Of a stretch of 64,000 nucleotides of DNA, positions 1-64,000 are shown in pieces. Made by a program: the position numbers and the translations under genes. This DNA comes from Aneurinibacillus thermoaerophilus (lineage in GTDB: Bacteria; Bacillota; Bacilli; Aneurinibacillales; Aneurinibacillaceae): the NCBI RefSeq assembly GCF_900099925.1, contig NZ_FNDE01000014.1, forward strand, positions 1-64,000. Direction: 5' to 3'. The notes under the pieces were generated by a model. The model was given only the letters and a program-made list of their open reading frames with translations, did no database searches and was not told the origin of the DNA. Positions within the stretch are counted from its first letter, which is position 1. Each line of letters opens with the position of its first letter.

Positions 1-302
1 ATCTAGAGCACGGAAGTGCCCACTATCTTTTTCAAGTCATCTCTCGCCGCTATGAACGTGGTTCTATCATCATGACCTCCAACAAGTCATTTGGTGAATG
101 GGGAGAAGTATTGGGAGATCCAGTTATTGCGACAGCGATGTTGGATCGACTTCTGCATCATTCTCGTATCTTTAACATGAAAGGTGAAAGCTACAGATTA
201 CGGGAAAAGAAGGCTGCATCACGAAAACAGAAGGGTTCGTGAGGAGCCCTTCTGGGGAATTTTAAAACGGCGATTTTGGGGAAGTTATAGCCGGCCTTGA
301 CA
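1..302 (+). mobile_element. Right end of an IS21-family insertion sequence
   Basis: After the istB stop there are about 60 bases containing two related blocks that begin TGGGGAA (near 253 and 277), then GCCGGCCTTGACA. Repeated short blocks near a terminus that ends in CA are characteristic of IS21-family ends, so the element probably ends at about 302. The left end, the full length and any target duplication are outside the window. Confidence 0.7.
3..242 (+). CDS. istB: IS21-family helper ATPase IstB, C-terminal part
   Basis: The reading frame enters from the left edge and ends at the TGA at 240-242, giving the last 79 residues of an IstB-like AAA+ ATPase, the transposition helper of IS21-family elements. 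Typical C-terminal IstB features are visible: ISRRYERGS, then IIMTSNKSFGEWGE (the sensor-1-type region), then ATAMLDRLLHHSRI and a basic tail. The N-terminal Walker motifs lie outside the window. Directly downstream is the IS terminal sequence, so istA and the rest of istB should lie to the left. Whether the element is intact cannot be judged here. Confidence 0.9.
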   Translation, partial: LEHGSAHYLFQVISRRYERGSIIMTSNKSFGEWGEVLGDPVIATAMLDRLLHHSRIFNMKGESYRLREKKAASRKQKGS

Positions 303-589
303 ATCGTCGTAGGAAATAACATGTTTGCTACTCCGTTCTATCAAGAATATAAGGTCCAGACACCGCTCAAAACTCATTCCCATATCTATTGCTTCGTCAG
401 CAATCTCGCCAAACGAGATAGTCGCCTATTCCTCGTGCCTTTCCATACAGCACTTCTTCCCTGTATCGACAGGAAAAATATGTTTTTGTTTTTGATTCTA
501 TAGTATCGTGAATATAGAATAAAAGGATAAAAAAGGGAGAGTTAGTAGTAGATATAACGGAAGATATGGAGACCTGGGAGGAGTTTTCT
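303..589. other. Intergenic stretch beside the IS end
   Basis: No convincing gene. On the minus strand, just outside the IS end, a frame reads through roughly 303-425 with an acidic, protein-like composition (GEIADEAIDMGMSFERC), and an AT-rich promoter-like repeat (471-536) lies upstream of it. This could be the start of a gene cut by the IS insertion, but there is no clear ribosome site or family match. Confidence 0.3.
471..536. repeat. Direct repeat copy A (about 65 bp)
   Basis: The sequence from AGGAAAAATATG to the GGG at about 536 matches 6901-6962 in the same orientation with a few substitutions and small gaps; the core TTCTATAGTATC is identical. Copy B is the upstream region of the MerR-methyltransferase gene, so copy A may be a second copy of that promoter. 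Together the two copies bracket the accessory region. Confidence 0.7.
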
Positions 590-973
590 TTGAGAAAGTA
601 TCTACTTATCGTTCTTTTCCTTTTACTTTCTGTATTTCTCACAAGGTTTGTGTTAAATAGAGAATATTATCCACCATTGCCCATCTCTTCTATAAATAAA
701 AGGGAGGCTGTTTCACGGCTTGAACATTCATCTGAAACCATCGTAAAAATAGCGGAGGAAGACGGTTATGAATGGTACATTACAAGAATGGAGCAAGGGA
801 GAGGATATAAGAATGTGACGCGAATGGTAAGTAAAAATGGTTGGACATTGAAGAATAGAGATGGAAACGGATTCTTCTTTATGAAGAAGGACCGGACTAT
901 CATTGTAACGACACAAATGTGGACAGGAAATTATATTCTCTGCAAAATACCGAATGAGTGGAGAAGTAAGTAA
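590..973 (+). CDS. Small membrane-anchored protein of unknown function
   Basis: The TTG at 590 is preferred because a strong ribosome site (GGGAGGAG, 576-583) lies 6 bases upstream; an in-frame ATG at 566 has no such site. The 127-residue product starts with a basic residue and one hydrophobic segment (about residues 3-20), then a polar domain of about 100 residues rich in aromatic and charged residues, so it is probably anchored with its C-terminus outside the cell. I do not recognise the family. It stands alone, followed by a bidirectional terminator at 1180. Confidence 0.6.
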   Translation: MRKYLLIVLFLLLSVFLTRFVLNREYYPPLPISSINKREAVSRLEHSSETIVKIAEEDGYEWYITRMEQGRGYKNVTRMVSKNGWTLKNRDGNGFFFMKKDRTIIVTTQMWTGNYILCKIPNEWRSK

Positions 974-1412
974 CTTATGGAGAGAATGTCTTTATGGTTA
1001 GCTTTAATGAGTAACAGATTCTTATTTTTCCTTTCATTCTCTCAATATTTCGAGAAAAATAAAGTCCTGACATAAAAAACGGGATAAAAAAATCGAAAAA
1101 AGCGGGATTTGTAGCAAGAGTTTATTTATTCTGGACATAGTTAGGATGAAAAAAAGAGAAAAAAACGAAAACATTTTTTAGAGAAATGGAATGGTTTTCT
1201 GTTTCTCTTTTTTTCATAGGGATAAGGGAAATATGATTATTGAATGGATAGTTATTAATAAAGGCTAAAGGCTTTTTTCACAAAGATTGTTGTTTGTAAC
1301 GTAAAATTTTTTACTGAGCTAACGGGCAGTATTATTCAGATAAAGGTATTTTCAAAACTACCCATTTATGCTATGTTAAGAGACAAAATTTTTATTAAAT
1401 TTGGAGGTTGGT
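974..1412. other. AT-rich intergenic region
   Basis: No gene is visible on either strand. It holds the hairpin at 1180-1215 and runs of A and T. The last 100 bases presumably carry the promoter of the LysE-type gene. Confidence 0.5.
1180..1215. terminator. Bidirectional hairpin terminator
   Basis: AGAGAAA (1180-1186) pairs with TTTCTCT (1202-1208), followed by a T-run and preceded on the other side by an A/T-rich run, so it could act in both directions. It follows the gene at 590-973. Confidence 0.6.
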
Positions 1413-2039
1413 ATGGGAAATTTTTATCTCTTTGTCATCACATCGATCTTACTTATTATTCTTCCCGGTCCCGATACTGGATTAGCCACGCAAAACACTA
1501 TTGCTTACGGAAAAAAAGGAGGAATCAAGACGGTTTTAGGCATTTCTACAGGGCTTATCATTCATACCTTAGCAGCAGTTTTTGGTCTTTCCGCCATTAT
1601 CGTTAAATCCGCACTATTGTTTTCTATTTTTAAATATGTTGGTGCAATCTATCTCATTTATCTAGGTATAACATCATTGTGGTCTTTAAAGAAGAAAAGA
1701 GAAGTTTCATCGAATGATGATATTCAAGCAAAATATCAGAATAAATCTCCATTTCGCCAAGGGTTTCTAACGAACCTCCTGAATCCGAAAATAGCTATCT
1801 TTTTTCTTACTTTTCTTCCACAATTTTTAACTTCTGGGAGTAACCCCTTTTTGCAATTTCTTATTATGGGAATCACTTATACTGTTTTAACCATTATTTG
1901 GTTTTTACTGTATGTGAATTTAATTGATTCTATTAGTGTATGGATGAAAAAAACATCTACACAGCGTGTCATTCAAGGAATCTCAGGATTGGTTCTTGTG
2001 GCTTTTGGAATCAAGCTTGCTCTAGAAAGAAGACCATAG
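1413..2039 (+). CDS. LysE/RhtB-family amino acid exporter
   Basis: The 208-residue product has the length and layout of the RhtB/LysE family: a hydrophobic N-terminus with the signature LPGPDTGLATQNTIAYGKKGG (split by the family's conserved P-G-P), six predicted membrane segments, a charged loop around residues 85-110, and the second conserved motif FLTNLLNPKIAIFFL (about residues 117-131). These carriers export amino acids or derivatives, often lysine or homoserine lactone-like compounds; the substrate cannot be told from sequence. The ATG at 1413 is chosen because GGAGG lies 7 bases upstream. The gene is monocistronic and AT-rich like its neighbours. Confidence 0.9.
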   Translation: MGNFYLFVITSILLIILPGPDTGLATQNTIAYGKKGGIKTVLGISTGLIIHTLAAVFGLSAIIVKSALLFSIFKYVGAIYLIYLGITSLWSLKKKREVSSNDDIQAKYQNKSPFRQGFLTNLLNPKIAIFFLTFLPQFLTSGSNPFLQFLIMGITYTVLTIIWFLLYVNLIDSISVWMKKTSTQRVIQGISGLVLVAFGIKLALERRP

Positions 2040-2149
2040 TTAACATAATTAATCGACAACCTATTTCTAACCAATTTAATTAGTTGTTTTTTATTTACCA
2101 TTAAAATCATTGGTTAACATCCAAATGATTATTCAACTAACAGGAATCA

Positions 2150-2430
2150 ATTGCGAAATAAAAGTCTGAGAACGGTTCAGCCACTTGTAATATCCGCTTC
2201 GGGAAACCTGAAACACCCGGCACATCTTCTTCACCCGAAACGTGTAGCGATGTTGATGAATAAAGGCAAAAATTATCGCTGGTCTTTGGCGAAGATGTTT
2301 TTAAGATGGCATTCTCTTCTTCTAGATCACGAATTCGCTTTTGAAGCTCGGAGAACTGGTGATTTTCGCTTCGGAATTTCTGCTTGCGTAGACTCTTATT
2401 TCTATCATAAATGTGTGTCCACTTTTTAGT
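2150..2430 (-). pseudogene. IS3-family transposase remnant (orfA end joined to orfB start)
   Basis: On the minus strand one frame reads KKWTHIYDRNKSLRKQKF followed by a leucine-zipper stretch ending RIRDLEEENAILK, the usual C-terminus of IS3-family OrfA. A second frame then gives FAFIHQHRYTFRVKKMC and FQVSRSGYYKWLNRSQ, the start of OrfB, which normally precedes the DDE catalytic core. The core and both inverted repeats are missing, and the OrfA end is scrambled. It is a decayed fragment of about 280 bp beside the restriction-modification genes. Confidence 0.75.
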
Positions 2431-2692
2431 TTAACATCATGAGGGTAAAAGAACTCAGCATGACTGAGGAAAAAGGTTATAAAATTGTACAGTCCAGAAA
2501 AGGATTTGGGGGAATTTGGTGTGGGGGAAACGAGCCTTACGCTGTCTTAAACAAAGAAAAACGAATCACTAGGCACTGGGTCGGGGTATTGCATATTATT
2601 TCACGGAATAAAACCACATAACATTTTGGCGTAACTAAGAGCAATATGGTATTATGAACTAGAAATCCTGGAAGAAAGAGAGCAAACTTTAG

Positions 2693-3355
2693 ATGAAGCC
2701 AATATTAACCATTTCAGATTTAATAGCCAAGGCAGAAGAGTTCTGTAAACTTGAGTCGCAAAAGCAGAATTCTTCATTATTTGGAATTACCGACGGAAAA
2801 GCAGTTGGTACATATGTCGAACACTCTTTCCAACAGTTTTTACAAGATTCTTTTACTATAGAAATTGGAAATTCTGCCAAGGGAATCGACCTCCCTTCAG
2901 AGTCTATAAATACTGATATAAAGGTTACTTCGATTAAACAACCTCAATCTTCTTGCCCATTTAAGTCTCCAAGAGAAAAAATCTACGGGCTTGGATATAA
3001 TTTATTACTTTTCGTTTATGATAAAAAAGACAATCCTTCAACTCAAACAACTACATTAGATTTTGTAAGCTGTGCTTTCATCGATAAAACTAGAACGGGT
3101 GATTATCAAACTACTAGAGGTATTCGGCAAATTCTCGAAAACGATGGTAACGTGGATGATTTGATAGCATATTTTTATGATAGAGCATTGCCAGGTGATG
3201 AAATTATTTATCAAGGGCTTGCCGAAGAAATTCTAAGTAATCCTCCCGTACAAGGATATTTAACTATATCAAATGCTCTTCAATGGCGATTGCAGTATAA
3301 ACGAATAGTTGACATACCTAAGAATAAAGTAGAAGGAATAGTGAAGATTATATGA
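2693..3355 (+). CDS. Type II restriction endonuclease, PD-(D/E)xK type (putative)
   Basis: The 220-residue protein is encoded immediately before, and overlapping, a DNA methyltransferase gene, the standard layout of a type II restriction-modification system. A PD-(D/E)xK-like catalytic motif is visible: Asp66 in GID, then Asp75-Ile-Lys77 (NTDIKVTS), with a possible accessory Glu43 in the helix before it. This would be the metal-dependent nuclease centre that cuts DNA at the site protected by the partner methylase. I do not recognise the specificity. The ribosome site is weak (GAAAGAG, far from the ATG), which would keep nuclease levels low. Low GC suggests transfer. Function is inferred mainly from context and motif. 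Confidence 0.7.
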   Translation: MKPILTISDLIAKAEEFCKLESQKQNSSLFGITDGKAVGTYVEHSFQQFLQDSFTIEIGNSAKGIDLPSESINTDIKVTSIKQPQSSCPFKSPREKIYGLGYNLLLFVYDKKDNPSTQTTTLDFVSCAFIDKTRTGDYQTTRGIRQILENDGNVDDLIAYFYDRALPGDEIIYQGLAEEILSNPPVQGYLTISNALQWRLQYKRIVDIPKNKVEGIVKII

Positions 3356-5085
3356 TTCAAAACAAGCGTATCTTACTGGAGTCTTCTACTCAAACTAACA
3401 TGACTATTACAGACATTAAGGCTTATAACGATACAATCTATAAAGAAACGGGTATAGTTGATTGCTTTACCTCTGTTGACGATTTTATTGAGCATGATAA
3501 GTTTGCAAATGAAGAACTGCTACAGGGTGGGAGGGAGTTTGGTGATTATCAAACTCCTCCACATCTGACTCATCAAATCTGTGAATACTTGGTTAGAAAT
3601 TACAACTGTAATCCTACTATTGTTATTGAACCTACTTTCGGGAAAGGTAACTTTATAAATTCTGTTTTAGATTTTTTTTCTAACATAAAAAAGATATATG
3701 GTGTTGAAATACAAAAAGGATATGTTTGGTATTGTAAGAAAACCTTACTGGAGAAACAAAAATTTTCAAACCAAAAACCAGATATTTATTTATACCACGA
3801 TGACATTTTTAGTCATGACTTTGATAAGAGTATTTTTAACTCTAATGAAGAGGTTTTAATTATTGGTAACCCTCCATGGGTGACTAACTCTGAACTTGGT
3901 ACTCTTGATGCAAAAAACTTACCAAATAAAAACAACTTTAAAAAACATAAGGGATTAGATGCATTAACAGGAAAAAGTAACTTCGATATTTGCGAGTATA
4001 TTATCCTGCGGATGTTAGAGACGTTTTCCAATGTTAATGGCACACTTGCGATGCTTTGTAAAAACTCGGTAGCCAAAAAAATCGTTCATGATCTTCCGAA
4101 AAGAAGATTTAACATAACTGATATTAAGCTACTAAATATAGATGCCAAAAAAGATTTTAACGCTGCAACTGAAGCCTCATTGTTTGTTGTTAGACTTGGA
4201 AAGCCATTAACAGACCAAGTTTGTAAAACTTATAAGTTAGACGAGCCTGAAAAACTTATCTCTACTTTTGGGTGGTATAATCATAAATTTGTATCCAACA
4301 TTGATAAGTATAAGCGTTCCTACCTTGTCGATAATCAATGCCAATTTGAATGGCGGTCTGGTATAAAGCACGATTGTTCTAGCGTTATGGAATTAGACAC
4401 GAAGGGAAATAAGTTGACTAACAAATTAAAAGAGATTGTGGATATCGAACGCGACTTAGTCTATGACTTACTTAAAAGTTCTGACCTTAAAGCAGGGATT
4501 TTCTCTGATTCCGTTAGAAAAAAGGTGATTATAACTCAAAAGAATATTGGAGAAAGTACCGATTATATAGAGAAACAATATCCAAAACTATGGTCTTATT
4601 TACAATCCCACAAAGATAAACTTGACGCAAGAAAGTCAAGTATCTATAAGGGAAAACCCAGTTTTTCAATTTTTGGTATAGGTGATTACTCGTTTTTACC
4701 TTATAAGGTTGCTATCTCTGGGATGTATAAAAACTCTCATTTTACCTTTATACAGCCAATTAATAATAAACCTGTCATGCTAGATGATACATGTTATTTC
4801 CTTTCTTTTAACGATTACAATACTGCGGTCTTTACCTTCGCAGTATTGAATAGCGAAGTTGTAAAGGACTTCCTTTCAGGAGTAGTTTTTCTTGATGAAA
4901 AACGTCCTTACACCAAAGATTTATTGATGCGAATTGATTTGTATAGGGCGACAGAGCAGATAACATTTGATGATATTTTATTAACACTTAAACCTTTTTC
5001 TGACAAAATAAATTTGCATAACATATCATCAGAGGCATATCAAGATTACATTGATTTATTGAAAAATAAAGCCCTCCTTCTCTAA
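3352..5085 (+). CDS. DNA adenine-type methyltransferase of a type II R-M system
   Basis: The start overlaps the nuclease stop (ATGA at 3352-3355), so the pair is translationally coupled. The 577-residue protein has the class order SAM-binding motif I (EPTFGKGNFI, about 93-102), then the catalytic NPPW (173-176), as in N6-adenine methylases of the Eco57I/TaqI type. The N-terminal GREFGDYQTP resembles the lead-in of type I and IIG methylases. The C-terminal half (about 300-577) would be the target-recognition domain. It should methylate the sequence cut by the upstream nuclease. No controller (C) protein gene is present. AT-rich, like the rest of the island. Confidence 0.88.
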   Translation: MIQNKRILLESSTQTNMTITDIKAYNDTIYKETGIVDCFTSVDDFIEHDKFANEELLQGGREFGDYQTPPHLTHQICEYLVRNYNCNPTIVIEPTFGKGNFINSVLDFFSNIKKIYGVEIQKGYVWYCKKTLLEKQKFSNQKPDIYLYHDDIFSHDFDKSIFNSNEEVLIIGNPPWVTNSELGTLDAKNLPNKNNFKKHKGLDALTGKSNFDICEYIILRMLETFSNVNGTLAMLCKNSVAKKIVHDLPKRRFNITDIKLLNIDAKKDFNAATEASLFVVRLGKPLTDQVCKTYKLDEPEKLISTFGWYNHKFVSNIDKYKRSYLVDNQCQFEWRSGIKHDCSSVMELDTKGNKLTNKLKEIVDIERDLVYDLLKSSDLKAGIFSDSVRKKVIITQKNIGESTDYIEKQYPKLWSYLQSHKDKLDARKSSIYKGKPSFSIFGIGDYSFLPYKVAISGMYKNSHFTFIQPINNKPVMLDDTCYFLSFNDYNTAVFTFAVLNSEVVKDFLSGVVFLDEKRPYTKDLLMRIDLYRATEQITFDDILLTLKPFSDKINLHNISSEAYQDYIDLLKNKALLL

Positions 5086-5099
5086 GGAGGGACTTTATT
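5065..5099. terminator. Terminator overlapping the methylase stop codon
   Basis: CCTCCTT and AAGGAGG pair around a CTCT loop, extended by AATAAAG/CTTTATT outside. The methylase stop codon (5083-5085) lies at the loop and 3' arm. The hairpin is flanked by A- and T-rich arms, so it can serve both convergent transcripts. Confidence 0.8.
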
Positions 5100-5119
5100 G
5101 TTAGAGCAAATGCATTCCT

Positions 5120-5737
5120 TTAAGAAGGTTTTCTGGTAATCAAAATCCTTGCAGCATGGCGATGGGGAATGCCACTGGAATTACAATCAAAAATCATTTC
5201 TTCAGTAAAAAGTGTTTCCCAATCCACATAATAATTTTGTAATTCGTTTCTTTGATAGAGGTATTCATTTTTTCCCCAGTCGGGTGCAATTTCAATGTCA
5301 GGATGTTCAATGAAGGCAAATAATACATTCAGTCCATCAGGTAACGTGTTTTCTTTAAAATGGTTAAATTGTTGCATCCTATTCCTTGGATGGATGTATT
5401 GTAATGTTCCAATGGAATAAATGATATCAACACTGTGAGGAAGAATAAAATGATTTACATCTCCCTCAACTGTCCGAATCGTTGTATTCATTTCACTCGC
5501 TAATTTCTTCGCCTTTGCTAATCCAGCAGGTGCAACATCCATAGCTAAAACATCAAAACCATGCTTAGCTAGGAACACACTATCCCTGCCTTCTCCTGCA
5601 CCGATATCAATCACCTTTTTGCCATGGATTTGGTCTTTAGGTATGTAACCCAAAATGCGCTGCGCTAATGTATTCGGCTCTTTTCCCCAGTAGTATTCCT
5701 CTTGTGAATACATTTCCTGTAATTGTTCTTTGTCCAT
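5120..5737 (-). CDS. Class I SAM-dependent methyltransferase (TehB-like)
   Basis: The 205-residue product has a Rossmann methyltransferase fold: motif I KVIDIGAGEGRDSVFLAK near residues 41-58, an acidic residue ending strand 2 (LAMDVA), motif II GDVNHFILP, then a YSIGTLQYIHP segment. The D-x-G-x-G-x-GRDS pattern is shared with TehB-type tellurite or thiopurine methyltransferases; the substrate is unknown. The start at 5737 is chosen because GGAGG lies 8 bases upstream. It runs convergently with the R-M genes and downstream of another methyltransferase gene. Confidence 0.8.
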   Translation of the reverse strand: MDKEQLQEMYSQEEYYWGKEPNTLAQRILGYIPKDQIHGKKVIDIGAGEGRDSVFLAKHGFDVLAMDVAPAGLAKAKKLASEMNTTIRTVEGDVNHFILPHSVDIIYSIGTLQYIHPRNRMQQFNHFKENTLPDGLNVLFAFIEHPDIEIAPDWGKNEYLYQRNELQNYYVDWETLFTEEMIFDCNSSGIPHRHAARILITRKPS

Positions 5738-5818
5738 TGTAAATTCCTCCAACCCTTTATGTTCGTACACTTTGAATCATAAAGGTTTACGTAACGAGAA
5801 GGTCAAGAACAATGATTG

Positions 5819-6871
5819 TTAGATGGGTACCGCATAAACAATATAAAGGAAGTCATTAATTTGATGGTATTTGGTAATGTATCTATTTTTGTCGAACCAT
5901 TCAAGTAAATCAGTTAGAATGGAGTAGTATTCATCCTGAATGGCTTTAACAGTATTATTCATACCTTTTTCGGACAAATCTTGCAGATACTCGACTTGTT
6001 TTTTCCTGTTTTCAAACATCAAATCCGCAATACAAATTCTCCCATGTGGTTTTAATACTCTACGCATTTCAGTTAAAGCTAATTTTTTTTGTTCGTGGGT
6101 AAGATGGTGGAAGGCAAAGCTGGTTACTACAAAATCAAAATCTTCATCAAGGTAAGGGATGGCAAGGAAATTTCCAAGTTTCGTTTCCATATTCGGGAAT
6201 TTCCGCCGACATTGCTTCAACATTTCTTTTGATTGGTCTATTGCTGCCATCTTAATGTTCCTGGTTAAGAATTTACCTGCTAAGTTTCCCGTTCCATTTC
6301 CAATGTCTAACCCCCATTCGTTTTGTTGTGGCGAGACCCATTGAACGATCATATCAAGGGCTTCTTCATAATTTTGATATTCGTCATTATTGTTCCGTAC
6401 ATATTCATCGTGGCTACTTGCTTTATGGTCAAAATTCCATTTATCATACCAATTCTTTCTTGATTCCCTAAGTCTTTTTGACCCTTCTGCAAGCTCGAAA
6501 ATATTATGTAAGTCAAGAGATTGTTGTTGTTTCATCAATCCAATCATCTGGTCTGTTGTTTCGAGAATTTGCTTTAATTCTAACCATTGTGAAAACATGA
6601 CTGAACGTTGGAGTTCAAGATAATACAGGAGTTCCTCCTTATCTTCTTTATCTACCTCTGCTAAGGCTTTTTTTATGTCTTCAATGGTCATTCCTGCTTC
6701 CCGTAATGATAGGATGGTTTGCAGTCGCCATATCTCTTTCTCGGTAAAAGTACGATATTGATTGTGCTCCTGCTTAACAGGAGAGATTAACCCTTTTTCT
6801 TCATAAAAGCGAATAGCTCTTGGGGAAATGTTTAGTTTATTAGCTATCTCTTTGATTTTCATTATGTTCAT
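5819..6871 (-). CDS. MerR-family regulator fused to a SAM-dependent methyltransferase
   Basis: Residues 4-70 form a MerR winged helix-turn-helix (IKEIANKLNISPRAIRFYEEKGLI, given here in part, then the second helix-wing). A coiled region (about 75-150) follows, then a class I methyltransferase domain with motif I GLDIGNGTGNLAGKF near residue 190 and post-motif SFAFHHLTHEQ. In MerR proteins the C-terminal domain senses the ligand; here it could be an enzyme that detoxifies the inducer, as proposed for similar fusions. The start at 6871 follows AAGGAAG. The upstream region is copy B of the direct repeat and probably holds an autoregulated promoter. Confidence 0.85.
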   Translation of the reverse strand: MNIMKIKEIANKLNISPRAIRFYEEKGLISPVKQEHNQYRTFTEKEIWRLQTILSLREAGMTIEDIKKALAEVDKEDKEELLYYLELQRSVMFSQWLELKQILETTDQMIGLMKQQQSLDLHNIFELAEGSKRLRESRKNWYDKWNFDHKASSHDEYVRNNNDEYQNYEEALDMIVQWVSPQQNEWGLDIGNGTGNLAGKFLTRNIKMAAIDQSKEMLKQCRRKFPNMETKLGNFLAIPYLDEDFDFVVTSFAFHHLTHEQKKLALTEMRRVLKPHGRICIADLMFENRKKQVEYLQDLSEKGMNNTVKAIQDEYYSILTDLLEWFDKNRYITKYHQINDFLYIVYAVPI

Positions 6872-6900
6872 AAAAACGAATCTTCCTTTTGAGTTTGAAT

Positions 6901-6962
6901 AGGAAAAATTTGTTTTTTTTAATTCTATAGTATCATAAATATAAAATAAAAGAATAAAAGGG
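6901..6962. repeat. Direct repeat copy B, also the merR upstream region
   Basis: This copy matches 471-536 in the same orientation, including an identical TTCTATAGTATC. On the minus strand it reads as an AT-rich promoter (candidate -10 TACTAT) ahead of the MerR-methyltransferase start. Its right edge abuts a proline dehydrogenase fragment, suggesting a recombination junction. Confidence 0.7.
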
Positions 6963-7132
6963 CAACATCTGATGAAAAATGGATGAGTCAAATAAGAAAA
7001 TTGGGTTACCTTAATAGCCCTAATGTTGAAGTAGAAATGCCGTATGGTATTAGACAAGGTTTTATGAAACAGTTAAAAGATAATGGCTATAAAACAAGGG
7101 TATACGTAACGTATGGAAAGACCTATTTTTGA
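6962..7132 (+). pseudogene. Proline dehydrogenase C-terminal fragment
   Basis: A frame of 56 codons with no proper start reads ATSDEKWMSQIRKLGY, then VEVEMPYGIRQGFMKQL, then GYKTRVYVTYGKTYF and a stop. This matches the C-terminal part of FAD-dependent proline dehydrogenases, where FEFQMLYGIR is followed by GYKVRVYVPYG. The rest of the gene, including the FAD-binding barrel, is absent, and the usual last residues after the YG motif are replaced. It starts exactly where repeat copy B ends. Confidence 0.75.
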
Positions 7133-7183
7133 TTGTTTTTATCAATATACTGTTCAGCTTCAATTAACCGTTTAACAGCACGC

Positions 7184-7582
7184 CTAACGTTTACGTCGAA
7201 TAATAAACCCGTTATCGACCTTCTCGAATCCAACCTTTGGGTAATAATCCATTGCATTGGGTGCAGATAGTAGGATAAGAGCCACCTCTTCACCGATGAC
7301 TTTTCTTATCCTCTTTATCAGTTCCTTACCGATTCCATTCTTTTGATAATCTTTATCGACAGCCAAATCAGAAAGATAACAACAATAACTGAAATCTGTT
7401 AAGGCACGAGCAATCCCAACCAACTTATTGTTATCCCAGGCGGTCAAAATAATATTTGCGTGGTCTAACATTTTCTGAATCCGCTCTTTTTGTTCGATTG
7501 GACGTGTTATCCCGCTCTTTTTAAAGACCTGTACAACATCTTCGGCTTTAACTGGCTCGTTGTATTTATAAATGATTTCCAT
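7184..7582 (-). CDS. GNAT-family N-acetyltransferase
   Basis: The 132-residue protein has the GNAT acetyl-CoA site: the strand LSDLAVDKDYQKNGIGKELI holds the motif A signature Q-x-x-G-I-G (about residues 77-88), followed by LLSAPNAMDYYPKVGF, the conserved motif B region. The substrate is unknown; close architectures acetylate amines or peptides. The start ATG (7582) follows GAGGAGG at a good distance. It ends the accessory region and is monocistronic. Confidence 0.88.
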   Translation of the reverse strand: MEIIYKYNEPVKAEDVVQVFKKSGITRPIEQKERIQKMLDHANIILTAWDNNKLVGIARALTDFSYCCYLSDLAVDKDYQKNGIGKELIKRIRKVIGEEVALILLSAPNAMDYYPKVGFEKVDNGFIIRRKR

Positions 7583-7901
7583 AATATAGGATACCTCCTC
7601 TTTATAATTATACCAATTATTATAATATATATCACTACTTTTGATAGAAAAGGGTTCAGTCTTACCTGGCGAAAGTTGAAAAAACGGTTCAATTTTATTC
7701 AGCGATTATACCAAGGGCAATGACATGTCTCTATTTTCTAGAAATCTTGGTCAGAAATTTTAACGTATAAGGCAACCGATTCGTCCAATAATCATTTTTG
7801 TCGGGTTACTTTTTTGAAACGTATATAGCGAGACGAAGACACATGGTATACTTATAAAATAATAATAAAAAGACACTAAATGAAAATAAGGGTTGTAACA
7901 A
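7583..7901. other. Intergenic region upstream of the sensor kinase
   Basis: No intact gene. A short plus-strand frame ending at 7723 (DRKGFSLTWRKLKKRFNF) looks protein-like and may be the tail of a deleted gene. The last 100 bases presumably carry the kinase promoter. Confidence 0.3.
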
Positions 7902-9212
7902 ATGGACTTTATTATTTTTATTTTTTATTCCATTCCTGAAATGTTATTATTAATCGCCTTGGTTCTTACCTTGTGCGGACAGAGGCCGCCTACTACCCGT
8001 TACATTGTCGCTTCTGTTTTGATCGCATGTACAAATGAGTTGATTCAGTTAGCGGACACGGATATGGTATTACGGGCATTTTTACAGTTGATTTTCGCCC
8101 TGGTTATCATGATGATGTTTTTTGGTTTGCCTTTTTTTAGAGTTTTTATTTCGTTATGTTTTTCCTTGCTGGTATTACAAGCCATTGAATTAGTATCGTT
8201 CCAATTCGGTATGCTCATTACCGGAATGGACTATCAAACCCTGAGAGAACATACGGCTTTTCTGTTCGTGATCTGGGGTAATCTCGTCTTGTTATTAGCG
8301 CTCTTATTCTTTTTAGAGAAAATAAAATTTTCATTATTCGCAAAGGAATCACTCCAAAAGCCGCCCCGCTCTCAAACGATGATTTATTATTTTTTAGCTG
8401 TTCTTTTTTATGTAATAGGGATGGTTGGGGCTGAATTAAATAGCACCGGAACCATCACAAAAAGCAAGGATATTTTAATCATGCTAATCTTTCAAGTGAT
8501 TTTTCTATTCCTAATGCGAGAAATCATGCGGGCGGACCGAAACGAGTTCAAATTAAAAATTCAGCAAGAGTATACAGAGAATGTAACTTCACTGTTTACC
8601 TCTATTCGCGCGCAGCGACATGACTTTGCAAATCATATTCAAGTCCTTTCTCTCTTACTGTATCAAAAACAATACGAAAAAGCCGAAGAATACTTACGCG
8701 AACTGGCTAAGCAAACTGTAACAATCAGCAAAATTTTAATTAAAGATAATGCTGGGCTTTCCGCTTTACTCCAAGCCAAAACATCTGAATTGGCCCGTGA
8801 AGGTATACAACTTGTGTTAGATTTGCAAACAAACTTAATTAATACGACAATGACAAGTATTGAAATGAACCAGCTGATCGGGAATTTGATTGATAATGCC
8901 GCCGACGCTATTCGTGAAGATGGGTACAAGAGCCCGGAAATTCATTTACATACAGCTGTCCATGCAAATATGGTGTATATTAGTGTCACAAATTTTCGTC
9001 CTATTATTCCAGCTGATTTGCAGAAGAAAATTTTTGAGTATGGATTTTCAACAAAACCTGGGCATTCCGGAATCGGCTTGGCTATTGTGAAACAGCTAGT
9101 TAAAAGTCATAAGGGGGAAATATCCTTGGCAAGTACGCCGATAGCGGGTACAACTTTTATCATTCAACTTCCGGTTATAGAAAAAACACAAGAAGCGGAA
9201 AAAGTGATATAA
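7902..9212 (+). CDS. Orphan sensor histidine kinase, Spo0B-type (AgrC/CitA-like)
   Basis: The 436-residue protein has about six N-terminal membrane segments (residues 1-205) and then a cytoplasmic Spo0B-like dimerisation domain with the phospho-acceptor His in RAQRHDFANHIQ (near residue 240). The HATPase domain follows, with NLIDNAADAI (N box, about 327-336) and GHSGIGLAIVKQL (G box, about 388-400). A polytopic sensor with this H box is typical of quorum-sensing peptide sensors (AgrC) or dicarboxylate sensors. No response regulator, peptide precursor or AgrB-type protease lies next to it, so the partner is encoded elsewhere or was lost. Confidence 0.85.
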   Translation: MDFIIFIFYSIPEMLLLIALVLTLCGQRPPTTRYIVASVLIACTNELIQLADTDMVLRAFLQLIFALVIMMMFFGLPFFRVFISLCFSLLVLQAIELVSFQFGMLITGMDYQTLREHTAFLFVIWGNLVLLLALLFFLEKIKFSLFAKESLQKPPRSQTMIYYFLAVLFYVIGMVGAELNSTGTITKSKDILIMLIFQVIFLFLMREIMRADRNEFKLKIQQEYTENVTSLFTSIRAQRHDFANHIQVLSLLLYQKQYEKAEEYLRELAKQTVTISKILIKDNAGLSALLQAKTSELAREGIQLVLDLQTNLINTTMTSIEMNQLIGNLIDNAADAIREDGYKSPEIHLHTAVHANMVYISVTNFRPIIPADLQKKIFEYGFSTKPGHSGIGLAIVKQLVKSHKGEISLASTPIAGTTFIIQLPVIEKTQEAEKVI

Positions 9213-9240
9213 CTTTGTAAAAACCGGAGACGATAATATA

Positions 9241-9270
9241 AAAAAGTCCCTCCCGATTATTCGGGAGGGA
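9241..9270 (-). terminator. Perfect 10-bp stem with T-run on the minus strand
   Basis: TCCCTCCCGA (9247-9256) pairs fully with TCGGGAGGGA (9261-9270) around a four-base loop. The run of A before it makes it an intrinsic terminator for minus-strand transcription; the plus side has only AATAAGG after the stem. It sits just after the kinase, so it may still serve as its 3' stem. Confidence 0.7.
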
Positions 9271-10091
9271 AATAAGGGATAAAGGAGCTTACATTCTTTT
9301 ATACGAGAGTGATTGCAAGAAGTTACAAAAAGACATTGTGAATCGTTGCAATTAGAATGAGAAAAAGTTGGCTTCCCTTTCCTTTGTTTATAAACATTTC
9401 ATACCAATGTTTTTAGTCATAGGACATACCATCCAATTTATCGATACTACATAGGTATTCGGCCTATTATTGTATAGACAACCATACTACATAATTTTTA
9501 TTATCCTTACTTGTTCAATTTATGAGACATATCGTACCTAATTCCCATAACAACAAAATTCACTTTACGTCATAGAGGTCTTCATACAGGAACCTTACTT
9601 TTAGATATTATTGTAAGCATATTGCTGATTGGAATTGTGCGATGCATTTTGCGAGAAGAGGTTTCATAGATGATGAAGAAGCGGATTTAGCATCGATCGT
9701 TGCTATCAAATCAGAAAGTAACATTTTGTATGATGCGTAAAGTATTTTTTTATAGTACGTAATCAGCCAAGAGAGATTGTAAGAAAAAAGTTGGCTTCTA
9801 CCATGCTAAATACCTATACTATATAAATTTTTACTAAAAGTTATATAGTCACTTAGTATTGCTAAAATTGGTTAGATTTCATGAATTTGGTTGTATTTTT
9901 ATATCTTCAGGGTTTTAGTATGCTAGTATACGTGCTGTTAAGACACCAAGAGTAGTAAAACTATGAAAAAATTCAATTTTAGCAGGAGGGGATTTGAAGA
10001 TTTTTGCGAAGATTTGGAATTATAAAGTTAATAATAAAAAGACCAGATAATTTAGAAAAATACAGATGGATATAGAAGGAGGAGTAATGAG
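9271..10091. other. Gene-poor region with possible gene remnants
   Basis: About 820 bases with no intact gene. Two short plus-strand frames look protein-like: one ending at the TAG in GAGGTTTCATAG (about 9655-9670; hydrophobic LLLDIIVSILLIGIVRCIL) and an overlapping one ending at about 9740 (FARRGFIDDEEADLASIVA). Neither has a start or a family match. The 14-base word AAAAAGTTGGCTTC occurs twice (near 9362 and 9786). The region probably contains decayed coding DNA plus the promoter of the SH3b gene. Confidence 0.35.
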
Positions 10092-10586
10092 ATGAAAAAA
10101 ATGAAATGGTTATTATTCATGATGCTAACCGTTACATTTGCTACAACTCCTGTTGCTTGGAAAGCAGAAGCTGCCACAACACAGAAAGTGGGAGTAGTTG
10201 TTAATGTAAAAACAGGCCTCAATATAAGGGCTGGCGCAGGGACGAACTATAAGATCATCGGAGTGTTGAAGAATGGAACGGCTGTGTCGGTTCTAAGCAA
10301 AGTTAACGGATGGTACCAGATTAAATACAAAGATATAACGGGCTATGTTTTGGGAAGTTATATCAAATTGTTAGATAATCAAGTTGTTAAAAAAGAAGAC
10401 GTTAGAAATAAAGAGGAAGTTAAAAATGATGATAAGGTATTAAAAATAGACATTACCTTTTATAATGAAGAAGGAAAAGTAATAGGTTCGGCTAGTGGCC
10501 TTTCCCTTAATTCTTTTGGACAGAACGTTAGTTTTATTCAGCAAATACCATCTGGAGCAGACAGATATACAATAAATATTAATTAG
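10092..10586 (+). CDS. Secreted SH3b-domain protein
   Basis: The 164-residue product has a clear signal peptide (basic MKKMK, hydrophobic core, likely cleavage after AEA at about residue 27). A bacterial SH3 domain spans about residues 32-95, with LNIRAGAGTNYKIIGVL, NGWYQIKY and GYVLGSYI. These domains bind cell-wall peptides. The C-terminal part (about 105-164) is a charged linker followed by a beta-rich stretch (IDITFYNEEGKVIGS) that I do not recognise. The ribosome site GGAGGAG precedes the ATG. It is monocistronic and probably acts in or on the cell wall. Confidence 0.85.
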   Translation: MKKMKWLLFMMLTVTFATTPVAWKAEAATTQKVGVVVNVKTGLNIRAGAGTNYKIIGVLKNGTAVSVLSKVNGWYQIKYKDITGYVLGSYIKLLDNQVVKKEDVRNKEEVKNDDKVLKIDITFYNEEGKVIGSASGLSLNSFGQNVSFIQQIPSGADRYTININ

Positions 10587-10689
10587 GGCCTCTGGTTTCT
10601 GTCACCAGGTTAGATGTACATAAAACAACAAGAAAGTTATAAATTATGGTGTTATCGATGCTGAAAAAAATACGTAGGAGGATGACGCA

Positions 10690-10859
10690 ATGGCGCATGA
10701 GACGTCATTATCAGAGAATGGACAGAATATGTCAACGTACGTATTTTTCTAAAAAGAACACGTATTGAATGGCGTGTGGATTTTTCATTTGACTTAGGTG
10801 GATTATCTATAAACAATTGGATCGCTCTTGCGGAAATACAGGACGAGTGCACCATTTGA
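10690..10859 (+). pseudogene. Possible small gene with a frameshift
   Basis: A strong ribosome site (AGGAGGA, 10676-10682) precedes ATG 10690, which opens a 20-codon frame ending MSTYVFF. A second frame continues from about the same point with RIFLKRTRIEWRVDFSF and WIALAEIQDECTI to a stop at 10857-10859. The two could be one gene of about 56 codons broken by a single-base change near the T5 run at 10740-10750. A good terminator follows at 10885, which supports a real transcription unit. No family is recognised. Confidence 0.3.
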
Positions 10860-10884
10860 AATTCTGTTAAGCGAAAGAGGGGAA

Positions 10885-10918
10885 AGAAGGTTGTATCAAC
10901 GACACAGCCTTCTTTTTT
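10885..10918 (+). terminator. Intrinsic terminator
   Basis: AGAAGGTTGT (10885-10894) pairs with ACAGCCTTCT (10904-10913, one G-T pair) and is followed by six T. It ends the small unit at 10690. Confidence 0.85.
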
Positions 10919-11085
10919 GTATCTGTAGAAAAAAGCCTGGTAAGTGTGATGGCGTTTGCATAAGCAGTAGAGCGATAATATTATTATGAATATCCCGGTG
11001 CTGTGTATACTCAATATAGTTATCATAAATAAAATGGAAAATTGCGCTTGGTATGGATAGAGTGCGTGACAAGGAGGAATACGGG

Positions 11086-11739
11086 ATGACAGACAAATTG
11101 CTTATCGGTTTTGGCGACAGTATCATGGCTGGAGCTTTTGTACAACCAGAAGATACATATCTTGTTAAACTGGGAGAAATGTTCGGTTTTAAAACGAAAA
11201 ATGCCGGTGTACCAGGAAATACATCTACCCAGGGATTGGCGCGTATGGAAGAAGATGTTTTGCGTTTTCGACCGGATATTTGTATTGTAGCGTTTGGTAT
11301 GAATGATCACTATGCGGTAGCCTCAGACGTTCGAAATGTAGAGAAGCCGGTATATCGAAAAAATCTTAGAATTATGATTACAAAGCTCCAAGAAATTGGA
11401 TGCAAACCGGTTCTTTGTACCATTAATCCTGTTATTGCCGGAGATAAACATGCTTATTATTATCGTCGCCATCCAGAGGAATGGTACTTGCATCCGAAAG
11501 GAGTAATGGCCTGGATTGAGGAATATAATGAGATAATCCGCCAGATAGCGAAAAGCATGAAGATTTCTTTAGCTGATATTGCTATGTATTGGAAAAAATA
11601 TGTACACAATGGCGGAAGTCTCGCAGAGGTGTTGCGTACTATTGAGAATAGCGGAGATGATGATGGTGTCCATCCTACGCCAGCTGGACATGCGCTTTAT
11701 GCGGAATGCATAGCCGAAGAAATCAGTCAATGGTTATAA
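11086..11739 (+). CDS. SGNH/GDSL-type esterase or lipase
   Basis: The 217-residue protein has all four SGNH blocks: GFGDSIMAG with catalytic Ser12, NAGVPGNT with the oxyanion Gly (about 41), FGMND (Asn73), and DGVHPTPAGH with the Asp193/His196 pair. It has no signal peptide, so it probably acts in the cytoplasm on short acyl or acetyl esters; the substrate is not evident. The ATG at 11086 follows AAGGAGG. It is monocistronic. Confidence 0.9.
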   Translation: MTDKLLIGFGDSIMAGAFVQPEDTYLVKLGEMFGFKTKNAGVPGNTSTQGLARMEEDVLRFRPDICIVAFGMNDHYAVASDVRNVEKPVYRKNLRIMITKLQEIGCKPVLCTINPVIAGDKHAYYYRRHPEEWYLHPKGVMAWIEEYNEIIRQIAKSMKISLADIAMYWKKYVHNGGSLAEVLRTIENSGDDDGVHPTPAGHALYAECIAEEISQWL

Positions 11740-12064
11740 GGGGGATATGTCAGCCGCCAAAGTAGGAACTTACTAGGAACAGCGGACTGTTGTGCCTTGC
11801 TCCGGAAAAGCTACCGTTTGAAGAAGAATAAACAAAAAAGACATGTTTTTTACACAGAATTTGTTAGCTGAAAATATAAAATATATAGTATAATTGTATT
11901 ATAATGAATATTTAAAATATTAGACTGTTTATGTCTGTCCTCTTTCCTACCAGAAATGAGTTCACAGGCAAACCAGCCAGTCGCGCCCCTTACGTGAATG
12001 CTTTTTGCCATGGGGATTGCACTGGCTTTTTTTGCTCATCCATGACATAAAAAGGAGGGAAAGC
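11740..12064. other. Leader region of the CoA-transferase gene
   Basis: It contains an AT-rich promoter-like stretch around 11,880-11,915 (with TATAAT words) and a hairpin with a T-run (11,976-12,033). About 30 bases further lies the CoA-transferase ribosome site (AAAGGAGGG). No gene is visible. Confidence 0.5.
11976..12033 (+). terminator. Long hairpin with T-run in the CoA-transferase leader
   Basis: GCCAGT (11976-11981) pairs with ACTGGC (12021-12026) and CCCC (11986-11989) with GGGG (12012-12015), followed by seven T. If transcription starts at the TATAAT-like boxes upstream, this hairpin lies inside the mRNA leader and could be an attenuator; otherwise it is a plain terminator of an upstream transcript. 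Confidence 0.6.
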
Positions 12065-13306
12065 ATGATTACATCGTCGTCAAATCGGGAAGATGTGGCC
12101 GATTCTTTTGAGCCTTACAGCCGAGGAGCACTAGATGGTATTAAAGTGATTGATTTAACCCGTGTTCTGGCAGGGCCTTATTGCACAATGATTCTTGGCG
12201 ACTTGGGAGCTGATGTCATTAAAATTGAAGCGCCCGGTGGAAGCGATGAGACGCGCGGGTGGGGTCCACCAAATATCGGGGGAGAAAGCGCTTATTATTT
12301 GTGTACTAACCGCAATAAGCGGGCGCTGACGCTAGACCTGAAGAATTTGAAAGCGCGCGACATTCTGCGTGAACTACTTAAAGATGCGGACGTAGTCATC
12401 AATAATTTCAAGACAGGCACGATGGAAAAATGGGGACTTGGCTACGAGACGATGGCAGAACTTAATCCGCGCCTGATTTATGTGTCTATCAGCGGGTTTG
12501 GACAAACCGGTCCGTACAAACATGTGCCGGGATATGATTACATTGTGCAGGCGATGGGCGGTATGATGAGCATTACTGGGAGCGAAGAAACCGGGCCGAT
12601 GAAGGTTGGTGTCGCTATCGCGGATGTCGCTACAGGGTTGTATGCGGCTATCGGTATTCTCGCTGCACTGCGTGAACGCGATCATTCTGGTATGGGACAG
12701 ATGATTGATCTTGCGCTATTTGATTCGCAGATTTCCCTACTTGTTAATGTGGCGAGCAATTACCTTGTATCGGGACAGATTCCAAAAAGATATGGAAACC
12801 AGCATCCGAATATTGTACCGTACCAGACTTTTGCAGCATCCGATATGGAGATGGTAGTGGCGGTAGGTAATGATCAGCAATTTCGCAGACTGTGCGTGCT
12901 ACTTGGCAAAGAAGAATGGAGCCGTGATCCCAAGTTTGCGACCAATTCCGCTCGGCTTGTACACCGAGAGGAAATCTGTGAACTGTTGCAGGAAGAGTTT
13001 AAAAAACGTCCTGCTTCGGAATGGCTGGTACGTTTGACAGATGTTGGTGTACCGAATGCCCCAATTTATAATCTGGCGCAGCTGTTTGAAGATCCACAGG
13101 TACAGGCAAGGAAGATGAAAGTGGAAATATCGCATCCAACAGCAGGAAAAGTTTCGATGGTGGGAAGTCCGTTGAAATTGTCGCGGACTCCTGTGTCTAT
13201 TCGGCGCCATCCGCCTCTTGTGGGTGAGCATACAAAGGAAATTTTACTTGCGCACGGATTTACGGAAGAACAAATTGATGAGTGGTTTCAGGACAAAATT
13301 ATTTAA
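12065..13306 (+). CDS. Type III (CaiB/BaiF) acyl-CoA transferase
   Basis: The 413-residue protein matches family III CoA-transferases: VIDLTRVLAGPYCTMILGDLGADVIKIE at the N-terminus (quoted in part), GFGQTGPY, and a catalytic Asp in LALFDSQIS (near residue 220). These enzymes move CoA from one acyl-CoA to another acid. The acyl-CoA dehydrogenase gene starts 28 bases downstream, a pairing common in glutarate catabolism (succinyl-CoA:glutarate CoA-transferase plus glutaryl-CoA dehydrogenase), which is the most likely role but not proven. The ATG at 12065 follows AAAGGAGGG. Confidence 0.88.
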   Translation: MITSSSNREDVADSFEPYSRGALDGIKVIDLTRVLAGPYCTMILGDLGADVIKIEAPGGSDETRGWGPPNIGGESAYYLCTNRNKRALTLDLKNLKARDILRELLKDADVVINNFKTGTMEKWGLGYETMAELNPRLIYVSISGFGQTGPYKHVPGYDYIVQAMGGMMSITGSEETGPMKVGVAIADVATGLYAAIGILAALRERDHSGMGQMIDLALFDSQISLLVNVASNYLVSGQIPKRYGNQHPNIVPYQTFAASDMEMVVAVGNDQQFRRLCVLLGKEEWSRDPKFATNSARLVHREEICELLQEEFKKRPASEWLVRLTDVGVPNAPIYNLAQLFEDPQVQARKMKVEISHPTAGKVSMVGSPLKLSRTPVSIRRHPPLVGEHTKEILLAHGFTEEQIDEWFQDKII

Positions 13307-13333
13307 AATGTAAATAAAGGAGCGAATAAGAAG

Positions 13334-14545
13334 ATGATGAATTTTGCCTTAACAGAAGAACAAGAAGCTGTACGTAAAATGGTACGTAGCTTCGTGGATA
13401 AGGAAATTAAGCCCTATATTCAAGAATGGGATGCGAAAGGCCATTTCGAGCGTAGCATTATGACGCGGCTGGCTGATCTCGACCTGATGGGAGTTTGCAT
13501 TCCGGAAGAATATGGTGGAAGCGGGATGGATTACAATACACTGGCAATCGTATGCGAGGAGCTGGAACGGGGCGATACTGCGTTTCGGACGGCCGTATCC
13601 GTTCATACGGGGCTGAATAGCATGACCTTATTGCAGTGGGGAAGCGAGGAACAGAAACAAAAATATTTGGTTCCACAGGCGAAAGGTGAAAAGATCGGGG
13701 CCTTTGGATTGACAGAGCCGAATGCAGGCTCCGATGTGGCGGCAATGCAGACAACAGCAGTGCGTGACGGCGATTATTATATTCTGAACGGGCAGAAGAC
13801 ATGGATTTCCCTATGCGATATCGCTGATCATTTTCTCGTATTTGCATACACGGATAAGTCGAAAAAGCATAGAGGCATTAGCTGCTTTATTGTTGAGCGT
13901 ACGTTTGAGGGTTTTGCATCGAAAGCGATCAAAGGAAAACTTGGCATTCGTGCAGGGAATACGGGCGAGATTTTCTTCGATAATATGCGCGTCCCGGCGG
14001 AGAATTTGCTGGGAGAAGAAGGGGAAGGATTCAAGATTGCCATGTCTGCGCTGGACAACGGACGTTTTACAGTGGCTGCGGGTGCGTGCGGCCTGATTCA
14101 GGCGTGCCTTGAAGAAAGCTTGAAATATTGCCATGAACGTGGCACGTTTGGCAAAGAAATCGGAAAACACCAACTGGTGCAGCAGATGATTGCAAAAATG
14201 GTAGATGGTCTTGAGACGTCGCGTTTGCTTGTGTACCGTGCCGGGTGGCTGAAAAATCAGGGCAAGCGCAATACGCGGGAGACGTCGCTTGCCAAGTGGC
14301 ATGCATGTGATGCGGCGTTTGAGGCGGCGTGCGACGCAGTGCAAATTCATGGCGCATATGGCTATTCAAACGAATATCCGGTCGAGCGTTTTATGCGTAA
14401 CGCGAAAGCGCCGGTGATCTATGAGGGGACGCGCGAGATTCATACGATTATGCAAGCGGAATATGCGCTTGGCTACCGTCAGGATAAACCGCTGCGTAAA
14501 ATGCTGCCAGCGTGGCCGTTTACGGAAGAAGCGGTAGAAGTATAA
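13334..14545 (+). CDS. Acyl-CoA dehydrogenase (possibly glutaryl-CoA dehydrogenase)
   Basis: The 403-residue flavoprotein has the usual acyl-CoA dehydrogenase layout: N-terminal helical domain (LTEEQEAVRKMVRSFVDKEI, in part), FAD/substrate motif GAFGLTEPNAGSDVAAMQT, and a C-terminal helical domain with IHGAYGYSNEYPVERFMR and the catalytic base Glu in VIYEGTREIHTIMQ (near residue 377). It oxidises an acyl-CoA at C2-C3 with electron transfer to ETF. Context with the type III CoA-transferase suggests glutaryl-CoA, but branched-chain substrates are possible. It shares a transcript with the upstream gene and ends at a bidirectional terminator. Confidence 0.88.
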   Translation: MMNFALTEEQEAVRKMVRSFVDKEIKPYIQEWDAKGHFERSIMTRLADLDLMGVCIPEEYGGSGMDYNTLAIVCEELERGDTAFRTAVSVHTGLNSMTLLQWGSEEQKQKYLVPQAKGEKIGAFGLTEPNAGSDVAAMQTTAVRDGDYYILNGQKTWISLCDIADHFLVFAYTDKSKKHRGISCFIVERTFEGFASKAIKGKLGIRAGNTGEIFFDNMRVPAENLLGEEGEGFKIAMSALDNGRFTVAAGACGLIQACLEESLKYCHERGTFGKEIGKHQLVQQMIAKMVDGLETSRLLVYRAGWLKNQGKRNTRETSLAKWHACDAAFEAACDAVQIHGAYGYSNEYPVERFMRNAKAPVIYEGTREIHTIMQAEYALGYRQDKPLRKMLPAWPFTEEAVEV

Positions 14546-14568
14546 TCGCTAAAAGCGAGAGTAAAAAA

Positions 14569-14597
14569 GCGGCTTGTCCGTTGTACAGGCAAGCCGC
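14569..14597. terminator. Bidirectional terminator
   Basis: GCGGCTTG (14569-14576) pairs with CAAGCCGC (14590-14597), extended by CC/GG with one bulge, with A-rich and T-rich flanks. It separates the convergent acyl-CoA dehydrogenase and permease genes. Confidence 0.85.
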
Positions 14598-14605
14598 GCA
14601 TATTT

Positions 14606-16033
14606 TTATCGTTGATAAGACGGTTTCACGCTTTGTTTATGATTTTCTTCTTCTTTTGCTTGTTTGGTTATTTTCCGCTTGTGCAGACCTTTTGCGAAAT
14701 AGAAAATAATAAGAATCAAGTACCAGGCAGGTCCCACGATTAGAGCAATGCGAGTATCAGGGAAATAGGCCATCAATCCGACAACACTGATAAGAAACGC
14801 TAGCGTTACATAGGAACTGAACGGGAACAGGGGCATTTTGTACTTCAGATTTTGCACTTGTTCCACGCTTAGGCTTTTGCGGTAGCGGATTTGCGCCAGC
14901 AGAATGATAGCCCACGTCCAAATTGCCCCGAATGTGCCGATGCTTGTCACCCACTGGAATACTTTTTCTGGTACGATATAGTTTAGTGTGACGCCAATGA
15001 GCAACGCTCCCGCGGAAGCGAGAATCGCGATGTTCGGCACACCGCTGCGGCTGATGTTCTTGAATTTCTGTGGCGCTTCACCTTGCTGTGCTAAGTTGAA
15101 AAGCATGCGGCCCGTGCTGAAAATCCCGCTGTTGCAGGATGAGAGCGCAGCAGTTAATACAACAAAGTTGATAATGCCCGCTGCGTAAGGGATACCGAGC
15201 TTGTCAAATGTCATGACGAACGGGCTACCTTTTGTGCCAATTTCATCCCATGGATAAATGGACAAGATGACAAACAATGCTCCGACATAGAAGAGCAAAA
15301 TGCGCCAGAACACAGAATCAATAGCACGGGCGAGCGACTTTTCCGGGTTTTTGACCTCTCCCGCAGTTACACCGATCATTTCAATTCCAAGGAATGCGAA
15401 CAGCACCATTTGCATGGACATGAGCACACCATTGATCCCGTTTGGCAGGAAGCCGCCGTGTGACCAGAGATTGCTAATGCCGGTTGCAACACCGCCATTC
15501 CCGATTCCAAAGATAACCATACCGAGGCCGACAATAATCATGAGAATAATGGTGACGATCTTAATAAGCGCAAACCAAAATTCAAGCTCACCGTAAGCTT
15601 TTACGGCGATCAGGTTGACTGCGGCCATAATGACAAGCGCAGCAAGCGCCCATACCCATTGATCAGTATTCGGGAACCAAAACTGCATGTATACGCCGAC
15701 AGCCGTAATCTCAGCCATACAAGTTACGACCCAGAGGAACCAATAGTTCCAACCGGTTAGATACCCTGCTATGGGCCCGAGATAATCGCGCGCGTAGCGG
15801 CTGAACGAACCGGCTACCGGGTTTTGGATAGCCATCTCACCAAGCGCCCGCATAATGATAAACATTCCGGCTCCGGCCAAAGCGTACGCGAGCAGAATTG
15901 CAGGGCCTGCCAATTTAATGGCAGAAGAAGAACCGAGAAATAGGCCAACCCCGATGGCTGCGCCCAAGGACATTAACGCAATATGACGTTCTTCAAGGCC
16001 ACGATGGAGTTCATGATGTTGTTTTTGCTTCAT
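14606..16033 (-). CDS. Amino acid permease (APC family, AAT group)
   Basis: The 475-residue product has twelve predicted membrane segments and the amino acid transporter signature near the N-terminus: RHIALMSLGAAIGVGLFLGSS, quoted in part, then RALGEMAIQNPVAGSFSRYA. GEVKNPEKSLARAI is the usual cytoplasmic loop after helix 6. It resembles proton symporters for proline, GABA or aromatic amino acids (ProY/GabP/AroP group); specificity cannot be set from sequence. GGGAGG lies upstream of the ATG. A catabolite-response-like element sits about 45 bases upstream. Confidence 0.88.
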   Translation of the reverse strand: MKQKQHHELHRGLEERHIALMSLGAAIGVGLFLGSSSAIKLAGPAILLAYALAGAGMFIIMRALGEMAIQNPVAGSFSRYARDYLGPIAGYLTGWNYWFLWVVTCMAEITAVGVYMQFWFPNTDQWVWALAALVIMAAVNLIAVKAYGELEFWFALIKIVTIILMIIVGLGMVIFGIGNGGVATGISNLWSHGGFLPNGINGVLMSMQMVLFAFLGIEMIGVTAGEVKNPEKSLARAIDSVFWRILLFYVGALFVILSIYPWDEIGTKGSPFVMTFDKLGIPYAAGIINFVVLTAALSSCNSGIFSTGRMLFNLAQQGEAPQKFKNISRSGVPNIAILASAGALLIGVTLNYIVPEKVFQWVTSIGTFGAIWTWAIILLAQIRYRKSLSVEQVQNLKYKMPLFPFSSYVTLAFLISVVGLMAYFPDTRIALIVGPAWYLILIIFYFAKGLHKRKITKQAKEEENHKQSVKPSYQR

Positions 16034-16075
16034 AGAACCTCCCAGAAAATTTTATATATAATAAAAATCATATTA

Positions 16076-16090
16076 AGGAAACGCTTTCAT
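16076..16090 (-). promoter_or_regulatory. Possible cre (CcpA) site
   Basis: On the minus strand the sequence ATGAAAGCGTTTCCT resembles the catabolite-response consensus WTGNAARCGNWWWCA, matching well in the left half and centre but not at the right end. It lies between the permease start and its probable promoter. Sequence similarity only. Confidence 0.3.
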
Positions 16091-16201
16091 AATTCGATTA
16101 TATAGTATATTTTCTCAAATTGACAGGTTTTTATACGAAGTAATTATTTTCTGATTATTTTTCGATAAAATTTATTATATAATTTTAATTTATAGAAAAA
16201 T

Positions 16202-16222
16202 AAAAAAACCCCGTGAACGGGG
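16202..16222 (-). terminator. Terminator of pssA
   Basis: On the minus strand CCCC pairs with GGGG around GTTCAC, followed by seven T, a few bases after the pssA stop. Confidence 0.85.
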
Positions 16223-16227
16223 GGAGG

Positions 16228-16716
16228 TTATAGTTTTGGAATACGGATGGGGCTCACCATTAAAACGGCGAGGATAAGCATAAGCAGGGGACTGGAAAAA
16301 GAAAAAAGCGCCAATACAGCAAGAATGAGTCCGGCCAATGTAATGGGTACACCCATATAATAGCCGACAGTAGGTTTAATGTTGAAACGACCGAGCCGCC
16401 AGGCGCCAGCAATCGGAAATGCGATAAAAGCGATGGTTAGCAGGGGAGAAGGTGTATGCATGGTATGAATCAAAATTGCGGGCGCTACTCCGAAGCTAAC
16501 AATATCAGCTAGGGAATCCAGTTCGACTCCCATAGGGCTGTCCACTTTCAGCATACGCGCCAGTTTGCCGTCAAATACGTCGCATAGTGCAGCCAATAAA
16601 ATTAAGAGGGCAGCCATTTTATAATATCCATTCATAGAAAAAGTAAGCGAAAAAATTCCACATACAAGATTACTTAACGTAAAACTGTTTGGGATCGATC
16701 GACGAATAGAACTCAT
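16228..16716 (-). CDS. pssA: CDP-diacylglycerol-serine O-phosphatidyltransferase
   Basis: The 162-residue membrane protein carries the CDP-alcohol phosphotransferase motif D-G-x2-A-R-x8-G-x3-D-x3-D: it begins DVFDGKLARMLK and ends GVELDSLADIVSFG (about residues 46-75). The N-terminal RSIPNSFTLSNLVCGIFS is typical of PssA. It makes phosphatidylserine from CDP-diacylglycerol and serine, the step to phosphatidylethanolamine. It is slightly shorter than the usual 170-180 residues. No psd gene lies adjacent. The transcript ends at the hairpin right after the stop. Confidence 0.92.
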   Translation of the reverse strand: MSSIRRSIPNSFTLSNLVCGIFSLTFSMNGYYKMAALLILLAALCDVFDGKLARMLKVDSPMGVELDSLADIVSFGVAPAILIHTMHTPSPLLTIAFIAFPIAGAWRLGRFNIKPTVGYYMGVPITLAGLILAVLALFSFSSPLLMLILAVLMVSPIRIPKL

Positions 16717-16771
16717 TATACACCTCAGTATGTATTGTTTGTTTGCATTTTATCATATGAAGAGATAAAGA

Positions 16772-16803
16772 AAAATAGCCCATCAGCAAAACGCTGAAGG
16801 GCT
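16772..16803 (-). terminator. Terminator overlapping the end of the preceding small gene
   Basis: On the minus strand AGCCCTTCAGC pairs with GCTGATGGGCT with one mismatch, then ATTTTT. The 5' arm and loop include the last codons and stop of the small gene at 16783-17001. Confidence 0.8.
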
Positions 16804-17001
16804 TTCATCGTTATCAGAATAATCTTCATTTTGTACGGTCATTTCATTTATGATGCAAAGGGAAGGGGGACTGGAACAAAGCTGTGGGTCTTCCTCGATG
16901 GTTGAAAGATCAGAGGAGCAGGTTTCACAAATGTTCATGTCTACACGATGTGAGTCGCCATGTTTGACCTGCAGGCACGATAAACAAACATACATCCTCA
17001 T
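16783..17001 (-). CDS. Small cysteine-rich protein, putative zinc ribbon
   Basis: The 72-residue protein opens with CLSCLQ and, about 20 residues later, CETCSS: two CxxC pairs spaced like a small zinc ribbon. The rest is acidic (EEDPQLCSS, NEDYSDNDES). The start has a good ribosome site (AAGGAGGA). No family name can be given; a role in protein or nucleic-acid binding is possible but only inferred. It is monocistronic with its own terminator. Confidence 0.7.
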   Translation of the reverse strand: MRMYVCLSCLQVKHGDSHRVDMNICETCSSDLSTIEEDPQLCSSPPSLCIINEMTVQNEDYSDNDESPSAFC

Positions 17002-17235
17002 GCTTTGTCCTCCTTCTTAAATTAGTATGTTTTTTATTATACCCTATTTGTTAGAAAATTTAAACGATAAAAATGGTGGATTTTATGGAAAATTACAGAA
17101 AAAGGTTTAGAAGAGGATACGAATCGTTTTCCCCTTAATTATAATTATATATATGAATGACAATTTTTTTGCAAAGGGGATAGAAATTTATTCATATTCT
17201 ATTATGATAAGCAAAGAAGCGTGATACAAGAGGAA

Positions 17236-17267
17236 ATAAAAACAGGCCGAATTTCCTTTTCGGCCTG
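17236..17267 (-). terminator. Terminator of the ArsB/NhaD-like operon
   Basis: On the minus strand CAGGCCGAA pairs with TTCGGCCTG around a seven-base loop, followed by TTTTTAT. Confidence 0.9.
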
Positions 17268-17286
17268 AGAATATGGCGAAGTGGGC

Positions 17287-17565
17287 TTAGCTCCATTCCA
17301 AAGTATGGATAATCTTGTTTTTGAATAGGGCAAGCAGGAAATCAATGTAGTAGTCTTGTCGGACAATGATCTGGTACTCATGGTTAGGATGCGGGTAGAA
17401 AATAACATCCGTGTACACTTTGTCTTGGTCAAAAAATGCGCGCACTTTGCGTAACGAAGGGATAATTCCATCTACGTCCTTTACCTTAAGAATAAATTCG
17501 GTGTCAAGTTCATTCTTCTGCTCTTCAATTGTCAGGGCATTTGTATCATACTGGTAACTGATCAT
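17287..17565 (-). CDS. Conserved small cytoplasmic protein of unknown function
   Basis: The 92-residue acidic protein has no membrane segment, signal or recognisable motif; the tail (DYYIDFLLALFKNKII) is hydrophobic and amphipathic. The start follows AAAGGAG. It lies 15 bases downstream of the ArsB/NhaD-type transporter and shares its terminator, so the two are co-transcribed. The C-terminal residues IIHTLEW may pack against a partner, but this is speculation. Confidence 0.65.
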   Translation of the reverse strand: MISYQYDTNALTIEEQKNELDTEFILKVKDVDGIIPSLRKVRAFFDQDKVYTDVIFYPHPNHEYQIIVRQDYYIDFLLALFKNKIIHTLEWS

Positions 17566-17580
17566 AGCGCTTTCTCCTTT

Positions 17581-18861
17581 TTACATAAGATAGCGTACGT
17601 AAATATATACAGTTGAAATAATGATGGATAAAATCATCAGCGGAAAGCCAATCCACAGGAATTTAAGGAAAGAAATGTGGTATCCCTCTTTAGAAGCCAT
17701 CCCCGCTACAATCAAATTGGCACTGGCACCGATAAGTGAACCGTTCCCACCTAGGCACGCACCGAGGGCGAGACTCCACCAGAGCGGCTCCAGATCGCTA
17801 ACACCCATTCTTCCCATCTCCTGAATCATCGGAATCATGGTGGCAACGAACGGAATGTTATCCACGAATGCGGAAGCGATCGCGCTCATCCAGAGAATGA
17901 GTAAGGACGTTGCTACCAGATCTCCTTTTGTAAGTTCGATCGCTTTATTTGCTAATTGGGCAATAACTCCCGTCTCTACCAGTCCAGAAACGAGCACAAA
18001 CAGGCCAACAAAGAAGAAGATGGTTGTCCATTCGACCTTTGTTAATGCGTCTTCGAGATAATGTTCGCCTGTCAGCAGTAACAGAATAAATGCACCAAGC
18101 AGCGCAATAGTAGCGGATTCGATATGAACAATCTGATGCACGAAAAATCCTGCGATTGTCAAAGTGAGAATAGCCAGACATTTTTTTAAAAGGGCCGGAT
18201 CTGTGATCTCGTCCTGTTCTCGCATATCCATCAGGCCGGCTTTTAATTCTTCGGTTGTCTGGATTTGTTTGCGGTACAGCAAAGCGAGAATCGCAACAGT
18301 TACAATAAGAATGAATGCGGAAATAAGAGCCAAATTATTGATAAATGCGACAAATGTCAATTCTTTTACCGCGCTTCCGATCATAATGTTTGGCGGATCG
18401 CCGATCATTGTCGCCGTTCCACCGATATTGGCGGTAAAAATTTCCGCGATTAAGTAAGGAATAGGCGAGATTCTAAGCTGTCGAGTAATACTGAATGTAA
18501 CAGGTACCATAAGCAATACCGTCGTCACATTATCAAGAAACGCCGAACCAACGGCCGTAATAATACTTAATGCGATAAGAATTTTTATCGGGTCGCCGTT
18601 TACTTTTTTCGCCGCCCAGATCGCGATAAATTTAAACAGTCCGGTTTGCGCTGTAATGGCGACGATAATCATCATTCCGGTCAACAGACCAAGCGTATTG
18701 AAATCAATGTGGTGAATGGCGGTTTCCTGATTGACAATGCCTAGGGCGACCATGAGAGCACCGCCCAGCATGGCTACGATCGTCCGATGGATTTTTTCAG
18801 AAATAATAAGACCATATGTAACAAGGAAAATCCCGATAGCTATGAGTGCTTGTTGCTCCAT
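17581..18861 (-). CDS. ArsB/NhaD-family ion transporter
   Basis: The 426-residue protein has about eleven to twelve membrane segments and the two repeated ion-transporter (IT superfamily) motifs: SAFLDNVTTVLLMVP with GGTATMIGDPPN in the first half, and SAFVDNIPFVATMIP with LGACLGGNGSLIGASAN in the second. Members export arsenite or exchange sodium for protons; sequence alone does not decide. No ars genes are nearby, so an Na+/H+ or organic anion role is as likely. The ATG at 18861 follows a G-rich ribosome site at 12-14 bases, a little far. Confidence 0.85.
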   Translation of the reverse strand: MEQQALIAIGIFLVTYGLIISEKIHRTIVAMLGGALMVALGIVNQETAIHHIDFNTLGLLTGMMIIVAITAQTGLFKFIAIWAAKKVNGDPIKILIALSIITAVGSAFLDNVTTVLLMVPVTFSITRQLRISPIPYLIAEIFTANIGGTATMIGDPPNIMIGSAVKELTFVAFINNLALISAFILIVTVAILALLYRKQIQTTEELKAGLMDMREQDEITDPALLKKCLAILTLTIAGFFVHQIVHIESATIALLGAFILLLLTGEHYLEDALTKVEWTTIFFFVGLFVLVSGLVETGVIAQLANKAIELTKGDLVATSLLILWMSAIASAFVDNIPFVATMIPMIQEMGRMGVSDLEPLWWSLALGACLGGNGSLIGASANLIVAGMASKEGYHISFLKFLWIGFPLMILSIIISTVYIYVRYLM

Positions 18862-19029
18862 TGTGCTTCTTTGAACCCCCCTATACTGAAATGTTTTGAA
18901 CAAGTACTTACATACGGAAAACAGGAAAAAAGGTTTCAAAAACTTTTTAAATAGGAAGCCATCATAGAGGAAAAGAACAAGTGGGACGCGAAGGAATAGA
19001 CGGAGAAAAAATAGGGAGAGGAAAGTACA

Positions 19030-20175
19030 ATGAAATTTTTGCTGGCACCGGATTCATTTAAAGGAAGTGTTTCAGCAAAAGAAGCGGCTGAAGCGATGAG
19101 AAGGGGCGTACTTAAAGCAAGGCCTTCGGCTCGCACTTTTACACTTCCGCTATCGGATGGTGGAGAAGGCACGCTCGAACATTTGGTGAAAGCAACCAAA
19201 GGGACAATATACGAGACGATGATCGAAGATCCGTTAGGTAGGCCAATATGCGGATATTATGGTGTAACGGGAGATGGAAAAACGGCGATTGTAGAATTGG
19301 CGACCGCATCTGGCCTCACGCTCCTCAAAAAGGAAGAATTAAATCCGAGGCTTGCGTCTACGTTTGGCACCGGACAATTAATCATGCGAGCAATGGAACG
19401 AGGGATCGCTTCATTTATTATTTGCCTTGGTGGAAGCGCTACTGTAGATGGAGGGGCTGGAATTCTCCAAGCATTGGGGTTTCGGTTGCTTGACCATTGC
19501 GGAGAGGAGTTGCCGCGCGGAGGCGTCTATTTGCGGGAATTAGCGCACATTGACGATTCACGGGTCGATGAGGGCATAAAGCAGGCAAAATTCCGTCTCG
19601 CGTGCGATGTGACGAACCCACTGCTTGGACCGCAGGGAGCGGCCTATGTATTTGGCCCGCAAAAAGGAGCGGACAAAGAAGCGATACGTGAACTGGGGGA
19701 AGCGCTGACTGTCTGGGCGGATCAGATAAGGCACAAGACGGGTGTCGCTGTACACGATATGCCGGGAGCTGGGGCGGCGGGCGGAACGGCGGCCGGGCTG
19801 TGCGGTTTGCTTGGCGCGGAAATTCGTCCGGGATTTGCTATTGTTAGCGAGATGCTTGGACTGGAACGCTTGCTGGACGAGCATTCAATAACTGCCGTTC
19901 TGACTGGTGAGGGGCGCCTGGATGCCCAGACAGCGGGCGGAAAAGTAGTGGCGGGCGTATGTGCGGTTTGCGCCGGGCGCGGCATTCCGGTGATTGCTGT
20001 TGTTGGCGGCATCGACGGGGATATTTCGCCCCTTTACGGACGCGGGCTTACCGCCGCTTTCAGTTTGGTTGATGGCCCGCTTTCCGTGGAAGAAGCGATG
20101 GGGCGGGCCACGGTATTGCTTGAAAAACAAACAGAGCAAATTGTACGTGTATTTGTAAAAGCGAAAGGCATGTAA
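19030..20175 (+). CDS. glxK: Glycerate kinase
   Basis: The 381-residue protein has the GlxK/GarK family marks: MKFLLAPDSFKGSVSAKEAA at the N-terminus, LPLSDGGEGTLEHL, FIICLGGSATVDGGAGILQALG, and LTGEGRLDAQTAGGKV near the C-terminus. It phosphorylates D-glycerate with ATP, feeding glyoxylate or serine-derived carbon into glycolysis. A glycolate oxidase pair occurs 29 kb away, so a glycolate-glyoxylate-glycerate route is possible. GGAGAGGAAAG precedes the ATG. Divergent from the ArsB/NhaD gene. Confidence 0.95.
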   Translation: MKFLLAPDSFKGSVSAKEAAEAMRRGVLKARPSARTFTLPLSDGGEGTLEHLVKATKGTIYETMIEDPLGRPICGYYGVTGDGKTAIVELATASGLTLLKKEELNPRLASTFGTGQLIMRAMERGIASFIICLGGSATVDGGAGILQALGFRLLDHCGEELPRGGVYLRELAHIDDSRVDEGIKQAKFRLACDVTNPLLGPQGAAYVFGPQKGADKEAIRELGEALTVWADQIRHKTGVAVHDMPGAGAAGGTAAGLCGLLGAEIRPGFAIVSEMLGLERLLDEHSITAVLTGEGRLDAQTAGGKVVAGVCAVCAGRGIPVIAVVGGIDGDISPLYGRGLTAAFSLVDGPLSVEEAMGRATVLLEKQTEQIVRVFVKAKGM

Positions 20176-20184
20176 AAAACGTCT

Positions 20185-20257
20185 CAGCCTGTAGCTCCTG
20201 TTCCTTGCGGAACTTTGTCTACAGGCTGGCTCGTAGGCAATACCCGCGAGTTTTTCT
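20185..20257 (+). terminator. Two-hairpin terminator of glycerate kinase gene
   Basis: CAGCCTGTAG (20185-20194) pairs with CTACAGGCTG (20219-20228). A second stem (CTCG with CGAG) follows, then a T-rich run at 20251-20262. Confidence 0.8.
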
Positions 20258-20267
20258 TTTTTACGCA

Positions 20268-20297
20268 TAAAAAAGATGGTGCGCAAGGACGCACCAA
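20268..20297 (-). terminator. Terminator of the germination operon
   Basis: On the minus strand TGGTGCG pairs with CGCACCA around TCCTTG, followed by ATCTTTTTT. It lies about 220 bases after the GerC-like stop. Confidence 0.8.
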
Positions 20298-20516
20298 CAA
20301 AGGGAGTCAACTGAAGACTAGCCAGAGGTATGTTGCGAGGTTCTTACTATTAATTTTACCTGTTTAAAATTAGCAATGAAACAAAAATCGTTCGTCAAAT
20401 TCCACTTTTTATCTTCAAGAAATGACAAAATACTTTATATTTCAGGTATACTCCTGTTGAGAAAGACTGATCTCCTGATTTTTGTGTCAGGGTTGCGGCT
20501 GAAAAGCCATGTACGT

Positions 20517-21713
20517 TCATTTCTTCAACTTATAATGAGGAGTCTTGAGTGAATCTCCAATGTTGCGGATTTTTAAGTCTACATTTACGTCGATAGTCAA
20601 TTGCTCAAAAAATGTTTTCGGCTGTTTACGTATCTGTTTATACATATCAGGGTGGTTTTTGAGCCTTGTAGTCAACCGAAACACATCGGCTTTGTACTTC
20701 TTTTTGAGTGTTTCTATAGTCTTGTGCAATCGTTTTTCCAGAATATCTGAATAAATACGCTCAGCCCGTTCAAGCTGGTTCGGTTTATCGAAGGAGGCGC
20801 CAAGACATTGATATTCCATTAGCTCGGTGTCCAACTCAATCTGAAACGTAATGTGGGGTCTATTGTTTTTCATGGTAGGACGGATGTTATTTTTTCCCTT
20901 GAGAATTTGCAATCCTACTTTTTTTCCAGCGTAGCAAGGAAAGTTCAATACCCCTCTTTCGATCTCGCCGTGTAGTATGGAAAGGTTTTGGATGTCGTTT
21001 TTGGACAATATGCCCATCTTCTTGAAGTTCTGAAAGACAGTCGCTTGATTAATGACAATTTGCTTTCTTTTGTTTATAGAGGCTGTAAGTAAAAAGAAAG
21101 GTGTGTTGCTCCGAACGCTCTTGCTCACGGTACCCAAATTGGATTCAGGCATGATCAATGTTTTTTGAACGCTGTCTGTGATCTCTGCAATATGCAGAGA
21201 GGGAGTTGGTTCCGACACGCTCGGTATTGTGAAGTACTCAGTAATCGGGCCTGTTGTCATAATTATCTCGGTGTGACGACGCATTTGGGGAAAGCGGGAG
21301 AAAAAGTCAAATAGTTCATTGAGCCCTTTCTCGGATACTTTTTCTCCTACAGCAATCATTTGCAGATGAGATAAAATGGGGAAGCGATCGCTTTGCGTGG
21401 TGATTTGCTCAATTCCGTTCGCAATGGACGGAGTTTTAAAGATAAAGTTGGTATAGCCTTTTGGTTGTTGTCCTGTCTGCGTCCCCATTCCCATCTGACC
21501 ACTTGCACTGGCCGCTTCTACTACCTGCACGATAACTTGATACATACGCATTTCCTTTCCTGCAAAGCGTTCCGGGGGGAGTTCCTCAATACCAAGTCCT
21601 ACGATGATCGCTCGCCTTTCCAATTCCCTATAATCCCAACATCCTGTTAGAAGAATGACAGCAAAACTTATGAGTGTAATTGCTGATATAAAACTTCTCT
21701 TCCATTTTTTCAT
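20517..21713 (-). CDS. Spore germination lipoprotein, Ger(x)C family
   Basis: The 398-residue protein begins with a lipoprotein signal (basic start, hydrophobic core, lipobox LLTGC with Cys25) followed by WDYRELERRAIIVGLGI, the conserved start of GerC-type receptor subunits. The C subunit is attached to the outer face of the inner spore membrane and is needed for the germinant receptor to work. Its ATG overlaps the B-subunit stop by four bases (ATGA), so expression is coupled. It is the last gene of the operon. Confidence 0.93.
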   Translation of the reverse strand: MKKWKRSFISAITLISFAVILLTGCWDYRELERRAIIVGLGIEELPPERFAGKEMRMYQVIVQVVEAASASGQMGMGTQTGQQPKGYTNFIFKTPSIANGIEQITTQSDRFPILSHLQMIAVGEKVSEKGLNELFDFFSRFPQMRRHTEIIMTTGPITEYFTIPSVSEPTPSLHIAEITDSVQKTLIMPESNLGTVSKSVRSNTPFFLLTASINKRKQIVINQATVFQNFKKMGILSKNDIQNLSILHGEIERGVLNFPCYAGKKVGLQILKGKNNIRPTMKNNRPHITFQIELDTELMEYQCLGASFDKPNQLERAERIYSDILEKRLHKTIETLKKKYKADVFRLTTRLKNHPDMYKQIRKQPKTFFEQLTIDVNVDLKIRNIGDSLKTPHYKLKK

Positions 21714-22843
21714 ACGCTATCACCTTTTTGTTCGGGAGAGGGAAGGAGCCCCAGTTTTCGTCGTACAAATACACAGGTGAGGAGAAGTAGTGGATAGCCG
21801 ATGAGAAGGAACAAACCGATAGCCCCTACCACATTCAGCCAACCCTCCATTTCGATCAAATTTTCCGGAACGAGGGACAAGACGAAGATTAACGGAAGCG
21901 ATAACACCATCCACCATCGCAACGAAATACGCGGAAACGTGCGGTTCAATGCAAAAGCTGTTGAGAAAAAAGTGACTAGATGGGTGGTATACGCTAAAGG
22001 GAGCCATAAGATAATCAGCAATAGTTCGGCTCGTTCTATAAATTGTCTGACAATTTCAATCGTTTTTGCCATCGTAATGACAGGGTATGTTTGAGCTATG
22101 GTCACATCCGGTCCAAGCGTAACTAATGCACCCAACACGACGAAGATATAAAAGATGCCGGACACTCCAATGCCGATAGCGGTGTGCAGATACGCTTTCT
22201 CTTTCTTGGCAATAAACGGGTAATACAGAAATAAAATTTCATAGCCCAGAAAGGAGTACACCGTATTCGGTAACGATTGAATGACAGAGGTCATTCCGTC
22301 CAAAAAAGGTACCCGTAGTTCATACCAATCAGCTTCCAAATAAGCTAACATCAAAAAGAACACCAACATAAAGATAGAACTGGGGATTCCTGATTCATGT
22401 ATCCGGACGATTGGCATGAGGCCGTCCCATGAGGAATAAAGAAGGATGAGTAGCATGCTGCCAATGATGACTTCAATGGGGGTAAATGGCAGCATTTCTG
22501 ATCTCACTACTTCCGCCATGACTCGGATTCCGGTAATAGTGAAAAATAAGTAGTACCCTGCAAGCGATAGGTTAAACAACAGTCCGACCGTACGGCCGAA
22601 AAGTTTTACATTGTATTCAATTACCGTGTCCCCTGGAAAGACGCGAGCGATCCGTAAAATTAACCATAGCGAGAAAAAGCAGAAGCCTATCGCTAATATG
22701 ATAGTCAGCCATGCGTCTTCTCGCGCTTTTTCCATCACCCCTCGAGGTAGCGTGATAAAACCGGTACCGATAATGACGCCGAATATGAGGAACACAAGTT
22801 GAACAGGGGTTAAGCTTGGACGAACTTCATTTCCACTCATCAT
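21710..22843 (-). CDS. Spore germination permease, GerAB/GerKB family
   Basis: The 377-residue protein has about ten membrane segments of the amino acid-polyamine-organocation fold, opening with LTPVQLVFLIFGVIIGTGF, the usual start of GerAB proteins. B subunits bind the nutrient germinant in the inner spore membrane. The ATG at 22843 is chosen; a GTG four codons upstream (22855) is also possible since the ribosome site GAAGGG lies between them. The gene sits about 140 bases after the A subunit. Confidence 0.92.
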   Translation of the reverse strand: MMSGNEVRPSLTPVQLVFLIFGVIIGTGFITLPRGVMEKAREDAWLTIILAIGFCFFSLWLILRIARVFPGDTVIEYNVKLFGRTVGLLFNLSLAGYYLFFTITGIRVMAEVVRSEMLPFTPIEVIIGSMLLILLYSSWDGLMPIVRIHESGIPSSIFMLVFFLMLAYLEADWYELRVPFLDGMTSVIQSLPNTVYSFLGYEILFLYYPFIAKKEKAYLHTAIGIGVSGIFYIFVVLGALVTLGPDVTIAQTYPVITMAKTIEIVRQFIERAELLLIILWLPLAYTTHLVTFFSTAFALNRTFPRISLRWWMVLSLPLIFVLSLVPENLIEMEGWLNVVGAIGLFLLIGYPLLLLTCVFVRRKLGLLPSPEQKGDSV

Positions 22844-22986
22844 AATTAATATCACCCTTCTTTATGGAAATTGCTTCTTTTACTCAGCTTTTGCGTACAT
22901 TTTCCTTCCTTCTCGAATGAGTGATAATTCCTTGGAAAAGTAAACATGGTTCATTGACAGCGGTGATTCTTCAAGACGCTGCTTGA

Positions 22987-24612
22987 TTATCGTTTGTTCT
23001 CCTTTTTGTGTTGTTTTCTAGATATCATTGGCAAAGGCTTACTTTTACTTCTTTGCAACGGGTTAAGAAATGAGGGGCGTTTTGTAAGCTTTTTAAACGG
23101 AAAACGTACCAGTGTATCTTTCCAATCCGCTATGCGAAGAGGAGAGAGAGGGGCCAGATAGGGCACTCCAAACGAGACAAGTCGGGCCGTATGAGCGTGA
23201 ATGAAAAACAACCCCAATATCAAGCCGTAGAGTCCTAGAATGCTGCTACAAAAAAGCACGAAGAAGCGTAAAATTCGATATGTGATGCCCAGTAAGTAGA
23301 CAGGGGCTGCAAAGGACGAGATCGTGGTGAGCGCGATAATCACGATGGTAACGGGGCTCACCAGATTGGCGCTGACGACCGCTTCTCCGATGACCAAGCC
23401 CCCGATGATACTGACGGCCTGTCCAATTGGTTTGGGCAGTTTTACTCCGGCTTCCCGAAGAATTTCAATCATGATTTCCATTACAAATATTTCCATTAAA
23501 ATCGGTAGAGCTACCTTTGTTCGAGCAGCGTCCATAGAGATAACCAGTCGTGTGGGAATCAGCTCAGGGTTAAAGGCGGTTAACGAAAGGTACAATCCTG
23601 GAATTACGATACTGAACAGGAGGGCAAGCATTCGAACAAAGCGGATTAGGGTCGCGTACTGCCAACTGCTGTAGTAATCATCAACCGTGTCCAGCAGCTG
23701 GAAAAATGTGATAGGAAGAATGAGTGCGTGAGACGAGTTCCCCGTCATGACCACCACGTTCCCTTCCAACAAGTAGGAGCAGACGACGTCTGGCCGTTCT
23801 GTCGGACGCAGCTCGGGAAATAAAGAAAACGAATTGTCTTCGATTAATTCCTGTAGATGCATTTGTCCTTGTATGATATCTGTGTCGATAGCAAACAGGC
23901 GCCTTTTCACTTCTTCTATGATACTCGGATTAGCCACATCTTCTAGATAGAATATACAAACCTTGTGTTTTCCCCGCTTTGTTATATTAATGACTTCGAT
24001 AGTTAATTTGGGATCACGCAGACGTTGGCGGATTAGCGTAATATTGGTATCCAAATCCTCTATAAAGCTTTCTTTCGGTCCGATCACGCTTTGTTCTGTA
24101 TCGGGATTTGCAATATTCCGCTTTTCTACCCTTTCTACTCCAACCGCGAGCCCCGTGGCTTCCCCGTCAACAATTAACAGTGCTTTTCCATCCAGCATTT
24201 GTTGAATAGCAGCTTGCCAGTCCATGATCCGTTGTGTTTCTGTGGTGGCCACGATTTGTCGCTGGATTATTTGCAGAAGCTCATGTTTCGCTTTTTCTTC
24301 GGATAAAAGCAGTCCCTTTTCGCTTGCATCTTTGTCCCAACGCTCCTGTAAGGGAAGGATGACGTATTCACTTAGATGTTGGATATCTACAAGACTTTGA
24401 AAGAAAAATAAAGCGACGCGCCTTCCTGCGCAAATCAGGTGGTGCGAAGTGAAATCCGTATTTTGGCCCAATTGTTCCGTAATGTCCTGAACGTTTTTTT
24501 CTAGCGAAGTGTGCAAGGGTTGCAAGGGGATAGAGGATATCGCTGCCTTCTCCTGTGAAAGCCATTGCTTTGATTTACGGGCTTTCTTCCGCCAGAGCTG
24601 ACTCATTTTCAT
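22987..24612 (-). CDS. Spore germination protein, GerAA/GerKA family
   Basis: The 541-residue A subunit has a large N-terminal cytoplasmic part (about 1-310), including IEDLDTNITLIRQRLRDPKL and the conserved LLEGNVVVMTGNSSHALILP, then four or five membrane segments carrying PIGQAVSIIGGLVIGEAVVS. Such subunits assemble as the ion channel of the germinant receptor. The order A-B-C on the minus strand, all 380-540 residues, is the standard receptor operon. Germinant specificity is unknown. The stop of a small hydrophobic frame lies two bases upstream of the ATG. Confidence 0.94.
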   Translation of the reverse strand: MKMSQLWRKKARKSKQWLSQEKAAISSIPLQPLHTSLEKNVQDITEQLGQNTDFTSHHLICAGRRVALFFFQSLVDIQHLSEYVILPLQERWDKDASEKGLLLSEEKAKHELLQIIQRQIVATTETQRIMDWQAAIQQMLDGKALLIVDGEATGLAVGVERVEKRNIANPDTEQSVIGPKESFIEDLDTNITLIRQRLRDPKLTIEVINITKRGKHKVCIFYLEDVANPSIIEEVKRRLFAIDTDIIQGQMHLQELIEDNSFSLFPELRPTERPDVVCSYLLEGNVVVMTGNSSHALILPITFFQLLDTVDDYYSSWQYATLIRFVRMLALLFSIVIPGLYLSLTAFNPELIPTRLVISMDAARTKVALPILMEIFVMEIMIEILREAGVKLPKPIGQAVSIIGGLVIGEAVVSANLVSPVTIVIIALTTISSFAAPVYLLGITYRILRFFVLFCSSILGLYGLILGLFFIHAHTARLVSFGVPYLAPLSPLRIADWKDTLVRFPFKKLTKRPSFLNPLQRSKSKPLPMISRKQHKKENKR

Positions 24613-24614
24613 CG

Positions 24615-24722
24615 TTATGAATCTTCCCCCTTTATCATTTTTTTTAGGATTTTTTTTATTATTAACGAATACATGATGAACAATACAAAGGGTAGCGCTA
24701 ACGTTTTGACAATGAAACTCAT
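24615..24722 (-). CDS. Candidate 35-residue membrane peptide ahead of gerA
   Basis: An ATG-initiated frame ends two bases before the A-subunit start. The peptide begins MSFIVKTLALPFVLFIMYSL, one membrane helix, followed by a basic tail (IIKKILKKMIKGEDS). The A-subunit ribosome site (GGGGGAAG) lies within its last codons, so translation would be coupled. Small membrane subunits exist in some ger operons, but I cannot match this to one. The ribosome site for the peptide itself is weak. Confidence 0.4.
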   Translation of the reverse strand: MSFIVKTLALPFVLFIMYSLIIKKILKKMIKGEDS

Positions 24723-24862
24723 GCTGATCTCATCTATGTGGATGGGGACGCGAAGCTAAGTCAGCGAAAAATTCGTGTGTTTTCTTATTACCTTAAGCTA
24801 CCAGTATAGTGCATATATAATTATGACCTCTATTCGCTACGCTGGCAGAGTAAGATTTTGTT

Positions 24863-25048
24863 TGCAGTAATGCGATGGCACGTCGTGTGGAAGACTTGAT
24901 GTTGGCGATGCAAGTGATTTCCACACCAGAGTCATTGAAGAGGGCTCCAATTTAGACGAGAGATTCTCAATGTGTGAAGGGGTTGCGAATTGGAGTTTAT
25001 ACCACTGATGGCATCCTAGCTCCGTCCGCGTTGTTTAGCGGTCACTGA
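24863..25048 (+). pseudogene. Amidase-family remnant
   Basis: Two frames together read like an amidase: SNAMARRVEDLMLAMQVIS (the helix after the Ser-cisSer-Lys core, cf. GPMARTVEDLALAL) and, further on in another frame, LRIGVYTTDGILAPS (cf. LRIGVYTDDGFLPPS). A stop and frameshift separate them, and the catalytic triad region is gone. It is a decayed fragment of an amidase-signature enzyme between the ger operon and the next gene. Confidence 0.6.
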
Positions 25049-25169
25049 TTTTTGTTTCGAAGCAAAAATACTCTATATAAAGCAGGGGATAAGGTATAAT
25101 AAATAAGGCGAACGTACGCGCCTTAGGCGTTGATATAGTTTTTCGTCATTAGGAGAGGAGTGGTTACTT

Positions 25170-25376
25170 TTGGCTATGTTCTCTAGCCCCAGTATGATTA
25201 TGATGTTTATTACAGGTGTCATCATTCTGGTTGTTTTCTTTGGGGCGATTATTACTGCCATTGTCCAAACAGCGCGCGGGAAGTGGAAGGTGGATTACGA
25301 TGCTCTCGCCGCCAAAAATGCTGTGGAAGACGAAGCGCGGCGCAAAGCGAGAAAGCTTAGACAGAAGCAAGTATAG
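25170..25376 (+). CDS. Small single-span membrane protein of unknown function
   Basis: The TTG at 25170 lies 9 bases after AGGAGAGGAG and is preferred over the ATG at 25176 (spacing 15). The 68-residue protein has one membrane segment (MFITGVIILVVFFGAIITAI, about residues 12-31) and a charged tail rich in Lys, Arg and Ala (DEARRKARKLRQKQ) that would lie in the cytoplasm. No family is recognised. Eleven bases separate it from the next gene, so the two form an operon. Confidence 0.65.
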   Translation: MAMFSSPSMIMMFITGVIILVVFFGAIITAIVQTARGKWKVDYDALAAKNAVEDEARRKARKLRQKQV

Positions 25377-25387
25377 GGGAGAATGAG

Positions 25388-25921
25388 GTGTTTGATCCGA
25401 CTATATACGAAAACATAAAAGTAGCGCTTGAGGGCGCGATATACGATTTCGATTTTGCGGGCGAAATTCTGGTTACTTCCCGCAGCGATACCGTGGAGTT
25501 GGCCTCCATGTCCCGCACGTACACAATTGGCTTCAGTGAGCGACATAAGAAGGCAGAAAAAGGAACGACAGCGCTTCTGATCTTGTCTGCTGATGCGGCG
25601 GATCTGGTGGGGGAGATTCTTGAGCTTCCCGAAAGCGAAGGCCGGAAGTTTGGCTGTACGCTGCGCGTCCAATTCGTTATGGAAATAACAGATATAGCGC
25701 GGTGCAGAAGAATTGAGGAAGAACTCAACGCTATATGGTCGCATCGTCCGCTTATCATGCAGGAACTAGCTTTTCGGTACGAGCCTTTAGAGCTCGATGA
25801 ACCTGCCTTGTACCGCAACACCGTTACGCTTGATTTTGGACGCAAAATTAACGAAGATAACATTGGCGATATATATAATATCGTTGAACATACCGTGCAT
25901 TCTTTGCGTCGGTTGGATTGA
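25388..25921 (+). CDS. Conserved hypothetical cytoplasmic protein
   Basis: The 177-residue protein starts at a GTG (25388) preceded by GGGGAGAATGAG. It is soluble and mixed alpha/beta, with an acidic first half (IYDFDFAGEILVTSRSDTVEL) and no catalytic motif I can name. It follows the small membrane protein and ends at a strong bidirectional terminator. Function unknown. Confidence 0.65.
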   Translation: MFDPTIYENIKVALEGAIYDFDFAGEILVTSRSDTVELASMSRTYTIGFSERHKKAEKGTTALLILSADAADLVGEILELPESEGRKFGCTLRVQFVMEITDIARCRRIEEELNAIWSHRPLIMQELAFRYEPLELDEPALYRNTVTLDFGRKINEDNIGDIYNIVEHTVHSLRRLD

Positions 25922-25945
25922 TTCGGTGAATTTCTATATCTAAAA

Positions 25946-25971
25946 ACCCCTGTTTTACGCAAAACAGGGGT
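25946..25971. terminator. Bidirectional terminator
   Basis: ACCCCTGTTTT pairs perfectly with AAAACAGGGGT around a four-base loop. It separates convergent genes. Confidence 0.9.
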
Positions 25972-25980
25972 CCCTCAGCA

Positions 25981-26238
25981 TTATATCGTATTATGAAACT
26001 GGATTTCAAGTTTGGTATCATTTGTAACGATATCGTCGACGGTAAGAGCGGTATTGTCCGCATCCCTAATTAACAATGCTTCTGCCAGCGTTGATTTGTC
26101 TCTTCCAGGCGGTAGCGCTTGGAAGAACCAGGGATGAATCGTAAGCAAGATTTCAAGGATGGCGCCGACGGTATGCGGGTGATCGAGATGAATATCCATT
26201 GTCTCCGAAGTTTGCGTCCCGTATAACGTTACCAGCAT
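25981..26238 (-). CDS. Small beta-grasp-like protein (MoaD/ThiS-like, tentative)
   Basis: The 85-residue protein opens with a beta strand (MLVTLYG) and ends with a strand (TKLEIQFHN), with a TVGAILEILL helix after the second strand and LTVDDIVTNDT before the last, an order that resembles MoaD/ThiS ubiquitin-like proteins. The usual C-terminal Gly-Gly is missing, so it would not be a sulphur carrier. The start lies one base after the sigma-54 activator stop, with AAAGGAA inside that gene's end, so it is translationally coupled to the regulator. Confidence 0.5.
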   Translation of the reverse strand: MLVTLYGTQTSETMDIHLDHPHTVGAILEILLTIHPWFFQALPPGRDKSTLAEALLIRDADNTALTVDDIVTNDTKLEIQFHNTI

Positions 26239-26239
26239 G

Positions 26240-27895
26240 TCACAGTTCCTTTACATATTTGTTGACTTTGCGCATGGCGCTCGATTGGCTGATGCCGAGT
26301 TTTTCCGCCAGCTTGTAAGTGCTGCCGCACTCTTCGTACATACGTCGGATAATTTGCCCTTCGTACAATTCCAGCCTTTTTTTGAGCGAGAGGTTTTCAT
26401 GTTCTTGCTCTGTCATTGTTTCATCTTCATCTCGAAGCGCAGTTGCAATATGTTTGGTTGTAATGGTATCTTCGTCGATCGTGACTACGAGCCGTTCGAG
26501 AAAATTGTGCAATTCCCGGATATTACCCGGCCAATTGGCGCGCCGTAACTCTTCTGCGGCTGCATGGCTGAGTTTTTTTTCAATGCCGTACATATCTTTA
26601 AATTCTTCGAGAAACTGTATGGCTAGCGGCACGATGTCTTCTTTTCGCTCCCTGAGAGGAGGGATCGTGATGGGAATGACATTAAGCCGATAGTATAAAT
26701 CGTTGCGAAACGTTTTTTCTTCCACCTTCTTTTTCAAGTCCTGGTTCGTGGCTGCGATAATACGTACGTCCACTTGAATTGGGGTGGTGCCACCGATGCG
26801 GAAAAATTGCTTTTCTTGCAGGACATTGAGCAGTTTGGCTTGCATTGGCAGTGGAAGTTCCCCGATTTCATCCAGAAATAGCGTCCCGCCGTTCGCCGCT
26901 TCGAACAGCCCTTTTTTCCCTTTTTCATGTGCGCCGGAAAATGCGCCACGCTCATAGCCGAATAGTTCTGATTCAATCAGTGCTTCGGGAAATGCGCTAC
27001 AGTTCACAGAAAGAAAAGGAGCGTGTTTGCGCGGGCTCATATTGTGCAAATAACGGGCAAGGTGCGTCTTACCGACTCCAGACTCCCCGAGAAAAAGCAC
27101 GGTGCTGTCCACTTTTGCCACTTTTTCGATTTTGGACAGTACCTTAAGCATCGCCGGGCTGCGCACGGACAATATCATACCTGATGCTTCTTCATGCTGT
27201 TTTAGCGTTTCTTCGTATGTTTCCACACGTTCTTGCAGCTGGTCAAGCTGTTCACGCAGGTGCAAAAGTTCGGTAATATCGCGCGAGTTGCTTACTACGC
27301 GGATGAGCTTTCCATCTTGCGTAAAAACAGGGGTAGCTGTCACGAGCAGCTTGCGTCCGTTCAGTGTTTGTTGCACGAGATTGATTTGTTTGCGCTGCGC
27401 GATCACATCGAGTGTCGCAGAAGGGGAGAAAATGCCTCCCGCGACTAGCTCCGTCACGTGTTTTCCTACCATTTGCTCAGCTTTAAGCCCGTAGTTACGT
27501 TCACAGGCACCGTTCACCCGGACGGTATATCCTTCCCCGTCCGTGACGAAAATTTCGTCATATGCTGCGGCGAAGACGCTTTTCAGTTCAGCGTATAGAT
27601 TCTCGTATTCGGTGGCAATATGGCTTTCCGCGTTTTCCCACGGAAAGACGAGCCAGGTGAAGCCGCCGGTTTCGGCAAGTATTTTTCCTTTCCAAAGAAA
27701 CCTATCTGTGCGTTGGAAAAATTCACCGTCCGCTGCCCACTTACGCAAACACTCGGACAGGCGGACGGGAGTCCAATCTTTTTGGAAAAACCATTTTTCA
27801 ATCAGCTTGTTGTATTCGAAATATTCTTCACGTACATAACAGAAGCCGATTGAAAACGTATCAAGAAACGGTGCGATGTGGATATTCGAATCCAT
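26240..27895 (-). CDS. Sigma-54-dependent activator with PAS domain (GabR-like)
   Basis: The 551-residue protein has an N-terminal sensory region (1-100), a PAS domain (about 105-210), a short coiled coil, then an AAA+ domain with Walker A GESGVGKT (270-277), GAFSGA loop (317-322), Walker [13 protein letters not shown], and a C-terminal helix-turn-helix ([18 protein letters not shown]). It activates RNA polymerase with sigma-54. The loop has Ser where GAFTGA is usual, a conservative change. A consensus -24/-12 promoter precedes gabT downstream on the same strand, so it probably controls GABA catabolism as GabR does in Bacillus thuringiensis. Confidence 0.92.
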
Positions 27896-27898
27896 AAG

Positions 27899-27922
27899 GG
27901 CGCCTCCTTATTATAGGGCGCC
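27899..27922 (-). promoter_or_regulatory. Inverted repeat masking the activator's ribosome site
   Basis: GGCGCC (27917-27922) pairs with GGCGCC (27899-27904) around CTATAATAAGGA. The activator's AAGGAGG lies in the loop and the first bases of the downstream arm. It could work as a translation brake, or as a protein-binding palindrome. Confidence 0.45.
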
Positions 27923-27938
27923 GGAATATACGGCGTTC

Positions 27939-29375
27939 TTATTTGTTTCGGTTGAAGCAAACGAGCTTCATTTCTGTCATTTCTTCGGTTGCATACTTGA
28001 TGCCTTCGCGTCCTACGCCGCTTTCCTTTACGCCGCCATACGGCATATGGTCGACGCGGAATGTCGGGAAATCGTTAATCATCACACCGCCTACTTCCAA
28101 GCGTTCCGCCGCTTCAAAGGCGTGTTCCATGTTGTTCGTGTATATGCCAGCCTGCAAACCATAGCGGGAGTCATTCACCGCTTCAATCGCTTCATCAAAC
28201 GTATCGAATGGGCTGATAACGACGACCGGTGCGAACGTCTCCTGACAGCTTACTTTCGCGTGCGGTGGCACATCGACGATAACTGTCGGCTTGACAATAT
28301 TGCCTTCCGTGCCTCCGGTTAGCACTTTCGCGCCGAGCGTTTCTGCTTCTTCGATCCAGGAAGCGATTCGTTCTACATCCTTTTGTGAAATAAGCGCGGC
28401 GATGTCGGTTGTCTCATCCAGCGGATCGCCAATGCGGAGTTTCTTCGTTTCCGCTACAAATTTCTCCACGAAGCTATCATACAGAGAGCGGTGCACATAG
28501 ATGCGCTGAAGTGAAATGCATACTTGGCCCATGAACGTAAATGCCCCGGTTACGGTACGCTTGATAATGGGCTCAATATCGAACCCTTCGTCGATAATTA
28601 GGCCGGAGTTGGAGCCGAGTTCAAGCACAACTCGCTTCAGGCCCGCTTTGGCGCGGATCGTCTTGCCTACTTCTGGACTTCCGGTGAAAGTAATGATTTT
28701 TACGCGGTCATCGCATACAAGCTCGTCCCCGACTTCGCTGCCCGGCCCTGGAATGACTTGCAGGGCGCCCGCAGGTAGTCCTGCTTCCGCGAATAAATCG
28801 GCAATAAAGTAAGCGGAAAGCGGCGTTTGATCCGCAGGCTTTAAGATAACAGCATTCCCTGCGGCAAATGCCGGGCCGAGTTTATGCGCCACAAGGTTGA
28901 ACGGGAAGTTGAACGGCGTAATTGCTCCGACGATGCCAAGCGGTTGGCGTACCGTGTAAGCAATGCGGTTTTCACCCATAGCTGACGCGTCCATAGGAAT
29001 CGTTTCACCGTGGATGCGGCGCGCCTCATCAGCGGAAAATTGGTATGTCTCAATTGTACGTGCGATTTCCCCACGTGCGACCGCAATCGGTTTTGCTGCC
29101 TCCAACGCTAAAATACGGGCCGCTTCTTCTTTGCGTTCTTTTAGAAGCAAGGAGACGTTTTGCAGAATAGCGGCACGCTTATGGGCCGGCATTTTGGCCA
29201 TCACTTTTGCCGCTTCTTCCGCATGGTCAATCGCCGCTTTCATATCTTCCCGCGTTCCGATAGCTACTTCTGCAATTACTTCTCCGGTATGCGGGGATCG
29301 AAGCTGTTTATAAGAAGAAGCTTCTTTTGCCCCTCCGGCAATATAAAGCGGTTTCTTCGGTATGGTTTGATTCAT
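27939..29375 (-). CDS. gabD: Aldehyde dehydrogenase, probably succinate-semialdehyde dehydrogenase
   Basis: The 478-residue protein is a full-length NAD(P)-dependent aldehyde dehydrogenase: the catalytic Cys286 is in GQVCISLQR, the general base Glu in VVLELGSNSG, and the cofactor pocket motifs TPFNFPFN and FTGSPEVGKTI are present. It lies 33 bases after gabT, so it should oxidise the succinate semialdehyde made by that transaminase. The sequence is not diagnostic between succinate-semialdehyde and related (lactaldehyde, glyceraldehyde-3-phosphate) dehydrogenases; the assignment rests on context. Confidence 0.85.
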   Translation of the reverse strand: MNQTIPKKPLYIAGGAKEASSYKQLRSPHTGEVIAEVAIGTREDMKAAIDHAEEAAKVMAKMPAHKRAAILQNVSLLLKERKEEAARILALEAAKPIAVARGEIARTIETYQFSADEARRIHGETIPMDASAMGENRIAYTVRQPLGIVGAITPFNFPFNLVAHKLGPAFAAGNAVILKPADQTPLSAYFIADLFAEAGLPAGALQVIPGPGSEVGDELVCDDRVKIITFTGSPEVGKTIRAKAGLKRVVLELGSNSGLIIDEGFDIEPIIKRTVTGAFTFMGQVCISLQRIYVHRSLYDSFVEKFVAETKKLRIGDPLDETTDIAALISQKDVERIASWIEEAETLGAKVLTGGTEGNIVKPTVIVDVPPHAKVSCQETFAPVVVISPFDTFDEAIEAVNDSRYGLQAGIYTNNMEHAFEAAERLEVGGVMINDFPTFRVDHMPYGGVKESGVGREGIKYATEEMTEMKLVCFNRNK

Positions 29376-29408
29376 TTTCGAAAACCCCTTTCAACGTAAA
29401 CACTAAAA

Positions 29409-30764
29409 TTAGTGAACTTGCAGAGCGGATGTAGCGGCTGCGATGGATTCCTCGAGAATATCGAGACCTTCCTCAAGCTGTTCGTCTGTAATGACAAGCG
29501 GCATCAATACGCGAAGTACGTTGCCGTATAAGCCGGCGCTGAGAGTGATTAAACCACGTTTATTGGCTTCATTTACAATTGTACCTACAACTTCTTTATT
29601 TGGTTCTTTCGTTTGTTTGTCTTTGACAAACTCCATAGCGCACATTGCACCTAAGCCCCGTACATCTCCAATTATATCGTATTTTTCCGCAAGCTTGGCA
29701 AACCGCTCCATCACTTTTTCGCCGATAACGCGCCCGCGTTCGTTCAGGTTGTATTTCTCGATCACATCAAGCACTGCAAGCGCCGCACGGCATCCGAGCG
29801 GGCTTCCCGAATATGTGCCGCCTAATTCTCCCGGATTGGACATTTCCATAATTTCTTTGCGTCCGATTACGCCGCTAATTGGCAGACCTGCACCCATAGA
29901 TTTAGAAATGGTTATTAAGTCTGGAACGACATCAAAATGTTCAACTGCGAAATATTTACCTGTACGGCTGAAGCCGGTTTGAATTTCATCCGCAACGAAT
30001 ACGATACCGTACTGTTTACAAAGTTCCGCCACACCTTGCACGAATTTTTTGGATGGAACGATGAATCCGCCTTCGCCCTGCACTGGTTCCATGACGACTG
30101 CGGCGATCGTTTCCGGAGCTACGTCACCAAGCAGGAAGTTTTTAAATTCGTTTAGCACGTGTTCATCATATTGTTCGACGCTCATGCCTTCTGGACGACG
30201 GTATGCGTAATGATACGGCGCCTTGTAGATTTCGGGCGCGAACGGACCGAACTCAAATTTGTACGGTTTTACTTTGCTTGTCATGGACATCGTCAACAGT
30301 GTGCGTCCATGAAAACCACGAGAGAAGACGACAACGCCCTGACGTTTTGTGTATTTGCGCGCGATTTTCACCGCGTTTTCCACCGCTTCTGCGCCGCTGT
30401 TCAAAAACATCACTTGCTTTTCATGATCTCCTGGCGCTAACTTCGCAAGACGCTCCGCAAGTTCAATATACGGTTCATACATCATGACATTAAAGCCGGT
30501 ATGGATATACTTATCAACTTGATCGTGGAGCGCTTCTACAACTTCCGGCGTGCAGTGACCGACGTTAATCGTACCGATGGCACCTGCAAAGTCAATGTAT
30601 GTGTTGCCATCAACATCTGTCAGGATCGCTCCCTGCGCTTTTTCTACAAAAGTAGGGATGCCGTTACTGATACCTTTAGGAACGTATTGTTTCCGGCGTT
30701 CCAGAATTTCTTTAGCCTTCGGACCTGGCAGTTCTGTTTTTACATGAGCGAATTTGTATCCCAT
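29409..30764 (-). CDS. gabT: 4-aminobutyrate aminotransferase
   Basis: The 451-residue class III aminotransferase has the substrate-arm motif NSGAEAVENAVKIARKYT, the PLP-phosphate-binding GFHGRTLLTMSMTSK, EPVQGEGG, VADEIQTGFSRTGK, and Lys288 in ISKSMGAG as the Schiff-base lysine. It moves the amino group of GABA to 2-oxoglutarate. It is transcribed from a sigma-54-type promoter upstream and followed by the aldehyde dehydrogenase and the activator. GGGAGG precedes the ATG. Confidence 0.93.
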   Translation of the reverse strand: MGYKFAHVKTELPGPKAKEILERRKQYVPKGISNGIPTFVEKAQGAILTDVDGNTYIDFAGAIGTINVGHCTPEVVEALHDQVDKYIHTGFNVMMYEPYIELAERLAKLAPGDHEKQVMFLNSGAEAVENAVKIARKYTKRQGVVVFSRGFHGRTLLTMSMTSKVKPYKFEFGPFAPEIYKAPYHYAYRRPEGMSVEQYDEHVLNEFKNFLLGDVAPETIAAVVMEPVQGEGGFIVPSKKFVQGVAELCKQYGIVFVADEIQTGFSRTGKYFAVEHFDVVPDLITISKSMGAGLPISGVIGRKEIMEMSNPGELGGTYSGSPLGCRAALAVLDVIEKYNLNERGRVIGEKVMERFAKLAEKYDIIGDVRGLGAMCAMEFVKDKQTKEPNKEVVGTIVNEANKRGLITLSAGLYGNVLRVLMPLVITDEQLEEGLDILEESIAAATSALQVH

Positions 30765-30830
30765 TTGTGTACCTCCCTGGCAGATAGAATATATGAAAAA
30801 TGATTCATGTACGTTCTGTATATTTCATTA

Positions 30831-30848
30831 AAGCAAGAGGCGTGCCAA
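30831..30848 (-). promoter_or_regulatory. Sigma-54 promoter of the gab operon
   Basis: On the minus strand the sequence TTGGCACGCCTCTTGCTT matches the consensus TGGCACG-N4-TTGCW exactly, with GG at -24 and GC at -12. It lies about 67 bases before the gabT start. Confidence 0.92.
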
Positions 30849-30899
30849 GCTAAAAAAAGATATAATTATTGGGAAACGAAGGAAGTCGGCAGTAAAGTT

Positions 30900-30938
30900 G
30901 AGTCATTTTTGACTTTTATATAAGTCTTTTTTGACTTA
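30900..30938 (-). promoter_or_regulatory. Two enhancer-like dyads for the sigma-54 activator
   Basis: AAGTC-N6-GACTT (30922-30937) and a near-copy AGTC-N6-GACT (30901-30914) have centres 22 bp apart, two helical turns, and lie 50-90 bases upstream of the -24 element. This is the usual layout of an upstream activating sequence. Binding by the 26240-27895 protein is inferred. Confidence 0.7.
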
Positions 30939-31111
30939 AATCTGAGTTTATCATGTATCGATATGAAAGCGAATGGTTTTATTGCTAAAAAGTTTGTGTT
31001 GGTTTTGCAGGGATGGAAATTTTTTGCAAGTATTAGTCGTTATATGGTCGATAGATTATGGAATGTGTCACAAAATTGCGTGCCATGGGTTCTATAAATT
31101 GTACGTAGTCT

Positions 31112-31150
31112 TTGATATTTCGACTTTCATATTTCAATATAAATGTCGAA
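31112..31150 (+). promoter_or_regulatory. Palindromic operator over the efflux operon promoter
   Basis: TTCGACTTTCATATT (31119-31133) and AATATAAATGTCGAA (31136-31150) form a palindrome matching at 13 of 15 positions. A -35-like TTGATA (31112-31117) and -10-like CAATAT (31135-31140), 17 bases apart, overlap it. A repressor binding here would block the promoter. The regulator is not encoded nearby. Confidence 0.55.
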
Positions 31151-31187
31151 GCATCGAAGATGATAGCATAGAAAGGGAGAAGGAGAA

Positions 31188-32588
31188 GTGCGAAAGAAAA
31201 TATGGATTGGTGTTATTACAGGGGTCATAGCAATAGGGGGATATATCGTCTATTCGGCGTACGTACCACGCAGCGTGGAAGGAACGCCGGTGTCGCTTGC
31301 TACCGTTGTGCAAAAAGATATGGAAAGTCGTATCATGACTACCGGTAAAGTAAAGATGGAACAAGAAATGACGGTATACGCAGGGGCGAGCGGAAAAATT
31401 GTTGCTTTGCATGCAGCGGAGGGAGCGCCGGTGAAAAAAGGTCAGATATTAGGTGAGATTTATACGGAGGATATAAAAAACCAATTAATTGATATAGACA
31501 GTCAATTGATAGATATGGATGAGCAGGCGAGGGATGTCGATAACCAGGTTGCCGATACTTCAGCGCAAATCGCCGAAAAAAAGGCGGAGTTAGCGAAATT
31601 GCAAGCTGCGAATGATGCCATTGAAATTGCGAAAGCGGAAAACGGGATTCGTCAAGCCGAGCAAGAGCTTGAACAAGCGAAGCGAGAATACGCCCGCATC
31701 AAAACGCTTGTGGAGAGCGGAGCTGAAAAGAAGCAGGAATTGGATAAAGCGAGCGACCAGATAAAACAGGCTGAATTTAAGCTGAAAACGTCGCAATATG
31801 AACTGGCAGAGAAGAAAAAAGGGCCGAAGCGGGAAGAGGTCACCGCTTTGCTGGTATCGATTGCACAGCTTGAAGAGAAGAAGAAGCGGACGGCGACGAA
31901 AAAAGAGAGCATTGCGAGCAAAAAACAAAAAATCGAAGAGAAAAGGCAGCAGTTGCTTGCCCAGAGAAATGACGCGCTTATCGTGGCTCCTATCGACGGA
32001 ACCGTATTGACGCAAAAAGCGAAGGCGGGCGAATATACGACAAAAGGCAATGAACTATTGAAAGTGGGAACGACACAAAATATATACGTGGAAGCGGAAA
32101 TTGCGGAAGCTGATATCGGCAAAGTGCGCGTCGGTCAGAAAGCTAAGCTGGAAGGAGGCGCGTTAGGCAAACAGGTGGCCGAAGCTCATGTGGTAAGCAT
32201 CTCACCGGTAGCGATAGAAGCCGCCACACAGAAAAGCGGACAGCAGAGCGAACGGGCCAAAGTGGCGGTGAAGCTGGCATTGGACAAACCAAATGAGCTT
32301 TTGCGCCCCGGCTTTCGGATAGATGTAACGATTGTGCACCAAAGCGCGAAACAGGCGCTGCAAGTACCGATCGAAGCGGTGCAGAAGAACGGCGGGAAAG
32401 CGTTCGTCTGGATAAATGAGAACGGTCTGGCGAAGAAGAAGGCGGTTGTCACCGGAATGGAAAACGAATTGTTTGCCGAAGTTAAACAAGGTTTGAAAGC
32501 GGGCACGAAAGTTATCACCAATCCGGGGCCGCAATTAAAGGAAAATGAGCCGGTTATGGAAGCGAATGTTCCCGGAGAAGCGAGATAA
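31188..32588 (+). CDS. Periplasmic-adaptor-type (MFP/HlyD) subunit of an ABC exporter
   Basis: The 466-residue protein starts at a GTG after GGGAGAAGGAG. One N-terminal membrane segment (about 4-25) anchors it outside the cell. It then follows the order expected of MacA/YknX: a lipoyl-like half (EMTVYAGASGKIVALHA), a long coiled coil (about 95-255, rich in EKKAE and QAEQELEQAK), the second lipoyl half (PIDGTVLTQKAKAGEYT), and beta-barrel plus C-terminal domains. It forms the extracellular adaptor of the ATP-driven exporter encoded next. Confidence 0.9.
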   Translation: MRKKIWIGVITGVIAIGGYIVYSAYVPRSVEGTPVSLATVVQKDMESRIMTTGKVKMEQEMTVYAGASGKIVALHAAEGAPVKKGQILGEIYTEDIKNQLIDIDSQLIDMDEQARDVDNQVADTSAQIAEKKAELAKLQAANDAIEIAKAENGIRQAEQELEQAKREYARIKTLVESGAEKKQELDKASDQIKQAEFKLKTSQYELAEKKKGPKREEVTALLVSIAQLEEKKKRTATKKESIASKKQKIEEKRQQLLAQRNDALIVAPIDGTVLTQKAKAGEYTTKGNELLKVGTTQNIYVEAEIAEADIGKVRVGQKAKLEGGALGKQVAEAHVVSISPVAIEAATQKSGQQSERAKVAVKLALDKPNELLRPGFRIDVTIVHQSAKQALQVPIEAVQKNGGKAFVWINENGLAKKKAVVTGMENELFAEVKQGLKAGTKVITNPGPQLKENEPVMEANVPGEAR

Positions 32589-32603
32589 AAGGGGCGGTAC
32601 AGC

Positions 32604-33332
32604 ATGGTAAAAGTAGAGAATATGTCCAAAGTGTACCGCACAGGCGGTGGCGATATTTATGCGATGAAGAATGTTTTCGTAACGGTTGAAAAAGGGGAAT
32701 TTGTCGCTATTATGGGACCATCCGGTTCGGGAAAATCGACATTTATGAACATGATTGGCTGCCTGGATCGACCGACGAGCGGGCTGTATCATTTAGACGG
32801 AATGGAAGTAACGAATTTGTCGGATAAGCAGCTTGCCCATGTACGTAACCAAAAAATCGGTTTTGTTTTTCAAACCTTTCATCTTTTGCCGCGTTCAACC
32901 GCACTGCGCAATGTTGAATTGCCGCTGATTTATGCCGGGGTCGGAAGAAAGGAACGGACGGAACGGGCGCGTGCGGCTCTTGCGCGTGTCGGGCTCGACG
33001 AACGTATGAATCATATTCCGAATCAGTTATCAGGCGGACAGCGGCAGCGGGTAGCGATTGCGCGCGCGCTCGTAAATGAGCCGGCGATTGTGCTGGCTGA
33101 TGAGCCAACCGGGGCGCTTGATTCGCGGACAAGCATTGAAATTATGGACATTTTCCAACAGTTAAATGAACAAGGAACGACTATTATTCTTGTTACGCAT
33201 GAACCGGATATCGCATGCTATGCGAAGCGGTTAATCCGCTTCCGCGACGGCCAGGTAGTCGCCGATGACCCCGTGAGGGATCGATTATTCGCGTCGCAAC
33301 AACTGGCGTCGGAGCGCCAACAGGAGGTGTAA
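32604..33332 (+). CDS. ABC transporter ATP-binding subunit, MacB/YknY type
   Basis: The 242-residue ATPase has Walker [10 protein letters not shown] (38-46), the Q-loop [12 protein letters not shown], signature [13 protein letters not shown], Walker [13 protein letters not shown] and switch H in ILVTHEPD. The sequence is close to the LolD/MacB group. It powers the exporter formed with the flanking adaptor and permease. It follows the adaptor by 15 bases and the permease follows by 3 bases, one operon. Confidence 0.95.
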
Positions 33333-33335
33333 TCT

Positions 33336-34526
33336 ATGCGTTTGCTGGAAAGCTTAAGCATGGCTTTGGACGGTTTGCGCGCCAATAAGCTGCGTTCTTT
33401 TCTAACGATGCTGGGGATTATTATTGGTATCGCGTCTGTCATTGCGGTTATGACGCTTGGGAAAGGGGGCGAAAGTGCGGTCGTGCAGCAGGTAAGCAAG
33501 TTCGGCCAAAATAAATTTATGGTATATACCCGCTACGATACGGAGGAGCCTGAAGATCCGAACGCGCTTACTTTGGAAGATGCGGAATATTTGCCGCAGG
33601 TGAGTCCGTACATTTCCGCTGCCGTAGCCAACTCTTACGTAGGCAATACGGAGCTTTACTGGCTCAATAAGAAGAAAACCGTCGAAGTAAGGGCGACGAC
33701 GGCCCAGCTTCCGGCTGTACAACCCACGCTCCACATGGTGCAAGGCCGCTTTTTTACCGACGAGGATGATAAAAACCGCCGACCGGTTATCGTATTGGAA
33801 GACGGAGCAGCTCAGGAATTGTTCGGGACGGAAAACCCGATCGGTCAGCGCGTGCGTTTTAACGATCGGAGCGTAGTGGTGATCGGCGTATTTAAGCAGG
33901 AGAAAGTAAGCTTTGATTTTTCCAAAGCAAAGAGCGCGTTTGTTCCGTTTCGTTTTGCGAATGAGCTGTCTGAAAACCAAACGGTAAGCAACATTGAAAT
34001 GACCGCCATTTCCAAAGAAGCATTGCGGCCTGCGATGAAGCAGGTCAAGGATTATTTGAACCGCAAGCATAACCATAAAGATTACTATGAAGTTTTAAGT
34101 ATGGAAGACAATATTAAAGAGTTTTCGCAAATGACTGGAATGATTACCCTGATTTTTAGCATTGTAGCTGGCATTTCCCTCGTGGTGGGCGGCATTGGCG
34201 TGATGAATATTATGCTTGTGTCCGTGACGGAACGGACAAGAGAAATCGGAATCCGCAAAGCGCTTGGAGCGCAGCGGAAAGATATTTTGCTTCAGTTCCT
34301 ACTGGAGTCGATGATTTTGTCGTTAATCGGCGGCTTAATCGGAGCATTGCTTGGTATTGGTATATCAGCTATCGGCTTTTCCTATGCTAATATACCGCTT
34401 TTGATTTCATGGGAGACCGTTTTGCTTGCATTTTCCGTGTCCAGTTCCATCGGGATTTTCTTCGGATTGTATCCTGCTAACAAAGCGGCAAAGCTAAATC
34501 CGATTGAGGCGTTGCGTTATGAATAA
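33336..34526 (+). CDS. ABC transporter permease, MacB/YknZ type
   Basis: The 396-residue protein has one membrane segment at the N-terminus (about 18-40), a large extracellular domain (about 45-270), and three segments at the C-terminus, the MacB/FtsX fold. Conserved MacB features: NKLRSFLTMLGIIIGIASVI, GGIGVMNIMLVSVTERTREI (in part) and the final PANKAAKLNPIEALRYE. It exports peptides or lipids, or protects from membrane-active toxins, as in YknWXYZ. The transcript ends at a hairpin. Confidence 0.94.
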   Translation: MRLLESLSMALDGLRANKLRSFLTMLGIIIGIASVIAVMTLGKGGESAVVQQVSKFGQNKFMVYTRYDTEEPEDPNALTLEDAEYLPQVSPYISAAVANSYVGNTELYWLNKKKTVEVRATTAQLPAVQPTLHMVQGRFFTDEDDKNRRPVIVLEDGAAQELFGTENPIGQRVRFNDRSVVVIGVFKQEKVSFDFSKAKSAFVPFRFANELSENQTVSNIEMTAISKEALRPAMKQVKDYLNRKHNHKDYYEVLSMEDNIKEFSQMTGMITLIFSIVAGISLVVGGIGVMNIMLVSVTERTREIGIRKALGAQRKDILLQFLLESMILSLIGGLIGALLGIGISAIGFSYANIPLLISWETVLLAFSVSSSIGIFFGLYPANKAAKLNPIEALRYE

Positions 34527-34553
34527 GAAGCGGGCTGCTCTTTAACTCTGAAG

Positions 34554-34585
34554 CCTCTTTGCATAATGAATGAGAGGATTTTTTT
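34554..34585 (+). terminator. Terminator of the efflux operon
   Basis: CCTCT (34554-34558) pairs with AGAGG (34573-34577), followed by a T-run. The stem is short, so this is a moderate call. Confidence 0.6.
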
Positions 34586-34660
34586 GAAAAGTATTGTCTT
34601 TTTAGAAAAAGCCGAGTATAATCAAATTTAATAAATCCGATCAATATAATATGAATTCTC

Positions 34661-34812
34661 TTTCTTATCCAGAGAGATGGAGGGACTGGCCCAATGAAAT
34701 CTCGGCAACCTAATTCGGTTAGGTGCCAATTCCAGAAAGCACACGCTTGAAGATGAGGAAGAGGGGATCGTAGAATATAAGCCCTTCTTCTTTAATGAAG
34801 TAGGGCTTTTTT
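34661..34812 (+). promoter_or_regulatory. SAM-I (S-box) riboswitch with terminator, sulfate operon
   Basis: The aptamer (34661-34760) has the conserved S-box core: CTTATCCAGAGAGATGGAGGG, quoted in part, then ACTGGCCCAATGAAATCTCGG, CAACC...GGTGCCAATTCC and AGAAAGC. P1 closes with GATGAG (34752-34757). A terminator hairpin (AGCCCTTCTTC with GAAGTAGGGCT, 34780-34807) and T-run follow. High SAM would stabilise the aptamer and allow termination, so the downstream sulfate assimilation genes are expressed when methionine/SAM is low. Confidence 0.96.
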
Positions 34813-34877
34813 AATTAAATTAAACATATAAAACAAATTTGATTAATATTATTTTTGGAAAAAAAGGGGATGGTTAT

Positions 34878-35651
34878 ATGGTGGCAGGTAAAGTGTATCT
34901 TGTGGGTGCCGGGCCAGGCGATCCAAAGTTGATTACAGTGCGTGGGCTTGAGCTTCTACAACGGGCGGATGTGATTGTATATGACCGTCTGGCCAGTCCA
35001 AAGCTGCTTGATTATGCAAAAAAGGAGGCTGAATGCATTTATTGCGGAAAAGAGACAAATCACCATTCGTTATCCCAGACGGAAATTAACGAGATCATTG
35101 TGGCGAAGGCTGTGCAAGGGAAAGAGGTTGTTCGTTTAAAAGGGGGTGATCCATTTGTTTTCGGGCGCGGTGGGGAAGAAGCGGAAGCCTGTATCGCGGC
35201 CGGCATCGACTATGAAGTTGTGCCGGGCATTACATCGGGTATCGCTGCTCCGGCTTATGCAGGAATACCTATCACGCACCGTGGTTATTCATCCTCCGTC
35301 GCGTTTGTGACTGGCCACAAAGCTGTAGAGAAGGAGCAAAGTGGTATTCAGTGGGAGAAGTTGGCCACTGCGGTAGATACGCTGGTATTTTACATGGGGG
35401 TCGGCAATTTGCCGGAAATTGTGAAAAATCTTCATAAGTACGGCCGGGCCAAAGAGACACCTGTGGCACTTATCCGCTGGGGTACATGCGAAAATCAGGA
35501 GACGCTTATAGGTACATTGGAGACGATTGTAGAGCAGGTACAACAGGCACGCTTTCGTTCTCCGGCAGTGATTGTCGTAGGCGAGGTTGTCCGCCTGCGG
35601 GAGCAGTTAGCTTGGTATGAACAACAGCTGCGTCAAGTCATTATTGCATAA
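34878..35651 (+). CDS. cobA: Uroporphyrinogen-III C-methyltransferase (siroheme pathway)
   Basis: The 257-residue enzyme has the SUMT fold motifs: VYLVGAGPGDPKLITVRG at the N-terminus, VVRLKGGDPFVFGRGGEE, and VVPGITSGIAAPAYAGIP. It methylates uroporphyrinogen III at C2 and C7 with SAM, giving precorrin-2 for siroheme, the cofactor of the sulfite reductase encoded next. The ATG at 34878 is chosen after AAGGGGA. It is the first gene behind the SAM riboswitch. It is a single-function enzyme without the CysG dehydrogenase/ferrochelatase part, which is not in this window. Confidence 0.95.
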   Translation: MVAGKVYLVGAGPGDPKLITVRGLELLQRADVIVYDRLASPKLLDYAKKEAECIYCGKETNHHSLSQTEINEIIVAKAVQGKEVVRLKGGDPFVFGRGGEEAEACIAAGIDYEVVPGITSGIAAPAYAGIPITHRGYSSSVAFVTGHKAVEKEQSGIQWEKLATAVDTLVFYMGVGNLPEIVKNLHKYGRAKETPVALIRWGTCENQETLIGTLETIVEQVQQARFRSPAVIVVGEVVRLREQLAWYEQQLRQVIIA

Positions 35652-35681
35652 TATTCGCTGAGATGAGAGGAGAGAGTATGA

Positions 35682-37295
35682 ATGAGTTATACACCAATAT
35701 GGGCACAAAATAAGGAGAAATTGAATAAAACAGAATTAATAAAACTGGAGAAAGATGGACTGGATGTTATTGAGGACATTTATCGTTATGCGAAAACTGG
35801 TTTTGAATCCATTACGCCGGATGATATGGATCGTTTTAAGTGGGCAGGTGTATATCAGCAGCGCCCGAAAGACGGGTGCTTTATGATGCGTGTCCGGGTT
35901 CCGTCCGGAAATCTTACGTCCGAGCAGGCGCGCACGCTTGCGAGTATCGCGCATGATTATGGCAGGGATTTAATCGATATTACGACACGTCAGGCGATTC
36001 AGTTTCACTGGTTGCGGATCGAAAATTTACCGGACATTTTTGAACGGTTGGCTGCCGTCGGATTGTCCTCATTTGAGGCGTGCGGCGATTGCCCGCGTAC
36101 GATTGTTGGCAATCCGCTTGCGGGGCTCGATCCGTACGAATTAATAGATACGACCCCGCTTGTGAAACAGTTGTCCGATACGTTTTTAATGAACCGGGAT
36201 TTTTCCAACCTGCCGCGCAAATATAAAATTTCGATTTCTAGCAATATTTATAATGCCGGTCATGCCGAAATTAACGATCTGGCGTTTACCCCGGCCACGA
36301 AAGTAATCGCTGGCAAGGAAATCATCGGTTTTCATGTCTGGGTTGGCGGCGGACTATCGTCCCGTCCGTATTTGGCTCAACAGCTCGATGTATTTGTGCG
36401 ACCGGAAGAAGTCGTGAAGGTAGCGGTCGGCGTTACAACGATTTTCCGTGACTATGGATACCGGGAGAAGCGTCATCACGCACGCTTGAAATTTCTTGTC
36501 GCTGATTGGGGAGCGGAGAAGTTTCTTGCCAAGTTAAAAGAGCTTGTCGGCGAGCTGGAGACGCGGGGCGAAGATAAGATTAAGGGATGGAATGCAGGAT
36601 ATTTTACCGGTATTCATAAACAGCGCCAGGAAGGGTTGAGTTATGTTGGTCTGTCCGTTCCGGTAGGACGTATGTCGGCACAGGAATTGGAAGAACTGGC
36701 GCATCTCGCCGATGAATATGGTAATGGCTCACTGCGTACATGCAATTCGCAAAATATCATAATTACCGGCATACCGGATGAAAGAGTGGAAGAACTGTTG
36801 CAAGAAAAAGTGTTGGAACGTTTGACACCGTATCCGAAGAATTTTACTGCTTTCGCCGTTTCTTGCACCGGCAATGAATTCTGTAATCTTGCGATCGTTG
36901 AAACGAAAGAAAGAATGCGCCAATTGGCGGAATATCTAGATGAACATGTGGAGTTGGATGAACCAATTCGCATGCATATGGTCGGTTGTCCGAACTCATG
37001 CGGTCAGCGGCAAATTGCTGACATTGGCTTTCAGGGAGCGCTTGTTAAAACGGAAGACGGCATGAAAGATGCGTTCGATATTTTCCTTGGCGGTACGCTG
37101 GGCCCGAACGCGAAATTTAACGAAAAGCTGAAAGGACGCGTGCTTGGCGAGCAACTGCACCGGGTCGTGTTGCCGTTGCTTGCCTATTATAAGGAAGAAA
37201 AGCGGAACAAGGAAAGCTTCTTTGATTTCGTACAGCGTGTTGGAATTACACCGTTCCAAGAGAGGCTGGATGCGGCTCTGAAACAGTTGGTATAA
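35682..37295 (+). CDS. Ferredoxin-type sulfite (nitrite) reductase
   Basis: The 537-residue protein has the two-repeat sulfite/nitrite reductase architecture with the siroheme/4Fe-4S ligands: SCTGNEFCN (two Cys, about 395 and 401) and GCPNSCGQ (about 436 and 440). RVPSGNLTSEQARTLA and TTRQAIQFHWL are ferredoxin-nitrite-reductase-type repeats. It should reduce sulfite to sulfide with electrons from ferredoxin; nitrite as substrate is not excluded by sequence, but the operon is for sulfate. It follows the siroheme enzyme by 30 bases. Confidence 0.93.
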   Translation: MSYTPIWAQNKEKLNKTELIKLEKDGLDVIEDIYRYAKTGFESITPDDMDRFKWAGVYQQRPKDGCFMMRVRVPSGNLTSEQARTLASIAHDYGRDLIDITTRQAIQFHWLRIENLPDIFERLAAVGLSSFEACGDCPRTIVGNPLAGLDPYELIDTTPLVKQLSDTFLMNRDFSNLPRKYKISISSNIYNAGHAEINDLAFTPATKVIAGKEIIGFHVWVGGGLSSRPYLAQQLDVFVRPEEVVKVAVGVTTIFRDYGYREKRHHARLKFLVADWGAEKFLAKLKELVGELETRGEDKIKGWNAGYFTGIHKQRQEGLSYVGLSVPVGRMSAQELEELAHLADEYGNGSLRTCNSQNIIITGIPDERVEELLQEKVLERLTPYPKNFTAFAVSCTGNEFCNLAIVETKERMRQLAEYLDEHVELDEPIRMHMVGCPNSCGQRQIADIGFQGALVKTEDGMKDAFDIFLGGTLGPNAKFNEKLKGRVLGEQLHRVVLPLLAYYKEEKRNKESFFDFVQRVGITPFQERLDAALKQLV

Positions 37296-37325
37296 AGGAT
37301 GCCTGGGCATAGGAGAGGTGAGGCG

Positions 37326-37529
37326 ATGTTTATCTATAGATTTGAGATATTGTTTAGGGATGGGGGAACAGCTGCCGTTGTAGTCATACATGAAAATGAA
37401 GAAAAAGCGTTCCGCAGCGCCCAGAATCAAATTGAACGCTATTTTTTGCCGCCGAGGCCGGTTGCGGAGATAGCCATTGTAGAAAAAAAGCCGGCTGGAA
37501 CGGGCCGGGGGTATGTGATCGAGCCATGA
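37326..37529 (+). CDS. Small DUF3906-like protein in the sulfate operon
   Basis: The 67-residue protein (MFIYRFEILFRDGGT, then AVVVIHENEEKAFRSAQ) resembles the short DUF3906-type proteins that occur in sulfate operons of Bacillales. It has no membrane segment or metal motif. The ATG follows GGAGAGGTGAG. Its last bases overlap the permease start (ATGA), so the two are coupled. A role as an accessory to transport or reduction is only a guess. Confidence 0.65.
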   Translation: MFIYRFEILFRDGGTAAVVVIHENEEKAFRSAQNQIERYFLPPRPVAEIAIVEKKPAGTGRGYVIEP

Positions 37530-38608
37530 TTCTGACGTGCGCGGCCATTGCCATTGCCCTGTTTTTCGCGATGAATATCGGCGCCAGCGGTACAGCCGCT
37601 GCGATGGGCGCGGCGTATGGCGGGGGAGCTATTCAAAATAAGAAGCTCGCAATGCTGATTGTAGGTGCAGCTGCTTTGCTCGGTGCTGTGTTAGGTGGAG
37701 GCGAAGTAGTGAAAACAATCGGGGGAGGTATCATCTCTTCCTCTATTCTCACTGTGGAGATTGTAATAATTATTCTGGCCTCAGCGACACTCACGCTGTT
37801 TATAGCAAATCTGATGGGGGTTCCCCTGTCAACGAGTGAAGTGACGGTTGGTTCGATTGTCGGCATCGGGCTCGCGTACAAATCCTTATTCGTCAGCAAA
37901 CTTGCAGTCATTATTTCCTTCTGGATCGCGGTTCCTCTGGTCTCGTTTAGTGTGGCGTATGTGCTGGGGCGACTAATTAAGATAGCGGAAGTGAAGTGGC
38001 CGCATCTTAGCAGACAGGGAAAATGGCAGCGCTGGCTGGGAAGATTGCTTGTGATCGGCGGTGCGCTTGAGGCATTTTCGGCCGGTATGAACAATGTGGC
38101 GAACGCGGTTGGGCCGCTTGTTGGCGCCGGGTTAATGTCTGTTTCCGCTGGCGTTTGGATGGGTGGAATATTCGTGGCGCTTGGTGCGGTTTTGTTGGGC
38201 GGTAAAGTGTTGGAGACAAACGGGAAAAAAATTACCCGTCTTTCGCTTTTGCAGGGCAGCGCGGTTTCTTTCACCAGCGGAGGATTGGTCATTATCGCCT
38301 CTTTGTTGGGCATCCCTGTTCCGCTTGTACAGGCGACTACCTGTGCTATTATGGGCGTTGGTACTGCGGACAACGGTTTTAAGCTTTGGCAGAAAAGAGT
38401 TATTCACCAAATCGCAAAGGTGTGGATTGTTTCTCCGGTATCTTCACTTGTCGTGGCTTACGCGATGGTTCATCTCTGGTTGCAGCCGAATCCGTATGTG
38501 TTAATCGTTATTATAAGCGTATTTATCACTACGCTAGGATTAATGAACCTTTCCCAGACGATCCGTAAAGAAAAAAGCGCCATTCATGATCAGAGAGGAG
38601 GAATCTAG
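37526..38608 (+). CDS. cysP: Sulfate permease CysP (PiT family)
   Basis: The 360-residue protein has about ten membrane segments and the two inverted phosphate-transporter repeats: FFAMNIGASGTAAAMGAAYG in the first half and SAGMNNVANAVGPLVGAG in the second, with GVPLSTSEVTVGSI between. In PiT proteins the repeated N-x-G motif binds the anion. In this operon the substrate is most likely sulfate, as for CysP of B. subtilis. Its ATG overlaps the DUF3906-like stop; the CysH gene starts directly after its stop. Confidence 0.9.
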   Translation: MILTCAAIAIALFFAMNIGASGTAAAMGAAYGGGAIQNKKLAMLIVGAAALLGAVLGGGEVVKTIGGGIISSSILTVEIVIIILASATLTLFIANLMGVPLSTSEVTVGSIVGIGLAYKSLFVSKLAVIISFWIAVPLVSFSVAYVLGRLIKIAEVKWPHLSRQGKWQRWLGRLLVIGGALEAFSAGMNNVANAVGPLVGAGLMSVSAGVWMGGIFVALGAVLLGGKVLETNGKKITRLSLLQGSAVSFTSGGLVIIASLLGIPVPLVQATTCAIMGVGTADNGFKLWQKRVIHQIAKVWIVSPVSSLVVAYAMVHLWLQPNPYVLIVIISVFITTLGLMNLSQTIRKEKSAIHDQRGGI

Positions 38609-39325
38609 GTGCCGGATATGACATTTTCATATGAAACGCTGACATCTGAACGCTGCGAAGAAATAAATAAAACATTGGAAAATAAGGATGCGCTGGATGT
38701 ATTAAAGTGGGCATATGGCCTATTCGGTGACAATCTAATCTATGCTTGCAGCTTTGGTGCTGAAGGTATGGTTTTAACCGACTTAATTAGCCGGGTGCGT
38801 CCGGATGCCCGTATCGTTTTCCTGGATACACATTTACACTTTAAAGAAACGTATGAAGTTATTGAGCGCGTGAAAGTCAAATATCCGAAATTGCGCATTC
38901 AGATGAAGGAGCCGGCGCTGTCCGTACAAGAGCAGGCAGAGCAGTATGGTTCAGAATTATGGAAGATAGATCCGGATTTATGCTGTAAATTACGGAAAAT
39001 TCAGCCTTTAGAAGAAGTGATGGCGGGCACGGTGGCTTGGTTATCTGGTTTAAGACGGGAGCAGTCGCCGACGCGGGTGAACACACAGTTTGTCAATATT
39101 GATCGCAGGTTCCGATCCATTAAAATCTGCCCGTTAATTTATTGGAAATGGGAAGAAGTATGGAGTTATATCAAGCTTTATCAACTTCCATATAATGAAT
39201 TGCATGACAAAGGTTATCCGAGCATTGGCTGTAAACATTGCACGTTACCGGTGGAAGACGGGAGCGACTCACGTGCCGGACGTTGGAGCGGTACGGGCAA
39301 GACGGAATGCGGTTTGCATCAATAA
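38609..39325 (+). CDS. cysH: APS/PAPS reductase CysH
   Basis: The 238-residue enzyme starts at a GTG directly after GAGGAGGAATCTAG, one base after the permease stop. It has the PP-loop motif ACSFGAEGMVLTD, DTHLHFKETYE, and the four Cys of a 4Fe-4S cluster: DLCCKLRK (about 124, 125) and GCKHCT (about 208, 211). The cluster indicates a reductase that can use adenylylsulfate (APS). The C-terminal ECGLHQ carries the catalytic Cys. It makes sulfite for the reductase above. Confidence 0.95.
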   Translation: MPDMTFSYETLTSERCEEINKTLENKDALDVLKWAYGLFGDNLIYACSFGAEGMVLTDLISRVRPDARIVFLDTHLHFKETYEVIERVKVKYPKLRIQMKEPALSVQEQAEQYGSELWKIDPDLCCKLRKIQPLEEVMAGTVAWLSGLRREQSPTRVNTQFVNIDRRFRSIKICPLIYWKWEEVWSYIKLYQLPYNELHDKGYPSIGCKHCTLPVEDGSDSRAGRWSGTGKTECGLHQ

Positions 39326-39358
39326 GAATGAAAGAGTTGAGGAAAAGGAGTAGAAAGC

Positions 39359-40504
39359 ATGAGTACAAATCAGCCTCATGGCGGTGTATTAATCAACCGC
39401 ATTAACTTTTCTTATGACATTACAAAAGTAAGCAAAAAAATCGAACTGGACGCGTTCGCCCTTTCCGATTTGGAACTGTTGGCGATCGGCGCCTACAGTC
39501 CACTCACCGGTTTCTTGGGTAAAGCTGACTATGAAAGCGTCGTGTATAACATGCGCCTTGCTGACGGAACCGTATGGAGTCTTCCGATTACTTTGCCGGT
39601 AACGGAAGCCGTAGCCGCGCAGCTTGCACCAGGGGATATGGCACAGCTTGTGTACGAAGGAACGGTGTATGGTGTTATCGAAGTACAGGAACTGTACACA
39701 CCGAACAAGGAAATAGAGGCGGAAAACGTATATGGTACGACAGAAATCAAGCACCCGGGCGTTAAAAAGCTATGGGAGCGACCGGGAGTGTATGTTGCAG
39801 GCCCGATTACGCTGATAAAGCGTCCGAAAAAGAACAGGTTTAAAGAGTTCTATCTTGACCCGGCTGAGACGAGAGCCGTGTTTGCTGAGCGCGGTTGGTA
39901 TACGGTTGTGGGATTTCAGACGCGCAATCCGGTTCACCGCGCCCACGAGTACATCCAGAAAACGGCGCTGGAAATTGTGGACGGCCTGTTTTTAAACCCG
40001 CTGGTTGGCGAGACGAAAGCGGACGATATTCCGGCTGACATCCGGATGGAAAGTTATCAGGTACTTCTTCAAAACTATTATCCGCTTGATCGTGTGTTCT
40101 TGGCCGTGTTCCCGGCGGCCATGCGTTATGCGGGACCGCGCGAAGCCATTTTCCACGCGATCGTGCGAAAAAATTACGGTTGTACGCATTTCATTGTCGG
40201 ACGCGACCACGCCGGCGTTGGCAATTATTACGGCACGTACGATGCGCAGCGGATTTTCTTGAATTTTTCGCCGGAAGAGCTGGGTATTACACCGCTTTTC
40301 TTTGAACATAGTTTTTATTGCAAAAAGTGCGGCAACATGGCTTCAACGAAAACATGTCCGCATAGTGCGGAAGATCACCTTCATTTATCGGGCACGAAAG
40401 TGAGGGAGATGTTGAGCCGCGGTGAGGCACCGCCGCCGGAGTTCAGCCGTCCTGAAGTAGTAGAAGTGCTGATTCGTGGCATGAAGGTCGCGATCGGCAA
40501 TTAG
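39359..40504 (+). CDS. sat: Sulfate adenylyltransferase (ATP sulfurylase)
   Basis: The 381-residue protein is the single-chain ATP sulfurylase: [14 protein letters not shown] (the HxxH active-site loop), [18 protein letters not shown], and an added cysteine cluster [15 protein letters not shown] near the C-terminus, as in Bacillus Sat. It activates sulfate to adenylylsulfate using ATP. GGAGTAG precedes the ATG. It sits between cysH and cysC. Confidence 0.97.
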
Positions 40505-40524
40505 GACCGGGAGGAGGCAGAAGT

Positions 40525-41127
40525 ATGGCAGGACACAACGCCAATATTGTTTGGCACAGGACAACGGTAACGAAGCAGGATCGGCAGAAAACGAAGGGGC
40601 ATAAAAGCGCGGTTCTTTGGTTTACCGGTCTGTCCGGTGCGGGCAAGTCGACGCTCGCTAACGAAGTGGAACGCAGATTGCATGAGAGAGGGATGCATAC
40701 GTATTTGCTGGATGGAGATAACATCCGACACGGCATTAATAAAGACCTGGGATTCAGCCCGGAAGACCGTGCGGAAAATATTCGCCGTATCGGCGAGGTA
40801 GCGAAGCTGTTCGTGGATGCGGGTGTGCTTGTATTAACCGCGTTTATCTCGCCGTATCGCGCCGATCGTGCTCTCGCTCGCGGATTGGTAGAAGATGGTG
40901 AGTTTATTGAGATTTATGTGAATTGCGCGCTGGAAGAGTGTGAGAAGCGTGATCCGAAAGGGCTGTACAAAAAAGCGCGGATGGGAGAGATTCCAGAGTT
41001 TACCGGCATTTCCTCGCCGTATGAGGAGCCGGAAGCACCGGAATTAATCGTGAAGACGGATAAAAAAACGCTGGATGAATCCGCAGAGCAAGTGATCGCA
41101 TTTTTGCGGAAGAAAGGCATTATTTAG
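40525..41127 (+). CDS. cysC: Adenylylsulfate kinase
   Basis: The 200-residue kinase has the P-loop GLSGAGKST (about 35-43), [19 protein letters not shown], and the lid region [20 protein letters not shown]. It phosphorylates adenylylsulfate to 3'-phosphoadenylylsulfate, the other possible CysH substrate and the sulfonate donor. It is the last gene of the operon and is followed by a strong terminator. Confidence 0.96.
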
Positions 41128-41130
41128 TAT

Positions 41131-41166
41131 AAAGGGCACGGCCTTTTTCTGGCCGCGCCTTTTTAC
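41131..41166 (+). terminator. Terminator of the sulfate operon
   Basis: AAAGGGCACGGCC pairs with GGCCGCGCCTTTT (one mismatch and one wobble), followed by T-rich sequence. Confidence 0.8.
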
Positions 41167-41341
41167 TTTTGCATAAACTTGCTCAAATCTGGAGTTTTCT
41201 ATATTAGATAGCATGACTTACCGTTGTGAAATAAGGACAAATGGGGTAAGATAAGTTTTCCGTTATCATTTTGCATATGTTTCACCTATTTGGCTCGTCT
41301 GAAAAGATGAGAAAACAAATATAAGGAAGGGGTGAAGCTTT

Positions 41342-42022
41342 ATGAAAAAACGCACGGTAAGAACATTTATGGCCGGTGTGATTGCCGGGGCAGCGCTGAT
41401 GTGTGCAGCCGGTTTTTCATATGCCGCCTTGACAAAAATCGATGTAAGAGTGACGCCTGTCAGCTTTGTGATGGAAGGACAGAAAATACAGCCCAGCGAT
41501 AAAGAACAGCAATACTTTAATGGTAAAAGTTATATTCCTGTTTCTTTTGTATATAAAGATACTACGTATGTGCCGCTTCGCTTGGTTTCGGAAAAGCTTG
41601 GACACAAAGTTGGATATGACCCGGCGACCCATACGATTTATCTAGGGAAAGAAAAAGGAGATGGAAAAGAATTGAAATTTAAAACGATTTATCCTTCGGG
41701 CGGCGAACAACCACAATTATCTTCCAGGATTCAGCGGTGGTTTGACGACCATAAGAAGCAGGAATTTATGGGTACGATGTGTGATGAGGATGGAATGTAC
41801 GCGATGGTGGCAAGAGGCGAGCAGCCAAATGGGGGATACGGAATTGAAATTGTAGGCGTGACCGAATACGTCGATGAGATTGTGGTAAAGGTAAGGCATA
41901 AGAATCCGGAGCCGGGCAAAATGTATACGCAGGTGATTACGTATCCGACCACCCTAGTGAAAATGCCATGTACCGACAAAAAAATTCGATTTGAGATCGT
42001 GAATGACATACATGGCAAATAA
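41342..42022 (+). CDS. Secreted stalk-domain protein with PrcB-like C-terminus
   Basis: The 226-residue protein has a signal peptide (cleavage probably after SYA, near residue 28), a copper-amine-oxidase-N stalk domain (about 30-100; FVYKDTTYVPLRLVSEKLG is its signature), and a C-terminal region (about 125-226) with YAMVARGEQPNGGYGIEIVG and VKVRHKNPEPGKMYTQ that resembles the PrcB C-terminal domain. Stalk domains are thought to bind cell-wall polymers. It therefore acts outside the membrane. Alone in its transcript, with a terminator after the stop. Confidence 0.85.
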   Translation: MKKRTVRTFMAGVIAGAALMCAAGFSYAALTKIDVRVTPVSFVMEGQKIQPSDKEQQYFNGKSYIPVSFVYKDTTYVPLRLVSEKLGHKVGYDPATHTIYLGKEKGDGKELKFKTIYPSGGEQPQLSSRIQRWFDDHKKQEFMGTMCDEDGMYAMVARGEQPNGGYGIEIVGVTEYVDEIVVKVRHKNPEPGKMYTQVITYPTTLVKMPCTDKKIRFEIVNDIHGK

Positions 42023-42053
42023 GCACTATCTTTTGTGCGCTTACACAGAGCGA

Positions 42054-42082
42054 GAGCGGGATAGAATTCCTGCTCTTTTTTT
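42054..42082 (+). terminator. Intrinsic terminator
   Basis: GAGCGGG pairs with CCTGCTC (one G-T pair), followed by seven T, shortly after the stalk-domain gene. Confidence 0.8.
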
Positions 42083-42189
42083 ATTTTATTACATAATTTT
42101 CTATACGCTCATCGCACATTGTCTTCCTTCTTATTTTGAAAACAAATGATATCATGTAGTACAGGGACAAAGAGAAAGAGGGAGAGCTT

Positions 42190-43533
42190 GTGGCTGCGCG
42201 AAGTTTCGATTTTACGAAAGGGAATATTATGCGACAGATGATCGCCTTTTCCCTCCCAATATTTTTCACGAATGTGTTACAGACGTCATATCAGTTTATT
42301 GACAGTTTATGGGTCGGCAACCTGCTTGGGTCAGACGCGCTCGCTTCTGTGTCTGTATCAGCGACGGTTGTGTTTACGATGCTGTCATTTATTATCGGGA
42401 TGAACGGAGCAACATTGACGATTCTTGCCCAGCGTAGGGGCGCAGGTGATGAAGAAGGGTTAAAAGAATCGCTGAATGCGTTTGTCGTTGTATTTACTCT
42501 ACTATCCATTGGTATTGGAATTATCGGCTATATTTTTTCGCCTCACATTCTAACGCTGATTCAAACACCGTCAGCTATTCATGAGCTGGCCACTCAGTAT
42601 TTGCAGGTGAATTTTATCGGAATTGTATTTTTGTTCGGCTATAATTTTATCGGCACAGTGCTTAGGGCGCTTGGAGACAGTCGCACGCCCATACGGTTTG
42701 TGCTGATGGCCGTAATTTTGAATACGGTGCTTGATCCTCTGTTCATTATGTACTTTGATCTTGGAGTGGTAGGAGCGGCGCTTGCGACCATCGTGGCACA
42801 AGGTTTTTCGTTTGTATATGCGCTTATATACACGAGGAAATCGGGAAAAATTCCATTCATAAAGCCTCATATCCCCGATCGTACATATGCATTGGCGATT
42901 TTTAAATTAGGCATTCCTGCCGGTTTGCAAATGATGGTGATTTCTGGCGGAATGATGGCGATTATGAGCGTAGTGAATATGTTTGGCGAGAATGTGGTCG
43001 CTGGGTTTGGCGCTTCACAGCGTATGGATAATTTGATTATGTTGCCTATTGTTACACTTGGCTCGGCGGTGAACAGTATGTCCGGCCAGAATATCGGAGC
43101 TGGAAAGTGGGAACGTGTCAGCGGTATCGCGCGCAGTGGCATATTGTTAATTGTCAGCGTGTCGTTTGCTATTGGGGTATTAGTGTATGCAACGGCAGCA
43201 AAACTGCTTGAATGGTTCGTGGACAATCCGGAGTCGATAGCATTTGGCACGCTGTACCTTCGCACGATTTGTTTTTTCTACCCGTTCCTTGGGATTAACT
43301 TTGTGCTGAACGGTATTATCCGCGGTGCAGGCGGCATGGTACAGATTCTGGTGCTGAATTTTATCTCTTTCTGGGTATTGCGTTATCCGCTGACTGCAGT
43401 ATTTTCCAAGTGGCTGGGCGAGCAGGGGATTGCCTATGGCATGGGTACAAGCTTTGTGATTAGCGCGGTTTGTGCAAGTGCGTATTACCGATTCGGGCGC
43501 TGGCGCGAAATTCGTTTATTGCAGGGTAAATAA
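42190..43533 (+). CDS. MATE-family multidrug efflux protein
   Basis: The 447-residue protein has twelve membrane segments in two MatE repeats. The first has QTSYQFIDSLWVGNLLGSDALAS and GMNGATLTILAQRRGAGD; the second begins near LGIPAGLQMMVISGGMM and has NSMSGQNIGAGKWERV. It exports cationic compounds with Na+ or H+ gradients. It starts at a GTG 5 bases after GGAG. Monocistronic. Confidence 0.92.
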   Translation: MAARSFDFTKGNIMRQMIAFSLPIFFTNVLQTSYQFIDSLWVGNLLGSDALASVSVSATVVFTMLSFIIGMNGATLTILAQRRGAGDEEGLKESLNAFVVVFTLLSIGIGIIGYIFSPHILTLIQTPSAIHELATQYLQVNFIGIVFLFGYNFIGTVLRALGDSRTPIRFVLMAVILNTVLDPLFIMYFDLGVVGAALATIVAQGFSFVYALIYTRKSGKIPFIKPHIPDRTYALAIFKLGIPAGLQMMVISGGMMAIMSVVNMFGENVVAGFGASQRMDNLIMLPIVTLGSAVNSMSGQNIGAGKWERVSGIARSGILLIVSVSFAIGVLVYATAAKLLEWFVDNPESIAFGTLYLRTICFFYPFLGINFVLNGIIRGAGGMVQILVLNFISFWVLRYPLTAVFSKWLGEQGIAYGMGTSFVISAVCASAYYRFGRWREIRLLQGK

Positions 43534-43706
43534 GGATTTCCGGAAATTTACTATTTGAAAAAGCAAGAAGCAGGTAATGATAAAGGTTAAGAATCTTATT
43601 TTCTTGATAGAAAAACACTTTACTTATTAAAGATAATAAATTATAATTAGTTTGTAGTTGTAATGCTTAGAAAATGAATAGAATATGAGTAAAAGGAGAG
43701 AGTACG

Positions 43707-44354
43707 ATGGCAAAAGTTCTTTATATTACCGCGAATCCGAAGCCGGTTGAGGCGTCTTATGGCCTGAGACTGGGTGAAACGTTCTTGAAAGCATATCAGC
43801 AGCACAATCCCACAGATACGATCGAGCGCCTTGACCTTTACAAAGAAGAAATTCCATTCATTGATGCGCTTGTCTTGAACGCATGGGATAAAGTCGCAAA
43901 GAATGAAGCGCTGAACGACGAAGAAAAGCGTGTGCTTGGCCGCATGACAGAACTGCTTGACCAGTTTATCGCGGCGGACAAAGTAATTTTCGTAACACCG
44001 CTTTGGAATTTAAGTTATCCTCCGCTACTGAAAGCGTATATTGATAACGTTGTAATTGCGGGCAAGACATTTAAATATACGGAACAAGGCCCGCAGGGCT
44101 TAATGGCCGGCAAGCGCGTGATGCATATCCAGGCGCGCGGAGGCGTGTATTCTGAAGGGCCAGCCGTAGATTTTGAGTTCACAGATAAATATCTGCGCGG
44201 CATTATGGGCTTTATTGGGATTACTGATTATACCCACATTTTCGTGGAGGGAATGGCGGCCACGCCGGATAAAGCGGAAGAGATCTTTGCTAAGGCGGAG
44301 CACAAAGCACGCGAAGCGGCGGTCGAGTTTGCGAAGAATTATCAGCGTACATAA
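43707..44354 (+). CDS. azoR: FMN-dependent NADH-azoreductase
   Basis: The 215-residue flavodoxin-like enzyme has VLYITANPKPVEASYGLRLGE (FMN phosphate loop, quoted in part), FVTPLWNLSYPPLLKAYIDN and MHIQARGGVYSEGP, typical of AzoR. It reduces azo dyes and quinones with NADH. GGAGAG precedes the ATG. It is followed by a strong terminator and stands alone. Confidence 0.93.
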   Translation: MAKVLYITANPKPVEASYGLRLGETFLKAYQQHNPTDTIERLDLYKEEIPFIDALVLNAWDKVAKNEALNDEEKRVLGRMTELLDQFIAADKVIFVTPLWNLSYPPLLKAYIDNVVIAGKTFKYTEQGPQGLMAGKRVMHIQARGGVYSEGPAVDFEFTDKYLRGIMGFIGITDYTHIFVEGMAATPDKAEEIFAKAEHKAREAAVEFAKNYQRT

Positions 44355-44421
44355 GTTGTACTATTTGCGCTGAATGGGGTATAGACAATAGAAAAAACAG
44401 GTGCTACCATTTAATTTGAAG

Positions 44422-44466
44422 AAGCGTTCACTAACCAAAAGAACATAGGTTGGGAACGCTTTTTTA
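44422..44466 (+). terminator. Terminator of azoR
   Basis: AAGCGTTC pairs with GAACGCTT, with AACC/GGTT inside, followed by six T. Confidence 0.85.
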
Positions 44467-44493
44467 TCATGTTTCGCGAGGAGTTGTTGCCAT

Positions 44494-45717
44494 GTGAGAA
44501 CAGCAGGCAAATTGATGGTTTCTGTGCTGGCGCTGGCGGCTGCGTTCGCGGCCGGGATCTGGACGAGCGCAGGTGAAGCGGACGGTTTTAAAGAAAAAAT
44601 TACCGCCTATTTTTATCCTGTAACTTATTATTTTGATGGTAAAAAAGATACAAGCGATCCGAAAGTATATAAAAATAATGGCAATCAAGTTCCGAAGACG
44701 ATTACATACCAAGGGACCACCTATGTTCCATTGCGATATGTCGGAGAAAAGCTTGGCAAAGAAGTAGGATATGATGGGAAGACACATTCTGTTTGGATAG
44801 GGCAAAAACCTAAGCTAGAAGCTGTGCAGGCAAATTCTGTTCAGCGGACAGCAAGCGTAACATCGAGCTTTAAAGTTGAGATTGGAGACCGCTGGGATAC
44901 TGTCAAATCCAAACTGGGATCTTATAAAGCTGCCTATACGGGAGCGAACAAGACGAAGTGGTGGGTATATGACAGGTATTGGATCGGTTTCCGCGACGGC
45001 CATGTGATTGAAATGTTTTCTAACACCCTGGACACACAGTATAATGGCGTAAAAGTGGGGAGCACGCGCAGCGAAGTCGAGAAGAAATTGAAATATAGCG
45101 CTAAGCCGGAATGGGCTTTATACGGGGCTACCTTTACTTTTAAAAATGACAGTTCGGAAAAAGTGCTGTACAAATCCGGTTCCTTAGCGATCATTGCTTA
45201 CTATGACAATCTGGACAAAAAAAAGTTACTTGGTTTACGTGTTGTCAATCCAACTGAGCTTGTTCATAAGAAATACTTTGGCTATACGTATCAATATATA
45301 AAAAAACCGAACATTCCTTCTTATCCGACGGATACGGCTACTGTCAATCGAGATGCTGCTAGGCAAGTATTATGGCTGACCAATATAGAAAGAGCAAAGA
45401 AGAAAGTGCCTGCTCTTGCGTGGAGCGATCAGGCGGCCGCCTCCGCCTATAAACATAGTAAAGATATGAGCGTGTACAATTACTTTTCGCATACAACGCG
45501 CGCTGGAAAGTCACCGTTTGATTTAATGGCTGAGCAAGGAATTAAATACACTTTGGCCGCTGAGAATATTTCTATGGGATATCCAGACGCTATTGAAGCT
45601 GTATTTGGGTGGATGAATAGCTCCGGCCACAGAAAAAACTTATTGAATCCCGCTTTTAAAAAGCTTGGTGTAGGCGTGTACGGGACATACTATACCCAGC
45701 ATTTTTTCACGCCCTAA
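44494..45717 (+). CDS. Secreted stalk-domain and CAP/SCP-domain protein
   Basis: The 407-residue protein starts at a GTG after GAGGAG. It has an N-terminal hydrophobic signal (about 5-25), a stalk domain (about 40-108, TTYVPLRYVGEKLGKEVGYD), a CAP-associated domain (about 125-250) and a C-terminal CAP (SCP/PR1) domain with DAARQVLWLTNIERA, SDQAAASAYKHSKDM, YFSHTTRAGKSPFD and WMNSSGHRKNLLNP. CAP domains are extracellular and of uncertain function, common in sporeformers (YlbC, YkwD). It resembles the stalk protein at 41,342, which may be a paralogue of its N-terminal part. Confidence 0.9.
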   Translation: MRTAGKLMVSVLALAAAFAAGIWTSAGEADGFKEKITAYFYPVTYYFDGKKDTSDPKVYKNNGNQVPKTITYQGTTYVPLRYVGEKLGKEVGYDGKTHSVWIGQKPKLEAVQANSVQRTASVTSSFKVEIGDRWDTVKSKLGSYKAAYTGANKTKWWVYDRYWIGFRDGHVIEMFSNTLDTQYNGVKVGSTRSEVEKKLKYSAKPEWALYGATFTFKNDSSEKVLYKSGSLAIIAYYDNLDKKKLLGLRVVNPTELVHKKYFGYTYQYIKKPNIPSYPTDTATVNRDAARQVLWLTNIERAKKKVPALAWSDQAAASAYKHSKDMSVYNYFSHTTRAGKSPFDLMAEQGIKYTLAAENISMGYPDAIEAVFGWMNSSGHRKNLLNPAFKKLGVGVYGTYYTQHFFTP

Positions 45718-45807
45718 TCAGGCAATTATGTTTTGACAAGTTCATGCTGGAAGAAGTAAAATATCATGTGATTGCCTGAAAATTAAGAGTGGAAGGGACG
45801 AGCATTT

Positions 45808-46044
45808 ATGTGGGATTATATTATTCCGATTCTTACGCTGCTTGTCGGAGTGATTGCGGGGTTCGCCCTTGGCGTATGGTACTTGCGAAACCAAATGGCG
45901 AATATGCAGATGGATGAGAAACAAATCCAGCAAATCGCCCGCTCGATGGGAATGAACTTGAATCAAAAGCAGTTAAACCAGATGACGCGCAGAATGCAAA
46001 ACATGAAACCTGGTCTGAAACCGGGTGCGAAAAAGAAAAAATAA
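45808..46044 (+). CDS. yneF: UPF0154 membrane protein YneF
   Basis: The 78-residue protein has one membrane segment (IIPILTLLVGVIAGFALGVW) and a cytoplasmic tail with MDEKQIQQIARSMGMNLNQKQ and a run of lysines, the conserved layout of UPF0154/YneF proteins in Bacillales. Function unknown. GGAAGGGACG precedes the ATG. Bidirectional terminator follows. Confidence 0.92.
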   Translation: MWDYIIPILTLLVGVIAGFALGVWYLRNQMANMQMDEKQIQQIARSMGMNLNQKQLNQMTRRMQNMKPGLKPGAKKKK

Positions 46045-46116
46045 CCGGGGAAACCTGTCATAAAAGCTGTGAACGAGGCCGATTGGACGCAGCTTTTTGC
46101 TATTCGCGTAAAAAAG

Positions 46117-46152
46117 AAAAAACGCGCATCCGGCACGGATTGCGCGTTTTTT
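46117..46152. terminator. Bidirectional terminator
   Basis: AAAAAACGCGCATCCG pairs with CGGATTGCGCGTTTTTT with one bulge. It separates yneF from the convergent yfhP. Confidence 0.9.
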
Positions 46153-46155
46153 ATG

Positions 46156-47145
46156 TTATGGCTTTTCCAACGCCAATTCTGGCGCAAGAACTTTGCTTTC
46201 CATTTTGTGTTCGCGGTATTCCCAGCCTGTGTAGGAATCTATGATGTTCAACTGTTCGTCTAGGTGAACTATCGCAACAAATGCATAGTGCGTTTTGGTT
46301 CGATAGCGCAAATCGATCCAGCGCACTTCGTGACCAAACGTTCGTTTTTTTGTATATACGTACGGGTACCGCGTGAAGGATAGAAAAGCTTGCACCTTAT
46401 TATCCTGCTTTGCTTTTTTGATAACTTCATTTTCTTCTTTATGGTAAAAAGTGTCGTGCCAGATGATACGTTTGTTGTGCAATTCGCCGACATACGAAGC
46501 ATAGGCGGTCTGGACGATCACACCCCAGTGCGTCCAGCGAAGCGTCGGAAGCAGAATATAGTGCCCTTCTTCGCCTAACTCGGCTTTTACGAACCGCACT
46601 AATCTGCGGTAAGTTATTGTTCTTTGGATAATATAGGAAATCATAATCGTATATACGATGCTGAACACATGTCCTGGGTCGAAACCGGCAGCCCAGAAGA
46701 GAAAACCGATAAGGTGAATGGCCATGATGAATGGGTCGAATATGTTGATAACATTGAAAGAAATCCATCGTTTGGAGAAAGGGCGGGCTGCTTGCGTACC
46801 GTATGCGTTAAACAAGTCGATAGACACATGAACAACTACGGCGAGCAGCGTCCACAATAACAGATGCAAGTATGAAACGCCTGAAAAGAAGGTATAAATA
46901 CCGCCACTGATAAGTCCTGCCCAAATGAAAATCGCCGGAATGGAGTGAGAGCGTCCGCGATGATTGCGAATATATGATGCGTTGCCGCGAAGTTTTAATA
47001 CCGTATCCAAATCGGGCGCCTGAGAGCCAATCAGCGTTCCGAGAAGTACAGCATTGGCAAGTTCAGGTTGGCCGGCTACGACCGGATCCAAATACGCAAG
47101 ACCTGCGAGACCAAATCCCATTGCAATGTGGGTACCTGTATCCAA
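46156..47145 (-). CDS. yfhP: YfhP-like membrane-bound metal-dependent hydrolase
   Basis: The 329-residue protein has an N-terminal YdjM/LexA-binding inner membrane domain: MDTGTHIAMGFGLAGLAYL, then LLGTLIGSQAPDLDT, then RNHRGRSHSIPAIF, carrying the conserved His and Asp residues that would bind metal. Several membrane segments follow, then a soluble C-terminal domain. It stands divergently from the mutY operon, as in B. subtilis yfhP-yfhQ, which supports the name. Its substrate is unknown. Confidence 0.9.
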   Translation of the reverse strand: MDTGTHIAMGFGLAGLAYLDPVVAGQPELANAVLLGTLIGSQAPDLDTVLKLRGNASYIRNHRGRSHSIPAIFIWAGLISGGIYTFFSGVSYLHLLLWTLLAVVVHVSIDLFNAYGTQAARPFSKRWISFNVINIFDPFIMAIHLIGFLFWAAGFDPGHVFSIVYTIMISYIIQRTITYRRLVRFVKAELGEEGHYILLPTLRWTHWGVIVQTAYASYVGELHNKRIIWHDTFYHKEENEVIKKAKQDNKVQAFLSFTRYPYVYTKKRTFGHEVRWIDLRYRTKTHYAFVAIVHLDEQLNIIDSYTGWEYREHKMESKVLAPELALEKP

Positions 47146-47370
47146 GTAAACTCCTCCAATTTCCGTATTAGCCTTAAGCGGCTTCTGTTTTCGCTACACT
47201 CTTTCTCGTTTTCCAGTTTTCGTGGATAGCGTAAAGCATTATGCTTTATTATAAAAGAAAACGATATGAATGTTTAGCAATTTAACATAAAATATATATT
47301 TTTTATATGCTGTTCAGAGTCTTAATGTACCCATTATAAGAACGAATGATGATGCGGGAGGAGAATGTGG

Positions 47371-47703
47371 ATGAACTGGATTCAAGTGTTTGCGGAATAT
47401 AAAATCATCCCGGAGAAACGCGGAGAATATTTGCAAAAAATTAAAGACATAGCGATTGCTATGGAGAAAATTGGCGCGCGTAATTTCGTATTGCAAGAAG
47501 GTGTAGATCAGCCTGGTTTATTTGTTGAAATGTTTCACGTTCCTACTGTGGAGGCATATCGAAAAATCAAGCGAAAACGTTGTGAAGAGACGGGAACTTC
47601 GGGGGGATTCTGGCAGAGTATCAACGATTGTATTGTAGCTGGAACGAACAGATTAAATATGTGGGCGTTTGCGCCGGTTGACATAGATGGGAGTGGAGAA
47701 TAA
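47371..47703 (+). CDS. Conserved protein, ABM-like dimeric barrel fold
   Basis: The 110-residue protein has the alternating strand-helix pattern of an antibiotic-biosynthesis-monooxygenase-like (dimeric alpha+beta barrel) domain: WIQVFAEYKIIPEKRGEYLQ, then a helix and QPGLFVEMFHVPTVEAY. No cofactor motif is seen. The ATG at 47371 follows GGGAGGAG at 7 bases. It lies 3 bases before mutY, so it is co-transcribed with it. Function unknown. Confidence 0.65.
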   Translation: MNWIQVFAEYKIIPEKRGEYLQKIKDIAIAMEKIGARNFVLQEGVDQPGLFVEMFHVPTVEAYRKIKRKRCEETGTSGGFWQSINDCIVAGTNRLNMWAFAPVDIDGSGE

Positions 47704-47706
47704 TAC

Positions 47707-48843
47707 ATGGCAAAGCAGCAGGAACGGCAGCAAGATCTGATTGGTTCGTTTGATATCGAAGGATTTCAGGATGATTTATTGTATTGGTTTGAAAGGCAGC
47801 AGCGGGATTTGCCTTGGCGGCGAGATCGGGATGCCTATCGTGTCTGGGTATCAGAGATTATGCTTCAGCAGACGAGAGTAGAGACGGTGATTCCGTATTA
47901 TGAACGGTTTATGGAACGTTTTCCGACCGTGCGTGATCTGGCTGAAGCTGATTTAGAAGAAGTATACAAATACTGGGAAGGGCTCGGCTATTACTCGCGG
48001 GCTAGAAATTTGCATGCAGCTGTAAAAGAGGTGCAGGAAAAGTACGGGGGCGTAGTACCCGATACACCGGAAGAAGTGCATGCCCTAAAAGGAGTCGGGC
48101 CCTATACGGCAGGCGCTATTCTAAGCATCGCATACGGGCTGCCGGAGCCTGCGGTGGACGGCAATGTCATGCGTGTGCTGTCCCGTATTTTTTTAATTGA
48201 GGAAGACATTACGAAGGCGAAAACGAGAAAGCTATTCGAAGCGGTTGTGCACCGAATTATCGCACACCGGAATCCTTCGTTTTTTAATCAGGCGTTAATG
48301 GAACTGGGTGCGCTGATTTGTATTCCGCGTTCGCCACGTTGTGGGATATGTCCTGTAGCGAACCACTGTCGTGCCCGGGACAAAGGGATACAAGAGTCAT
48401 TGCCTGTGAAGAAGAAAGCGAAGCAGGTGCGGATCGAAGAGCGAGCGGTAGCATTGATACAGCGGAATGATGGGAGATGGCTGCTTCATAAGCGTCCTGG
48501 AACAGGGCTTTTAGCGAATTTGTGGGAGTTTCCAAACACGGAATATAAGGGAGACGCAGACCCGAGAGAACAGTTGAGCACGTATGTATATCAGACGTTC
48601 GGAGTAAAATGCATACCTCAGGAATTAGTAATGGAGCATAGCCACGTATTTTCGCATTTGCAATGGAATTTACGCACTTATATATGCGCGTACAAAGGGC
48701 AAGAAGATGTGGAAGGAGACGCTGAGGCAAAAGTGCGGGCAAGCTGGGTACTGATAGAAGAAATGCCGCACTATCCATTTTCTGTATCCCATAAAAAAAT
48801 CGCGGACGGGTTACACGAAGGATTTCAGCAAAGTTTGCTGTAA
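47707..48843 (+). CDS. mutY: A/G-specific adenine glycosylase MutY
   Basis: The 378-residue repair enzyme has the catalytic helix VSEIMLQQTRVETV, the helix-hairpin-helix ALKGVGPYTAGAILSIAYG with catalytic Asp in VDGNVMRVLSR, and the 4Fe-4S site C-x6-C-x2-C-x5-C (CIPRSPRCGICPVANHC). The C-terminal domain (about 230-378) is the MutT-like part that recognises 8-oxoguanine. It removes adenine mispaired with 8-oxoguanine. It follows the ABM-like gene. Confidence 0.96.
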   Translation: MAKQQERQQDLIGSFDIEGFQDDLLYWFERQQRDLPWRRDRDAYRVWVSEIMLQQTRVETVIPYYERFMERFPTVRDLAEADLEEVYKYWEGLGYYSRARNLHAAVKEVQEKYGGVVPDTPEEVHALKGVGPYTAGAILSIAYGLPEPAVDGNVMRVLSRIFLIEEDITKAKTRKLFEAVVHRIIAHRNPSFFNQALMELGALICIPRSPRCGICPVANHCRARDKGIQESLPVKKKAKQVRIEERAVALIQRNDGRWLLHKRPGTGLLANLWEFPNTEYKGDADPREQLSTYVYQTFGVKCIPQELVMEHSHVFSHLQWNLRTYICAYKGQEDVEGDAEAKVRASWVLIEEMPHYPFSVSHKKIADGLHEGFQQSLL

Positions 48844-48963
48844 GCGCATCAAGTCAGGGCGAGGAACGAAATGCGACAACGGATCTGGCTGCGCCTGCTT
48901 TTGAACTCTTAATTTTTAGGCGGCTAGAATAGATACGGTGAATGACAAAAAAGGGGGGGGAGC

Positions 48964-50385
48964 ATGGAGAATGAAAAAAGGGCAATGAAGCCGGAAGATA
49001 TAGAAGAAGTCAAAAAAATCGTAAAAATGGGAAGGGTACTGACCGATGAAAGCGACCTTTTCAGCTATTCGTTTGACGCTTCCTTCGGCACATATTTGAC
49101 GGATTTGGTTGTTCAAACAAAAAGTGTGACAGAGCTTGCTGCGCTCGTGAAGTTGGCAAACCGCAAACGAATCCCCGTATACCCGCGCGGACAATCGACG
49201 TGTCTGAGCGGGGGGCCTTTGCCGGTGAAAGGCGGTATGGTATTTGATTTGTCAGTGATGAATGATGTGCTGGAAATTGATGAAGAAGATTTAATCGCCG
49301 TCGTATCGCCCGGTGTGTTGACCGCGGATATTCATCGTGCGGCTGAAAAAAAAGGATTGATGTATCCGCCAGACCCCAGCAGTTCCCACGTCTCGACTAT
49401 CGGCGGTAATCTGGCGGAAAATTCAGGGGGGCCGCGGGGATTGAAATACGGGGTAACGAAGGATTATGTAATTGGCCTTGAAGTTATTGTTCCAGAAGGG
49501 GAAATTATTAGAACCGGAGGCCGGACGGTGAAGAATGTTACAGGCTATGATTTGACCAAGCTGATCGTTGGCTCGGAGGGAACGCTCGGCATTATTACGA
49601 AAGCAATATTGCGACTTTTGCCCAAGCCTCCTGCTTCGGAGACGGTGATGGCCGTATTTGATAGCCTTGTGGATGCGGGCGGTGCTATTTCAAAAATTCT
49701 CTCTTCCGGTATTTTACCTGCCAAAATGGAATTGATGGATCAGGCGTCCATTATAGCAGTGGAAAATTACGAGCCATCTAATTTGCCTGTCGATGCTGAA
49801 GCGATCATTCTGCTCGAACTGGACGGACATCCTGTGGCGGTTAAAGATGAAGTTCAGCAAGTTGCAGAACTGTGTAAAGCGGTTGGTGCTAGAGAAATCC
49901 GCATTCCGGGAAATGAAGCGGAAAAGGCGGAAATATGGCGGGCGCGCAAGCTTGTATCTCCGGCCATTGTGCGTATTAAACCGACGAAAATTTCCGAAGA
50001 TGCTACAGTACCGCGGAGCAAAATTCCCGACATGTGTGCGAGACTGCAAGAGATCCGTAGAAAGTATAACATTCATCTGGTCGTCTTTGGCCACGCGGGC
50101 GATGGAAACCTACATCCAAATATTATTGCCGATAAAAATGACAAAGAAGAAATGAAGCGAGTTGAGGAGGCAATTGCGGAGATTTTTGCAGCAGCGGTAG
50201 AACTGGGAGGTACGTTATCAGGCGAACATGGCATTGGGACGATGAAAGCGCCGTTTATGGAGATGGAATTAGGAGCGGTCGGGCTTGACATGATGCGACG
50301 TATTAAGCAAGTTTGGGATCCGAACAATATTATGAACCCGGGCAAAATTTTTCCGGAGCCGGGTCAAAAGCTGGAGTTGACCTAA
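48964..50385 (+). CDS. glcD: Glycolate oxidase, FAD-binding subunit
   Basis: The 473-residue flavoprotein has the PCMH-type FAD domain: YPRGQSTCLSGGPLPVKGG, then SSHVSTIGGNLAENSGGP and ILRLLPKP, with the FAD-oxidase C-terminal domain ending GEHGIGTMKAP and WDPNNIMNPGKIFP. It oxidises glycolate or lactate-like 2-hydroxy acids. It starts after a run of G (GGGGGGGG), 2-3 bases from the ATG. The iron-sulphur subunit gene starts one base after its stop. Confidence 0.93.
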   Translation: MENEKRAMKPEDIEEVKKIVKMGRVLTDESDLFSYSFDASFGTYLTDLVVQTKSVTELAALVKLANRKRIPVYPRGQSTCLSGGPLPVKGGMVFDLSVMNDVLEIDEEDLIAVVSPGVLTADIHRAAEKKGLMYPPDPSSSHVSTIGGNLAENSGGPRGLKYGVTKDYVIGLEVIVPEGEIIRTGGRTVKNVTGYDLTKLIVGSEGTLGIITKAILRLLPKPPASETVMAVFDSLVDAGGAISKILSSGILPAKMELMDQASIIAVENYEPSNLPVDAEAIILLELDGHPVAVKDEVQQVAELCKAVGAREIRIPGNEAEKAEIWRARKLVSPAIVRIKPTKISEDATVPRSKIPDMCARLQEIRRKYNIHLVVFGHAGDGNLHPNIIADKNDKEEMKRVEEAIAEIFAAAVELGGTLSGEHGIGTMKAPFMEMELGAVGLDMMRRIKQVWDPNNIMNPGKIFPEPGQKLELT

Positions 50386-50386
50386 A

Positions 50387-51679
50387 ATGAACGAACCTTT
50401 AGAACAGTTGCGGAAAGAGTTGCAATATGAAAAAACGAATCGCTGTGTCCAGTGCGGTTACTGTCTTCCTGTGTGTCCGACATACATTACGATGAGAAAA
50501 GAAACGCATTCGCCGCGTGGAAGAATTAACCTAGTTAAGATGGTGGGTGAAGGAAGAATTACCGATTTGTCTGTTCTAGAGGAACCGCTGAATTTGTGTC
50601 TTGGATGCCGGGCCTGCGAGACGGCCTGTCCAACTGGTGTCGAATATGGTGCGATTCTTGAGGCATCCAGAGCTGCGCTGGCGCGGCGTAAGAAATTTTC
50701 TGTTCCGGTTCGTCTGTTGCGCCGGACAATGTTTAAAAAAGTGTTTTCGAGTAAGCGAATAATGAAATTTGCAGGCAGTATGCTTTGGCTGTATCAAAAA
50801 AGCGGGCTGCAAAAAGCAGCGCGCGTTTCCGGTGCTCTTGAGAAATTGCCGTATCATCTTGGCGTTTTTACGGAGGCCATTCCTCCTTTGGAACGTGGGC
50901 GAATACCTGTAAGAATAAAAGCGAGAAGAGAAAAGAAGTACACGGTTGCATTTTTTACCGGATGCGTCATGGACGCTGTGTTTCAGCGCATTAATCGACT
51001 ATCGGTATTGCTGCTCGCGGAGGCAGGGTGCGATGTCATTGTTGTACCAGGGCAGACATGCTGTGGAGCGCTGCACGCGCATGCCGGAGAGGTGGAAGAA
51101 GCCAGGCGCCTTGCCAAGCAAAATATTGCCGCGTTTGAAAAAGAAGACGTCGATTTTGTTGTCAATAATGCCGGAGGCTGTGGCGCGATACTGCACGAAT
51201 ACGGCCATTTGCTAGGGAAAGAGGAGGAATGGAAAGAAAGAGCCGAGTCTTTCGCCGCAAAGTCAAGGGATATCAGTCAGGTGCTCTTGGCTTGCGGCGG
51301 TCTGAAGAATTTGAAACCACGCTCTGGCGAGCGGGTAACGTACCAGCGTTCTTGCCATTTGACCAACGTCCAAAAGGTTGTGAATGAACCGCTGGCGCTT
51401 TTGAAAAGCGTACCCGGCATTGAGTTCGTGGAGATGGAAGAAGCACAGATGTGCTGTGGCTCGGCAGGTATTTATAACATTGTCCATTATAATGAAGCGA
51501 TGGATATTCTTGATGAAAAAATGAAACATACGAAAGCGACAGGAGCTTCCGCCGTCATTACAACAAACCCGGGCTGTCTTCTGCAAATGAAGCTCGGAAT
51601 TGAGCGGGAAAATTTGTCCGGTTCGATGCGGGCTGTACATCTTGTTGAATATTTGGCGGAAGCGGCAGGCATTTCCTGA
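50387..51679 (+). CDS. glcF: Glycolate oxidase, iron-sulphur subunit
   Basis: The 430-residue protein has two 4Fe-4S ferredoxin motifs (CVQCGYCLPVCP and CLGCRACETACP, about residues 18-78) and two cysteine-rich domains: CCGALHAHAGEVE and CCGSAGIYN. It carries electrons from the GlcD flavin to quinone. A separate GlcE subunit is not present, which is usual for Bacillales. It could feed glyoxylate into the glycerate kinase route. The reading ends 39 bases before the convergent MFS gene. Confidence 0.93.
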   Translation: MNEPLEQLRKELQYEKTNRCVQCGYCLPVCPTYITMRKETHSPRGRINLVKMVGEGRITDLSVLEEPLNLCLGCRACETACPTGVEYGAILEASRAALARRKKFSVPVRLLRRTMFKKVFSSKRIMKFAGSMLWLYQKSGLQKAARVSGALEKLPYHLGVFTEAIPPLERGRIPVRIKARREKKYTVAFFTGCVMDAVFQRINRLSVLLLAEAGCDVIVVPGQTCCGALHAHAGEVEEARRLAKQNIAAFEKEDVDFVVNNAGGCGAILHEYGHLLGKEEEWKERAESFAAKSRDISQVLLACGGLKNLKPRSGERVTYQRSCHLTNVQKVVNEPLALLKSVPGIEFVEMEEAQMCCGSAGIYNIVHYNEAMDILDEKMKHTKATGASAVITTNPGCLLQMKLGIERENLSGSMRAVHLVEYLAEAAGIS

Positions 51680-51718
51680 AATATGTTAGTAAAAAATATG
51701 TTTGTTATCGGTGAAGGG

Positions 51719-52951
51719 CTATGAATCGGTTCCAGGTTCTTGGGTGGCAACTGGCAAACGGTATAGCGGCAGGATAAAAAGCAGACCGACGATAAATAGA
51801 ATTCCTGCCATTTCATACATCGCAACAAGGGAAAATAAATTTTTAAGCAGGCCCGCTATGCTCATCGTAATGACCATTGCCCCGGTGAACAACGGACTGA
51901 GAATACCGTTAACCCGACCTATATATTGACTTTCCGTATTTTGCAAGATCATCGTGTTGATTCCTATTTGAATGCAAGGGAGCACTAAACCGCTGAAAAA
52001 CTGTGCAGTTAATGTTAACCACGGAGTCGTTGATATACCGGATATGGCCATGCAGATCGCGTCGACAAACATGCCGAATGCTAGCAGTTTTTGTGGTGCG
52101 ACCGATTTAGCGAAAACCATAGCCAATCCGCCGCCTAGAACCATGCCGATCCCGCTGACGGTCATTAACCATTGCAAATATTCTTTTTCTAGACCGAGTC
52201 GTTCTGTAACTAGAAAAACGCCGAGCGGCTGGATAAGGCCAATCGCCAAACCGGCGGCGAAGAAACAGGCTCCGAGCAGCGTTAGTACTTTTTTCGACAG
52301 CACATAACGAATCCCGGCAGCCATCTCTTGAAGGAGCGTTGAATGAGTCTCTTCTTTACCCATATCGCGATCCGGCGGAAGAAAAAACAATGCAACGGCC
52401 GACATGAGGAAAGCTATCCCCGTTATCATAATCGCAACTTGAATACCAAAGGTTTGATAAACGAACGTTCCAAGAACTGGGCCAAAAATCATGAATACAG
52501 CGAAGATCGTTTGATAAATCGACATCCCAGCTTGCACCTGTTCGGCCGGAACGTGCATTTTAAATAGCTTTAACCCGGCTGGCTGTGAGAATTGAGACAA
52601 GATCGCCGAGAACAGTATGGAAAAAAACACAGCCTTCCACGAACCAAAAATCAATGTAAATAGAACGGCGAATACTGATATGGCGCTCAATACATCGCAC
52701 CAGATCATTGTTCGCTTGGGGGGCCAACGGTCGGCAAAGGTTCCCCCGATAAACGAGAAAATAAAAATCGGCGCAAATTCAGCGACCGAAACCATTGAAA
52801 CTGCGAATGCATCCCCTCCTGTCATTTCCACTACATACAGCAGCACGGAGAAATTACGTACCCAGATGCCAATTTGGAGAAAAAGTTCAGATAATAGGAT
52901 CGCTTGCACAAAACGATTGCGAAATAGGTTGGCCATGGATGGTGAAGACAA
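51719..52951 (-). CDS. MFS efflux protein (macrolide-exporter-like)
   Basis: The 410-residue protein has twelve membrane segments of the MFS-3/Mef-type group: FADRWPPKRTMIWCDVLSA is the loop 2-3 signature, and residues 150-170 and 300-330 fit the usual symmetry. Such pumps export macrolides or siderophores. The TTG at 52951 is preferred because GGAAGG lies 7 bases upstream; ATG at 52993, next to the leader-peptide stop, would allow translational coupling and is an alternative. A large structured leader with an attenuator lies upstream. The substrate is unproven. Confidence 0.85.
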   Translation of the reverse strand: MSSPSMANLFRNRFVQAILLSELFLQIGIWVRNFSVLLYVVEMTGGDAFAVSMVSVAEFAPIFIFSFIGGTFADRWPPKRTMIWCDVLSAISVFAVLFTLIFGSWKAVFFSILFSAILSQFSQPAGLKLFKMHVPAEQVQAGMSIYQTIFAVFMIFGPVLGTFVYQTFGIQVAIMITGIAFLMSAVALFFLPPDRDMGKEETHSTLLQEMAAGIRYVLSKKVLTLLGACFFAAGLAIGLIQPLGVFLVTERLGLEKEYLQWLMTVSGIGMVLGGGLAMVFAKSVAPQKLLAFGMFVDAICMAISGISTTPWLTLTAQFFSGLVLPCIQIGINTMILQNTESQYIGRVNGILSPLFTGAMVITMSIAGLLKNLFSLVAMYEMAGILFIVGLLFILPLYRLPVATQEPGTDS

Positions 52952-52997
52952 TATGGTTTCCTTCCTTCCGTTTATTTTTATTTCATATTTCATCACT

Positions 52998-53132
52998 TTA
53001 ATTTCCAAATATAAGCATAAAAAACCTCCTTATCCACTTTTCTGGATAGGAGGCAGAACAGTAACAAAAAGATACAGTACAGTACTTTTCGACTGATGCT
53101 ATTAAATGGGTATTTTGTATATAAAAATTCAT
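52998..53132 (-). CDS. Leader reading frame of 44 codons in the MFS transcript
   Basis: An open frame of 44 codons starts at the ATG at 53132 (partial ribosome site AGGA, 5 bases upstream), runs through the terminator hairpin and stops (53000-52998) just before a GTGATG in the coding start of the MFS gene. The peptide is MNFYIQNTHLIASVEKYC, continuing SFCYCSASYPEKWIRR. Its start signal overlaps segment 2 of the attenuator. It looks like a leader peptide, not a functional protein. Confidence 0.4.
   Translation of the reverse strand: MNFYIQNTHLIASVEKYCTVSFCYCSASYPEKWIRRFFMLIFGN
53025..53053 (-). terminator. Terminator hairpin (segments 3:4) in the MFS leader
   Basis: On the minus strand CCTCCTATCCA (53043-53053) pairs with TGGATAAGGAGG (53025-53036; one bulged A) around GAAAAG, followed by six T (53019-53024). 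The 3' arm also contains AAGGAGG, a perfect ribosome site, 6 bases before an ATG. Confidence 0.85.
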
Positions 53133-53133
53133 A

Positions 53134-53195
53134 CTAATCCTATCCAAGAAAAGTTTTTGTGCTTAAATGATGAATGTTTTTAAGGATAAGATTAG
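53134..53195 (-). promoter_or_regulatory. Attenuator segments 1 and 2 in the MFS leader
   Basis: Segment 1 (53184-53195, CTAATCTTATCC) pairs with segment 2 (53134-53145) over 12 bases with one wobble. Segment 2 (TGGATAGGATTAG) can instead pair with segment 3 (TCCTATCCA, 9 bases, perfect), which would break the 3:4 terminator. The tiny frame ending in ATG ATC AAC TAA (53203-53192) stops inside segment 1. Confidence 0.75.
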
Positions 53196-53240
53196 TTGAT
53201 CATTGGTTTAAAAGTCACCCTTCCATTAAATATCAATTTG

Positions 53241-53269
53241 ATACTACACTATTACATAAATTAAATCAA
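53241..53269 (-). promoter_or_regulatory. Promoter of the MFS transcript
   Basis: On the minus strand TTGATT (-35) and TAGTAT (-10) are separated by 17 bases. Transcription would start near 53234, giving a leader of about 280 bases. Confidence 0.65.
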
Positions 53270-53335
53270 GGATTTGTTTTGATTAACAGCATTGACTTCA
53301 CCTAATCCTTTATTTTTTATTGCGAATGTTATGTT

Positions 53336-54016
53336 TTAATCGCGGTTTCCAAAAATGCGCAGAAGATAAAGGAAAAGATTAAGAAAGTCAAGGTATAGTA
53401 TCAGCGCGCCGATAATTGCCTCTTTTGTTTCCTCTTCCGTATCTTCGTTTCCGATTATGTTCGTTTCTTTAATCTTTTGCATATCATAGGCTGTTAGCCC
53501 AGAGAAAATAACGACTCCAGCGTATGTCGTAATCCAGTATAGGCTGCTGCTTTGGAGAAAGAAATTGACCAGCGTGGCGAGAATAAGTCCGATAAGAGCC
53601 ATGAAAAGAATAGAGCCCATACGGGACAAGTCCCGTTTGGTTACGTATCCGTATAGAGCAAGCGCGCCGAACATGCCTGCTGTTACAAGAAACGTTAGTA
53701 CGATGGAAGTAGACGTATAAAGCGCGAACAATAGCGAAAACGTGATGCCGTTCAATGCGGCATAAATGAAGAATAGGAGCATAGCGCTGGTGGCGGACAA
53801 TTTTTGCACACGCGCCGATAAGTAAAAAACAAGAATAAGCTCCGCAATAAGAATAATGAAAAAGGCGTATGGATGTGCGCTGAAATAAGCGAGTACGTTT
53901 TCATTTCCGCTTAACAGATAGGCGACAAGCGCAGTCATCAACAAACCGGCAAACATCCAGGAAAATACTCGTTGTATATACCGCCGCTGTTCCGCGGCAA
54001 CCGTTGCAAGATTCAA
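53336..54016 (-). CDS. Bax-inhibitor-1-like membrane protein
   Basis: The 226-residue protein has seven predicted membrane segments and the BI-1/YetJ features: RVFSWMFAGLLMTALVAYLL, NGITFSLLFALYTSTSIV, the acidic pair in FSGLTAYDMQKIKE, and a final LDFLNLFLYLLRIFGNRD. These are pH-sensitive calcium-leak channels in bacteria. AAGGAGG precedes the ATG. It follows sodA by a terminator and is separately transcribed. Confidence 0.92.
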   Translation of the reverse strand: MNLATVAAEQRRYIQRVFSWMFAGLLMTALVAYLLSGNENVLAYFSAHPYAFFIILIAELILVFYLSARVQKLSATSAMLLFFIYAALNGITFSLLFALYTSTSIVLTFLVTAGMFGALALYGYVTKRDLSRMGSILFMALIGLILATLVNFFLQSSSLYWITTYAGVVIFSGLTAYDMQKIKETNIIGNEDTEEETKEAIIGALILYLDFLNLFLYLLRIFGNRD

Positions 54017-54087
54017 TGTTTTTGCCTCCTTTGTTTTTTTATTTTTAGTCTTTCCTTATTTTACGTTAATTTTGTGCTGTCGGTTGC

Positions 54088-54130
54088 AAAAAAAAAACAG
54101 ACCGAATTCCGGAAAGGAAAGACGGTCTGT
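54088..54130 (-). terminator. Terminator of sodA
   Basis: On the minus strand ACAGACCG pairs with CGGTCTGT, followed by ten T. Confidence 0.92.
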
Positions 54131-54147
54131 TGGTGTATGACGCATCA

Positions 54148-54759
54148 TTATTTCGCGTCGTTGTAGCGTTTGCTTACTTCGTCCCAGTTTACAACGTTCC
54201 ACCAAGCGGAAATGTAATCCGGACGCTTGTTTTGGTACTTCAGATAGTAAGCGTGTTCCCATACATCCAAGCCAAGGATTGGAGTTTTGCCTTCCATCAG
54301 CGGATTGTCTTGGTTTGGTGTGCTCGTGATAGCTAGTTTCCCGTTGTCTACAATTAACCAAGCCCAACCGCTTCCGAAACGGCCAGCCGCCGCTTTTGCG
54401 AATTCTTCTTTCATTTTTTCGAAGCTTCCGAAAGCCTCGTTGATAGCGTTAGCCAGTTCACCAGTCGGTTCGCCGCCACCGTTCGGGCTCATGATTGCCC
54501 AGAACAGGCTATGGTTATAGTGACCGCCGCCATTGTTGCGAACGGCTGTGCGGATGCTTTCTGGTACGTTGCCAATGTTGCGCATTAAATCTTCAATGCT
54601 TTTGTTTGCTAATTCTGTATGTCCTTCGAGTGCTGCATTCAGATTGTTCACGTATGTTGCATGGTGTCTATCGTGGTGAATTTCCATCGTTTGCGCGTCA
54701 ATATGAGGTTCAAGTGCATCAAATGGGTAAGGTAGAGCTGGTAATTCAAATTTTGCCAT
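54148..54759 (-). CDS. sodA: Manganese superoxide dismutase
   Basis: The 203-residue enzyme has all metal ligands: His in [12 protein letters not shown] and in [10 protein letters not shown], Asp and His in [11 protein letters not shown]. It matches the Mn/Fe superoxide dismutase family, most like MnSOD ([26 protein letters not shown]). It converts superoxide to peroxide in the cytoplasm. The ATG at 54759 follows AAAGGAGGAG. It ends at a strong terminator. Confidence 0.97.
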
Positions 54760-54809
54760 AATATAACTCCTCCTTTTATGGTTGTATACGGATATGTTTC
54801 CAAAATTCA

Positions 54810-55016
54810 TTATATCGTACTTAGATTATAATTCAATACAAAACAGATAAAAATGTATAATAAATATAAGATTGTGTTTTTCTTGCCCTTGCGTTTAGTC
54901 ATAAATAATGCGTGAACTATGATCCCACGCGCCATGGTCGCCTGATATATCGCCCCGACGTTCAATTTAGAAATAGACATATCGCTTAGCTCATCCAGCT
55001 TGCGTCCTACATACAT
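54810..55016 (-). CDS. Possible small protein upstream of sodA
   Basis: A frame of 68 codons starts at ATG 55016 after GGGGGGAAGAA. It ends in a hydrophobic stretch ([16 protein letters not shown]) after a polar part ([20 protein letters not shown]). Codon use is fairly gene-like in the first part. No family recognised and the tail lies in the likely sodA promoter region, so I keep this as tentative. Confidence 0.3.
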
Positions 55017-55220
55017 TTCTTCCCCCCCGACTGGCGGCATTTTGTATCGTACAGCCGCAGTTTTTGGTCTCTCTTACTTTTACCGCAATGGCTTTTTTTT
55101 AAACACAGCCTGAATATTGAACGAAAATTGTAAGAATTAAGGAATATAAAAGGGTTTTCTTAAAAAAAAAATGAATATATTTTTAGTATAAATAAAATGA
55201 TTGGGGAAGGGGCAATGTGT

Positions 55221-55511
55221 ATGTATCCTTTTGAAGAAGTATTAGCATGGGAAGCAGAAATGAATGACAGTCTCTATCAAGAGAGAAAAATCCTTGCCGC
55301 TTATCAATGGATGAAAATGGATTTGAATGATCGCCGGGCCGCTCTTCTTCAGGAAAATACGATCGATGGGATTGCCCTTGACCAGCTAGATCAGGCACTT
55401 CTCCATGTCGAAGAATTAATTATGGAACGATATATCATCATTGATGAGAAAGAAAAAGCTGTCGAGCGCATGTATCAGCAATGGCAGCATATACTGCAAA
55501 ATATGCAATAA
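55221..55511 (+). CDS. Small acidic coiled-coil protein of unknown function
   Basis: The 96-residue protein (MYPFEEVLAWEAEMNDSLYQ, in part) is helical and acidic, with regular leucines through DQLDQALLHVEELIMERYI. The ATG at 55221 is chosen because GGGGAAGGGG lies 8 bases upstream. It ends at a terminator with a long T-run. Function unknown. Confidence 0.65.
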   Translation: MYPFEEVLAWEAEMNDSLYQERKILAAYQWMKMDLNDRRAALLQENTIDGIALDQLDQALLHVEELIMERYIIIDEKEKAVERMYQQWQHILQNMQ

Positions 55512-55522
55512 AATCTCTGCTT

Positions 55523-55552
55523 CCCGCTTGTCTACGGCGGGTTTTCTTTTTT
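55523..55552 (+). terminator. Intrinsic terminator
   Basis: CCCGC pairs with GCGGG, followed by a T-rich run of eleven bases. Confidence 0.8.
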
Positions 55553-55638
55553 GTATGCTTTTTCTATAGTGATAATAGCGACATTTATCAATAGGTGGTG
55601 TAAAATAAAAGAAGATGAAAAGCAGGGAGGACGTTGGT

Positions 55639-56067
55639 GTGCTAATACGGTCGTTTCGTTTAGGAGATTACGCACATATTACTCGCATTTGGGAAGAAAC
55701 TGGATTGGAGCGAACAGAAACCGAAACGTTAGATGCACTGGCAAAGCAGCTGGCTTGGGATAGTGAATTAGTAATGGTTGCTGAATATGAAGGAGAAGTA
55801 GCCGGGGTAATTGTAGGAACCATTGACGGAACGAGAGGATATTTCTACAGATTAGCTGTCAATCCAGCGCTACAAGGACACGGTATTGGGCGCAAGCTGG
55901 TCGAGGCGCTGGAAAAAAGATTTAAAGAAAGAGGCGTAACACGAGTATTTATTATGGTAAATCAGGATAATAAGAAAGTCCTTCCTTTTTACAGTTCGCT
56001 TGGGTATGAAGTGAAGGAATACATTACTTTATCGAAAAAATTGACGCCCAACAAAGATTCTGAATAA
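55639..56067 (+). CDS. GNAT-family N-acetyltransferase (YpeA-like)
   Basis: The 142-residue protein has the GNAT motif A YFYRLAVNPALQGHGIGRKLV (in part) and motif B FIMVNQDNKKVLPFYSSLGYE, the layout of RimI/YpeA-type acetyltransferases. The GTG at 55639 follows GGGAGG at 8 bases. Substrate unknown. Followed by the NtdP gene after 87 bases. Confidence 0.88.
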   Translation: MLIRSFRLGDYAHITRIWEETGLERTETETLDALAKQLAWDSELVMVAEYEGEVAGVIVGTIDGTRGYFYRLAVNPALQGHGIGRKLVEALEKRFKERGVTRVFIMVNQDNKKVLPFYSSLGYEVKEYITLSKKLTPNKDSE

Positions 56068-56154
56068 GGGCGTTTGCTTCTTTCGCGCCGAAAATGGGAA
56101 AAATGTACGTGAAGGAGCGTTCGTATAGATTACAAGAAAAGGAAGGAGAGCGTG

Positions 56155-56679
56155 ATGACGTCACCCGGAATCCCCATTCGCATCGAAAGCTATAAGCATG
56201 ACCGGTCGTTTCACCGTTCGTGGGATAAAACGTTACTGCTTCACTTAAGCGATGCGGTTTTAATCGGCGGAAACGATAATGTCCGAGTCACCGAGTCGGA
56301 CGGGCGGGAATGGCGGACGCGCGAACCGGCGATATGTACGTTTGGTCGCGGACAGTGGTTTAATACAATCGCAATGATTCGGACAGATGGCATTTATTAC
56401 TACTGTAATATTGGTTCGCCTTTTTCTTTACGCAATGATTTGCTGACGTACATAGACTATGATCTTGATGTGAAAGTTTATCCGGATATGACATATACAA
56501 TTCTGGATAAAGAGGAGTTCGCGCTTCATAGCCGACGTATGCAGTATCCCCAGGATGTGGTTGACATGGTATATAAGGGCGTCCAAGAGGTTGTAACATG
56601 GATTCAAGAACGCCGAGGCCCTTTTCATCCCGGTTTTGTAGAACGCTGGTATGAACGGTATCTACATTTAAAAAATTAA
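56155..56679 (+). CDS. ygaC: Nucleoside tri- and diphosphatase (DUF402/YgaC family)
   Basis: The 174-residue protein has the DUF402 core: YKHDRSFHRSWDKTLLLH, then a WFNTIAMIRTDGIYYYCNIGSPF stretch (in part), then YIDYDLDVKVYPD and RRGPFHPGF. Members hydrolyse nucleoside tri- and diphosphates. The ATG at 56155 is preferred over a GTG at 56152. The gene is followed by ygaD as in B. subtilis, which supports the name. Confidence 0.92.
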   Translation: MTSPGIPIRIESYKHDRSFHRSWDKTLLLHLSDAVLIGGNDNVRVTESDGREWRTREPAICTFGRGQWFNTIAMIRTDGIYYYCNIGSPFSLRNDLLTYIDYDLDVKVYPDMTYTILDKEEFALHSRRMQYPQDVVDMVYKGVQEVVTWIQERRGPFHPGFVERWYERYLHLKN

Positions 56680-56682
56680 TGA

Positions 56683-56713
56683 AACTCCTTTTCGCACCGA
56701 AAGGGAGTTTTTT
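56683..56713 (+). terminator. Terminator between ygaC and ygaD
   Basis: AACTCCTTTT pairs with AAAGGGAGTT (one bulge), followed by T-rich sequence. Some transcripts may read through, as the next gene is close. Confidence 0.75.
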
Positions 56714-56743
56714 ATTCGGCAGTTATAGAAAGGGGATGATGAG

Positions 56744-58510
56744 TTGGGCAGTATAAGAAGATATGTTCGGTTTGTCAAGCCTTACTGGAAGCGCATTGTA
56801 ATTACGATCGTTGTAGGGATTTTGAAATTCGGCATTCCGTTGATTATGCCGCTGTTGCTAAAGTATGTAGTGGACGATATTTTGCTTTCGCAGGCAGCGC
56901 CCGACGATAAAATGAAAAACCTATTCTATGTTATGGTGACTGTCTTTTTTATTTTTACGGTGCTGCGCTGGCCGATCGAATACTGGCGGCAATATTTGGC
57001 ACAGTCGGTTTCCAATACCGTATTGTACGACATTCGAAACCGGGCATTTGATCATATCCAGAAACTATCTTTGCGCTATTTTCACAATCATCGCGCCGGT
57101 GAGGTCATTTCCCGGGTGATTAATGATGTGGAGCAGACTAAAAGCTTTATCGATACCGGCTTGATGAATATTTGGCTTGATCTTGTAACACTGCTTATTG
57201 CCTTGGGGATCATGTTTTCCATGGATGGATGGCTTACACTTGTCGCCATTTGTATGTTTCCGCTATACGGCTTTTCGGTCAAATATTTTTATTCTCGTTT
57301 GCGCCATCTAACCCGGGTGCGTTCACAGGCGCTGGCGACGTTGCAGGCCCATTTGCACGAACGTGTGCAGGGCATTCCGGTGATTAAAAGTTTTACTCTT
57401 GAAGATCATGAACAGAAGCAATTTGATAAACGAAACAGAAATTTTCTGGCGAAAGCTTTAGAGCATACTAGCTGGAATGCGAAAACGTTTGCCGTAGTTA
57501 ATACGGTGACGGATATTGCACCGCTGCTTGTCATTATGGTAGCGGGTTATCGGGTGATCCAGGGCGAACTGACCGTCGGAGCGCTGGTCGCATTTTATGC
57601 GTATCTTGATCGTCTGTACGCGCCATTGCGCCGTCTGGTAAATTCTTCAACAACGCTTACCCAAGCGTTCGCTTCTATGGATCGGGTATTTGAGTTTATG
57701 GATGAAAAATATGATGTGACCGATAGCCCGGGCGCACACAAATTGCCGCCTGTGGAGGGAAGGGTTACATTTGAAAATGTGTACTTTCGCTACGCAGAAG
57801 ACGGGGAGGATGTGCTTAAGGGGATTAATCTTACAGTCGAGCCCGGTGAAACGGTCGCGTTTGTCGGGGCAAGTGGCGGCGGAAAGTCATCATTAATTAG
57901 CCTCATTCCGCGTTTTTACGATGTCAGGGAAGGGAGCGTGCGCGTTGACGGTTATGATGTGCGCGATGTGACAATGAGAAGTTTGCGCAGCCAGATAGGA
58001 GTCGTGTTACAGGATAATATTTTATTTAGCGATTCGATTCGAGAAAATATTTTGATGGGCAATCCGGAAGCGACAGAAAAAGAAATGGTCGAAGCGGCGA
58101 AGGCGGCCAACGCCCATGATTTTATCATAGAATTACCAAATGGATATGATACAGAAATCGGCGAGCGTGGCGTGAAGTTATCGGGCGGACAGAAACAACG
58201 GATTGCTATCGCGCGCGTGTTTTTGAAAAATCCGCGGATTCTTATTTTTGACGAGGCGACTTCGGCGCTTGATTTGGAATCTGAGCATTTAATCCAGCAG
58301 TCGCTGGAACGGCTCGCGCATAATCGGACAACATTTATTGTCGCGCATCGTTTGTCGACCATTACGCATGCAGACAAAATTGTTCTGATTGAAGATGGAC
58401 AGATTAAAGAAGAAGGTACACATCAGGAGTTGATGAACAAACAGGGGGCGTATTATAAGCTTTTTACTGTTCAAAACCTGGACGGAGTGGAAGCGGCAAG
58501 CGGAAAATAA
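56744..58510 (+). CDS. ygaD: ABC exporter with fused membrane and ATPase domains (YgaD-like)
   Basis: The 588-residue half-transporter has six membrane segments (about 15-310) and an ATPase domain with Walker [10 protein letters not shown], the Q loop [18 protein letters not shown], signature [13 protein letters not shown], Walker [13 protein letters not shown] and switch H in [10 protein letters not shown]. It works as a homodimer exporting drugs or lipids. It starts at a TTG after AAAGGGGATG. Position after ygaC matches YgaD of B. subtilis. Confidence 0.93.
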
Positions 58511-58528
58511 GTAGAAATTGCCCCATCT

Positions 58529-58552
58529 GATATATCGACATCCCGGTGTGGC
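58529..58552. repeat. Direct repeat, left copy around a quinone reductase gene
   Basis: TGATATATCGACATCCCGGTGTGG here resembles TGATATATTGACATTCTTCCGTGG at 59250-59273, same orientation; the first fifteen bases differ at one site. The gene at 58656-59252 lies between. It could mark an IS605-type insertion or be a chance. Confidence 0.4.
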
Positions 58553-58655
58553 TGGCAGAAAGAGTGAAGGAGATACTTTTACATGTATCCATTAAAATGA
58601 TAAATGAACTTATGAAAAGTTATTTTGAATATGATCAAAAGGAAGGAGATTTTTC

Positions 58656-59252
58656 ATGAAAGCATTACTTTTGTTTGCGCATCCAAACAATCAAGATAGC
58701 TTTAACTCAGCGATTCGGGATGAAGTTCAGAAAGCCCTGGAATCGAAAGGAGTGGAAACTCGCATCCGGGATTTATACGCGGCGAATTTCCAGCCTGTCT
58801 TGACAACTGATGAGATGGCTTTATGGGAGAGAGGGGAAGTGCCTGAAGACATTGTTGAAGAACAGAAGCATATTAAGTGGGCTGACCTCTTGGTTATCAT
58901 CTATCCGGTTTGGTGGGCAGGGCCTCCGGCTATATTGAAGGGATATTATGACCGCGTGTTAACGAGCGGATTTGCTTACCAGTACACAGAAAATGGGCAT
59001 GAAAAATTGCTAGGCGCCAAAAAAGCCCTGGTCATCGAAACGGCATCCGCTACAAAAGAATCGCTGCAAAAACGCTCTTTGGATAGTGCATTTAAAGCCG
59101 CTGTAGATGTCGGGATTCTTGATTATTGCGGTATTCAAGTAATGGAACATCTGATCTTAGATAATATTCATCATGTATCTGATGATGAACGTAAACAAAT
59201 GCTGGCCCGTATTAAAGAAACAGTGTCTAAACTCTATATAAATCATAATTGA
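58656..59252 (+). CDS. NAD(P)H dehydrogenase (quinone), flavodoxin fold
   Basis: The 198-residue protein has the flavodoxin-like fold of KefF/NQO-type reductases: MKALLLFAHPNNQDSFNSAI at the N-terminus, WADLLVIIYPVWWAGPPAIL (in part) and GYYDRVLTSGFAYQYT. It transfers two electrons from NAD(P)H to quinones via FAD or FMN. GGAAGGAG precedes the ATG. It is flanked by an imperfect direct repeat and ends at a terminator. Confidence 0.9.
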   Translation: MKALLLFAHPNNQDSFNSAIRDEVQKALESKGVETRIRDLYAANFQPVLTTDEMALWERGEVPEDIVEEQKHIKWADLLVIIYPVWWAGPPAILKGYYDRVLTSGFAYQYTENGHEKLLGAKKALVIETASATKESLQKRSLDSAFKAAVDVGILDYCGIQVMEHLILDNIHHVSDDERKQMLARIKETVSKLYINHN

Positions 59253-59286
59253 TATATTGACATTCTTCCGTGGTTTGAGGGAAGAA

Positions 59287-59306
59287 GAAGGGGATGCCCC
59301 TTTTTT
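59287..59306 (+). terminator. Terminator of the quinone reductase gene
   Basis: GGGG (59290-59293) pairs with CCCC (59297-59300) with flanking AA/TT, followed by six T. A weaker hairpin (TTCTTCC with GGAAGAA) lies just before. Confidence 0.75.
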
Positions 59307-59349
59307 CCATGCAAGTATCTTGGTCATCTCCCTTATCCAATAGATAATG

Positions 59350-59398
59350 AACCTCCCCCACCTACGCCGGAGGCGTGGAGGAAGGGGACTTCTCGCGT
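59350..59398. mobile_element. IS200/IS605-type end remnant (tentative)
   Basis: CCTCCCCCACCTACGCC, GGAGGCGTGG and GGGGACTTCTCGCG form an imperfect subterminal hairpin followed by a sequence like those at right ends of IS605-family elements. No transposase or tnpB lies next to it. Recognition is by resemblance only. Confidence 0.4.
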
Positions 59399-59578
59399 GT
59401 TATGTTAAAAAATTTCTTTACAAAAGGTTTAACCAAAAACCCATTAAGTTAATGATGGTGTTGTAAAACTAATAATCGCTGAATGGTAAAGGTTAAATTT
59501 AATAATGAAGTTTTGCAACACCCTCTACGTGGAAAAAGGACGAGCGGCAACAAACGCTAGCATACGAGTATAAAAGAA

Positions 59579-60115
59579 TTAATTTGCTGGTACTTCGTTT
59601 TCTTCATAAATCGCTTCCCATCCGGCCGGAGTCACAAAAATACGGATGCATTTGATTTTCCGGTCCTCGCAAAGCGTAAACCAGTGGCGGGTGTATGCGG
59701 GAACGGAAATTAAATCGCCCGGTTCCATAACTATGTCGAAGTAACGTCCGTCTTTGCCTTTCAGCGTGAAAATGCCGTGTCCGTCAACGCAGAAGCGGAC
59801 TTCGTCATCCGTGTGATGGTGTTCTTCTTTAAATTTGTCGAGCAGCGCATCCAGATTTGGTGTCGCGTCGGACAGAACAACAATGTCTTCCGTTTTATAG
59901 CCGCGGCGTGCGCTTAAATCATCAATTTCCGCGCGGAATGCTTCGATAATTTGCTGTTTTTCTTCAGCGGTAAGCGAGTAGTTTTTCTTCAAATTCTCAT
60001 CCAGACGGTCAACGCTCCACTTTTCGTAAATAACATCCTGTGTACTCAAAAATTCTTTCACTTCGTTGCCTTTTACGATTTGTTGTTTTGTGTCTAAAAA
60101 TGTGATATAAGCCAT
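59579..60115 (-). CDS. mtnD: Acireductone dioxygenase
   Basis: The 178-residue cupin has the metal ligands His-His in EEHHHTDDEVRF with Glu after, and His in VPAYTRHWFTL. It opens the acireductone of methionine salvage to formate and the keto acid of methionine; the metal (Fe or Ni) decides the product. Last gene of the mtn operon, 43 bases after mtnB. Confidence 0.96.
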   Translation of the reverse strand: MAYITFLDTKQQIVKGNEVKEFLSTQDVIYEKWSVDRLDENLKKNYSLTAEEKQQIIEAFRAEIDDLSARRGYKTEDIVVLSDATPNLDALLDKFKEEHHHTDDEVRFCVDGHGIFTLKGKDGRYFDIVMEPGDLISVPAYTRHWFTLCEDRKIKCIRIFVTPAGWEAIYEENEVPAN

Positions 60116-60158
60116 TATTTTTCCCTCTCTTCCGAATATTCGTTTTATTGTTTGTAAA

Positions 60159-60866
60159 TTATAGCTGACCGGCGGTTCGGTATGTCAGCGGATTGTGCGG
60201 TTGAATAGCATGTTGTTCCGCAAGTTGTACGGCAATATGCTGCACTTGAAGCCATTGCAGATGATAAGCGAACAGAAATTCAAAAGCTTCAAGATGACGT
60301 TTGGCTTCAAAATCATTTTTACCCCATGCGTAAATGCCGTGATTGCGGATAAGCACACCTGGTACCTGCGGATTAAGTACGCGTTCCACTTCTTTGGCCA
60401 GACGCGGAATATTGGCGTAATTTTCTACGATCGGAATTTGAATTTCTGCGCCTTCTTCCCAGATACCCAATCCTTTAATGAGCTCTTGATTGCGCAGCGT
60501 CACGTATCCTTGATTACCGTATAGTTCGGATACGATATTGTTGGGAACGGTATGCACATGGAATACGGCACCTATTTCCGGAATATTGCGATAGATTGCT
60601 GTGTGAATTTGAGTTTCAGCAGACGGCTTCAGAGTTGTTGCTTCATATGGTTTGCTATTTTCGTCCACCACCAGATAATCGTGCGGGGTGCAGACCGTTT
60701 TATCTTTTCCGCTTGCTGTTACCGCAACCAATAACGGGGCGGAACTGATTTTGATAGACAGGTTGCCGCTTGTGCCAGGGAACCAGCCCCTGGCAGCAAA
60801 CGCGAGCTTTACCTGATCCAACTGTTGAAAGACTTGCTGGCGAATTTCATGAGTGTACGCGCTCAT
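60159..60866 (-). CDS. mtnB: Methylthioribulose-1-phosphate dehydratase
   Basis: The 235-residue protein is a class II aldolase fold: RGWFPGTSGNLSIKI, then LKPSAETQIHTAIYRN, then the metal-binding HVHTVPNN and GVLIRNHGIYAWG. It dehydrates methylthioribulose-1-phosphate. Its ATG overlaps the mtnX stop by four bases, so it is coupled. The operon lacks mtnK and mtnA here. Confidence 0.95.
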   Translation of the reverse strand: MSAYTHEIRQQVFQQLDQVKLAFAARGWFPGTSGNLSIKISSAPLLVAVTASGKDKTVCTPHDYLVVDENSKPYEATTLKPSAETQIHTAIYRNIPEIGAVFHVHTVPNNIVSELYGNQGYVTLRNQELIKGLGIWEEGAEIQIPIVENYANIPRLAKEVERVLNPQVPGVLIRNHGIYAWGKNDFEAKRHLEAFEFLFAYHLQWLQVQHIAVQLAEQHAIQPHNPLTYRTAGQL

Positions 60867-61543
60867 TGTGTAACCTCCGTTCGTCGTATAAGATGATCTA
60901 AAGCCTCGATACAGTCGTGGAATGTGGAAAATGTTTTATATTTAATGCCGAGTTCTTGGCATTTTTCAGCGAGATAAGAGCGGGCGATTACGGTGTCTGT
61001 GATTTTCGCGCCTTCTAGGTCGGTAATGCTATCTCCGATGACAACCTTGAAATATTTTTCGCTTTTATATTTGCGGATGATCGTTGTCTTGCACATTCCG
61101 CAGTCGACGTTGCAGTGTTCGTCACACGGATATGGGTAGATAATCTCTACGTTTTCGCCGGAAAAATTGCTTTTGTTGCAATAAATTGTATCGATTTTTT
61201 TTGCATAAGGTGAAAGAAGCGGTTCGATAAAAAAATCAATACCATTGCTTGTTACCAGTAACTTAATATTTTGTTTATGGCAGTAATCGACGAACTCGCC
61301 GAAGCCGTCACGGATACGCGCGCGGCTTAGCACAAAGTCCGTAATTTCGCGGCGGAGCGAGCTAGGAACGAGTTGAAATAGGGCGTATACTCCGTTGCGC
61401 AAGCTCCGTTTTTTCGCAAAAATGTCGTCTACAATCGGTTTCCACTGCTCTTCAGGGACGAAATGTTGCATAATATTGATGATATTGTCTTTTTCGGTAA
61501 TCGTACCGTCAAAATCGCAAAAAATAACAATTTGCTTCTCCAT
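60863..61543 (-). CDS. mtnX: 2-hydroxy-3-keto-5-methylthiopentenyl-1-phosphate phosphatase
   Basis: The 226-residue HAD phosphatase has motif I FCDFDGTITEKDN (near residue 8), motif II LLVTSNGIDFFIEP and motif III/IV KVVIGDSITDLEGAK. It removes the phosphate to give the acireductone in methionine salvage. The stop of mtnW is one base upstream of its start. Confidence 0.95.
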   Translation of the reverse strand: MEKQIVIFCDFDGTITEKDNIINIMQHFVPEEQWKPIVDDIFAKKRSLRNGVYALFQLVPSSLRREITDFVLSRARIRDGFGEFVDYCHKQNIKLLVTSNGIDFFIEPLLSPYAKKIDTIYCNKSNFSGENVEIIYPYPCDEHCNVDCGMCKTTIIRKYKSEKYFKVVIGDSITDLEGAKITDTVIARSYLAEKCQELGIKYKTFSTFHDCIEALDHLIRRTEVTQ

Positions 61544-61544
61544 A

Positions 61545-62741
61545 TTATGCCCCTCCCCATTTTTCGAGCGCTATGGCAAGCGGCTTGCTTACTTTTGCTC
61601 CCTCGGCGAGCGTTTTGCCTTGCACCACCGTGTTGATGGCAGCGCGGAACGCACGTGCTCCATCGGCCGCGCCACCTGGATGGCCATGTATACCCCCGCC
61701 CGCGTTTACAATTACATCCATGCCGAAGTCATCATACAGTTTGCCGACCAGTCCTGGATGGATGCCGGCGGATGGCACTGGGAAGGAGGATTTATGAACA
61801 TCATTGGATATGCGAGCATGTTCCGCGATTGCTAGCGCTTCGCTTTGCTTTAGTGCCACTGAACCGTACGGCGAAGGATACAAAATCATATCCGCTCCGG
61901 CGAGCCGCATCAGTTTGCCAAGCAGAAGAGGAGACGCGATTCCGTATTCATCTGATGCGTAGAATGCTCCCGCCATTGCCGGATGTGCCATGAGCGGCAC
62001 ATTAATATCCGGGTCAGCCGCCAAGCGATGTAGAATGTCAAAGCCGTAAGGCAATACGTTTAAGAGTAAACAGTTGGCTCCTTTTTCAATCGCGTATTTT
62101 GCTTTGTCCACCAGCTGGTGAACCGGCCCGGTCAGGTTGGCCGCGTACAGCACGGTACGCCCGGACGCTTCAATGATGCGGTTGTAAGCGGTCAGACGGT
62201 TCGCAAGCGGCGCTTTGTCATCCACGAAGAAAATTTCATCGTCTTTTACTAAATCGACACCGCCCTCAACTTGAGCGGCGAATTGCGTTTCCAGTTCGCC
62301 GAGCGGAAGGCCGAGACAAGATTTGAAAATACTCATTAAGAGTGGACGATCATGAACACCTAACAATTCTCGTACACCAGCGATTCCGAATTTCGGTCCG
62401 GGGAATTGCTTCAATAGGGAAGGAGGAAAGTCGATATCAAGCAGTTTAATCTTTCCGTCCATAGATAATTTGCCGAAGACAGTTGTTAGCAGTGCCGGAA
62501 TATCCGGAGTAATATTGCCGACAGGATACCGGATAGAAATGATGCCTTTTTGTAGTCCGTTTCGTTCTTCCATAATTGTTACGTTGCCCGTGGTGCCAAG
62601 ATATGGGGCTAACAATTCCTGGCGGGCAAGCGGCAGGTCGGTCCAACTGCCGACAGTCATGCCAACAGCAATGCTTTCTGCTTTTTTATGTAAATTTTTT
62701 GCTTCGATTAAATAACTGACAGTAATATACTCGCTCATCAT
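61545..62741 (-). CDS. mtnW: 2,3-diketo-5-methylthiopentyl-1-phosphate enolase (RuBisCO-like)
   Basis: The 398-residue protein is a RuBisCO-like enolase: GPKFGIAGVRELLGVHDRP, then GGVDLVKDDEIFF with the lysine that is carbamylated, and AGGGIHGHPGGAADGARAF near the C-terminus. It does not fix carbon dioxide; it enolises the diketo phosphate. It is the first gene of the operon behind the SAM riboswitch, and the ribosome site AAAGGATG precedes the start. Confidence 0.96.
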   Translation of the reverse strand: MMSEYITVSYLIEAKNLHKKAESIAVGMTVGSWTDLPLARQELLAPYLGTTGNVTIMEERNGLQKGIISIRYPVGNITPDIPALLTTVFGKLSMDGKIKLLDIDFPPSLLKQFPGPKFGIAGVRELLGVHDRPLLMSIFKSCLGLPLGELETQFAAQVEGGVDLVKDDEIFFVDDKAPLANRLTAYNRIIEASGRTVLYAANLTGPVHQLVDKAKYAIEKGANCLLLNVLPYGFDILHRLAADPDINVPLMAHPAMAGAFYASDEYGIASPLLLGKLMRLAGADMILYPSPYGSVALKQSEALAIAEHARISNDVHKSSFPVPSAGIHPGLVGKLYDDFGMDVIVNAGGGIHGHPGGAADGARAFRAAINTVVQGKTLAEGAKVSKPLAIALEKWGGA

Positions 62742-62764
62742 TTCTTCATCCTTTCTAAGGAAAA

Positions 62765-62795
62765 CAAAAAGCTCTCTTTCTGAAAGAAAGAGAGC
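62765..62795 (-). terminator. Riboswitch terminator of the mtn operon
   Basis: On the minus strand GCTCTCTTTC (62786-62795) pairs perfectly with GAAAGAGAGC (62771-62780) around TTTCA, followed by TTTTTGTTTT. It lies between the SAM aptamer and mtnW. Confidence 0.92.
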
Positions 62796-62824
62796 GATCC
62801 GTTCATACGAATTACAAACTCACG

Positions 62825-62943
62825 ATCTTATCTTTCAGAATGAAACGGTTCATCCTGCAGGAATTAGCACCTTGCTTTTTTCAACGTAAAAGCAGGTTGC
62901 CGGGCTTCATTGGGCCAGTCCCTCAGCCTTCTCGTGATAAGAT
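62825..62943 (-). promoter_or_regulatory. SAM-I (S-box) riboswitch of the methionine salvage operon
   Basis: The aptamer reads on the minus strand TCTTATCACGAGAAGGCTGA, then GGGACTGGCCCAATGAAGCC, CGGCAACCTGC, GGTGCTAATTCCTGCAGGA and closes with GATAAGA (P1, 62826-62832 with 62936-62942). The terminator hairpin at 62771-62795 follows. High SAM should stop mtnWXBD transcription. Confidence 0.96.
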
Positions 62944-63003
62944 GACTCAATTCAATTGTCTGTGTCTAATAATAATTGTAAATTGTCAGTATGTCAATAG
63001 GTT

Positions 63004-63999
63004 TTATTCTTCTTCCCCCTGGTGGTGACAAAAAGCGTGCACTAGCTTGTTGAGATGTTCAAGTTGGTTGGCGTATTCCAGTATTTCCGCTACCACCGGG
63101 AAAAGATGGCGCCACTGTCCGTCGTCTTCTTTTTGCGGTGTGCTTTTTACTTCAGGATATAATGCCATAAATTCATGCAGTAGCAGGTTGTTTTTCTCGA
63201 TAACTTCTATTGGCAAGTGCCAATCTTCCCGCGGTTTTAAAATCCCGTCGTATGTCATCAGGATATTTTTATGGCATTCTGTCAGCGCCTCCAGCTGGTT
63301 TTGAATCAGTGGGAACAAATGGTGACCAGGCTTAAAAGAGGAATAGATATGACGCTCGAATGTACGCAGCATATCCATTTCTTTATATAACACGGTAATC
63401 ATTTGTTTGAGAATTACCCGTCTTTTTTGGCTGGAGTATGTGACTTTTCTTAGCTTTGTAACTTCCTCCGTGTACAAGTCATAAAGCTGTTCAATGTTCT
63501 TAAAGCCTTTTTTAATTTTTTCTTTTTCCTCCCGAAAAGCTTTCTCTTCCATTTCGTTATGAATGAGCGTTCGCATGAGCACGGAGAATTTTTCTCCGGT
63601 TTCGGAAATTTCCTTAAACAGTTTTCGCTCATAGTGTGGCGGAATGAAGAGCGCATTGACCAGCGCCGCGGAGAAAATGCCAACAATAGTAAGCAAAAAG
63701 CGGTTGCTGGCGAAATACAGATAATTTCCGCTTGACGTTTCCATTACGGCGATAACCGTAAGTACGCTTAAAACCAAGCTGCTTTCCAGTTTCAGATGAA
63801 GGTTAATCATGATGACCAGCATGACGACGATTCCAACGATCAAAGGTTCCGCTCCAAGAAAATATGTCGCCGTTACTCCGAGCGCCGCTCCGATGATGTT
63901 GGCCTCCATCTGTTCTTTTAGATGTTTCAGCGTGCGGTACACGGTTGGTTGAATGCTTAATGTAGCAGCGATGGCCGCAAAAATGGGAGGTTCTAGGTT
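63004..63999 (-). CDS. Aromatic-acid-exporter-type (FUSC/ArAE) membrane protein, N-terminus cut by the window
   Basis: The frame is open to the right edge and runs from NLEPPIFAAIAATLSIQPTV, an FUSC-family start region, to the stop at 63004, giving at least 331 residues. About four to six membrane segments occupy the first 110 residues and a soluble helical domain the rest (DLYTEEVTKLRKVTYSSQKR, in part), as in YqjA-type (DUF939) proteins. The true start lies beyond 64000; an internal GTG at 63942 is inside the conserved domain and is not the start. Substrate unknown. Confidence 0.82.
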   Translation of the reverse strand, partial: NLEPPIFAAIAATLSIQPTVYRTLKHLKEQMEANIIGAALGVTATYFLGAEPLIVGIVVMLVIMINLHLKLESSLVLSVLTVIAVMETSSGNYLYFASNRFLLTIVGIFSAALVNALFIPPHYERKLFKEISETGEKFSVLMRTLIHNEMEEKAFREEKEKIKKGFKNIEQLYDLYTEEVTKLRKVTYSSQKRRVILKQMITVLYKEMDMLRTFERHIYSSFKPGHHLFPLIQNQLEALTECHKNILMTYDGILKPREDWHLPIEVIEKNNLLLHEFMALYPEVKSTPQKEDDGQWRHLFPVVAEILEYANQLEHLNKLVHAFCHHQGEEE

Positions 64000-64000
64000 G

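Follow-up and report, generated by a model that had tools for sequence, protein, structure and literature searches.

Genomic context and architecture of the leader

Within the window (the whole stretch of 64,000 nucleotides of Aneurinibacillus thermoaerophilus DNA that was analysed), the minus strand bears a gene for a DHA3-like MFS efflux transporter and, ahead of it, a leader with a promoter, a three-codon uORF and four complementary segments, closed by the U-run of an intrinsic terminator (Table 1). The promoter, the segments and the run of six T that had been described in the original prediction are all present in the minus-strand sequence, together with the small frame ATG ATC AAC TAA, whose stop codon falls inside segment 1, and with each of the three pairings that had been claimed. 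Segments 1 and 2 pair over 12 bp including one G-U, segments 3 and 4 pair with one bulge, and segments 2 and 3 form a perfect helix of 9 bp (TGGATAGGA/TCCTATCCA). Segment 2 plays a double role, as the 3' arm of the anti-antiterminator and the 5' arm of the antiterminator, and segment 4 holds an AGGAGG positioned as Shine-Dalgarno (SD) sequence for the next start codon. A simple promoter and terminator scan of the window listed neither the leader promoter nor the leader terminator, because the former scores only 8/12 and the stem of the latter is bulged.

Table 1. Features of the MFS gene, its leader and the two riboswitches found in the window.
Feature	Positions	Strand	Evidence or remarks
Promoter	53241-53269	-	TTGATT 53269-53264, 17-base spacer, TAGTAT 53246-53241; expected transcript start ~53234
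Extended Shine-Dalgarno block of the uORF, GGAAGGGTGACT	53213-53224	-	Near-invariant GGAAGGGTGACC in 43 leaders
Three-codon uORF ATG ATC AAC TAA (Met-Ile-Asn)	53192-53203	-	ATG-X-X-TAA/TAG pattern across aligned leaders
Segment 1, CTAATCTTATCC, 5' arm of the anti-antiterminator	53184-53195	-	Covaries with segment 2
Segment 2, GGATAGGATTAG	53145-53134 (listed extent to 53146)	-	Covaries with segments 1 and 3
Middle hairpin, at the position of the vmlR pause hairpin SL-2	53058-53095	-	Folding z
Segment 3, CCTCCTATCCA, 3' arm of the antiterminator and 5' arm of the terminator	53043-53053	-	Sequence and covariation
Segment 4, TGGATAAGGAGG, 3' arm of the terminator	53025-53036	-	Sequence and covariation
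U-run of the intrinsic terminator, TTTTTT	53019-53024	-	Sequence; conserved in relatives
Six-codon frame MLIFGN, after the terminator	52998-53018	-	VLIFK-like frames in L002 and L003
MFS (DHA3-like) efflux transporter, most likely start TTG 52951	51719-52951	-	Pfam MFS_1 3.5e-34
SAM (S-box) riboswitch	62825-62943	-	Above Rfam gathering score
SAM (S-box) riboswitch	34662-34759	+	Above Rfam gathering score

The transporter is distantly similar to Mef(A), and its homologues, at 55–86% identity across the Bacilli, have as named hosts Brevibacillus, Paenibacillus, Desulfosporosinus, Desulfotruncus and relatives of Bacillus. In a search of NCBIfam no model reached its cut-off with this product (TIGR00900 gave 5.9e-48, below the cut-off of that model), kinship with the DHA3/Mef branch lying far below, and a sequence search for a solved structure that could hint at the substrate of the pump found no relative. 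The alignment with L002 and L003 makes the conserved TTG the most likely start of the gene. The MLIFGN frame occupies the place at which the MFS gene begins in other genera and is possibly a remnant of translational coupling; in the window the MFS gene follows about 50 nt later, with an SD of its own. In many relatives the GGAGG of the terminator 3' arm is placed as the SD of an MFS start right after the U-run, so that the hairpin could act there as a second, translational block.

Conservation and covariation in relatives

The same leader was found above 43 distinct aligned loci of MFS homologues, from Bacilli and some Clostridia and spread over many families of Bacillota, and many homologous MFS genes have no such leader. 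The set was taken from the regions upstream of MFS homologues and most members were picked by the ATG-X-X-stop pattern, so that its presence in all 43 is partly by construction. The constant parts are, in order, GGAAGGGTGACC, an ATG-X-X-TAA/TAG directly joined to CTAATCCTAT, followed by TTCTGGATAGGATTAG, and finally CCTCCTGTCCAGA...GGATAAGGAGG-T(n). All three mutually exclusive helices covary across these 43 leaders. The anti-antiterminator and the terminator taken together are 93.2% paired with eight pairs doubly changed, a value equalled by none of 500 shuffles and compared with 32–54% in slid controls; separately, 93.7% of the cells are paired in the anti-antiterminator (three pairs with double changes) and 92.5% in the terminator (five). 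For the antiterminator the figure is 93.7%, with six doubly changed pairs, at most one of 500 shuffles as high and 33–51% in slid controls. In the group around L066, a single base change in segment 2 has its counterpart, in the alignment, in each of its two partners, segments 1 and 3. The Peribacillus group has TCCAGA in the loop of the terminator and yet keeps it, as expected if this stretch serves the antiterminator. The four-segment attenuator is real, far beyond chance, and what settles this is its conservation across the 43 leaders.

The uORF shows an informative pattern. Its ATG and stop codon are fixed across the 43 leaders while the two codons between them vary, codon 2 being I in 30, N in 5, R in 3, S and K in 2 each and Q in 1, and codon 3 being N in 15, Y in 12, I in 8, L in 4 and F and H in 2 each. 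ATG-X-X-stop also occurs in most of the matches to the covariance model described below that were left out of model building. A longer peptide, MTFKPMIN, from a GTG at 53218 had been put forward as possible, but this start was rejected, since relatives break the frame (e.g., GTG ACC TTT ACA CGA TGA in L002) and keep ATG-X-X-stop; the GGTGAC at this site is part of the conserved extended Shine-Dalgarno block. Judged from the alignment, the uORF is to be read as Met-Ile-Asn only. As for the promoter, its hexamers score barely above shuffles (8.46 vs 8.09), and a better argument is the recurrence in most relatives of TTGAnn-17-TAnnnT at a fixed spacing, some 17–19 nt before the SD of the uORF.

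The leader family is rare outside the Bacilli: a sample of 398 genomes from the phylum gave hits in 11, of which 4 lie outside this class. Five leaders with the uORF MIN or Met-Arg-Tyr (L067, L095, L096, L102, and L105) come from Desulfotruncus and Desulfosporosinus, also outside the Bacilli, which suggests old spread or horizontal transfer. Plasmid pBM500 of the laboratory strain Priestia megaterium QM B1551 carries the same leader (L247:2250-2465), with the uORF MIN and an MFS gene 70% identical, and the same MFS family is found on 12 P. megaterium plasmids. A genome of the same genus as that of the window has a degenerate second leader that lacks the uORF and is found immediately past the 3' end of the MFS gene (L191, G005:C4:3500095-3500270, minus strand).

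Predicted folding

The window leader is more stable than shuffled sequences (z -3.36, with 1 of 200 shuffles equally good), and the predicted energies of its helices are -18.4 kcal/mol for 1:2, -15.9 for 2:3 and -17.8 for the terminator. Folding of the leader in the two states proposed for it gave the expected switch in the nascent RNA, i.e., before segment 4 is synthesised: with the RNA free, 1:2 forms, and when a footprint the size of a ribosome is masked at the uORF this helix is replaced by 2:3. At full length the terminator is still favoured at equilibrium with the ribosome masked on the AUG, and the antiterminator wins when it is masked one codon further. The switch would depend, from these outcomes, either on the co-transcriptional order of folding or on a ribosome that stalls at the codon after the AUG. 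The middle hairpin has a mean folding z of -2.1 over the 43 leaders and is weak in the window itself (-0.4).

Kinship with leaders of resistance genes

The window leader gave a full-length match to the Rfam family RF02452 (ncr1575), with 33.3 bits (E 0.0025), and the MFS leader L004 reached 50.5 bits. The gathering score of ncr1575 is 60 bits, and we did not file the window leader under this family because it falls below the curated cut-off, although it is clearly related. The strongest matches of ncr1575 are leaders of VmlR/Lsa ABC-F genes, among them that of a VmlR orthologue (a relative of PDB 6ha8), and one leader of a lincosamide nucleotidyltransferase gene. In the other direction, a covariance model built from MFS leaders only (R1) finds leaders of ABC-F genes of the VmlR, Vga and Lsa types and of Vat, Vgb, TetA-like and LmrB-like genes, with scores of 68.9 bits (E 2.5e-12) for an ABC-F leader (G006:C1:2025902), 144.7 bits for a Vat leader (L151) and 131.9 bits for a Vgb leader (L163). 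We examined 108 matches to R1: 33 stand before genes of this MFS family (the training set included some of these), 44 before ABC-F, four before Vat, five before Vgb, two before TetA-like and two before LmrB-like genes, and 18 are unclassified; these downstream classes rest on short motifs, with representatives checked against NCBIfam and three assigned by reading (L180, L182, and L229, the first confirmed with NCBIfam).

The genome of the window has a second leader of this kind (L246, G000:C93:3078-3302, minus strand), with the uORF Met-Lys-Tyr, before an ABC-F gene of the Vga family (828 bits in NCBIfam, over the cut-off). Other leaders of the family stand before genes that are not known to confer resistance, namely a PHA-depolymerase-like hydrolase (L186) and, identified by eye only, a DHFR-like reductase (L188), an SDR enzyme (L168) and an AraC-like-looking frame (L210).

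We lean towards the view that one homologous RNA module, the attenuator with the uORF Met-X-X-stop, serves throughout the Bacillota as a plug-in sensor of general use for antibiotics that block the PTC, common to otherwise unrelated genes (ABC-F, Vat, Vgb, Lnu, and TetA-like, LmrB-like and DHA3-like MFS genes). If so, it would also mark resistance genes so far unrecognised (this pump, the hydrolase, the reductase and the SDR enzyme) and the leader could be used to discover new inducible ones. A single covariance model that recovers at least six resistance classes would likewise provide a gene-independent route to inducible intrinsic resistance in soil Bacillota. In the open-access literature searched, this RNA was not found ahead of MFS, Vat or Vgb genes, and the publications found treat ABC-F cases singly. 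What may be new here is the MFS target and one RNA module common to at least six classes of resistance genes, the mechanism being already known.

Proposed mechanism and alternative explanations

The conserved three-codon uORF, the covarying exclusive helices and the cross-match to leaders of resistance genes strongly support an attenuator before the MFS efflux gene that works by ribosome stalling, like those of vmlR and lmo0919, and we estimate at about 88% the probability that the leader is a vmlR/rli53-type transcription attenuator, with a three-codon uORF before a drug transporter and read-through when a PTC drug stalls the ribosome. The original prediction had proposed antibiotic-induced attenuation by analogy with vmlR, lmo0919 and Erm/Mef-type leaders; the comparative evidence supports the first two models, and the uORF is too short for the third. 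Sequence and comparison show the uORF with its SD, the three covarying helices that exclude one another, the terminator and the kinship with leaders of known resistance genes; we infer the stalling and read-through set out here and the inducers and substrates named below. In the absence of drug the ribosome would translate Met-Ile-Asn and depart, the 1:2 anti-antiterminator and the 3:4 terminator would form, and transcription would end near 53019. A drug blocking the PTC just after initiation would park the ribosome on the uORF and cover segment 1, upon which segment 2 could capture segment 3, the terminator could not form and RNA polymerase would continue into the pump gene. Production of the pump is probably confined to conditions in which ribosomes are stalled by certain antibiotics, which predicts that it should be silent in standard tests and appear only under the drugs considered next.

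Pleuromutilins, lincosamides and streptogramin A (PLSA) are PTC drugs that act at or just after initiation. They are the likely inducers, considering the tripeptide uORF and the genes that related leaders precede; a phenicol or a nucleoside would be possible further ones. The substrates of the pump are probably among the same PLSA drugs, judging by association only. Macrolides stall ribosomes on nascent chains of greater length; a peptide of three residues cannot fill the exit tunnel, so that no nascent-chain-dependent macrolide stall like that of Erm/Mef leaders is to be expected; macrolides, like tetracycline, are unlikely inducers. This bears directly on the idea of a macrolide/ketolide attenuator resembling those of Erm, Mef or MsrD, in which MTFKPMIN would be stalled through its nascent chain and the drug. 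The in-frame GTG of the window and the distant similarity of the transporter to Mef(A) are compatible with it, but the frame broken in relatives, the place of the GGTGAC within the SD block, the conservation of the tripeptide alone and the lack of an RLR-like motif leave this explanation a very slim chance.

A broader sensor of translation stress could be built from the same parts, with a uORF that registers every slowing of initiation or elongation, whether by drugs of many classes, by cold or by faulty ribosome assembly, and a pump that is not PLSA-specific. The leaders found before TetA-like and LmrB-like MFS genes and before genes with no known resistance role fit such a broad response, as do two regulated systems in the literature: vmlR, for which defects in ribosome assembly are reported as a further inducing condition (PMC9226507), and Rli59 of Listeria, which responds to several translation inhibitors (PMC8079631). 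We regard it nevertheless as quite improbable, given that most of the recognisable partner genes (Vga/VmlR/Lsa ABC-F, Vat, and Lnu) act on PLSA drugs and that vmlR is efficiently induced only by its cognate drugs (PMC9226507). Riboswitches, too, are built on two folds that exclude each other, and a metabolite riboswitch or an amino-acid attenuator would turn the small frame into a fortuitous one. An amino-acid attenuator was rejected on account of the variable codons 2 and 3, which leave no single amino acid to be sensed while the ATG and the stop are kept. No Rfam riboswitch matches the leader region, the only two in the window being of the SAM type and located elsewhere (Table 1), and the first hairpin has a loop with little conservation in the alignment of 43 leaders; these readings are barely credible next to a stalling attenuator of the vmlR/rli53 type.

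Comparison with known attenuators

The leaders of bmrCD/bmrB, hflXr/rli80, ErmC and MsrD share with the mechanism proposed for the window leader an antibiotic-stalled ribosome on a leader frame and alternative RNA structures, but they differ in having longer leader peptides and drug-specific elongation stalls (e.g., ErmCL); that of rli80 has 14 amino acids with an RLR motif (PMC6310831). Tripeptide uORFs are closer to the case described here. The uORF of cplR is MRI and that of vmlR2 MK[L/Q], and in cplR the SD of the main gene is also tied up in the terminator stem (PMC10201436), an arrangement that many relatives of the window leader share, although the targets are ABC-F genes and the peptides are others; the MKY leader L246 resembles the vmlR2 kind. 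In rli53 of Listeria monocytogenes, a three-amino-acid ORF overlaps the anti-antiterminator and lincomycin-stalled ribosomes prevent termination (Dar et al., 2016, via PMC8079631). By this described architecture the window leader is like rli53/lmo0919 (VgaL), whose target is, in contrast, an ABC-F gene.

In the attenuator of Bacillus subtilis vmlR the uORF Met-Ile-Asn lies within an anti-antiterminator, an antiterminator and a terminator complete the set, and both the start codon and the SD of the uORF are required for induction by lincomycin (PMC9226507). The window leader has the identical tripeptide behind a strong SD, an anti-antiterminator that takes in the last codon of the uORF, an exclusive antiterminator, a terminator and, at the place of SL-2, the middle hairpin that is weak in the window itself, and the stretch CAATGAT[T/C]AACTAATCTTAT is nearly identical between it and the leader of a VmlR orthologue (L031). 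It differs from vmlR in the segment sequences of its 3' half, in having no separate SL-4, in a terminator arm that itself bears the downstream SD and in lacking the NusG motif TTNTTT, which belongs with SL-2 to the NusG-dependent pause of vmlR and is present in 18 of the 43 leaders. It also differs from vmlR in its target, an MFS gene and not an ABC-F one, and the tripeptide attenuator known from vmlR would in this way reach beyond the ribosome-protection genes of the ABC-F class, to an MFS pump family that is large and uncharacterised.
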